Below are positions 1 to 33,360 of a DNA stretch of 33,360 nucleotides, piece after piece; within the stretch, counting starts at the first letter, position 1; every line of letters starts with the position of its first letter. The notes beneath the pieces are model-generated. The model was given only the letters and a program-made list of their open reading frames with translations. It had not been told where the DNA came from and did not search any database. The stretch spans positions 1 through 33,360 of IMG/VR virus record IMGVR_UViG_3300031787_000493. One strand, written 5' to 3'. Made by a program: the position numbers and the translations under genes. This DNA is from a virus.

Positions 1-1
1 G

Positions 2-35
2 TTTATACCCCGCACGCTTACGCAACTTTATACCC
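2..35. repeat. Direct repeat in putative packaging region
   Basis: The 9-base word TTTATACCC occurs at 2-10 and again at 27-35, exactly 25 bases apart. A run of seven G lies just beyond at 53-59. The stretch lies between the HNH nuclease stop and, if the molecule is circular, the small terminase gene, so repeated words here could be terminase recognition sites. No gene is visible in 1-67. The repeats are seen directly; the packaging role is inferred from position only. Confidence 0.4.
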
Positions 36-67
36 GTACCCAGTATTGCCACGGGGGGGTTACTGTG

Positions 68-373
68 TTATGAGTTGCCTTTGCGACTGTTGTGCATACG
101 GCATAACACTTTCAAGTTTGTAATCTCTAGCCGTAACCAGGGTGCATCACTTAAAGGAATGATGTGATCAACTGTTAAATCTTTATTGTTGCAACCTGGA
201 ATAGAACAGAAAGGTTGCTGCTCTCGTAGTTGCTTGCTTAACTTATTCCAACTGTAGTCGTAGCCACGCTGGGTGCGGGTGGGTCTAGCTCTTTCTTTAA
301 TGCGCTGACAATCAACACATCTACTTGCTCGCACTACCTTGCCACATCCAGCACAAGGTCTAGGCAACACCAT
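68..373 (-). CDS. HNH endonuclease, terminase-associated type
   Basis: A 101-residue HNH nuclease. A Cys pair pattern near the N-terminus (CAGC then CVDC) can bind zinc. The C-terminal half holds the HNH signature: VDHIIP, an Asn in ITNLK, and LCRMHNSRK. The ATG at 373 is preferred over an upstream TTG at 400 because GGAG lies 7 bases before it; it overlaps the end of the upstream nuclease gene by 14 bases. In many cos-packaging phages a small HNH protein is encoded beside the terminase and helps genome-end cleavage. Here the terminase genes would follow directly if the window ends are joined, so that role is likely. A homing nuclease is the alternative. Confidence 0.85.
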   Translation of the reverse strand: MVLPRPCAGCGKVVRASRCVDCQRIKERARPTRTQRGYDYSWNKLSKQLREQQPFCSIPGCNNKDLTVDHIIPLSDAPWLRLEITNLKVLCRMHNSRKGNS

Positions 374-734
374 CTGTTCGCTCCAAGTATTCAATGGCAA
401 CTGATAACAATGTTGTGCTATCTCTGAAGTTACCTAAGCCAATGTTGCAATGGTGACATAACAAACCGCGTATCTTCTTTGTTTCGTGGTTATGGTCAAC
501 ACTTAACTCACGCTTAAACTCTGTTGCTGACACACCACATATTGCACACGCATTGTTTTGCTCAACTAACAACTTTGCATATTCGTATGTTGATAGGTTT
601 GTTACTTGGCGTTGTGTGTGTCTGCAATCAATGCAAACATTTCGTTTGCGGTTTCCTGTTCGTCTGTCTGCATGGTAAGCATCTAAATCTTTATCTATCT
701 TGCATTTGGTGCAGACTTGAGTGTTACTCATCAT
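360..734 (-). CDS. Recombination endonuclease VII-like nuclease
   Basis: A 124-residue His-Me finger nuclease of the T4 endonuclease VII type. Two N-terminal CxxC knuckles (CTKC, CIDC) are followed by CAIC, then LSVDHNHET, IRGLLCHHCN and GLGNFRDS, which is the family signature in order. Such enzymes resolve branched DNA before packaging, or act as nicking nucleases. Two adjacent ATG codons (734 and 731) follow GAGG directly; the second has the better spacing. The start overlaps the end of the preceding small gene, so translation is probably coupled. Confidence 0.85.
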   Translation of the reverse strand: MMSNTQVCTKCKIDKDLDAYHADRRTGNRKRNVCIDCRHTQRQVTNLSTYEYAKLLVEQNNACAICGVSATEFKRELSVDHNHETKKIRGLLCHHCNIGLGNFRDSTTLLSVAIEYLERTDGVA

Positions 735-903
735 CCTCTGTTAAAGATTCCAAATCTTCATTCACAACACAATAACGATTGTACGCATCAAGGGTTGAAT
801 TGGTTGCTCTTGTTAGCAATGTTTCAATTGCATCAAATGACATTGGCTGATCTGTCACAATGTCTGTTGATACATCACCAACTGTTACCGCAATACTTAG
901 CAT
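724..903 (-). CDS. Small hypothetical protein, 59 residues
   Basis: Not recognised. It begins MLSIAVTVGDV and ends in an acidic tail (ESLTEDDE). GGAG lies 8 bases before the ATG. Its start overlaps the stop of the upstream 50-residue gene by 7 bases, and its end overlaps the endonuclease VII-like gene. This dense overlap is the main evidence that it is real. No membrane segment or metal site is visible. Confidence 0.6.
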   Translation of the reverse strand: MLSIAVTVGDVSTDIVTDQPMSFDAIETLLTRATNSTLDAYNRYCVVNEDLESLTEDDE

Positions 904-1049
904 TGCATTAGCTCCAATCGGCTATCAAGTAGATCGTCAATTAACTTATCAATGATGTGCTTCTTGGAATCAATTGTGTGGCTACGAGTGAGATAGGCGT
1001 GAAAGATTGCCTCATCAACTTCTTCGATTGTTTCGGTATCCATATCCAT
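897..1049 (-). CDS. Small acidic helical protein, 50 residues
   Basis: Not recognised. The product begins MDMDTETIEEVDEA, is rich in Asp, Glu, Ile and Leu, and looks largely helical. Two in-frame ATG codons (1049, 1043) are possible and neither has a clear Shine-Dalgarno sequence; a hairpin lies only 15 bases upstream. The 3' end overlaps the next gene by 7 bases. Together with the two genes downstream it forms a short operon ending in nucleases. Confidence 0.5.
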   Translation of the reverse strand: MDMDTETIEEVDEAIFHAYLTRSHTIDSKKHIIDKLIDDLLDSRLELMQC

Positions 1050-1064
1050 CCATAAATGAGTAAA

Positions 1065-1084
1065 GCCCAACCAATTGGCTGGGC
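1065..1084 (-). terminator. Hairpin between regulator gene and nuclease operon
   Basis: On the minus strand the arms GCCCAGCC and GGTTGGGC pair over 8 bases with one G-U wobble around an AATT loop, followed by TTTA. It lies 68 bases after the stop of the zinc-finger/HTH gene and 15 bases before the next ATG. It could be a weak terminator or a leader attenuator. Confidence 0.4.
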
Positions 1085-1152
1085 GGTGTAATTAGATAGC
1101 AATACCTGTTAACGAAAGTGTAGCAAGAGATTCTGAACTTTTCTGTCAAGTT

Positions 1153-1884
1153 TTATCTACTGGCAATGACACCAGCCAAGTCATACAAACTGCCACGGCG
1201 TTCAATGTTGTTAGCCTTAACAATCTTATATACCTGGCGTTGAGTAATGCCAAGCCACAATGCAATTGCCTCAACATCTAAAAAGAACTTACGGGTTGGG
1301 TTAGACATTGCCAAAGCTACAAGGCGCAACACTGTCCAGGATTGCTTGCAACCAAAGCAAGTCACATCACTCATAAGGTTTTCGGCATCAATAACCACAA
1401 ACTTATGGCAATCATCTGTTGGGCATGGGATTCGGCGGGGTTGCTCTACAAATTGCTTGGCAGCAGCCATTCCCTTGCTATGTAGTTCTTTAACTTCACT
1501 GTAAAAATCTCCAGCCCATTCTTGCCCCATTGTCCAATCAAGGTGTGCAAGGTGAAAGTCGCAGGTTGCCTGAACTTCCATATCGGTTGTTGGTTCCTTT
1601 TTCAGCAATGCTGGCGGTGTCAGTGTCCTTGCCGATCTGATTTCTGATTCCCACGAATGAAGGATTGCAAGTAGCTCTGTGGCCATCGAGTAATCAAGGG
1701 CGTTGACATTGACACCAATTGACCTTTCGGCACTAGCAGCACCTGAACCTGATCTGCCTGGTGCAATGTGGTCAGCCGCTAACATCTGAAGGTTGGGGAT
1801 GTTGCCCAGCCATCCGACTATTGCCTTATGACACCCACGGCAGGTAGTTGTATCTGTTGGGCGCTGGCAGATGTTGCAGTTCAA
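1153..1884 (-). CDS. Zinc-finger and helix-turn-helix protein
   Basis: A 243-residue protein with the layout of a DNA-binding regulator. The N-terminus has a Cys knuckle pair (CNIC at 3-6, CRGC at 15-18) and a His. The central part is helical. A second Cys cluster lies around residues 155-180 (CPTDDC, CFGC). The C-terminus (about 205-243, VEAIALWLGITQRQVYKIVK) is a clear helix-turn-helix. It starts at TTG in a TTGA overlap with the upstream stop, with AAGGTG upstream. Similar two-finger plus HTH proteins are common in actinophages; the target is unknown. Confidence 0.7.
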   Translation of the reverse strand: MNCNICQRPTDTTTCRGCHKAIVGWLGNIPNLQMLAADHIAPGRSGSGAASAERSIGVNVNALDYSMATELLAILHSWESEIRSARTLTPPALLKKEPTTDMEVQATCDFHLAHLDWTMGQEWAGDFYSEVKELHSKGMAAAKQFVEQPRRIPCPTDDCHKFVVIDAENLMSDVTCFGCKQSWTVLRLVALAMSNPTRKFFLDVEAIALWLGITQRQVYKIVKANNIERRGSLYDLAGVIASR

Positions 1885-2222
1885 AATGGCACCTTCTCAT
1901 TGGTTGTGGATAACTTTACCCGATTGAAATAATCAGGCGGTTCTTCGGCAAATACGGTTAAGGCTCGGCAGGTATGGGTGGCAAGCACAATGGGGTCGGC
2001 AGCCGTCATTCGCCCAGCCGTTCTTCGGGTTGCCTCAAATGAAACGGCGGTGCGGTGGACTTGGTAGGTGCCAAGCCCTGATGTGAGTGCCATGACTTCT
2101 TCCACAAGGTTGAGTCGGGCCGTATCAAGTTTTATGTCGCACCGACTGGTTGCACTGACCCCTGCCCAAATAAGATTGCCGCATTTGCGGCAACTGATGG
2201 GTTTGAAATCTAACTCACTCAT
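1881..2222 (-). CDS. Hypothetical protein with CxxC knuckle
   Basis: 113 residues, not recognised. An N-terminal CRKCGN resembles half of a zinc ribbon and a lone Cys follows near residue 28. The centre (about 35-95) is probably alpha/beta with several Thr and Arg. AGGAA lies 6 bases before the ATG. It is translationally coupled to the zinc-finger/HTH gene downstream and follows the repeat-rich region upstream, so it may be part of a regulatory pair. The function is not assignable. Confidence 0.6.
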   Translation of the reverse strand: MSELDFKPISCRKCGNLIWAGVSATSRCDIKLDTARLNLVEEVMALTSGLGTYQVHRTAVSFEATRRTAGRMTAADPIVLATHTCRALTVFAEEPPDYFNRVKLSTTNEKVPF

Positions 2223-2307
2223 TGGGCGTTCCTGTACCGAGTGTGAGGGTGTACCTATTACCGCTTATATACATAAGCGGTACAGTACGCACACCGCTCA
2301 CGCTCAT
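2215..2307 (-). CDS. Possible 30-residue leader ORF
   Basis: An ATG at 2307 with AGG five bases upstream opens a 30-codon frame that begins MSVSGVRTVPLMYISGN. Its stop overlaps the start of the next gene by 8 bases. The frame reads through the hairpin at 2261-2280 and several GTAC repeats, so it could be a leader peptide or chance. Confidence 0.3.
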   Translation of the reverse strand: MSVSGVRTVPLMYISGNRYTLTLGTGTPNE

Positions 2308-2360
2308 AACTGCCTGTGTACCTAAAATAAAAAGGTACACAAAAGGTACAGTACGGTACA
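2233..2360. repeat. GTAC-rich repeat and hairpin region, candidate origin or operator
   Basis: The hexamer GGTACA occurs at 2279, 2334, 2345 and 2355 and its complement TGTACC at 2233, 2250 and 2317: seven copies in about 130 bases. The 11-mer GGTACAGTACG occurs twice (2279-2289, 2345-2355). GTGTACCT at 2316-2323 and AGGTACAC at 2333-2340 form a perfect inverted repeat around an A/T-only 9-base spacer. CCGCTTAT and ATAAGCGG (2261-2280) form a second perfect hairpin with a 4-base loop. The region lies just after the replication protein gene, in a genome where most genes overlap. A replication origin with iterons, or an operator array, fits this arrangement. Confidence 0.55.
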
Positions 2361-2362
2361 CC

Positions 2363-4474
2363 TTAGTTCACCTTCAATTGGGTGATCTCGGCATCCAAAA
2401 GGTTGAAATGGCTCTTGCCCAAGTCGGTGATGTATAGAATAAATGACCTGTCATTGCCACGGTTTTCTATCCAACCGCCTGCAACAAGGTCAGCCAATCT
2501 TTCCCCAATGGCATCCTTTGAACCAGTAATTCCTTCAGCCACCAATCGCCGTGAAGCGCCAGGGTGGTTGTGGATAAACTCGGCAACCTCTTTTTGCTTC
2601 TTGAACTCTTTGTTGCTCTCTAGCTCATCTTCGAGCAATGGCACGCCAATTACATACTCCATTTGCGCCCTAGTTGAATCAATAGTGAAAACTGCTGCCT
2701 CTTGGGTTCTATCTGATTTGCGCCACATACCTGCGATCTTTCGAACAAAACCTGGGCGGTCTTTGGTAACTCTCATTGTGAGCGTTCCAGTTCGACCAGG
2801 GGCAAGTGCCTCAAGAGGCTCTACGAGATAGGCAGCGCCGTCAATGGTGGCAAGTTTGGCTTGGCCGCCAATGGCAAACCGCCCCCGTGTTTCTGCATTT
2901 TTGGTGATGTGGTCAATAAGCACAACGGCAGCGCCACTGGCCGTTGCTACTGTTCGTGGAAACAGGCGCATCCAGCGAGTGATGGCATCGTTATCTTTCG
3001 ACTCGCCACCCCACATTGTCAGGGATTCGGTTACGCCGTCAATGATGATAAGCGTGGCAGAATTTGGCTCAAGGATGGCTTGCCAATATGGGTCATCGGC
3101 ATCCCTAGCACCTTCAGGGCGAATGTATGAAAAGTATTGCAATAAATTAGCTCGCGATACACCTAGCGCCTTGAGTCTGTTAACCACATCTATTGGGTCG
3201 CTCTCAAAATCAATATAAATGACTTTTTTATCGTTCTTCAGGCACTCGGCAGTTGCAATTTGCGCAATCCATGATTTACCTGATTCAGATTCACCATAGA
3301 TGGAATGAACTCGACCTTCATAGATCAGGCCGTGGCCATCTGAACGCTTTAATAAGGTTGCAATAGGTGCTTGAAATAGGCCATCAAAGTAATCTTTTAG
3401 CTCTACAGGCTTCCAACTGGACTCATCACCGCTTAAATCGGCTTGTGTGGGTTGTAGTGGTGCTTGTAGTGTGTTTGTAGGCATCAGTGAATTGCTTGCA
3501 TCAAAAGAATTCAGCGTTTGCGCCCCGTAGCCGAGATTTCGCAAATTGTTGGCTGCTGCCTTAAAATCTCCACCGTGTTTGGTCATTGCGTAGAACGCAA
3601 ACTTGGAATATGAGGTTTCTGAATCAAACTGGGTGCTGGTTGAGAAAACATAGAACTTATCGTTGCCATTGAAGTTCGTGGTAGCGCTTATGCCTTCGGT
3701 TTTACCTGGTCTGCGCCACACGGTTGATTCACCCTTGCGATAAACAACAGTCCAGCCCAAAGGTTGCAATAGTTCTTCCCAAGTTGTGCGGGCGTTGTAA
3801 TCGTCTCCAGGGGTAAGAATTCCATCGTGTTTTGCAACTACTTCTTGTTGCAGATTTTCAGCTTTAGGCATCTCATCAAACATGGCAAAGATTGCGTGCA
3901 GTGCTGATCTTTCCAGCATCGTAATTGTTGGAATTGTCTCAATGGAGCCACCTATAAGTGTCCAAGCACCGCCCGAAGGATGGGTGGCACCGCCACTGGG
4001 CGCGGTGATTGTAAAGCCGCCTTCGCTTCGCGTTTCGGCCCATACATCCACACCGCCGTTTTCGCCAGGCTTACGGGCAAGTTTAGTGTTACCTGGCAAG
4101 GTGCCATCTGAGACACGATAAAGCCAATGAAGCCCGCCTGATGGTGTCAACTCCACATAACCTTGATTGAGTCGTTGCCATAAATCGCCAAGCCCTGAAT
4201 TGTTAGCGATCTCTGCAACCTCAAGGTGCATCTTTTCGGCAACTGCTCGACCTTCAAGTTCAAGCATCTCTAGGTTGCCTGACACGGCACCAGTAATGAC
4301 ACCAATGCCATCAACGCCATCTTTGAACCACATTAACAGTTCATCAGCAATGGGCAGATGTTCTTGGAATCCTTGCCAAGCAAATGCAGGTCGTTTAGAA
4401 CCATCATTGGCCGTTGGAACAACAGAGATGCCCTGAGCTAAAAAGCGCAATGCAATTGGCAAAAGATTACTCAT
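2363..4474 (-). CDS. Bifunctional prim-pol / RecA-like ATPase replication protein
   Basis: 703 residues. Residues about 1-190 match the bifunctional primase-polymerase N-domain (IALRFLAQGISVVPT, then a GLHWLYR motif and GGVDVW). A middle segment (about 225-315) resembles a primase-linked zinc-free module. Residues about 390-600 are a RecA-like ATPase: Walker A YGESESGKS near 393-401, Walker B TLIIIDG near 470, then VVLIDHITK. The last 80 residues look like a winged helix. The probable role is priming and unwinding at the phage origin. GGGGGGAA precedes the ATG, and the start overlaps the upstream 49-residue gene by 4 bases. The repeat region follows directly. Confidence 0.85.
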   Translation of the reverse strand: MSNLLPIALRFLAQGISVVPTANDGSKRPAFAWQGFQEHLPIADELLMWFKDGVDGIGVITGAVSGNLEMLELEGRAVAEKMHLEVAEIANNSGLGDLWQRLNQGYVELTPSGGLHWLYRVSDGTLPGNTKLARKPGENGGVDVWAETRSEGGFTITAPSGGATHPSGGAWTLIGGSIETIPTITMLERSALHAIFAMFDEMPKAENLQQEVVAKHDGILTPGDDYNARTTWEELLQPLGWTVVYRKGESTVWRRPGKTEGISATTNFNGNDKFYVFSTSTQFDSETSYSKFAFYAMTKHGGDFKAAANNLRNLGYGAQTLNSFDASNSLMPTNTLQAPLQPTQADLSGDESSWKPVELKDYFDGLFQAPIATLLKRSDGHGLIYEGRVHSIYGESESGKSWIAQIATAECLKNDKKVIYIDFESDPIDVVNRLKALGVSRANLLQYFSYIRPEGARDADDPYWQAILEPNSATLIIIDGVTESLTMWGGESKDNDAITRWMRLFPRTVATASGAAVVLIDHITKNAETRGRFAIGGQAKLATIDGAAYLVEPLEALAPGRTGTLTMRVTKDRPGFVRKIAGMWRKSDRTQEAAVFTIDSTRAQMEYVIGVPLLEDELESNKEFKKQKEVAEFIHNHPGASRRLVAEGITGSKDAIGERLADLVAGGWIENRGNDRSFILYITDLGKSHFNLLDAEITQLKVN

Positions 4475-4620
4475 TGTATTCCCCCCGTAAATGTAAAACC
4501 ATTTTTTTTCATATGATAAATCACAAACTTTGCCAACCGCCCTGGCGTATCAGGCAGTGAGTATTCATAGCCATCCCAAAGCGCAACGGCAATAGCCTCT
4601 TGCAATTCTTCTTCTTTCAT
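4471..4620 (-). CDS. Small hypothetical protein, 49 residues
   Basis: Begins MKEEELQEAIAVALWDGY. Not recognised; probably helical. It is held between two genes by 4-base ATGA overlaps at both ends: its start overlaps the methyltransferase stop and its stop overlaps the primase start. The last codons also carry the G-rich ribosome-binding site of the primase gene, so it may chiefly serve translational coupling. Confidence 0.7.
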   Translation of the reverse strand: MKEEELQEAIAVALWDGYEYSLPDTPGRLAKFVIYHMKKNGFTFTGGIQ

Positions 4621-6122
4621 AATGGCAACTTGTCATTGGTAGCAAAATCAATGCGTGCTTGTGCAATTTCAACATACTCAGCCGATTGATCTATTCCAAT
4701 GAAATCAAAACCTTCATACGCACACGCCTTGCCAGTTGAACCTGAACCCATAAACGGGTCAAGCACAATGCCGTTGGGCGGTGTCACCAGGCGAATGAGG
4801 TATTGCATCAATGATGTTGGCTTTACCGTTGGGTGGTGGTTTGCGGTTGCACCGCCACGACCTGCACCAGCTCTAGGTGAGTTGCTTCCCTTTGTTCCTG
4901 GCGGTGTGTTGTCATTTGTTATTTTCTTTTCAAACCCATCAAGCCCTTCATTCCTATCACGCTTGCTTGCCTTTGCGCAGTAAAAGAATCGGGCGGCGCT
5001 GCCACTGTCACCGTATCCAGGATCGCCCGCTTCGTATTCTCCCGCTGGCACATTTGTAACATCGCCCATTGATTTTTTGCCAATGCGCCCACCTGTTGAT
5101 TTTCCAGTATCAGGAAACAACGCCACAACCTCATCACTGCCATCGTGAATGAAGTTGGCGGGGAAGCGGCCTAACTCTTTCAACTTTGCAAGTGCTGCAA
5201 GTTGTTCAGGTGACTCACCAACGCGAGCATCAAATTCTGCATCTGTTTCATCATTGCGGCGTGTGTTAAGTTTTCCAATTGGGCGTGATTTCAGATTGTC
5301 AAAGTTCTCACCATCTGCAACAACCCTTGACCCGTCAATGTTCAACCCGCCAGTGCCAAAAGTCAACACATTGTTTGCAACGGTGCCTTCAAGCGGCTTG
5401 CGAGCAAGTACCATTGGTTCGTGGGCAGGTTTGAGCGCAGTTCCCCAGCCGTTCCATTGCTGCGCGGCGGCAGTGGCAGGGGCGGTGATGTTTCCACCAG
5501 CTTCACCTAATCTTTCACCGCCAAGTCCACCCATATCTGTTTCGTATTTGCCAACAACCTTGCGTTCTGCCTCAATGCGATCAACAAGTTCATCAACCCA
5601 TTCAGGAACATCGGCAACAAGTGGGCGAATCTTTTGCCATAACTCAACAGTTGGAATTGCAGGTTGTGATGCGGTTGTTAAGTAATGCCCACCCATATTT
5701 GTTCCAGTAGCTTCATCTAATTGTTTTGCTTTCAATCCTGTTGTTCGCATCCAATTGGTGAATTTTAACAAACGGCCAGTTTCGCCGTTATTCTTATCAA
5801 TTCCCTTGCTGATATTGTGCGACTTGGGAAAGCCTGACCCATACACCCACATAATTTGATCGCGGATTTGAAACCCTGCATCCTCAATGGCAACGGCCAT
5901 ACGGTGATAAGTGCGACTGCCTGAAAAAGCAATGAGGTGGCCACCAGGCTTAATCACTCGCAACGCCTCACGCCACACTTCAACATTAAATGCAATGCCA
6001 CTGGCATCCCAACTTTTGCCCATAAACCCTAGCTCATACGGCGGGTCAGTGACTATTGAATCCACCGAGTTATCAGGCATCGCCTTCATTGCTTCAATAC
6101 AATCTGCGTTAATTAGTCTCAT
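4617..6122 (-). CDS. DNA methyltransferase (N4-cytosine/N6-adenine, beta-type order)
   Basis: 501 residues. The catalytic DPPY lies at residues 26-29 near the N-terminus and the S-adenosylmethionine motif DPFMGSGSTG lies at 454-463 near the C-terminus. This motif order is typical of beta-class amino-methyltransferases. The long region between them (about 100-420) includes the target-recognition part. It modifies a short DNA sequence, probably to protect phage DNA from host restriction, since no matching nuclease is adjacent. The start overlaps the cytosine methyltransferase gene by 4 bases. Confidence 0.9.
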   Translation of the reverse strand: MRLINADCIEAMKAMPDNSVDSIVTDPPYELGFMGKSWDASGIAFNVEVWREALRVIKPGGHLIAFSGSRTYHRMAVAIEDAGFQIRDQIMWVYGSGFPKSHNISKGIDKNNGETGRLLKFTNWMRTTGLKAKQLDEATGTNMGGHYLTTASQPAIPTVELWQKIRPLVADVPEWVDELVDRIEAERKVVGKYETDMGGLGGERLGEAGGNITAPATAAAQQWNGWGTALKPAHEPMVLARKPLEGTVANNVLTFGTGGLNIDGSRVVADGENFDNLKSRPIGKLNTRRNDETDAEFDARVGESPEQLAALAKLKELGRFPANFIHDGSDEVVALFPDTGKSTGGRIGKKSMGDVTNVPAGEYEAGDPGYGDSGSAARFFYCAKASKRDRNEGLDGFEKKITNDNTPPGTKGSNSPRAGAGRGGATANHHPTVKPTSLMQYLIRLVTPPNGIVLDPFMGSGSTGKACAYEGFDFIGIDQSAEYVEIAQARIDFATNDKLPL

Positions 6123-6757
6123 TTAATTGCCCCCAATAATTGTTTCCCAATTTCAAATGTATATGCAGGTGGAATTGCCTCAACCAATTCGCCCCAAATC
6201 ATCCAATCAATACCCATTGCTTCACGGGCCTGTTCCATTGTTTTAGCCGTATGCCCACCGCCAGGGATTTCATCACGCATTGAACCATAAATGCCAACTG
6301 GTTTTCCTTGCGCTTTGTGGTCACAAATTGAACCAGTCAATTGATAATTAGACTCAAACAATCGGTGGCGGCGAACAGTTAAACCAAAAGATGAGCCACA
6401 CATCTGAATCGGATTGATTAGCGGTGCGCCAGGTACATTTTCAATAACATAGGGCTTGCCGCTTTCAATGAGTGCTGCCCTAGTTTGTGGAATTAGATCA
6501 ATCTTTGTTGTTGTCTTTCCTTGTGCATTACGAAGGTGGCGTGTTGAACTGTGAGTTTGGCAAGGTGGTGAAGCTGTAATCACATCAAAAGATGCAAGAA
6601 ATGCTTTATCCTCTAAAACTTCTAACGCATCTGCCTGAATAAACTCAAACGGAAAACGCTTTTGTTTTTTGATATCAACGCCAACAACTTCAAAACCTGC
6701 GCGGTGGTATCCCATCGCTGCCCCGCCCGCTTTTGAGTAAAGATCGAGAAGCCTCAT
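6119..6757 (-). CDS. Small C5-cytosine DNA methyltransferase
   Basis: 212 residues from the ATG at 6757, which overlaps the upstream FmdB-like stop (ATGA). Motif I is at the N-terminus (LLDLYSKAGGAAMGY), PPCQ with catalytic Cys66 at 64-67, ENVP at 106-109, RRHRLF at 129-134 and a C-terminal motif X-like PAYTFEIGKQLL. The protein is about two-thirds of the usual Dcm length, with a minimal target-recognition region, as often seen in phage enzymes. With the neighbouring amino-methyltransferase it forms a DNA modification block. Confidence 0.88.
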   Translation of the reverse strand: MRLLDLYSKAGGAAMGYHRAGFEVVGVDIKKQKRFPFEFIQADALEVLEDKAFLASFDVITASPPCQTHSSTRHLRNAQGKTTTKIDLIPQTRAALIESGKPYVIENVPGAPLINPIQMCGSSFGLTVRRHRLFESNYQLTGSICDHKAQGKPVGIYGSMRDEIPGGGHTAKTMEQAREAMGIDWMIWGELVEAIPPAYTFEIGKQLLGAIK

Positions 6758-6924
6758 TTGCTGCCACCCCATCCATCACCCTTAAAGATGGTGCCGCCAA
6801 GTGAATACTTGCGTTGCATTAACTTCTTCTTGCAACTTTCGCACACTATGCGCTTTTCATCATTCATTTCAAAAAACACTTCGGCTTTATGCCCACAATC
6901 ACAAGTGAATTCATAAAATGGCAT
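6754..6924 (-). CDS. FmdB-family zinc ribbon protein
   Basis: 56 residues beginning MPFYEFTCDCGHKAEVFF, with a second knuckle CESC at 28-31 and the ending SLGGTIFKGDGWGG. CxCGH, CxxC and the GxGW ending are the features of small FmdB-type regulatory zinc ribbons. GGGGGTAA lies before the ATG. The gene is coupled to the cytosine methyltransferase by an ATGA overlap. The role in phage is unknown; a nucleic-acid-binding regulator is plausible. Confidence 0.75.
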   Translation of the reverse strand: MPFYEFTCDCGHKAEVFFEMNDEKRIVCESCKKKLMQRKYSLGGTIFKGDGWGGSK

Positions 6925-6952
6925 TTCTTACCCCCGTTCGTTTATGTCTTGC

Positions 6953-7022
6953 GTGGCGCTGCAGGAATCGAACCTGCCCCAACTATTGCTAGTTGCCCCG
7001 TGGGTGAACCATCACAACGCCG
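6953..7022 (-). ncRNA. tRNA-like element with canonical T-arm and no anticodon arm
   Basis: On the minus strand the 3' part is a textbook T-arm: stem GCAGG/CCTGC around loop TTCGATT (6961-6977). It is followed by AGCGCC, which pairs with GGCGTT at 7016-7021 to give an acceptor-like stem of 6 pairs including one wobble. Between them are a short D-arm-like hairpin GTGA-TGGT-TCAC (7004-7015) and a perfect 6-pair hairpin CAACTA-GCAA-TAGTTG (6980-6995) capped by a GNRA tetraloop where the anticodon arm should be. CCA is not encoded in the standard place. It may be a tRNA mimic, a decayed tRNA or an attachment-site relic. No translation role can be assigned. Confidence 0.55.
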
Positions 7023-7052
7023 TTCTTGAGTGGAAAGGATAACCCCCAAGAA

Positions 7053-7505
7053 TTAGTTAACTGGTTTTGCTCCCAGTTGTGCTAACAATGCCTGCACTGC
7101 AGGGTCATTGATGTTGGCACTGGCAGGTGCTGGCGCAGGTGCTGCTGCACCAGCGTTGCCAATAAATGCGTTTGCCTTTGCAACTGCATCAGCATCGCCT
7201 GTTGCATCTACAAGAATCCACGGCGCTGACTTTCCAGGCTTCGCCGTTCCCTGACCAATGCGTGCCAATACCTTTTGGCCGATCTTAGTTTTCAATGCGT
7301 TCTTCAAAGCTACATTAAAGAACAACACTGATTCGTGATTGAAACCTGTATCTAAATCATTGATACGAACTTCAATTGCATCTGCATCACCGTGAACTGT
7401 TGGGATGCCAGTTTTGTATTCAATTGCTTCAAGAATCAATAGGTGGCCGTTTAGGTCTGCCACCTTTACTGATTCTGTGTTGCTACTTGGTGCTGAAAAA
7501 GCCAT
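7053..7505 (-). CDS. Putative single-stranded DNA-binding protein
   Basis: 150 residues. A beta-rich N-terminal part (about 10-115: VADLNGHLLILEAIEYK, FFNVALKNALKTKIGQKVLARIGQG) could form an OB-like fold. It is followed by an Ala/Pro linker (about 120-132) and a short C-terminal tail. Proteins of this layout sit beside recombination nucleases in actinophages and are usually taken as ssDNA-binding. The tail lacks the acidic tip of bacterial SSB. A GGGGGAA site precedes the ATG. Assignment is by pattern and context. Confidence 0.55.
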   Translation of the reverse strand: MAFSAPSSNTESVKVADLNGHLLILEAIEYKTGIPTVHGDADAIEVRINDLDTGFNHESVLFFNVALKNALKTKIGQKVLARIGQGTAKPGKSAPWILVDATGDADAVAKANAFIGNAGAAAPAPAPASANINDPAVQALLAQLGAKPVN

Positions 7506-7536
7506 TTGGCTTTCCCCCGTTTCTTTTGGTTTGTTG

Positions 7537-7644
7537 TTAGTTTGTTTCTAACTCTGTTGGTGGTGTCAGTTCAGCCAATTCTTTAGCAATGTCGTTGATT
7601 GTCTTTGCAGGAATCCCGCAACCACAACCGTCACGCTCACACAT
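7537..7644 (-). CDS. Cys-rich 35-residue protein
   Basis: Begins MCERDGCGCGIPAKTI and continues as a short helix, ending ELETN. Cys at 2, 7 and 9 might bind metal. The start overlaps the nuclease gene stop by 8 bases, and the frame fills what would otherwise be a 130-base gap. The ribosome-binding site is weak (GGTGAT), so expression would depend on coupling. Confidence 0.5.
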   Translation of the reverse strand: MCERDGCGCGIPAKTINDIAKELAELTPPTELETN

Positions 7645-8377
7645 CGGTATCACCATTGCAAGCAACCGATAGATCAGTGCTAAAAGGTCGGTAATACGGG
7701 CAATACATACACATACGGCTTGGTGTTGCAGGAATCAACGGCCACATCGCAGGATTTTCCTCAACATCAATGGTAGATAGCAATGAATAGACTGAATCAA
7801 GGCGGGCAAGTGCATCGAGTGCTGCCTGCTCGTCATAATCAAACAATTCAATGTGCATATCTTCAATGGAACCGCCAGTTGGCAGATAGATCAGGCCAAC
7901 CTTGTTAACAGTTACGCCTAATTGTGCTTTGCCGTAACCGTAAAGCTGAACCTGAGTAATTTGTTGGCTGGTAGCACCTTCACTGCGCTTGGCTTTAACG
8001 CCCGCTGGTGTTGTGGTTTTCCAGTCCAAAACATAACCTTTTTCAATATCGTAAAGGTCAATGGTGCCTGAAAGGTTTGCTCGAATCTTTACTTTCTGCT
8101 CAACTTCGTATCGTTCAGGCATCTTGGCAAAAATCTGCTCCAAAAAAGAGTGAATGGCGGTTCCGACATTAGCGCTCCAAGAACCGCCACCCGACTCATT
8201 GGCCTTATCCCAATCCAGCAACTTGTAGGCAAGCCTGCGAACACACTCTTGGCCAACTTCACTTGGTCCGATATAAACCTGTTGGCTTCGTGGTGACCAC
8301 TTGCTTGCTTCGCTAATTATGCCGCCGAGTTCAACGGCTAACTGTTGTGCTGGCGAGTTCAAAGGCGTGAAATTCAT
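7637..8377 (-). CDS. Cas4/RecB-like PD-(D/E)XK exonuclease with Fe-S cysteines
   Basis: 246 residues. His76 (GTAIHSFLE), Asp107 (GTIDLYD), Asp118-Trp-Lys120 (VLDWKTT) and a Gln/Tyr helix (QVQLYGYG) follow the RecB nuclease motif order. Four cysteines at 45, 223, 226 and 240 have the split arrangement that holds a 4Fe-4S cluster in Cas4 and AddB nucleases. It probably resects DNA ends for phage recombination, with the neighbouring ssDNA-binding candidate and resolvase as partners. Confidence 0.82.
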   Translation of the reverse strand: MNFTPLNSPAQQLAVELGGIISEASKWSPRSQQVYIGPSEVGQECVRRLAYKLLDWDKANESGGGSWSANVGTAIHSFLEQIFAKMPERYEVEQKVKIRANLSGTIDLYDIEKGYVLDWKTTTPAGVKAKRSEGATSQQITQVQLYGYGKAQLGVTVNKVGLIYLPTGGSIEDMHIELFDYDEQAALDALARLDSVYSLLSTIDVEENPAMWPLIPATPSRMCMYCPYYRPFSTDLSVACNGDTDV

Positions 8378-8383
8378 TTGTTC

Positions 8384-8698
8384 TTAATCCTCGCTAACAA
8401 TAGAGAATCTGCGGGAAGTAGATACTACCTCAAGAGCCTCTATAACCTGCGCAGGCAGGATTTCACGGGCGCGTTTGGTATCAAAGCGCCTTGATTCAAC
8501 AAATGAGTAACGAACAACAGGGCGGTTCAAGAACATCCCAGTTTCGTTATCGCCTAATGCTCGCTCTATGTGTGCGCGAGCAACATCTGCAACTTCTTGC
8601 AGTTCCTTGATCTTGGCAACGGCAGATTTATACTGCTCCAGCCAAGCGGCGGTGTTGGCATCAAAATCCACCACGCCTGTTTCTATTTCCACGCTCAT
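8384..8698 (-). CDS. Conserved nuclease-adjacent coiled-coil protein
   Basis: 104 residues from the ATG at 8698, chosen because GGGGGT lies 7 bases before it. A helix (about 15-50, WLEQYKSAVAKIKELQEVADVARAHIERAL) is followed by a beta-rich tail with repeated SRRF motifs (ESRRFD, STSRRFS). Proteins with this layout commonly lie next to phage exonucleases; the function is not established. Confidence 0.6.
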   Translation of the reverse strand: MSVEIETGVVDFDANTAAWLEQYKSAVAKIKELQEVADVARAHIERALGDNETGMFLNRPVVRYSFVESRRFDTKRAREILPAQVIEALEVVSTSRRFSIVSED

Positions 8699-8709
8699 AT
8701 TGACCCCCA

Positions 8710-9141
8710 TCAATAGTATGAGTTTTTTAACCAAAAGGCTTTGGCAGCACACGGGCCACCAGCGCCATATTTGCGGCCTATGTAGGCCAATGCTGCAATC
8801 GTTTGGGCAACAGTTGATTTACTGCGCTTCATTCCAAGATTGCGATAAGTACCATCCAATAGTTGTCCGACACCCGAAGCGGTGCTGGTTGGATTGTCCT
8901 TGTCTGCCCAGGCGCTTTCTTTTCCCATTACGAATGAAAAGCACTTGAACTGTTCGGTTGTCAGTAGCTCACGGGCCACCTCTTTTGCGTTCACCTGCAT
9001 CAAATGCGGGCGATCTTTGTAAATTACCAATGCAGGTACGGCAGTTGGTGCCATTATTGCCTGAACTGATAGTGAAGTTCCCACGCTAACCACAATGATT
9101 AACGCAAGCCTTCGGATGAGTCTTTTATCTGTTGGTGTAAT
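8710..9141 (-). CDS. Secreted transglycosylase-like protein, probable ATT start
   Basis: Residues about 60-143 form a lysozyme-like transglycosylase domain: CFSFVMGKESAW with catalytic Glu75, SGVGQLL, and the ending AYIGRKYG, CAAKAFW. The first conventional start (GTG at 9093) has no ribosome-binding site and cuts a signal peptide in half. In the same frame AAGGAG (9149-9154) stands 7 bases before an ATT at 9141. Reading from it gives MTPTDKRLIRRLALIIVVSV, a basic N-terminus plus a hydrophobic core, with likely cleavage after SVQA. The start lies inside the end of the WhiB gene. It would act in the cell wall. It lies far from the holin/endolysin cassette. Confidence 0.75.
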   Translation of the reverse strand: MTPTDKRLIRRLALIIVVSVGTSLSVQAIMAPTAVPALVIYKDRPHLMQVNAKEVARELLTTEQFKCFSFVMGKESAWADKDNPTSTASGVGQLLDGTYRNLGMKRSKSTVAQTIAALAYIGRKYGAGGPCAAKAFWLKNSYY

Positions 9142-9551
9142 GAATCTGCTCCTTGTTCAGTTGCAACCAATTTACGCAATACACGACTGACATAACCAGG
9201 CGAAGTATTAAGTTGGGCTGCAATTTCGTTGGCAGAAACCCCTTTTTTATGCAATTTGGTAATCGTTAATGCAATTCCTTTGAACGCATAACTCTTACCT
9301 TTAGCAATTGCAACGGTATCTCTATCGGCTGGCGTTGAGCCACCCCAAATACCGTAGGGAATCTGTTTTTCTAGTGCGTACTCCAAACACTCCTTTTCGT
9401 GAATACAACTTGAGCAAATAGCTTTCAGTTGGTGCAGTCTTTCTGCCTCTTGTGTGCGGTTATCAGGAAAAAATAAATCTTTGTCCTCAATATCTGCACA
9501 CTGAGCGTTATCAAATCGGGGTAGATCAACAAAGAACTCAAATTGGTTCAA
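9099..9551 (-). CDS. WhiB-like iron-sulphur regulator with extra C-terminal HTH
   Basis: 150 residues. Cys18, Cys46, Cys49 and Cys55 give the four-cysteine WhiB cluster site, followed by the G(I/V)WGG turn at 67-71. Typical WhiB proteins end soon after a basic tail, but here about 60 further residues follow, with a helix-turn-helix (LHKKGVSANEIAAQLNTSPGYV, about 99-120). WhiB proteins work with the host principal sigma factor; the extra HTH may supply its own DNA specificity. It starts at TTG in a TTGA overlap with GGAG 7 bases upstream. It is the strongest sign of an actinobacterial host. Confidence 0.9.
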   Translation of the reverse strand: MNQFEFFVDLPRFDNAQCADIEDKDLFFPDNRTQEAERLHQLKAICSSCIHEKECLEYALEKQIPYGIWGGSTPADRDTVAIAKGKSYAFKGIALTITKLHKKGVSANEIAAQLNTSPGYVSRVLRKLVATEQGADSLHQQIKDSSEGLR

Positions 9552-9898
9552 TGCTTGTCTCCATAACCCGCTTCGCGTAAAAGATTTGTAATATCCTCAA
9601 CGCTCATAATTGCCCACCATTTGCCAGCATCTAAGCCGACACCGTTGGGTTTTACTACTAAAATGCCAAAGTCTGCTTCGGCATTATCCTGCTCAACTTT
9701 AGTTTCCTTCAGCCAAGCGGGAATGTGATAGGTCTTGTGATTTTTAACTTCCCAAGCCAAACAAGGTGTGCCTGTAATGTCACCTAGATCATTGACACCA
9801 GCCAACGCCCGTCTTTCTGCCCCTGGAAATCCTGCAGTTTGCAAGAACTTCACTAGGGCAGTTTCAGCAAGCGTGCCTTTTTGTTTGGCTTTAGACAT
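9548..9898 (-). CDS. Holliday-junction-resolvase-like nuclease
   Basis: 116 residues from the ATG at 9898. KGTLAETALV (Glu12), GDITG (Asp40) and WEVKN (Glu50, Lys52) give the PD-(D/E)XK nuclease pattern in the order of archaeal-type Hjc resolvases. The C-terminus (VEDITNLLREAGY) is common in actinophage versions. It probably cuts branched intermediates before packaging. An upstream TTG at 9910 would lie directly on AAGGTGG and is less likely. Confidence 0.75.
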   Translation of the reverse strand: MSKAKQKGTLAETALVKFLQTAGFPGAERRALAGVNDLGDITGTPCLAWEVKNHKTYHIPAWLKETKVEQDNAEADFGILVVKPNGVGLDAGKWWAIMSVEDITNLLREAGYGDKH

Positions 9899-9902
9899 TA
9901 AA

Positions 9903-10268
9903 TTATTCAACCACCTTTAGTGCTGGGTAAGTGCCTTGAGCCTCGCGCCCAATGCGTGCAAACTTAACTGCTCGAATCAAATCTTCAGCCAAAATCAACG
10001 CTTCTTGCTCGCTCATATTGCAAAGCAATGGCGCGTTCTCGCCTAGATTGTCGCGGGCATTATCAAGGTGTTCAAAGTAGTTTTCAGATTTAACTGAACG
10101 ATCTGCCGAATGGCGCAATAAGTCCAAATCATCTAACTCATACGCGCCCACAACATCCTGCACCAAATCCTTCACGGCATCTTGTTCCTCAAGATAAAGC
10201 GCAATATGTCCGTCTGAATGGTTATGAAGTGAAAATAGCGGGTCGCGTGGTTGCTTTTCAAAGTTCAT
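9903..10268 (-). CDS. Hypothetical protein, 121 residues
   Basis: Not recognised. It is acidic and mainly helical, with an N-terminal LFSLHNHSDGHIALYLEE, a central Asp/Leu-rich part (about 33-52) and a C-terminal helix (EQEALILAEDLIRAVKFARI). No metal site or membrane segment is visible. Its start overlaps the stop of the 30-residue membrane gene (ATGA), and the resolvase gene follows. Confidence 0.6.
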   Translation of the reverse strand: MNFEKQPRDPLFSLHNHSDGHIALYLEEQDAVKDLVQDVVGAYELDDLDLLRHSADRSVKSENYFEHLDNARDNLGENAPLLCNMSEQEALILAEDLIRAVKFARIGREAQGTYPALKVVE

Positions 10269-10357
10269 CGGCCTTCACCGATTTCAAAAGCTGCAATAAT
10301 GATTAAATACAGGCAAATAATGCCAATGAATCCGCAAACTAAGCCTAACCAAAACAT
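10265..10357 (-). CDS. 30-residue single-pass membrane protein
   Basis: Starts MFWLGLVCGFIGIICLYLII and ends EIGEGR, so it is almost entirely one membrane helix with a short charged tail. AAGGA lies 8 bases before the ATG, and the stop overlaps the next gene by ATGA. It is the first gene of the minus-strand operon running to the WhiB region. It could be a membrane anchor, antiholin or exclusion peptide; nothing decides between these. Confidence 0.6.
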   Translation of the reverse strand: MFWLGLVCGFIGIICLYLIIIAAFEIGEGR

Positions 10358-10372
10358 TTGTTTTCCTTTCCG

Positions 10373-10408
10373 TTCAAAGTAGGTGCGCACATACTACACA
10401 CCTTTGAA
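10373..10408 (-). terminator. Hairpin after the Ntn-hydrolase gene
   Basis: TTCAAA with GGTG and CACC with TTTGAA pair on either side of a 13-base loop, with a 3-base bulge. It lies 12 bases after the protease stop and just before the ribosome-binding site of the membrane peptide gene. There is no T tract, so it may be a processing or attenuation structure rather than a terminator. Confidence 0.4.
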
Positions 10409-10420
10409 CAGGGCAACCCG

Positions 10421-10954
10421 CTAGACTCGCTGAACCTCGATCTGAAAAGGTGGCGCGGTGTTAATGTCGTATTTGGCGGCAATTGCCAAAGCGTTCAGGA
10501 TTTCAGGTTCACCAATGTTCGGCACCTGCACCGCCAATGCGCCAAGCGCGTAGGCAGAGCCTGAGCCGATTGAGTAAAGGCCATCGGCGCTTTGGCTAAT
10601 GTCGAGTGAATCGCCAATTTCAAATACATTGCCGCCGAAGGCAATCAGGAACCCAAAACTTGCGCCATCTTTATCAAATTCATAGCCATTAGCTTTGAAC
10701 GCGGTAATGATGCTTGGAATCATCTTTTTGCCCATAAATTTAACTGGGTCGGTGCCATCGTAAAGCGGTGGTTTCCAGTTGTAAGCCAAAATATCCCCTG
10801 GCCGACAATCGCCACGAACTGCCAGCAAGTATTTGCCCAATTTGACGATCTTGGGGGTGCTAGGGCTGATGATGCGCCTATCCCCGTCTGTAATCTGACT
10901 GTCTGCCCCTAGAATGGCAAAATCAGGCCCCTGGTAGGCAATTACAGTAGTCAT
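10421..10954 (-). CDS. Proteasome beta / HslV-like Ntn-hydrolase
   Basis: 177 residues from the ATG at 10954, about HslV length. Met is followed by TTVIAYQG; removing Met exposes Thr1. Counting from it, GADS places Asp17 exactly, PKIVKLG supplies the Lys33 equivalent (Lys34, one-residue offset), RGD gives the Gly47 equivalent, SIGSGSAYA matches the 129-131 loop and AAKYDINT matches the Asp166 region. These are the active-site features of 20S beta and HslV subunits, so peptidase activity is likely. An upstream in-frame extension (to 11038) would bury the Thr and is rejected. No ATPase partner or alpha subunit is encoded here. The gene stands alone, divergent from the plus-strand island. It may form its own ring or work with host unfoldases. 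Confidence 0.85.
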   Translation of the reverse strand: MTTVIAYQGPDFAILGADSQITDGDRRIISPSTPKIVKLGKYLLAVRGDCRPGDILAYNWKPPLYDGTDPVKFMGKKMIPSIITAFKANGYEFDKDGASFGFLIAFGGNVFEIGDSLDISQSADGLYSIGSGSAYALGALAVQVPNIGEPEILNALAIAAKYDINTAPPFQIEVQRV

Positions 10955-10960
10955 TGGCCA

Positions 10961-10966
10961 AGTGTA
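10961..10966 (-). promoter_or_regulatory. TACACT -10 box, probable leaderless promoter
   Basis: TACACT on the minus strand ends 6 bases before the ATG of the Ntn-hydrolase gene, and no Shine-Dalgarno sequence is present. That spacing puts the transcription start at or next to the A of the ATG. Leaderless genes are common in actinobacteria. No good -35 box is seen. Confidence 0.45.
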
Positions 10967-11083
10967 GGGGTAAGGCGTGAAAACCCTAGCAATTCCCCAA
11001 TTTCTTCGGGTTTCCACGCCTTGAGCCGACCCTAACACGCCTAAATCCCGTTATCAAATCGTTATGTGTCTTGGGGGTCAATG

Positions 11084-11113
11084 TTGCTTGTCTGTATATA
11101 CAGGTGCTAAGGT
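11084..11113 (+). promoter_or_regulatory. Promoter-like region with perfect palindromic operator
   Basis: TTGCTT (11084-11089) and TAAGGT (11108-11113) are 18 bases apart. The 12-base perfect palindrome CTGTATATACAG (11092-11103) fills the spacer, a normal place for a repressor site. It is the only long gap on this strand and precedes the plus-strand gene set. The ribbon-helix-helix protein at the end of that set is a candidate ligand. Confidence 0.5.
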
Positions 11114-11118
11114 TTTCT

Positions 11119-11141
11119 TATTGGGGGAACGGCTCCCAATA
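11119..11141 (+). promoter_or_regulatory. Leader hairpin before plus-strand island
   Basis: TATTGGG and CCCAATA form perfect 7-base arms around a 9-base loop. The hairpin lies between the promoter-like region and the first ATG (11156), with its 3' edge at the AGGA ribosome-binding site, so folding could affect ribosome access. Confidence 0.45.
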
Positions 11142-11155
11142 GGACGGATAGCATA

Positions 11156-11371
11156 ATGAATACTTACACAGAAATTATTGCTGAAGGTTTGCAGATTGAT
11201 ATGGAATCTGCAAAGAAGATTCAAGATTTTATCAACAATTGGTATGACGGATTCCGTTGGGGTTCATCAACAAAAAAGCAAATCATCAAGATAGCAAAAG
11301 AAGCACAAGCGGATATGGCTGACCCATCATTTGCAGAAATTCTTGCTTACATTGCAAAGGCAGGTGCATAA
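11156..11371 (+). CDS. Island protein 1, 71 residues
   Basis: Not recognised. A helical protein beginning MNTYTEIIAEGLQIDMESAKKI; a Trp/Tyr cluster (NNWYDGFRW) lies at about 28-36 and the tail is helical. AGGAC lies 10 bases before the ATG. It is the first of six tightly packed plus-strand genes; its stop overlaps the next ATG (TAATG). Confidence 0.7.
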   Translation: MNTYTEIIAEGLQIDMESAKKIQDFINNWYDGFRWGSSTKKQIIKIAKEAQADMADPSFAEILAYIAKAGA

Positions 11372-11613
11372 TGAACGCACAATGGATTTCAACAGATCAG
11401 ACTTATACAAAGGCTGAAGCAATTGCACAAATGGAAGAAACAATTAACAAGTATCAATCATTTCTTCACGATTTATTAGAAATTTATGAAAATTGTGATG
11501 AGGATGTTCAACAAACTCTTAATGAAATTTATGCACCAACTGTTTTTAAGTATGCCTGCCCATTAGATATTTCAGAAATGCTTTGTGAAGTTTCAGGTTG
11601 GGAGTCAAACTAA
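11371..11613 (+). CDS. Island protein 2, 80 residues
   Basis: Not recognised. Acidic; an N-terminal helix (EAIAQMEETINKYQSFLHDL) may form a coiled coil, and Cys residues at about 43, 64 and 72 are isolated. The start overlaps the preceding stop and the stop overlaps the next start, so translation is probably coupled along the whole set. Confidence 0.7.
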   Translation: MNAQWISTDQTYTKAEAIAQMEETINKYQSFLHDLLEIYENCDEDVQQTLNEIYAPTVFKYACPLDISEMLCEVSGWESN

Positions 11614-11717
11614 TGTCATACAACTGCACCTGCATTAAATGCGGAATTAAGTTTGAAGCAATTGCACGACTTCACGAATGTTTAGAATGTTACGAAATCA
11701 GAATGGGGTGGAAATAA
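11613..11717 (+). CDS. 34-residue zinc-knuckle protein
   Basis: Begins MSYNCTCIKCGIKFEAIARL; Cys at 5, 7 and 10 followed by CLEC at 24-27 would make one zinc ribbon. The ATG overlaps the previous stop (TAATG). The size and knuckle spacing resemble minimal phage zinc ribbons that bind nucleic acid or host proteins; the target is unknown. Confidence 0.65.
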   Translation: MSYNCTCIKCGIKFEAIARLHECLECYEIRMGWK

Positions 11718-11894
11718 ATGGGTGCAATGAAAAACTTAGTTATTGATGCTGGCGATACTTTGTACCAAATCAGCCGTGACTTAAACAATGCAAGCGAGTG
11801 TGGCGATCTTGATGAGATGAAGCAAGCATTGCGCAGGGCAATTGTGAACTCTGCACTTGGAATTGCCTTTATTGACGAATTGGGGAACATCTAA
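11718..11894 (+). CDS. Island protein 4, 58 residues
   Basis: Begins MGAMKNLVIDAGDTLYQISR. Helical, acidic in the middle (ECGDLDEMKQAL), with a hydrophobic C-terminal helix (VNSALGIAFIDEL). Not recognised. The ATG follows the previous stop directly; its stop overlaps the next start. Confidence 0.6.
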   Translation: MGAMKNLVIDAGDTLYQISRDLNNASECGDLDEMKQALRRAIVNSALGIAFIDELGNI

Positions 11895-12058
11895 TGATTA
11901 CAAAGCGTGGCAAGCGTGTACGAGCAATTGCAATTGCAGTTGGCATTATCTTGATTTGGCAAGTTGCCAGCAACCTTTGGTGGGTTGGCACCGATAGCGC
12001 CCAAGCCGAGTTTCTTGGCTGGTGTTGGGGTTCAATGAATGAGTGCGTGGTGTTGTGA
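11894..12058 (+). CDS. 54-residue membrane or exported protein
   Basis: A basic N-terminus (MITKRGKRVR) is followed by a hydrophobic segment (AIAIAVGIILIWQV, about 11-24), a Trp-rich stretch and two Cys near the C-terminus (GWCWGSMNEC). It is either a single-pass membrane protein or has an uncleaved signal, with the Cys-bearing part outside, where a disulphide could form. The stop overlaps the next gene's GTG start. Confidence 0.65.
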   Translation: MITKRGKRVRAIAIAVGIILIWQVASNLWWVGTDSAQAEFLGWCWGSMNECVVL

Positions 12059-12186
12059 TAACTCCACTGCGATCAATTCGGATTGATGAAGAACTTTGGT
12101 TAGCCGTGAAAGAAAAGGCAAAAGCCAATCATTCAACTGTTACCAAAGTTGTTATCTATTACTTAAAGGAATACCTGAAAGATTAA
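12055..12186 (+). CDS. Ribbon-helix-helix (CopG/Arc-like) DNA-binding protein
   Basis: 43 residues with the RHH layout: strand PLRSIRID, helix EELWLAVKEKAKA, then helix STVTKVVIYYLKEYL. It starts at GTG in a 4-base overlap (GTGA) with the previous gene. It is the last gene of the island and directly precedes the terminator, a common arrangement for an autoregulator. The perfect palindrome at 11092-11103 is a candidate target; that link is inference. Confidence 0.75.
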   Translation: MITPLRSIRIDEELWLAVKEKAKANHSTVTKVVIYYLKEYLKD

Positions 12187-12196
12187 ATTAAAAGCA

Positions 12197-12238
12197 CGAA
12201 ACCGCCACTTGCAGGAACGGCTGCAGGTGGCGGTTTCG
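12197..12238. terminator. Strong bidirectional terminator
   Basis: CGAAACCGCCAC and GTGGCGGTTTCG are perfect 12-base arms, with an inner GCAG/CTGC pairing. It sits between the end of the plus-strand island and the end of the convergent minus-strand gene at 12266. On the minus strand a T-rich run (TGCTTTTAATTT) follows, so it works best for that direction. Confidence 0.8.
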
Positions 12239-12265
12239 TTATGGGGGCGATTTCGCGCCTAAGTC

Positions 12266-12562
12266 TTAATCTATATGTGTTGCAAGTTCGGCACAAATCG
12301 CGGCATAAGCCGCCAAATCAATTGCAGAATCTAAATGTGTTGGCATCGCTGACAATCGTGCAAGTTTCATTGCTGCCATACATAAAGCTGCAATTTCAGG
12401 TGGTACGGCATCGCCAGGTTGGGCAGTTTCAACATATCGTTCTAAAACAATTCCTAACAAAACGCCAATGCGCTTGTGGTTAATGCGTGGTTCATCGTAG
12501 GAAACATTGCGATCACCATAAGTAAGGCGTTTGGCCTCATCTAAAACTTCGCCTCTATTCAT
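12266..12562 (-). CDS. DUF6378-like phage protein
   Basis: 98 residues from the ATG at 12562. VLDEAKRLTYGDRNVSYDEP, then NHKRIG, MAAMKLARL and DSAIDLAAYAA give the pattern I recall for DUF6378 proteins, which are common in phages and of unknown function; the family name is from memory. GGGGGAA lies directly before the ATG, which is inside the end of the glycosyltransferase gene. An upstream ATG at 12586 is possible. Confidence 0.65.
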   Translation of the reverse strand: MNRGEVLDEAKRLTYGDRNVSYDEPRINHKRIGVLLGIVLERYVETAQPGDAVPPEIAALCMAAMKLARLSAMPTHLDSAIDLAAYAAICAELATHID

Positions 12563-13628
12563 TTTCCCCCATCTCATACCAGCCATCGCCCCAAAGGGTT
12601 AAAAGGCGCTTAAAGTAGGCCTCATATTGAAGGCCGATAGTATCAAGATTGTAGAGCGATACCGCACGATTGCGGATTTTGGCGCGATCTAGGTATTTGA
12701 CCCCTTCGGCTGCCTGCACGAATTCCTGCAAGGTTCGACACCTGAAGCCTGAGATTCCATCGGGGTTGTTTTCTGTAAATGCGCCCCAATCAGTTGTGAT
12801 TGTTGGGGTTCCGCAAGCCTGAGATTCAATTACGACATTTCCAAAGGGTTCAACATAAAGAGTTGGGGCAAAGGTGGCGGTGGCACCGCCCATTAGCTTT
12901 GCGCGTTCGGCAGGGCCAACGCTGCCAACAAATTCACCGTAGCCTGACTGCTCACCAGGCCCTGCCAGTATCAGCCGTTTGCCGAGTCGCTGGCAGACTT
13001 CTTGGGCAATGCGGTATCCCTTGCGATCAATCAAGCGACCAATAAACAGGTAATACTCGCCATTTTCATCACCTAAACCATCGCCCAATGGGAACATTTC
13101 AGGTTCTAAATAGCCAGGAATCACTGCATCGTAGAACTGGCCATCAGCCGTTGTTGGGTTTTTCCACCCTGCATAGATTGAGTGCATCCAGGCGTAGGAC
13201 TCAAACACCCGATACTTGGCAAACACACCGCCGTAGCCAACGCCAAACTCCACCGACATATGGGCAGGAAAGGCATCGGCAATTGGCTTTTGTGCGCTGC
13301 CGCCGATCAAGCAAATGAAATCTTGCTTTTCAATGCGCTTGCCAATCTCGGTAATGGCGTTGGTGTTGAATTCATCCCACAAAGGCCCATTAAATGGGAA
13401 CTGGGTGTAGTGGGGAACGGTTGCAACCGCCTCTGCACGCTTTGAATCTGCAACGCAAGTAATCAGCTCGGTTACAGGTGCCTCAACGGTTTCGCCTGCA
13501 TACAAGAAAACTTCGTGGCCTAGATCGCTCATCATTATACAAAAGCGGCGCACCTTTTCAGTAAATGCGCATCCTGCAAAATCTTTTGTTACCTGTGTGT
13601 GTGGCAGTGCCACAATATGAAAACGCAA
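12555..13628 (-). CDS. GT-B family glycosyltransferase (GT4-like)
   Basis: 357 residues. The C-terminal nucleotide-sugar domain is clear: YYLFIGRLIDRKGY near 193-206, RLILAGPG near 217-224, and the donor-binding EPFGNVVIESQACGTP around 262-277. The N-terminal half begins like an acceptor domain. It starts at TTG (13628) with GGGGGAA four bases upstream. It probably decorates phage surface proteins, or modifies a host surface component. The upstream 14-base hairpin word is shared with the other glycosyltransferase gene. Confidence 0.82.
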   Translation of the reverse strand: MRFHIVALPHTQVTKDFAGCAFTEKVRRFCIMMSDLGHEVFLYAGETVEAPVTELITCVADSKRAEAVATVPHYTQFPFNGPLWDEFNTNAITEIGKRIEKQDFICLIGGSAQKPIADAFPAHMSVEFGVGYGGVFAKYRVFESYAWMHSIYAGWKNPTTADGQFYDAVIPGYLEPEMFPLGDGLGDENGEYYLFIGRLIDRKGYRIAQEVCQRLGKRLILAGPGEQSGYGEFVGSVGPAERAKLMGGATATFAPTLYVEPFGNVVIESQACGTPTITTDWGAFTENNPDGISGFRCRTLQEFVQAAEGVKYLDRAKIRNRAVSLYNLDTIGLQYEAYFKRLLTLWGDGWYEMGENE

Positions 13629-13650
13629 TTGATTCCCCCGAATCTAAGTA

Positions 13651-13878
13651 TTAAAGAACGAGTGTATCGGCTTCTTCGGCAGTTAGCGGTTGCCCCGCCA
13701 CTAGCTTTGCCTTTGCACTGGCCTTGAGTTCAGCCTTTGCCTGGGCTTGTGCTTCGGCGGTGGCGCGATCTGCCTCTGCCTGGGCGAAGGCGGCTTCATT
13801 GGCTGCGATTTCTTCAGGGGTCAATGGGCGTTCAGTGACTTCCCCTGTTTCACAATTTACTTCAATTGCTATTGTCAT
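13651..13878 (-). CDS. Small Ala/Glu-rich helical protein
   Basis: 75 residues beginning MTIAIEVNCETGEVTERPLT, then a long Ala/Glu/Gln helix (about 22-60), ending GQPLTAEEADTLVL. It resembles small phage tail-associated proteins that follow fibre genes; I cannot name a family. GGGAG precedes the ATG. It is 9 bases downstream of the last of three related surface-type genes. Confidence 0.6.
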   Translation of the reverse strand: MTIAIEVNCETGEVTERPLTPEEIAANEAAFAQAEADRATAEAQAQAKAELKASAKAKLVAGQPLTAEEADTLVL

Positions 13879-13887
13879 TTTGCTCCC

Positions 13888-14412
13888 TTAACTGTTTTTT
13901 ATGCCGTATAGATAGAATGATGAATTTGTTAAAAATAGACTTCCTGGAGCATCCCAAGTAATTGATGATATTCCCGAACTTCCTCGGTACAGCGAAGCAC
14001 CTGCATATACAGCGGCTAATGTAGCGGTGTTACCTTCTTGCACATTGAAAACACCAATTGGTCTTGCTGAGGTAAGAGTGTAATTTGGAACATATATCTC
14101 TACACTTGCAAATGTATTTGATGTTCCACCACTGCCATTAACATTTGTATGAAAATTTACACTACTGGTATTTGCTGCAATATGCGAAGTTCCAGCGGAA
14201 CCATTACTTCGCATAGTTACTCTTGAGTAATTAGTTCCAGTATCGGAATTAAAAGTAATGTTACAAGTATCTCCAACTGCGCTACCGCCATCGGTTCTTG
14301 CTGAATACTTAATTACTAAATCTGTGTATGTTGAAGGTATTGAACTAAAAGTAACGCTGGTTATATCTGATGCAAGGACATTGCTAGAGATAAGTGTGTA
14401 GGTACTAGGCAT
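13888..14412 (-). CDS. Beta-rich surface-type protein, paralogue 3
   Basis: 174 residues, rich in Ser, Thr and Gly with alternating beta patterns, consistent with a jelly-roll. It shares with the next two genes upstream an early VTFSSIPSTYTDL block, a FNSDTGTNYS block and the ending LYGIKNS. Such proteins are usually head or tail surface decorations or receptor-binding parts. The start overlaps the stop of paralogue 2 by 8 bases. Confidence 0.65.
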   Translation of the reverse strand: MPSTYTLISSNVLASDITSVTFSSIPSTYTDLVIKYSARTDGGSAVGDTCNITFNSDTGTNYSRVTMRSNGSAGTSHIAANTSSVNFHTNVNGSGGTSNTFASVEIYVPNYTLTSARPIGVFNVQEGNTATLAAVYAGASLYRGSSGISSITWDAPGSLFLTNSSFYLYGIKNS

Positions 14413-14929
14413 TTTTTATCCCATACAAAGTGGCGATTGTGCCTGTTAAATACTGAAATGTTGAACCTAAACTAAATGTAATTGAAGTAATAGCAGATGT
14501 GTTGCGCCATAAACCAACAATTCTTACAACATCGCCTGAACCGTTAAGATCGGCTGATGTTGTTGATAAATATGTTTTGTTTGTTGAACCCGCGTAAGAA
14601 AATATATCAACAGTAACAAGTCCAAAAATCCCTGAAGTGTTGTTATTTCTAGGAATAAAACCAGCAACATTGCTTGTTAGCGAAGTTCCAGCAGCACTAG
14701 ATGCGTTTGCTCCATCGCCCAAAAGTCGAGTGTATGAGTAATTAGTGGCGGTGTCAGAATTAAATCGTAAAAAAACAGTATCATTACCAGTTGATGCTCT
14801 GTCATCTCTACCAACTAACACAACTCGTAAATCAGTATATGTTGCAGCAATAGAGCTAAAAGTTATTGTTGCAGCGTTACTGCCCAAAGTAGTAGTTGCA
14901 ATTGGCTCGTATGTTGGACCCGCTGGCAT
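14405..14929 (-). CDS. Beta-rich surface-type protein, paralogue 2
   Basis: 174 residues, the same length as paralogue 3. Shared blocks are ITFSSIAATYTDLRV, LRFNSDTATNYSYTR and ATLYGIKNA. It also shares LWRNTSAITSITF with the LWQSTSAITSLTI of paralogue 1. GGGAG precedes the ATG and the TAA of paralogue 1 abuts it. The function is inferred from composition and position near fibre genes. Confidence 0.65.
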   Translation of the reverse strand: MPAGPTYEPIATTTLGSNAATITFSSIAATYTDLRVVLVGRDDRASTGNDTVFLRFNSDTATNYSYTRLLGDGANASSAAGTSLTSNVAGFIPRNNNTSGIFGLVTVDIFSYAGSTNKTYLSTTSADLNGSGDVVRIVGLWRNTSAITSITFSLGSTFQYLTGTIATLYGIKNA

Positions 14930-15505
14930 TTAGGCTCCCTTTATTCCGTATAGTGAAATGGTAGTTCCTGATGCAAACGCGGTAGAATCTGCTCTGATTG
15001 TCAAGGAAGTAATTGCAGATGTTGATTGCCACAATGCTGAATCTAAAGAAATTACCGAGCCAGTTCCATTCACATTGCCACCGCTAATCATTCTTAAAGT
15101 TTTATATTTAGAAGTTGATGTGTAATCAATAATATCAAGAATCATTACACCGTATGTAGTTGTGTTGCTAGAACCTGAACGAATTGCGGCGGCCCACGGC
15201 AAACCTTGAGGTTGCCCTGTATAACCATCTGCAGTAACTGTGGTGCCATCGCCTCTTAAACTGTGAATTGCATAAATTGAAGTAGCATCGTTATTTGGTC
15301 TGATATTTACTGGAATTGCATCATAACCGCCAGTAGATGTATCTCTTACAATGCTGCGAACTTGCAATGACTTAAAAGTTTGTGGGATGCTTGAAAATGT
15401 AATTGATGTGGTTCCACCTGAAGGTGTGCTTGTAGCAATAGACTCAAATGAGCCACTTACTGCAGGCACATATGACCCAATCAACCCAAGTTGAATACCA
15501 GCCAT
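14930..15505 (-). CDS. Beta-rich surface-type protein, paralogue 1
   Basis: 191 residues from the ATG at 15505, which overlaps the collagen-like gene stop (TGATG). It has about 17 extra N-terminal residues (AGIQLGLIGSYVPAVSG), then the shared SITFSSIPQTFKSLQV, a variable middle and the SLYGIKGA ending. The extra N-terminus may attach the protein to the tail or to a partner. Confidence 0.65.
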   Translation of the reverse strand: MAGIQLGLIGSYVPAVSGSFESIATSTPSGGTTSITFSSIPQTFKSLQVRSIVRDTSTGGYDAIPVNIRPNNDATSIYAIHSLRGDGTTVTADGYTGQPQGLPWAAAIRSGSSNTTTYGVMILDIIDYTSTSKYKTLRMISGGNVNGTGSVISLDSALWQSTSAITSLTIRADSTAFASGTTISLYGIKGA

Positions 15506-17643
15506 CAAGTAAGGCCATTTCCGCTAATAATCCAAGATGTAGATGTTATCTTCACGCAAGTTGCCATACCAAATGGTGCCAATGTGCGTGAACCAGTTGT
15601 TCCAGCCCCTGCTAAAAGCAAGGTATCCGTTGTAATTGCAATCGTAACAGTTGCACCAGTTGCTGCAATGAATGTGATCGCAGTACCGACTGGGAAAGCA
15701 ACAGATGAGTTTGCAGGGATGGTAACAGTGCGTGTTGCAGTTGTGTAAATATGCTCACCAGCATCGGCAGCAACGATTGTGTAAGAACCAGTTGTTGCCG
15801 CTGCGCTTTGCGGAATTCCCATATAACCAATGCCGCGTGCTGCAGTTGCAGTTGTTGCATCGGCAATTGTTGAGGTGTAACGCAATCCAGTTGCTTGAGT
15901 TGAATCTGCAACAATTATTTCGTTATCTGCACCCACCGCTAAGCGTGTTACGACTGTTGAGAAGGTAGCAAGATCGCCCTTTGTGGTTAAAGCTGAAGGA
16001 CCAGTAGCACCCGTTGCACCCGCAGGTCCAGTTGCACCAATAGGTCCAGTTGCACCTACAGGTCCAGTGGCACCTTCAGGTCCAGTAGCACCTACAGGTC
16101 CAGTTGCTCCAACATCGCCTTGAATACCTTGAGGACCTGTCGCGCCTATCGGTCCAGTCGCTCCAATAGAACCAGTAGCCCCAACAGGGCCAGTGGCACC
16201 AACAACGCCAGTAGGTCCAACATCTCCAGTTACTCCCTGCGGTCCAGTTGCACCAACAGGTCCAGTTGCACCGATTGGTCCAGTAACGCCAACATCTCCC
16301 TGGATGCCTTGAATTCCTTGCGGTCCAGTTGCACCTGTGGCACCTGCAGGTCCAGTTGCACCTACAACGCCTTGAATACCTTGAGGACCAGTAGCACCAG
16401 TTGCGCCCGCAGTTCCTGCAGGTCCAGTTGCACCTGTTGCACCATCTAGGCCAGCAACACCTTGCGGGCCAGTAGGTCCAGTTGCACCGATCACGCCAGT
16501 TGCACCTGTTGGTCCAGGAACAGTTGAAGCGGCACCTGATGCGCCAGTGGCACCTATCGGACCAGTTGGCCCTGTATCGCCCGTGGCTCCGATTGGGCCA
16601 GTGGCACCTGCGGGGCCTGTTGCTCCAGTTGCACCTGTAAGGCCAACTGCGATTGTAACGAGTGCGAGTAATTGAAAGTTTGAAAAGTTAGTTGTTCCAG
16701 TGCCACCTGATGAATCAATGACAACTGGCAGTTCTACATAACCAGTTTGCAATACTGGCGCACCTGTGACTAAGAACTTTTGAAAGTTATTGTTAACATC
16801 TCGGTCTTGAATAATAATAAAATCATTTGCTTTAAGTAATGCAAGCAAGAAATCAATATCATCGCCGTTATCGTCAATGTGATCTATGTTGATTCGAGTT
16901 GAGTTAATCTGTGTTGCATTACCCCAACGAATATCACCTGCACCTGGTCGGCCTGTTGTAGATGATGTATCTGCTGCATAATTAAAGATGGTTGCTGAAC
17001 CACCATTGGCACCTGCAGGCCCGCTTGCACCTGTTGCACCAGTTGGACCAGCAACGCCAGTGGCACCGATAGGGCCAGTTGCCCCTGTTGCACCGATTGA
17101 ACCCGTTGCACCAGTTGGCCCTGGCACTGTTGAATCAGCGCCTGTTGGCCCTGTTGCTCCAATCGGACCAGTTGGCCCTGTTACGCCAGCAATTCCTTGT
17201 GAACCTGTTGCACCAACTGGGCCAGTTGCACCAACATCACCTTGAATACCTTGTGGGCCAGTAATGCCAGTTGAACCTGTTGCGCCAACTACGCCTTGAA
17301 TTCCTTGTGGACCAGTTGCGCCAATTGGACCAGTTACACCGATCTCACCCTGGATTCCCTGAATACCTTGTGGACCTGTCGCACCGACTGGACCAGTAAC
17401 ACCAATTGAACCTGTTGCACCGATTGGACCTGTTGCGCCAGTTGCACCAACTACACCTTGCGGTCCAGTTGCACCTGTAGCACCTGTTGCACCTGTTGCG
17501 CCAATACCTGTTGCACCCGTAGCACCAGTTGCACCTGCAGGGCCAGTTGGACCTGTAGCACCACCTGGACCTTGTGGACCTTGTGCATTAGAGATAACAA
17601 CATCAATATCTTCAGTGTTAATTGTTACAACGCTTGTGGCCAT
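15505..17643 (-). CDS. Collagen-like fibre protein
   Basis: 712 residues. Residues about 22-214 and 335-550 are Gly-X-Y repeats dominated by GAT, GPT and GPQ, interrupted by a 120-residue globular beta-rich insert (about 215-334, including [20 protein letters not shown]). The C-terminal 160 residues (from [11 protein letters not shown]) form a globular head seen in several fibre proteins. Collagen repeats form rigid triple helices, so it is probably a trimeric tail or capsid fibre. The DNA is repetitive and prone to length change. Long opposite-strand frames here are artefacts of the repeat. Confidence 0.85.
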
Positions 17644-17984
17644 TATCGAGTCACCTCTGCAGAAATGTTAAGTTCACCTTGTAGCAAGCGGGTGACAACG
17701 CCACCGCTTGATTGTAGCTCTAAGTCATAAACATATTCACCCTTTGGTAACAGGGCAGTTTGGGTTGCAGTCTGATCTAGGGTGATAGTGCCAGCGGCAC
17801 CGCCAAGTGTTATGCCAGCACCTGTTGTAAGTGACAGGATTGTGTCAGTTTCATCAACATCAATGCGTGCCTGAAGGCGGGCAGTGTACCCCGTAAGGTT
17901 CACTGCTACATTATCAATTCTCCAAGTCATTAAGAGATTGAAAGTTGCGCCTTGCTCGATTGTGAAATTGTACGCACCTGCCAT
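17643..17984 (-). CDS. Tail/fibre-associated beta protein
   Basis: 113 residues: [20 protein letters not shown], then a middle with [11 protein letters not shown] and a C-terminal [20 protein letters not shown]. This layout is common in small phage proteins next to fibre genes, probably a fibre-to-tail adaptor; I do not name a family. GGAG lies 7 bases before the ATG, and the stop overlaps the fibre gene start. Confidence 0.65.
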
Positions 17985-18022
17985 TTAATTACTCCAAAAA
18001 TTAAAAGTGGATTACTACTTAC

Positions 18023-18247
18023 TTACTTTGCAGCCTGATCAAACTTACGGCCAAAATCTTCTTCAGTTTTATCTGCCCATTTTACGATTGGAGCGGTAAG
18101 CCCACCAATAAGAATAGCATATTCAGGCGCAATATCTGTGAGCAATGCAATACCCATTGCTGCTGCTGATGCTAATACTGCTCGCAAATAAGACTTGAGG
18201 GCGGCCTTAAACTCTTTGCTCTGTAGTTTCTTCTTTAACTTATTCAT
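18023..18247 (-). CDS. Putative holin
   Basis: 74 residues: a basic N-terminus (MNKLKKKLQSKEFKAALKS), one or two hydrophobic segments (about 23-38 and 43-55: AVLASAAAMGIALL, YAILIGGLTAPIV) and an acidic-basic C-terminus. Small size, membrane pattern and a 4-base overlap with the endolysin gene support holin. It would release the endolysin at the end of infection. Confidence 0.75.
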   Translation of the reverse strand: MNKLKKKLQSKEFKAALKSYLRAVLASAAAMGIALLTDIAPEYAILIGGLTAPIVKWADKTEEDFGRKFDQAAK

Positions 18248-18768
18248 TTTTTGCCTTTCTTGAACAGTAATGTCAGCAAGGACTTATTGCGCAATTTATC
18301 GTTGCTTGTCTTGGCTGGCTTCTTTTTTGGTTTTTGAACTTTAGAAATTGCTACTTTTGCAACCGTTTTAGGGGTTTTCTTAGGCTTGTCTAACCAAGCA
18401 AACCAAGCCGAATCATCCTTGGCATATTCATCTTTAATGGAAATGTGTAGATGCTTTTCGTGTGAATTTGAACCTGAATACTTTTTTTCGCCTTGCCCAA
18501 AAAGCCAAATGCGGTGGTTGAAAATTAAATAGGAAACGCGCTTATCCTCTTTTAGCTTTTCAAATATATCAGCGCAATCAATACCATTCTTAGGGTCGTG
18601 GGTTAGGTCCACGGCTAGGCCAGTATTGTGATCTGACTTTGGATTTTGCTTCAGATGGGCTGCAGATGGCAGTAAGCCGTCAGATGCCTTTTTGCGCAAT
18701 GGCTTTAGGGCGGTGGCTTGGCGTAGCACTGCCATTGCCGCTGGTGTTGCCTTCTTTGCTAACTTCAC
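18244..18768 (-). CDS. Endolysin, M15-type peptidase
   Basis: 174 residues. SDHNTGLAVDLTHDP places zinc ligands His47 and Asp54, and EKHLHIS gives His108 as third ligand, the pattern of LAS/M15 D,L-peptidases that cut peptidoglycan cross-bridges. The tail (about 127-174) is Lys-rich (KKTPKTVAKVAISK, KPKKKPAK), probably for wall or membrane binding. GTG start in a GTGA overlap with the upstream membrane gene. Confidence 0.85.
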   Translation of the reverse strand: MKLAKKATPAAMAVLRQATALKPLRKKASDGLLPSAAHLKQNPKSDHNTGLAVDLTHDPKNGIDCADIFEKLKEDKRVSYLIFNHRIWLFGQGEKKYSGSNSHEKHLHISIKDEYAKDDSAWFAWLDKPKKTPKTVAKVAISKVQKPKKKPAKTSNDKLRNKSLLTLLFKKGKK

Positions 18769-18959
18769 TTAGATTTGACCAACTCAAGGACAAGTTCCAT
18801 TTGGGCTTCAAGTCTGTTAATTGAATCGCGCATTGAACTGCCACCGTTGGGCTTGAGTTCGTTGAGGTAATGCTTTACAAGCCATCGAACTGCCCCTGCA
18901 AATCCACTTATGATTGCAATGATAGAAACAATTAAGCCTGCCCAGTTTGCTGGTGTCAT
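18765..18959 (-). CDS. Membrane protein of the lysis cassette
   Basis: 64 residues with one membrane helix (about 8-27, GLIVSIIAIISGFAGAVRWL) and a coiled-coil-like C-terminus (SINRLEAQMELVLELV). This is the layout of small actinophage lysis membrane proteins, second holin or antiholin. GGGAG lies 10 bases before the ATG. It is coupled to the endolysin gene. Confidence 0.65.
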   Translation of the reverse strand: MTPANWAGLIVSIIAIISGFAGAVRWLVKHYLNELKPNGGSSMRDSINRLEAQMELVLELVKSK

Positions 18960-18975
18960 TTGCGCGGTTCTCCCG

Positions 18976-19089
18976 TTATGAATTAAGTGATGTGATTTGT
19001 GCCTTTAGAACTGCATTTTCCTGGGCGAGTACGCCGATAGTTTCGCGCATATTCTTTAAGACTTCTTGAATGTCAACTTCTTGTTCCAT
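18976..19089 (-). CDS. 37-residue coiled-coil peptide
   Basis: Begins MEQEVDIQEVLKNMRETIGV and shows heptad-like hydrophobics through to LKAQITSLNS. GGGGGAA lies four bases before the ATG; the ATG overlaps the stop of the fibre gene (TAATG). Not recognised; it may trimerise or chaperone the fibre tip. Confidence 0.65.
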   Translation of the reverse strand: MEQEVDIQEVLKNMRETIGVLAQENAVLKAQITSLNS

Positions 19090-20777
19090 TATTCCCCCTT
19101 GAGTTTGTCTATTTCGGCTTTGAGTTCCTTGATTAGTTGCAACAAGAAAATTGGCAACTTTTCGTATGCAAAATAGTCAGGAACGCCTGTTGAATCGTAT
19201 TGAATCAACTCATCTAGGCCAAGTTCTTGTGCTTCTTCAGCAATAAAGCCATATTGCACATCTTGGGCTGCATCAATTTCAGGTATGTATTTGAAAGTTT
19301 TAACATCAAGATTAAGCAAAGCTGCTGAGTCAATTGTGTAAGAAGAAATGTCATGCTTCTTGCGGCGGGTGGATGCTGTCGTTCCATACAAACCAGCGCT
19401 TGAAATTTGCATTGCTCGACCTGATACGGCTTGGGCGTAAGTTTGTGAAACGCGCACATTGCCACTTGATGATAAAAATTCAAACAATGAACCCGCTGAA
19501 CCTGCAGTAATGCTTTGATCTACCTGAATACTATTAAAAAATCTAGTAGTGCCAGCAATTGTGTTTGAGCCATCAGTATTTGCAGAATATCCCGAACTTG
19601 CAGTTCCTGACAATGTTGCAGCCGTTGAACTCATTGCAGCGCGTGGGTAAGCTACGCTGCTTGGACTTGTTCCGTAGTGTATTAAAATTGCACCGCTGCC
19701 AATGCTTCCAATCCAACCAGCGTAAGAACCACCGCTTTTAATTCCAATTGCGTTGTCCGTACTACTCAAAACAATTGCGTTGACACCAGTGCTTGTAACA
19801 ATTGTTCCAGTTCCAACTCCGACTAAACCTGTTGAGTTGATTGACCAACCATTAGAAAGGCTGCCAAAGTAACCTGCACCTGCGTTAATTGTTCCTTGAA
19901 TTGTGGCACCTGTTGCAGTTAAAAGTCCAGCAGAATCAATAATGGCATTTCCAGCAATGTTAAGAGTTCCACCAATAATGCTTGAACCTGTAACGCTACC
20001 TGAAAAAACTGCATTTCCTGTAGTTGAACTGATCGCCAATGATGCACCTTCGGCAACACCATTTGAGTCTGTAAGCCCACCAGTTGTTGTGTTGGCTACG
20101 GTAAATGTTGAACCAGCAACAACTGCAGTAATGACAAATGAACCATTGTAACCATTTGGCGCTAGACCACTGACTGTAATATTTCTTCCCACTGCAAAAC
20201 TATGCCCACTTGCAGTGTATGTAACAGTTGTGCCATTTCCGCTTGCACCTGTTACATTAACCGAACTTCCTGGACCGTAGGCAGCAAGACCAAGTGAATT
20301 AAGAACTACACGCGCTCCGCTACTTGCAGATGAACCTGAATAAATAGTAATGCCAGTGCCGTTGATGGCAGTAATTTGATTGCTTGCATTAACAATTGTG
20401 TCTGCGCTTGGTTGTAATGAACCAATTGCTTCGTTATAAGCTAATGTTGCTTCAGCAAGTGCAATGACAGCATCCGCTTGTGCGGTAGCAGCAGCGGCAG
20501 CAGCAGCAGTAGCAGATGCACTTGCTGCTGCAGCAGCATCGGCAGCATCGGCAATAGTTCCATCTTGAACTGAAACCCAAGCACCTGATGTGTAGCGATA
20601 CATTTTATTTTTATCATCTGTATCAACCCAAAGATCGCCTTCAAGCATCCCGCCTGTTGGCGCAGTTGTTTGGTAATAAGTTTTATTTTTGCCAGTAGGT
20701 AGAACGCTGGTAACAGTAAAATCACCTGTAAGTGAAACTGTAATAGGGGTATTGGTAATTTGTGGACACAATGGCAT
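19089..20777 (-). CDS. Tail fibre with S74-type intramolecular chaperone
   Basis: 562 residues. The N-terminus contains DLWVDTDDKNKMYRYTSGAW (about 49-68) and an Ala-rich helix (about 77-106). The middle is Ser/Thr/Gly-rich beta. The C-terminus from about 470 fits the S74 chaperone: STRRKKHDISSY, DVKTFKYIP, YGFIAEEAQELG and a final coiled coil (IFLLQLIKELKAEIDKL). S74 domains trimerise the fibre and then cut themselves off at the conserved Ser. GGGGGTAA precedes the ATG. Confidence 0.85.
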   Translation of the reverse strand: MPLCPQITNTPITVSLTGDFTVTSVLPTGKNKTYYQTTAPTGGMLEGDLWVDTDDKNKMYRYTSGAWVSVQDGTIADAADAAAAASASATAAAAAAATAQADAVIALAEATLAYNEAIGSLQPSADTIVNASNQITAINGTGITIYSGSSASSGARVVLNSLGLAAYGPGSSVNVTGASGNGTTVTYTASGHSFAVGRNITVSGLAPNGYNGSFVITAVVAGSTFTVANTTTGGLTDSNGVAEGASLAISSTTGNAVFSGSVTGSSIIGGTLNIAGNAIIDSAGLLTATGATIQGTINAGAGYFGSLSNGWSINSTGLVGVGTGTIVTSTGVNAIVLSSTDNAIGIKSGGSYAGWIGSIGSGAILIHYGTSPSSVAYPRAAMSSTAATLSGTASSGYSANTDGSNTIAGTTRFFNSIQVDQSITAGSAGSLFEFLSSSGNVRVSQTYAQAVSGRAMQISSAGLYGTTASTRRKKHDISSYTIDSAALLNLDVKTFKYIPEIDAAQDVQYGFIAEEAQELGLDELIQYDSTGVPDYFAYEKLPIFLLQLIKELKAEIDKLKGE

Positions 20778-20787
20778 CTGTTACCCC

Positions 20788-21924
20788 CTAGATTGTAATT
20801 GAATACGGGTTAATGGCTGAAGTTGTGTAAGACACAAGCCAATTGTTTTGGGTAATGGTGTGAGCCATTCCTTCAACTACAAGGTTCCATTGAATAGTGC
20901 GGTTATCATAAGTTGTGCGTATAACGCTCACCTGATCGGCCAATTCTGTTGATAGAAAGTCAGGGTAAAGCGACCCATAAGTTCCAACCGCCAAAGCATT
21001 AAAATCAATGCGCTCAACATAAGTTAATGGTGTTGCTAGTTTGCGTGACTCATACAAAGCTAGATTTTGAGCATTGTTATCAGTTGCAACAGGTGCATCA
21101 ATAACGGTTTTAGCAATTCCATAAGCGTTTGAACTTGGTGTGTATAAAGATGTGTATTGGTTGTAGTCACCACGGGCAATAACTGCCTGGTTCACAACAA
21201 AATAAGTGCCAGGGTTAGTAAAAAGTTGAGCATAAGGCACTGTGTTGCTTGCCTGATTATCAGTAAAAAGCAACTGGGTTGGACGGCTGAATTTATCGGC
21301 CAATGGCACCAATGTTGCAACACCTGAGCGTGATATATAGAAACGGCCAGCAATTGCATCAACTGCCTGATAAATCAATTCCATACAAGAACGACCTTGA
21401 ACAGTTGGCAACATCCCAACAGTTCCAGTAAGGCTAGATGAGCCGCCCCATAATGCAAGTGTCAACATTCTGCCAACGCGTGTGGCTGCGGTTTCGGCAT
21501 TTGCTGCAGCGGCCAGTGCTGGTGCCTGGGCATCGGCAATGTAGGCAATACCATCAACAAAGGTCATTGTGGCGCTAGGTGCTTCACCCTGGTTAACTTT
21601 AGTTTCTTCAAGAAACCCATAATAAAGGTAATATGCAGTGCTATTGATTGTTGCCACAATGCGCATTTGCAAGCCATCGCGCAAGATGTTAGTACCTGAA
21701 ACTACCCACGGGTTTGAAACGCTGGTGTTATCAGGGTCGTAATAACCGCTTGTGTTGTTGAAAACAACAACTGAAATACCTGCCTGATCGCGTTCATTTT
21801 GGCGTGTTCGACCACGGCGAATATTGATTTGAATTACATCTGTTGTTGTTACTGAAGTCCAAGTTCCACTTTTAAGAAATTGAACTGCAACCGCAGGTGT
21901 GGTTACTCCGTCAAAGGCTGCCAT
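20788..21924 (-). CDS. Minor tail protein, distal tail/hub
   Basis: 378 residues beginning MAAFDGVTTPAVAVQFLKSG, with a beta-rich N-domain and SVVVFNNTSGYYDPDN. These blocks are common in actinophage minor tail proteins that follow the tape measure. It probably forms the tail tip hub joining tube and fibres. The start overlaps the tape-measure stop (TAATG). Confidence 0.75.
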   Translation of the reverse strand: MAAFDGVTTPAVAVQFLKSGTWTSVTTTDVIQINIRRGRTRQNERDQAGISVVVFNNTSGYYDPDNTSVSNPWVVSGTNILRDGLQMRIVATINSTAYYLYYGFLEETKVNQGEAPSATMTFVDGIAYIADAQAPALAAAANAETAATRVGRMLTLALWGGSSSLTGTVGMLPTVQGRSCMELIYQAVDAIAGRFYISRSGVATLVPLADKFSRPTQLLFTDNQASNTVPYAQLFTNPGTYFVVNQAVIARGDYNQYTSLYTPSSNAYGIAKTVIDAPVATDNNAQNLALYESRKLATPLTYVERIDFNALAVGTYGSLYPDFLSTELADQVSVIRTTYDNRTIQWNLVVEGMAHTITQNNWLVSYTTSAINPYSITI

Positions 21925-23417
21925 TATCTATCAAACGCTCCAACGGTTCCAAAGCTACGGCGAGTTGTTCTTTCAATGCCGTTCACAATAGATGTTACTA
22001 AATCTTCATTGCTAATTACTGAACCACCATTGTTAACAATCACATTTACGCCGCTTTGTGGCATATACAACTTGCGACCTTGACCAACGGCAAGTGCGGT
22101 TGAACCTGAAAGTGACTTTTGGCGCGCAAGGTTTTGGCGTACCGCTTCAGCGGTAATTGCATCTTGCAATTTCTTAGAATCTTTTGTTGCTTTGGTTGCT
22201 TTATTCAAGCCAGTAGTGAAATCATTAAGGCCTTTCACAACAGGCGGTGTGTATGGGTCAACACTAAAGTCGCGATTGTTTGAATTACCACGGGGGCTGA
22301 TGCCTTTTTTGCCAGCAACTGCTCCAGGCTTCATCATATTGTTAAGCGTGTATGCGCCAAGTCCTACTGTAGCAAGAGCCGCTGCACCTAAAGCAATGCT
22401 CACACCTGATGTTGCAAATGCTGTTGCGATAGCCGCGCCGATTGTTGTTGTTCGCAACAATGCCATCGCGGTTGTAATTGTTCCAATTGCAGTTACAAAT
22501 GCAGCAATGCGACCTACTGCAAACATTCCAACGATAAGCGCCGCCATACCTTTAACGATTCCCATGTTGTTTGCACACCAGTCAGAAAAGGCAATTGCAA
22601 CAGTTAATAGTTTGAAAGCCATTTCAGCAGCAATCTGAAAACCTGCTGCCAACTTGTCTTTGTTGAGTGCAACAAATGCTTCAATCTTAGGTAACAATTG
22701 TGTTGTTACTAATGTTGCAAACTTTTCCATAACTGGCAAAAGGGCATAACCTAAAGTTTCCATGACTTCGCCAAATGCAATCTTTAGCCCCATCATTTTG
22801 CCTTCAAGAGTTTCTGCGCGAGTAGCAGCAGCACCGCCTGTTAGTTTTGAAACCTTATCTGTTATCTTGCCAAAGTCTTTTGTTGCTAATGTTGCAGCAC
22901 CAATACCAGGTACAAGTTTTGTAATAGCTTTATATTGGCCCTGACTTGCTTTGATTATTGCTTCAGATGCGGTTGCCAAATCAACACTTGCAAAGGCGCT
23001 TACATTCAGCGCAACTTGCATTGCCTCTTGTGCTATCGTAGTTGAATTAAATGCTGCCGCTAATCTGCCAAATGCAGGGCGAAGTTCATCATCTGCAACA
23101 GAGAATTGCTTTTGTAAAGCCGTAATGTGGCGTTCTACACCAGCAATTGCATTATCGGTTGCACCAACAGTATTGCGCAAAGAATTAGCAAGAAGTGCTT
23201 GGCTCTTTTGATCTTCCATTGCAGCTTGAACTGCATCCTTGCCAATTTTAACCGCAAAGGCTGCGCTTGCAAGGGCAGCAACTCCAAATGCTTTTGCAGA
23301 TTTCTTGGCAAATCCATCAATGTTTTTACCAAGTTTGTTAATATCTTTTTGAGCAGCCTTTGAACCTTTATCGGAATACTGGGTAAGGATGCGGGCAACA
23401 ACTGCGCCAACTGCCAT
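21924..23417 (-). CDS. Tape-measure protein
   Basis: 497 residues, rich in Ala and helical. A coiled-coil N-terminus (SKAAQKDINKLGKNIDGFAKK) is followed by a long helix and a membrane-like hydrophobic part (about 287-357). In siphophages the length sets the tail; at roughly 1.5 Angstrom per residue this suggests a tail near 75 nm, shorter than many actinophages. Its position after the chaperone frames and gp10-like gene supports it. Confidence 0.85.
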   Translation of the reverse strand: MAVGAVVARILTQYSDKGSKAAQKDINKLGKNIDGFAKKSAKAFGVAALASAAFAVKIGKDAVQAAMEDQKSQALLANSLRNTVGATDNAIAGVERHITALQKQFSVADDELRPAFGRLAAAFNSTTIAQEAMQVALNVSAFASVDLATASEAIIKASQGQYKAITKLVPGIGAATLATKDFGKITDKVSKLTGGAAATRAETLEGKMMGLKIAFGEVMETLGYALLPVMEKFATLVTTQLLPKIEAFVALNKDKLAAGFQIAAEMAFKLLTVAIAFSDWCANNMGIVKGMAALIVGMFAVGRIAAFVTAIGTITTAMALLRTTTIGAAIATAFATSGVSIALGAAALATVGLGAYTLNNMMKPGAVAGKKGISPRGNSNNRDFSVDPYTPPVVKGLNDFTTGLNKATKATKDSKKLQDAITAEAVRQNLARQKSLSGSTALAVGQGRKLYMPQSGVNVIVNNGGSVISNEDLVTSIVNGIERTTRRSFGTVGAFDR

Positions 23418-23972
23418 TTATGCACGCTCCTTATTCAAGTGTTTTTGTAGATCGGCTTTTGCTTGTTCAAGCGCACGCGCTACATTTTCTTCAATTCTTG
23501 CTCTGTCTTTATCTACAACGCGCCATACTACACGCGAAGCCTTACCAAATCTGTTGCCAATTGTTCGCAGGAATTGCGCACTTGAACCCCCGCCAAATCC
23601 TGCCTGAGTTTTGCGACCTGCAACTTCAAAAATTGAACCCGCTGCAGATTTGTTAAGCAAAGCACCAGCACTTGTTGTGTAATCACCACGAACTTTACCC
23701 TGGGCTTTTGTCTTAGTAATCTTTGATTTGATTTCTCCAGCGTTCCATCCAGGCCAACCAGCGCCACCGCGAGTGCGGCCTTTGGCAGCATCTGCCTTAC
23801 GCCAGCCACTCATCGGTGGGTCCTCACTGATTAAACCTTTTGCATCGCGCTCTGCGCCTCTTAATTCGTTATTGATAACTTTATTGAAGCGTTTAACCGC
23901 ATCTTTATCAAACTCTTTAAGAGCATCCAAAGTTTCCTTGATACCTGTAAGAACAATTACTTCATCAGCCAT
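23418..23972 (-). CDS. HK97 gp10-like tail completion protein
   Basis: 184 residues. The N-terminal helix (TGIKETLDALKEFDKDAVKRF) and the middle GWRKADAAKGRTRGGAGWP resemble tail completion/head-tail joining proteins of the gp10 type. In most relatives such a gene lies between connector and tail tube; here it lies between the assembly chaperones and the tape measure. The ATG overlaps the end of the second chaperone frame. Confidence 0.65.
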   Translation of the reverse strand: MADEVIVLTGIKETLDALKEFDKDAVKRFNKVINNELRGAERDAKGLISEDPPMSGWRKADAAKGRTRGGAGWPGWNAGEIKSKITKTKAQGKVRGDYTTSAGALLNKSAAGSIFEVAGRKTQAGFGGGSSAQFLRTIGNRFGKASRVVWRVVDKDRARIEENVARALEQAKADLQKHLNKERA

Positions 23973-24117
23973 TGGCTTTAGCTCGTTCCTTCATATAGAT
24001 CGTGATTGCTTCAAGGATTCCTTCGGGAGCATCTAACAAATCACTGATGGGAATACCAGTTTCAACCGCAACGGCTGCAATCGTATAAGTTAAACTGTTG
24101 CGGTGGATTCGAAAGAA
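23965..24117 (-). CDS. Second tail-assembly chaperone frame (T part, -1 frame)
   Basis: In the -1 frame relative to the upstream chaperone there is no stop from 24117 to the TGA at 23965-23967. The product runs through TYTIAAVAVETG, ISDLLDAPEGILEAIT and ends MKERAKANG. It has no good start of its own, and its end overlaps the gp10-like ATG. This is the standard siphophage G/GT arrangement, in which the longer fused product guides tube assembly around the tape measure. Confidence 0.7.
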   Translation of the reverse strand, partial: FFRIHRNSLTYTIAAVAVETGIPISDLLDAPEGILEAITIYMKERAKANG

Positions 24118-24368
24118 CTATCACTGTCCAATTCGGCGCTAACGATAGTATCTAAGAATTCAGGGCCAAAAAGTTTAACAACAACTCCATTTACCTGCAT
24201 TGCTTTCCAAGCCAACCAATAGATGTGTTCAATTTTTTGTTGCTCCCCCAACAACTTGGGCATACCTGCACCAAACTGTTGTTCAAATGCAACAATAATG
24301 CGAGGTGTTAATTTGTATGACACCTCAAGGCCTTCGGTTGTCTTTACCTTTACTGCTAATCCATCCAT
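24090..24368 (-). CDS. Tail-assembly chaperone (G part)
   Basis: 92 residues: an N-terminal beta part (VKVKTTEGLEVSYKLTP), a helix (RIIVAFEQQFG) and IEHIYWLAWKAMQ, ending in an acidic Ser-rich tail (AELDSDSSFESTATV). Position between tail tube and tape measure and the overlapping second frame identify it. GGGGGAA lies five bases before the ATG. Confidence 0.75.
   Translation of the reverse strand: MDGLAVKVKTTEGLEVSYKLTPRIIVAFEQQFGAGMPKLLGEQQKIEHIYWLAWKAMQVNGVVVKLFGPEFLDTIVSAELDSDSSFESTATV
24093..24117 (-). other. Probable -1 frameshift window
   Basis: The shift must fall after the -1 frame stop (TAG at 24118-24120) and before the zero-frame TAA (24090-24092). Within it TCT-TTC-GAA allows Phe-tRNA on TTC to slip back onto TTT. 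The site lacks an ideal XXXYYYZ heptamer, so the exact point is uncertain. Confidence 0.5.
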
Positions 24369-24386
24369 CTTTTCCCCCTTAGTAGA

Positions 24387-24812
24387 TTATGAAATTGCTT
24401 TTGTAATAACGCCCGAGATTGGCCAAGTTACACTTGCAGTTACCAATTCACCAACGGCACCTGAAAGTGGCTGCCATTCTGAGATCAAAGCGTTAAATGT
24501 GTATTTTGGATTGCTTGCGCTGACTGCACCGTTAACTGGTCGAATTTCCATTGCTACGGCAGTTCCAACAGTTGATGTTGCAAGTGATGTGCCATTGATA
24601 AGTTCTTCAAGGGCATTGTCTGCAAAATCCTGATTAAACTCAACAGTTAATTGATTGTCAAACAATCCACCAACGCGTGTACGAGCTGACGAGCCGAGGC
24701 CCGTGGTGTCAACAACATCCACGCTGGAACTTAATGAAACTGAAGTTACATATTGCGAGATGTCATTGCTTGCATAAAGAACATAAGCATTTGTTAATAC
24801 TAAGCGTGGCAT
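24387..24812 (-). CDS. Tail tube protein, paralogue B
   Basis: 141 residues, a beta-rich tail tube fold. It shares with the next gene VDTTGLGS, EFNQDFAD, EWQPLSGAVGEL and TWPISG, and has the same length. Two adjacent copies suggest either two tube components or a tube protein and a variant. The ATG abuts the preceding stop. Confidence 0.75.
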   Translation of the reverse strand: MPRLVLTNAYVLYASNDISQYVTSVSLSSSVDVVDTTGLGSSARTRVGGLFDNQLTVEFNQDFADNALEELINGTSLATSTVGTAVAMEIRPVNGAVSASNPKYTFNALISEWQPLSGAVGELVTASVTWPISGVITKAIS

Positions 24813-25235
24813 TTATGCAACCGCCTTTGTAATGTTGCCTGAGATTGGCCAAGTTGTTGAAACTGTTGCAAGTTCTCCAACTGCACCTGAAAGTGGCTGC
24901 CATTCTGCGCACAAGGCTGAGAATGTGTAACTTGGATTTGCCACACCAACTGCTGCTGATGTTGGCTTAATAACACAAGTTGTAACTGTTCCAACAAGTG
25001 AAGAACCAACTGCATTGATAGTTACTTCAGGTCCTGATGTTGCAAAATCCTGATTGAATTCAAATGTAACTGAGTTATCAGCAAGCCCACCAATTCGAGT
25101 ACGCGCACCAGCCGAACCCATACCTGTTGTGTCAACCACATCATCGCTGGTGCTTAATGCCACGCTCGTAATAAACTCGCTGAGATTGATGCCGTTGATT
25201 ACAACTGAAGCATCTGTTAGGACAATACGGGCCAT
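24813..25235 (-). CDS. Tail tube protein, paralogue A
   Basis: 140 residues. DDVVDTTGMGSAGARTRIGGL, FEFNQDFATSG and EWQPLSGAVGELATV match paralogue B throughout, so the pair arose by tandem duplication. It probably polymerises into the tail tube. GAGGAAAC before the ATG is a good ribosome-binding site. Confidence 0.78.
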   Translation of the reverse strand: MARIVLTDASVVINGINLSEFITSVALSTSDDVVDTTGMGSAGARTRIGGLADNSVTFEFNQDFATSGPEVTINAVGSSLVGTVTTCVIKPTSAAVGVANPSYTFSALCAEWQPLSGAVGELATVSTTWPISGNITKAVA

Positions 25236-25402
25236 TATTTTGTTTCCTCTACTGTTGCTGGTTTGGTTTGTGCTGATTTCTTTATGTGTTCGCCTGCAAC
25301 TAGGGCATCTGCATTAAGTCCTAGATCAAGCAATTCTTTATCGGTGATTGTTTCGCCTTTTTTCTTCGCCTCGAAATTGTCCGAGGTAACTGTGTAGCTC
25401 AT
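25235..25402 (-). CDS. Small hypothetical protein, 55 residues
   Basis: MSYTVTSDNFEAKKKGETIT begins it, with a helical middle (DKELLDLGLNADALVAGEHI) and a charged tail. AAGGAG lies four bases before the ATG at 25402; an upstream ATG at 25510 lacks support. It lies between the tail terminator candidate and the tube genes and resembles small head-tail interface proteins. No family is recognised. Confidence 0.65.
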   Translation of the reverse strand: MSYTVTSDNFEAKKKGETITDKELLDLGLNADALVAGEHIKKSAQTKPATVEETK

Positions 25403-25410
25403 TTTTCTCC

Positions 25411-25809
25411 TTATCCCCAAACGGTGAGACGGTAACGGTATGAAAGAAATACAATATCGCCAGCAACATATTCGCCAGCCTCTGCAGATGTAACTCGCAA
25501 AGTGCTGCAAGCCCCACCAAGAGTTAGATCAGATTCAATTGCTGCCTTGATTGAGAAATCCCCGCTACCTGCAAGGTACTTATCAAGTTCGTTTTGGCCT
25601 GAACGCTCACTAAAGCGCTGAACCAAAACAACAACATCTAGGTTTGCCTGGTCTAAGCCACGGGCATTGTTCAAATCAAAAGTAAAATCTAATTGGCCAA
25701 CAATGGCTGCAGGGGCAACTGGCACACTAGGAACCAACTCATAGGTACGCATACCTTTAATCGCCTCTAGGTTGGCTTTTAAGCCGTTTCTAACGGCACT
25801 TGGTAACAT
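25411..25809 (-). CDS. Putative tail terminator / minor tail protein
   Basis: 132 residues: LPSAVRNGLKANLEAIKGMRTYELVP at the N-terminus, then QLDFTFDLNNARG and YRYRLTVWG at the end. The alpha/beta layout and position between connector and tail tube match tail terminators that cap the tube. Its start overlaps the connector stop (TAATG). Confidence 0.65.
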   Translation of the reverse strand: MLPSAVRNGLKANLEAIKGMRTYELVPSVPVAPAAIVGQLDFTFDLNNARGLDQANLDVVVLVQRFSERSGQNELDKYLAGSGDFSIKAAIESDLTLGGACSTLRVTSAEAGEYVAGDIVFLSYRYRLTVWG

Positions 25810-26417
25810 TACTTAGCCAACCCATTATTCTTGCGCAATGGGCGCAGTAGCGCCTCAACATCGGCATCTAGCTTTGCAGCCAAACGCACTGTTCCTAAAT
25901 CTGTATTACCAGCAATGCCAAATGGTGACTGGTTACGCAAGAACAGGCGAGATGCTTGAATCTTTGCAGCAGTTTTTACCTCATAAGGTACATCTGACCA
26001 TCCAAAAACGCCTTTAACCCGTACCGATTGTGGCAAATTCCAGGGGAAAACATAAGAACCTACTGCCAAAATACGAGACATTGGCCAACCGCGTGAAGGA
26101 TTGTTGACTGGTTCAAACATTGAATCGTCAGCGGTCCATACTGTTCCGTAGGTACGATCAAAGTTATCATCGGTTGCAATCTCGCTAATGCTCACAAAAT
26201 CATCAACTGGTTGAATGTAATAGTCAGTTGGTGTGTAATAACGAGTGGCAGGTGCTTGAGATGTTCCATCCTTGTAAAAGAAACGGCCACAATAATCATC
26301 TATTTGGCGTGAAGCGGTTGCAATAGCCATTTCAAGGGCTGCATTATCTATTGAATCCTCAAGATTCAGTGCCGCTTTAACATCATTCAGCGTTGTGTAG
26401 CCGTTAGTGATCGCCAC
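25809..26417 (-). CDS. Head-tail connector, gp6-like
   Basis: 202 residues: YTTLNDVKAALNLEDSIDN at the start, then ATASRQIDDYCGRFFY, and QSVRVKGVFGWSDVPYEVKTA toward the end. This is the adaptor pattern of HK97 gp6-type connectors, which dock under the portal. It starts at GTG with only a weak GAGAA upstream. The 99 bases before it hold an open frame without a normal start codon and no clear promoter. Confidence 0.75.
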   Translation of the reverse strand: MAITNGYTTLNDVKAALNLEDSIDNAALEMAIATASRQIDDYCGRFFYKDGTSQAPATRYYTPTDYYIQPVDDFVSISEIATDDNFDRTYGTVWTADDSMFEPVNNPSRGWPMSRILAVGSYVFPWNLPQSVRVKGVFGWSDVPYEVKTAAKIQASRLFLRNQSPFGIAGNTDLGTVRLAAKLDADVEALLRPLRKNNGLAK

Positions 26418-26516
26418 GCTTTGTTCTCGTTTCTACTTTGGGAAGCATTGCGCGTTCCAGTTGTGGAACGGCGGTAGCGGTTTCCTTTGATTTTACCTTA
26501 ATTCTTAAAATTCTTT

Positions 26517-27194
26517 TTATGCGTTCCATATGTCGTGCTGCCTATCATCTAACCAGTAGCTCTTTGAGTGAGGCAGTATCGCGCCTGTGTTGACATAGAT
26601 TGGAAAACCTAGTGAGCGAACTCGGCGGCAAAACTGTAAATCTTCGCCTATCCATTCGCCGTTGATTGGGCCATCCCAAAACCAACACCAATCTTGCCCC
26701 TGGTGTGGGTCGGCATCTGCTCTAATCGCTTCAAGAACGCTGCGGTGGATTAGCAAACATCCAGTTCCTGCTGCATCTACTTGAAATACTGAATCTTTAT
26801 CGTACTTATTTAATGGCAAGAAACCTTCAGGGGCATCTTGAAAAATTGTTGGCACTGGTTGTGGGTATGGATAGCCTGTTTCAAAACTGGCAAACACCAA
26901 ACCTGCTACAACTGGGCGCTCTTTATCGTGTGCAGCTTCAATCAATTTATCAAATGCTTCAACTGAAAGTTGCTCATCTGAATCCATCATTAGCAACCAA
27001 TCAGATTTGGTTTCTAAAAACTGTTTTACCAAACGATTGCGTTGCTTTGAAAGCAAGCCTGAACCCTTGATTCGGATGAATGGGCCAAGTCGTGATGATC
27101 GTGACTGAGCAACCTGAACCAAACTAAATGCAAACCCGCCGTTAACTGTTCCTGGGTCGCAACTGCCAATTGAAACTTTGTGTGATGATTTCAT
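26517..27194 (-). CDS. GT-A glycosyltransferase-like protein
   Basis: 225 residues. QRNRLVKQFLETKSDWLLMMDSDEQL (DSD as the metal-binding DxD) is the central GT-A motif; GTGCLLIHRSVLEAI, GEDLQFCRRVRSLG and a final IWNA follow. It lies between capsid and connector genes, so capsid or tail glycosylation is a reasonable guess. The upstream word GATTCGGGGGAATC is shared with the other glycosyltransferase gene. Confidence 0.8.
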   Translation of the reverse strand: MKSSHKVSIGSCDPGTVNGGFAFSLVQVAQSRSSRLGPFIRIKGSGLLSKQRNRLVKQFLETKSDWLLMMDSDEQLSVEAFDKLIEAAHDKERPVVAGLVFASFETGYPYPQPVPTIFQDAPEGFLPLNKYDKDSVFQVDAAGTGCLLIHRSVLEAIRADADPHQGQDWCWFWDGPINGEWIGEDLQFCRRVRSLGFPIYVNTGAILPHSKSYWLDDRQHDIWNA

Positions 27195-27218
27195 AGATTC
27201 CCCCGAATCATTTAAGAA

Positions 27219-27260
27219 GTAAGAGGCGGGTTAGTCGGGGGAGAAAAACCCGCCTCTTAC
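27219..27260. terminator. Terminator after the major capsid gene
   Basis: GTAAGAGGCGGG and CCCGCCTCTTAC are perfect 12-base arms around an 18-base loop. It lies 18 bases after the capsid stop and is followed on the minus strand by TTCTTAAAT. It probably stops most transcripts, giving high capsid yield and lower downstream expression. Confidence 0.8.
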
Positions 27261-27277
27261 AATTTGTTAACTTTCGA

Positions 27278-28630
27278 TTAGAAAGTTGGTGCTACCAAAC
27301 CAGTGCCTGAAATGATTGAGGCTGCTAGTGGGTAACGCTCTGCAGAGAAAGCACCAAATCCATAAACAACAGACTTGATTGTGAGAGATGAAGCACCAGT
27401 TGCATCAAATGACAATGCGAATGGTGATCCTGGCTGCTCCCAAAGGTGCATTTCAGGTGCTGCTACGCAGTAAATCTGATCTTGGTTTGTTGCTGCACCA
27501 AGATTAGTTACAACATTTGCATCAGCAATGATTGGCAAGCCCATCATTGAGTAACCTGAGTTGCCATATCCAACTACGCCTGCACCTGCTGCAGTTGCGT
27601 TCATTGGACCATTTGCAGTTGGAACTACTAATGGGCGGCCTGTTGTGTCCACTGCTGCTAGCAAGAAAGCTAGACGGCGTGGGTGCATAATCCAGTGTGT
27701 TGGTGTCTCAAAGACATTTGACTGAATCTGTTGAATTGCATCAGCCAACTTTGGATATAGCAAAGCAACTGTTGGTGATGTTGCAGTGAAAGTGATTGCA
27801 TTTCCACCTGAGTTTGCGATTCCCTTGAACTGGCCGTTTGAGCCTGTTCCGTTTAGAACCTGGTTATCAACTGTTGTGTGCCATGAACGGATTAGGTCAG
27901 CAACAACAAATGTGTCAATGCCTGTTCCGCGCTCAATTGCCTGGCGTGATAGGTCCTGTTGTCCAGCGATTGTACGAACTGGGATGCTCAAAAGTGTATC
28001 GTCAACATCAGTTTCTGATACTGCAGTGTTCTGAGTTTCCTGAACAGCCGTTGAACTTCCTGTTGTCATGCGGCTAATTTCCAGCGACATCCCAGCAGGG
28101 GGTAATACATGCTTTGCAGTTGCAAAGTCTGCAGTTGGGCGGCCTGCGCGTGCATAAGGTGCAGCGAGGTCAACCAAGTATTGTGGAACAACTAATCCAG
28201 CGAAGTTTGATGTACCAACATCACGGCGCTCAATTGATTCTTCCTTTGTGTGGCGAGCAAGGCGCTCTTGTGCTGAGTAATCTCCGCGAATCTGAGCGTT
28301 GAAAACATCCTTAACGAATGAAACTTCAGCTTCAGGGTTGTATGTGCGAACTTCGCGTGTAACTGTTGAGCCACCAACGCGAGGTGTGATTACTGCTGCA
28401 ACTGATGAGCGCATTTCTGCAACCTTTACATCTGCTGCTGCCTGTGTTGTGAACTTTTCAATCTTTGCATCTAGTGCGCGTGCTTCTTCAACGAGAGCAT
28501 CAACCTTATCGGTTTCCTCTGCAGTAAGGTCGGTGCGAGATTCTGCGGCTACTGCCTCAAGAACTGCATCCATTTCTGCCTTAACTGCATCACGGCGCTC
28601 AAGAGCTACATCAAGATATGACTTTGACAT
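27278..28630 (-). CDS. Major capsid protein, HK97 fold
   Basis: 450 residues from the ATG at 28630, which has GGAG seven bases upstream; a longer start is unsupported. The N-terminal 100 residues are a coiled-coil scaffold-like delta domain (DAVKAEMDAVLEAVAAESRT), later removed by the protease in relatives. The shell domain begins around SNFAGLVVPQYLVD and includes HWIMHPRRLAFLL and a C-terminal AAPEMHLWEQ. Confidence 0.9.
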   Translation of the reverse strand: MSKSYLDVALERRDAVKAEMDAVLEAVAAESRTDLTAEETDKVDALVEEARALDAKIEKFTTQAAADVKVAEMRSSVAAVITPRVGGSTVTREVRTYNPEAEVSFVKDVFNAQIRGDYSAQERLARHTKEESIERRDVGTSNFAGLVVPQYLVDLAAPYARAGRPTADFATAKHVLPPAGMSLEISRMTTGSSTAVQETQNTAVSETDVDDTLLSIPVRTIAGQQDLSRQAIERGTGIDTFVVADLIRSWHTTVDNQVLNGTGSNGQFKGIANSGGNAITFTATSPTVALLYPKLADAIQQIQSNVFETPTHWIMHPRRLAFLLAAVDTTGRPLVVPTANGPMNATAAGAGVVGYGNSGYSMMGLPIIADANVVTNLGAATNQDQIYCVAAPEMHLWEQPGSPFALSFDATGASSLTIKSVVYGFGAFSAERYPLAASIISGTGLVAPTF

Positions 28631-28719
28631 TATTCTCCAATGAGTGTTTGTAATTGTTTGAGGTGGTGGCAATGCTCTCCACGGCGCTTTTAGGGTGTGG
28701 GATTTGCTCCGACTTCGAT

Positions 28720-28737
28720 CTGCTACTTTTGTAGCAG
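28720..28737. other. Small hairpin between protease and capsid genes
   Basis: CTGCTAC and GTAGCAG are perfect 7-base arms with a TTTT loop (AAAA on the minus strand). It lies just after the protease stop (28742), upstream of the capsid gene, with no T tract. It may stabilise or process the mRNA before the capsid gene. Confidence 0.45.
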
Positions 28738-28741
28738 AAAC

Positions 28742-29695
28742 TTATTTTGTGTTGTTGATAATTGCTTTAGCAAGGCGCAGGGAAATTGAACGGCCTGCAA
28801 CCGCTGGCATATCTGTTGGCTCTAACTCAACTTCAGGTTCTTCAACCTCAACAGTTGGGGTAAGTGTGTTAAGCCCTAGCAAAACCTCAAGCATTGTTTT
28901 GCCTTCTTCAAGGCTATCGTAGGAATCAGATACCTTTTCAAGAATTGAATTGATAACAAGAGTTGATTCACCATCTAGGGCGCGACCTTCTTTGATTGCT
29001 TCCATTGCGTTTTTGATTGCCTCTCTTGCTTCAACTGAAGTTGTAGGGTAAGCGGGATATGTGACAACCGATACATCACCATCAGCAAGGCTAACTTCAG
29101 TAAGTGTGCGAACCGAACGGTCCTCATTCCACTTTTGACGGATAACACGGAAAGCAAAACTCATTTGGTCAACATCTCCGCGCTCAACTAACTTGTAAAG
29201 GTCGCGACCTTCGCTGGTGTCTGCAATCTCTGCATCCATAAACAAACCACGATCATCTTCGCTTAGCGTAAGTGTGCCGTTCTTTGTTCGAGCTAGTGGC
29301 AAACCTTCGTGGTTAATAAGCAAACGCACATCAGGTGTTTCGCTTAATGTCTTGCGAAACGCGCCAGGGGCGATAGTCTCTTTGAATGGTAGTGGAACGC
29401 TTGCATCGTTAAACACTGCTGCATAACCGCGCAAACGCATTGTTCCATCTTCGGCTTGGCGTGCTTCAACATCTTGAACCGTAAATGTACGGCGTTCAAT
29501 TTCTTTCACTTTGCTCCTTGAGTTAACTTCCCCGCCTGGTTCCATATCTTCGGAAATTGAAATTGCAACCATCTGATCTATTGCTTCTTGCTTTGTATCG
29601 TGGCAAACCAATGTTGTATAAGAACCATCTGATTCTTGCTTAACAGTTGCCCATCCTGAACAATCGGCTTGCTTATCTGAAACGAAATATGGCAT
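28742..29695 (-). CDS. HK97-type prohead protease
   Basis: 317 residues. Protease domain from about 65: RGYAAVFND, LLINHEGLPLART with His129, MSFAFRV with Ser179, and VSLADGDVSVVTYPAYP. The N-terminal 50 residues (SGWATVKQESDG, VCHDTKQEAIDQMVA) are an extra module also present in many actinophage proteases. The C-terminal 80 residues are acidic and helical. It cuts the capsid delta domain during maturation. Confidence 0.88.
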   Translation of the reverse strand: MPYFVSDKQADCSGWATVKQESDGSYTTLVCHDTKQEAIDQMVAISISEDMEPGGEVNSRSKVKEIERRTFTVQDVEARQAEDGTMRLRGYAAVFNDASVPLPFKETIAPGAFRKTLSETPDVRLLINHEGLPLARTKNGTLTLSEDDRGLFMDAEIADTSEGRDLYKLVERGDVDQMSFAFRVIRQKWNEDRSVRTLTEVSLADGDVSVVTYPAYPTTSVEAREAIKNAMEAIKEGRALDGESTLVINSILEKVSDSYDSLEEGKTMLEVLLGLNTLTPTVEVEEPEVELEPTDMPAVAGRSISLRLAKAIINNTK

Positions 29696-31090
29696 TTACT
29701 TAACCTCGTATGCTGCGCTTGGGTCGGTTGGGTCAATTGTTGAAATCTGTTGCAACTGACTTGAAGGCAAACCAGTGTGCTTCATATCAGGCAAGCCAAC
29801 TGCCTTTGTAACCGCTGCAGGGTCAAAACCAACTTGAATCAATGCAGCAGCAATTTCGGTGCGTAGCTTGAGGCCAACATCCTTAGCATCTGTTGCATCA
29901 ATGTTTTGTAGTGGAACGCGGTATTGATCACCATCTTCAATTGGTGCCATATCTTCGTAAGCGTGAACATCGTTGAGTGAAAGGAAACCTTCACGCAAGC
30001 CCTTTGTGTAGGCATCGTAACGCTCAAGGGTTGTACCGCGCAGTAGTGCATCCAAGTTAAAGCGAATGAATCCATCAGGTTCAGGTAGCAGCGTTGATAA
30101 TGATTGCTCAATTCGCTCCAAGATTGGGCGCAATGAGTGCTGAACGAATGAAAGGTTTTGCGCTTCAACTGATGCAAATGACATTGCACCCGCAACTGGG
30201 TGGCCAAGTAGCGATAGTGGAACGCGGAAAATACGAGCAATTTCCTCAACTGAGAAACGGCGAGTGTCTAACAACTGCGCATCTTGTGCATTGATTGTTA
30301 GCGGCTTGAAAGAAGCACCGCCCGTAAGAATACCGATCTTGCCAGCGCGGTATGGGCCAGTGTGGGTAAGGTTCCAGTCACGGGCAATATCTGATGCCTG
30401 TTCTTGAGTTAACTCGCCAGCCGTTTCAATGACACCGCCAGGGTTGGCAGCGTTACCAAAGTATGAGGCTGCATAAACATCTGCTGCCATTGCCGCGCCT
30501 AGTGTGGTGCGGCAGGCGGCGATTGGTGAAAGGCCGTAGCGATCACCTGGCAAACGGAAATCAGGGATGTGTAAAAGTTCTTTGTCGGTTAGGCGCTGCT
30601 CATAAGCACCTTGAGAATCTCTAACCTTTACGAAATACACCAATGGTTCACCTGGCGCGAGGCGCTCAATGCGAACATTACGAGGATTCAAAACATAGAG
30701 TTCTTGAACATCTCCCATATCATCGCGCACCGTCAGGATATAAGCGTTGCCTTCAAGTTTGAATGAAGTAACAATCTGCTCATAAAACTCTAACCGCGTA
30801 GTTTCAGGGTTTGGTTTTGCAACCCAGGCAGGCTGATCGCCATAAACAGTTGCATAAGGTAAGCGATTGCGACCACGGCGCACATAAGCGCCAACTGGCA
30901 ATGAACTTACTGTGTCTGACAATAGGCGCACGCAAGAATAAACGGCACTCATACGAATTGCGGTTTCACCATCAACAACAACGCCAGCGTTAGTTGCAAA
31001 TGCTGGACGGCCTGGAATTAAAGGCTCAATGTATTGATTGTTGGCTGAACGCTTTGTTCCAGCACCTGCCAAACGCTTTGATAAACTCAT
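29696..31090 (-). CDS. Portal protein
   Basis: 464 residues with HK97 portal landmarks: VYSCVRLLSDTVSSLP, GNAYILTVRDDMG, DKELLHIPDFRLPGDRYGLSPI, FSVEEIARIFRVPLSLLG and a C-terminal DQYRVPLQNIDA. It forms the dodecameric ring for DNA entry and exit. The ATG overlaps the stop of a small membrane-protein gene (TAATG). Confidence 0.9.
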   Translation of the reverse strand: MSLSKRLAGAGTKRSANNQYIEPLIPGRPAFATNAGVVVDGETAIRMSAVYSCVRLLSDTVSSLPVGAYVRRGRNRLPYATVYGDQPAWVAKPNPETTRLEFYEQIVTSFKLEGNAYILTVRDDMGDVQELYVLNPRNVRIERLAPGEPLVYFVKVRDSQGAYEQRLTDKELLHIPDFRLPGDRYGLSPIAACRTTLGAAMAADVYAASYFGNAANPGGVIETAGELTQEQASDIARDWNLTHTGPYRAGKIGILTGGASFKPLTINAQDAQLLDTRRFSVEEIARIFRVPLSLLGHPVAGAMSFASVEAQNLSFVQHSLRPILERIEQSLSTLLPEPDGFIRFNLDALLRGTTLERYDAYTKGLREGFLSLNDVHAYEDMAPIEDGDQYRVPLQNIDATDAKDVGLKLRTEIAAALIQVGFDPAAVTKAVGLPDMKHTGLPSSQLQQISTIDPTDPSAAYEVK

Positions 31091-31230
31091 TAGTTAGCCT
31101 TTTCTGTAACCCATACTAGAAACACACCTGCAACAATTAAAGCTAGTGGAACTGAAACCATTGCCAAGCCTGTAGTTGCAAGTGATACACCCACGACTTC
31201 AACAATAATTGAAACATCAATCTTCTTCAT
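31090..31230 (-). CDS. 46-residue membrane protein between terminase and portal
   Basis: Begins MKKIDVSIIVEVVGVSLATTG and continues as a hydrophobic helix (VPLALIVAGVFLVWV), then TEKAN. GGGAG lies before the ATG, 8 bases after the terminase stop, and its stop overlaps the portal ATG. The function is unknown; an inner-membrane link or superinfection protein are open possibilities. Confidence 0.7.
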   Translation of the reverse strand: MKKIDVSIIVEVVGVSLATTGLAMVSVPLALIVAGVFLVWVTEKAN

Positions 31231-31238
31231 TATGCTCC

Positions 31239-32768
31239 CTATACCTGAATTGAAAAATACCTAGCAACTGGTGGTGGCGGTTTGGCTGGTTGAGTAGCGC
31301 GATCATAACCAAAGATTGAAGCAACGGCGGCATCCACCTTACGCCTGCTACTTGCTTTGGCAACCATAACACCACGGCTAGATTGTTTTGTTACGCAGTT
31401 TGCAACATGGCGTGCAAGTCGTTCATCTCCATCGTGGGTAAATGATTCATTCACAACGGCTTCGTAGAACTTTTGTGTTGCGGGTACCATATTTGCAGCA
31501 CTGTTGGGGTAACTAACAACTGGCAAGCCTTCTTCATCAAGAACCATAAAAGTTCGTTGCCATCGTGCTGGGTCGAATACGATTTCTCTAACATTGAATC
31601 GTTCATCTCTGAATGTGTCAACAATCGTTTGTTCAACCTCTGCAACAGGGATGTGCCAACCTTGTTCGGCATCATCGGGGCGTTCCCATAATCCAACAAC
31701 CATCAGGTGAGGCTTTTCGCCACCCAATAACCACATCACTAGCGCGGTTGAGTCGTTTGAAAACGCACCATCAAAGGCCAAAATAACTTCTTCGCCAGGT
31801 TCAGGAAATCTATCTGTGTCTTTCAGCGCTTCCCAAGCACCAGTTGGCAACCACGCAACTGAAGTATTTACAAAACAGTTCAGGCGCTTGGTGCGAAATT
31901 CAGCTTCAGGTGTACGCAAAACCGCGCTTTGCATTTCCTCTTTGTCAAGTAAATCGTCATAACCTGGGTTTGCCTCTTGCCACAATGATTCGTCACGGTG
32001 ATCGGCTTCAGGTTGTGTTGGCTCCCACCATGAAAAGAAAAATGATGGGTCTTTTTTCTCACCCTTTACAACCTGTTGGCCGTATTGGTAGAGCGAATAA
32101 CAAAGAGAATCTTGGCCGTTGCTTTGTGTCTTAACACCTGCAGTTGTGATGCCAAGAAGAAGTGAGTCGGCTCTAGCACCACCAGCAAGGCTAAGAACAT
32201 TCCACAATTCCCAAGAAGGTTGGGCGTGAACTTCATCAAAGATTACAAGCGGTGAAGGGTTGAGGCCTTCTTTTGAATAAGCCTCTGCGGAAAGTACGCG
32301 GTACACGCTGCCCTTATCTTTGAACTCAATGGCATCGCGGTAAAGCGTGAACATTGATGATAGTTCTTCATCTAGTTCAATCATTCGCTTGGCAGTTCCA
32401 AACACAATGCGTGCTTGGTCGCGGTCTGCCGCGCAAGAATAAATCTCTGAACCATTGCCGCCAAGTGTTAAACCAGCCAAGCCCATTGATGCTGCCAATG
32501 CGCTCTTGCCATTCTTGCGTGACATTCCAACCAGCGCAGTGCGGTGTCTGAATCTGCCATCTTCACGGCGGGCAAGAGTGTGCTTCAATAATTCTTTTTG
32601 CCATCCGCGCAGTTCAAGCAACTTGCCTGCAGGGGATGCAACAGAATCTTTTGTTACTCGACAAACGGCTTCGGCAAAGTTTGCATACAACTCGCCATCG
32701 CCACGCATCTGATCTTCAATTGGCACTGGCGTTAACCAGCGCGGTGGCCAACCTAGAACATCAGCCAT
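31239..32768 (-). CDS. Terminase large subunit
   Basis: 509 residues. Walker A GMSRKNGKSALAA near 81-93, Walker B PLVIFDEVHA near 173-182, the coupling ITTAG, and a RNase H-type nuclease (LAFDGAFSNDSTALVMW near 330, VFDPARW, KVDAAVASI near the end). It pumps DNA into the prohead and cuts it. The start overlaps the small terminase gene by 8 bases. Confidence 0.92.
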   Translation of the reverse strand: MADVLGWPPRWLTPVPIEDQMRGDGELYANFAEAVCRVTKDSVASPAGKLLELRGWQKELLKHTLARREDGRFRHRTALVGMSRKNGKSALAASMGLAGLTLGGNGSEIYSCAADRDQARIVFGTAKRMIELDEELSSMFTLYRDAIEFKDKGSVYRVLSAEAYSKEGLNPSPLVIFDEVHAQPSWELWNVLSLAGGARADSLLLGITTAGVKTQSNGQDSLCYSLYQYGQQVVKGEKKDPSFFFSWWEPTQPEADHRDESLWQEANPGYDDLLDKEEMQSAVLRTPEAEFRTKRLNCFVNTSVAWLPTGAWEALKDTDRFPEPGEEVILAFDGAFSNDSTALVMWLLGGEKPHLMVVGLWERPDDAEQGWHIPVAEVEQTIVDTFRDERFNVREIVFDPARWQRTFMVLDEEGLPVVSYPNSAANMVPATQKFYEAVVNESFTHDGDERLARHVANCVTKQSSRGVMVAKASSRRKVDAAVASIFGYDRATQPAKPPPPVARYFSIQV

Positions 32769-33222
32769 TCTTTTTTTGCTGCTCTAACAACTGGGCCAAC
32801 TTGCCCTTAGCCGTTACTTCAGCAACCCCCAACTTACTGCGATCAATTGGCGTTAAACCAAGAAGCGATAGCAGTTTAATAATGTCACCTTCAACGGTGT
32901 TTAACATTCCAAACAACGGGTTTGCGTACGCATAACCTTTGTCGGTGTAAAGAACAAAATCTGATTGAGCCATCTTTGCCTGTAGCTCGTACTTCTTATC
33001 CATCTTTTCACAAAGTTCAATGAGCAACTTGCTATCGCTGGTTGCAATCCAGGGTGCCATCTCGCGCACATCTGCCCAAAGTTTTTTACCGTTATCGCTC
33101 AAATGGATTGGCGCATCGCCTTTGATTTGTGGCAACGCAATCACATTCTTTAGATCAGGCAGTTTCTTTTTACCTGGGTTTCCATTCTTGCGTTTAACTT
33201 CATTCGGTTTTGCTGCGCTCAC
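32761..33222 (-). CDS. Terminase small subunit, P27-like
   Basis: 153 residues: basic N-terminus (KPNEVKRKNGNPGKKKLPD), APIHLSDNGKKLWADVREMA, a helical core, and PLFGMLNTVEGDIIKLLSLLGLTPIDRSKL. This is the P27-type small terminase pattern, including the conserved LGLTP(x)RSKL. It starts at GTG; GGAA lies about 4 bases upstream. It recognises the packaging site and recruits the large subunit. Confidence 0.88.
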   Translation of the reverse strand: MSAAKPNEVKRKNGNPGKKKLPDLKNVIALPQIKGDAPIHLSDNGKKLWADVREMAPWIATSDSKLLIELCEKMDKKYELQAKMAQSDFVLYTDKGYAYANPLFGMLNTVEGDIIKLLSLLGLTPIDRSKLGVAEVTAKGKLAQLLEQQKKNG

Positions 33223-33244
33223 TTGTTTCCATTCGCTCAGGAAT

Positions 33245-33260
33245 CTAACGCCCCCGTTAG
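33245..33260. other. Perfect hairpin upstream of terminase genes
   Basis: CTAACG and CGTTAG are perfect arms around CCCC. It lies 22 bases before the small terminase start, in a 138-base stretch without genes that also holds the odd palindrome ACATCG-G-CGATGT (33339-33351). Candidate terminase-binding or regulatory structure. Confidence 0.4.
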
Positions 33261-33360
33261 TTTCGATTACCTTGCTTTTTCAAATTCGGACATTTCAGAC
33301 AAACCAGTTCAATCCACCCAAATCCCCCCACCCAAAAAACATCGGCGATGTGCGTTTGCA

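Follow-up and report, generated by a model that had tools for sequence, protein, structure and literature searches.

The window, the whole 33,360-nucleotide viral record that was analysed, carries on its minus strand, at 10421..10954, a gene for a proteasome-like Ntn hydrolase of 177 amino acids plus stop. The bounds of the open reading frame are exact (177 codons and the stop), and the translation, MTTVIAYQGPDFAILGADSQITDGDRRIISPSTPKIVKLGKYLLAVRGD..., begins MTTVIAY. The protein matches the Pfam Proteasome family PF00227 with 25.3 bits (E = 1.4e-5; gathering cut-off 22.4), as do 19/19 members of the family alignment. It also matches the PHROG family phrog_1040, 'peptidase HslV family', with E = 5e-23; the match to the family HMM is full length, covering residues 1–175. 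No other match to the proteasome family is found in the whole record. A proteasome-type Ntn hydrolase, real and conserved, is confirmed at the place where the initial annotation had put a proteasome-type protease, and its sequence suggests that it is probably active as an enzyme.

The active site, which the initial annotation had called intact, has every named residue in place. In window numbering, the nucleophile Thr1 is T2, which would be free at the N-terminus once the initiator Met is cleaved off. Asp17 is D18, the Lys33 equivalent is K35 (Lys34 in the mature protein), Gly47 is G48, the GSG loop is formed by G130-S131-G132, and the Asp of the Asp166 region is D163 (162 mature). Thr1, Asp17, Lys33, Gly47, GSG and the Asp166-type Asp are each identical in 76/76 distinct full-length close relatives fetched. 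Among relatives, dN/dS of the gene is 0.09–0.26 where computable, indicating purifying selection; together with the catalytic identity, this is conservation far beyond chance. R51 and a W60-x-P-P element are also conserved.

An AlphaFold2 (AF2) model of the window protein, built with a 36-sequence alignment, has the Ntn β-sandwich fold (pLDDT 94, pTM 0.89). It consists of strands S1–S6 and helices H1 (50–59, short), H2 (70–88), H3 (133–141) and H4 (149–162), and closes with a strand at 171–176. In VIA-align, the top rows are tied: BPH 5ovt (Z 19.4, rmsd 2.7, 169 residues aligned), HslV 4hnz (Z 19.3, rmsd 3.0, 167 aligned) and yeast 20S β5 (Z about 18.7). In all three, residue 2 of the model falls on residue 1 of the known structure. 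The fold, and the superposition of Thr1 on the family, are thus as the initial annotation had expected. Foldseek ranks BPH at the top (E 3.6e-11); among viral models, it finds an 'HslV' protein of an uncultured Caudovirales phage (TM 0.90). As H1 is short in the model and the loop between H3 and H4 is variable, ring contacts could differ.

The start codon is the ATG at 10952..10954 (minus), with the Thr1 codon next to it. Of 83 distinct upstream sequences, 11 have an in-frame stop two to four codons 5′ of the ATG, which leaves no room for a propeptide in these. The stops, present in several relatives, also rule out an N-terminal propeptide that would begin at the GTG further upstream (11038). 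Six nucleotides before the ATG, comparison for TANNNT reveals a −10 promoter box, TACACT (10961..10966, minus). TANNNT ending 5–9 nt before the ATG occurs in 79/85 distinct upstream regions, which are related and so not independent. For 12 control genes from these phages, the figure at the same spacing is 0–2%, which argues against a compositional cause. A Shine-Dalgarno-like motif is present upstream of the proteasome-like gene in only 7%. A −10 box at 5–9 nt places the transcription start at or beside the ATG; the mRNA would therefore probably be leaderless and encode no propeptide. Leaderless mRNAs are common in Actinobacteria. A two-hexamer promoter scan at the gene start gave no promoter, the −10 box emerging by comparison only, and no −35 box is recognisable for the gene. 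Just 5′ of the promoter is a stable inverted repeat (10972..11022, minus; RNA fold −32.3 kcal/mol, z −2.7), which may be the terminator of the preceding unit, or an operator.

When the two ends of the window are joined, they align over 521 nt with a single relative (L107); the window thus forms a closed sequence and the genome is complete. In nearly all of the window-clade loci listed, the gene order is glycosyltransferase, DUF6378 gene, proteasome-like gene, g9903, (RusA), WhiB, lysozyme-like, g8384, Cas4/RecB-type exonuclease and prim-pol; the proteasome-like gene heads the RusA–WhiB–exonuclease–primase (replication) block. Among close relatives of the exonuclease with sufficient upstream sequence, 39/39 have the proteasome-like gene. 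Downstream of it, g9903 (9903..10268, minus; 121 aa, function not assigned) is the usual neighbour but was not detected in loci L124–L132; it is therefore not an obligate partner, and a functional link with it is weak. The WhiB-family regulator (9099..9551, minus) combines a WhiB domain with a C-terminal helix-turn-helix and marks the host of the window phage as actinobacterial, bearing out the earlier reading as an actinophage. A separate gene (28742..29695, minus) encodes an HK97-type head maturation protease (phrog_80, E = 1.9e-62), so this phage does not depend on the proteasome-like gene for head maturation. The complete genome encodes no AAA+ unfoldase and no alpha subunit, as had been claimed; the only credible Walker-A is in the prim-pol/helicase. 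In a sister phage clade, whose exonuclease is 62–66% identical, the proteasome-like gene is absent in 21/21 loci, also by profile. As this clade keeps the replication block, the gene is not essential to that lifestyle; in loci L277–L303, the pattern is that of a gene gained or lost as a unit. PADLOC defence families gave no match, and no close DNA match to known phages was found over window bases 1–25000.

How widely the protein is spread among phages, left open by the initial annotation, can now be answered: widely, with 64 relatives in one scan of IMG/VR and at least 533 in the other. The actinophage branch is very common in lake viruses. A scan of GTDB genomes gave 15 distant relatives, all at ≤34% identity and none from Actinobacteria. 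Homologues 35–37% identical to the window protein are present in both cultured 'Ca. Planktophila' phages, LanE43-AprE7 (E7) and F5 (OX376640 and OX376641), which were cultured on 'Ca. Planktophila' LanE-43 (PMC10202952). The GenBank entries OX376640.1 and OX376641.1 are unannotated and filed under 'Caudovirales sp. ct2KA10' as organism, so that the cultured host is not apparent from them. The window also encodes a lysin-like protein (18244..18768, minus; M15-like metal-ligand motif by eye) that is 70% identical to an E7 protein, unlike most other window proteins tested against E7, which have nothing detectable in common with it. The shared lysin-like protein points to a common host group and to exchange of genes. 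At 13888–15508, behind a collagen-like protein, are three tandem paralogues with 26–35% mutual identity. They match a triplet in E7 (35–40% identity) and are probably a host-recognition island. The host of the window phage is likely to belong to 'Ca. Nanopelagicales', abundant freshwater actinobacteria. A literature search on Nanopelagicales or Planktophila plus proteasome found nothing usable.

We consider it somewhat more likely than not that the protein is a catalytically competent, self-assembling threonine peptidase that is made early and has no dedicated unfoldase. Met-Thr N-termini are normally trimmed by methionine aminopeptidase, and the host enzyme would remove Met1 and expose Thr1. 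The subunits would then assemble into a ring or double ring, BPH- or HslV-like. From the gene position and the promoter, the peptidase would be made early, as the first gene of the replication block. Its substrates may be unfolded proteins or particular proteins of host or phage, and it may act by itself or together with a housekeeping chaperone or AAA+ protein of the host. It probably serves in taking over the host or countering its defences, not in maturing virions.

The case for virion maturation, in which the enzyme would process head or internal virion proteins and replace the usual head maturation protease, comes from the sister group of E7-like proteins (IMG/VR loci L157–L236; OX376640 7500–8036). 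This group has 144 IMG/VR relatives, of which 80 were fetched, and gene position was testable in 72 loci. In 71 of these 72, the homologue is directly downstream of the portal gene. The order is TerL, portal, homologue and, further on, the major head protein. The slot just after the portal is where tailed phages usually carry their head maturation protease, and head maturation protease families gave no match to the 18 E7 ORFs tested, a subset of the ORFs of this phage. The E7-like protein is predicted by AF2 to have the same fold as the window protein (pLDDT 90). Thr1, Asp17, Lys33 and Gly47 are kept in 53/53 distinct proteins of the group; the Asp166-type residue varies (D, N, S or T). Portal adjacency raises a virion-maturation role for this group but does not show it, as position alone is not function. 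It does not carry over to the window phage, which has a normal HK97-type protease and whose proteasome-like gene lies in the replication block and has a promoter to itself. We regard maturation as an unlikely explanation. The suggestion in the initial annotation that virion proteins could be processed is thus improbable for the window phage and a live possibility in the portal-adjacent group. That actinophages of the most abundant freshwater bacteria have domesticated a proteasome-like peptidase as standard equipment for infection, with two uses, an early leaderless host-takeover protease and, in Planktophila phages, a portal-linked replacement of the head protease, is a speculative reading of similarly low probability; if true, it would make a proteasome-type enzyme part of virion assembly. 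The abundance of the lineage and its one genomic position per phage group give clean hypotheses for phage proteasome-like proteins. Since two phages with a homologue already grow in the laboratory on a 'Ca. Planktophila' strain in culture, direct tests of when the protein is made, whether virions contain it and what it cleaves are feasible.

Slightly ahead of maturation, though still doubtful, we place an Ntn enzyme with one specific, non-degradative task, whether as monomeric ligase, amidase or single-site protease. It would resemble connectase, a member of the same superfamily, which is a monomeric ligase with a proteasome-like fold and an intact Thr1 (PMC8665760). A special site could be indicated by the shortened H1 together with the conserved R51 and W60-x-P-P. 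The window protein, however, has both H1 and H2, unlike connectase, and no S3/S4 insertion over the site; its best structural matches are the ring-forming BPH and HslV, although a shared fold is not proof of assembly. Far less probable is a hijacker or poison of the host 20S proteasome, which would co-assemble or compete with host beta subunits or work under host Mpa/ARC. WhiB marks the phage as an actinophage, and a 20S proteasome is found in many Actinobacteria (PMC8665760), but identity to beta subunits in the structural alignments is <20%, the propeptide that bacterial beta assembly uses is missing, and the AF2 model has no C-terminal extension. A catalytically dead or decaying remnant comes last and is given almost no weight: nothing was found in its favour, and it is ruled out at the sequence level by the 76/76 identity at catalytic positions and the dN/dS of 0.09–0.26. 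The self-assembling, early threonine peptidase is the reading that we prefer.

Maximum-likelihood trees recover a monophyletic window clade (100/98) with the E7-like group as its sister (92/87). These two, the DSL-LC01-like proteins and the Arthrobacter/Microbacterium phage proteins form an actinophage lineage that is not strongly supported (87/82); in the Arthrobacter/Microbacterium phage group, two long branches meet. The lineage adjoins AAH-like proteins, with HslV and BPH on the other side (98/88). Profile comparison with hhalign agrees with this placement, giving E = 3.8e-24 for AAH-like, 7.8e-17 for BPH and 2.3e-8 for an HslV profile of two sequences only. The AAH-like set was inferred from taxonomy (a rhizobial, Streptomyces and phage mix) and not from the alignments of Fuchs et al.; members of its profile are from Rhizobium, Sinorhizobium, Streptomyces, Paraburkholderia and Myxococcota. 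The window protein would thus belong, without strong support, to an actinophage-specific lineage related to AAH-like proteins.

Membership of HslV, the 20S beta subunits and PPH was rejected, and the features compared also speak against Anbu and BPH. For HslV, the NCBIfam equivalog scores are 24.5 against a cut-off of 137 bits and 22.4 against 157.75 bits, and the partner HslU is not encoded in the complete genome. A 20S beta subunit is rejected by the missing propeptide, the lack of a co-encoded alpha subunit and the tree placement. The HslV-type or 20S beta-type assignment of the initial annotation is therefore not supported; the nearest proteins are AAH-like and actinophage proteins. Anbu has a C-terminal coiled-coil helix, H5, which is absent from the window protein, the model ending with the strand at 171–176. 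PPH (Proteasome homologue of Phages and their Hosts) is likewise a phage-encoded proteasome homologue; it has about 140 aa and no H2 (PMC8665760), as compared to 177 aa and H2 at 70–88 here. BPH (Thiobacillus denitrificans, 5ovs/5ovt) shares first place with HslV among the structural matches (Z 19.4), but its sequences group with HslV, apart from the window clade (98/88), and its acidic pore loop is longer. BPH is a ring peptidase without a known unfoldase (PMC8665760); judged from the genes, the window protein also has no phage-encoded unfoldase.

AAH, the alphaproteobacterial and actinobacterial proteasome homologue, was described together with PPH, both phage-borne, by Fuchs, Alva and Lupas 2021 (PMC8665760), who found no co-occurring AAA+ partners or functional context and did not report an Actinobacteria-specific phage with AAH. 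The AAH-like profile is the nearest of those compared, yet the window proteins, with other actinophage proteins, form a separate sister clade (87/82). Both have about 180 aa, no propeptide and, in most members, a short H1 of the form R-x-G-x-x-L followed by a PP motif; some AAH-like copies are in phages. AAH-like proteins mostly have Thr1-Cys2 and Ser at position 47, whereas the window protein has Thr1-Thr2 and keeps Gly47. A Sinorhizobium fredii plasmid carries one AAH-like homologue (L141, 3001–3546), with nifQ on one side and iron-sulfur cluster assembly genes/nifS on the other. Besides phrog_1040, there are annotated phage proteases, namely those of Actinomycetia phage DSL-LC01 (34% identical to the window protein), Arthrobacter phages Hum25 and Pitbull, and Microbacterium phage Pumpernickel. 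They differ in phage type and gene context, and the leaderless-type promoter belongs to the window clade. The E7 and F5 homologues differ from the window protein in the location of the gene right after the portal and in a shorter H3–H4 loop. That phages carry proteasome-like proteins is already known from phrog_1040, Fuchs et al. and GenBank annotations; what this analysis adds is an actinophage lineage and how abundant it is, a promoter of the leaderless type, and a sister group located next to the portal gene.
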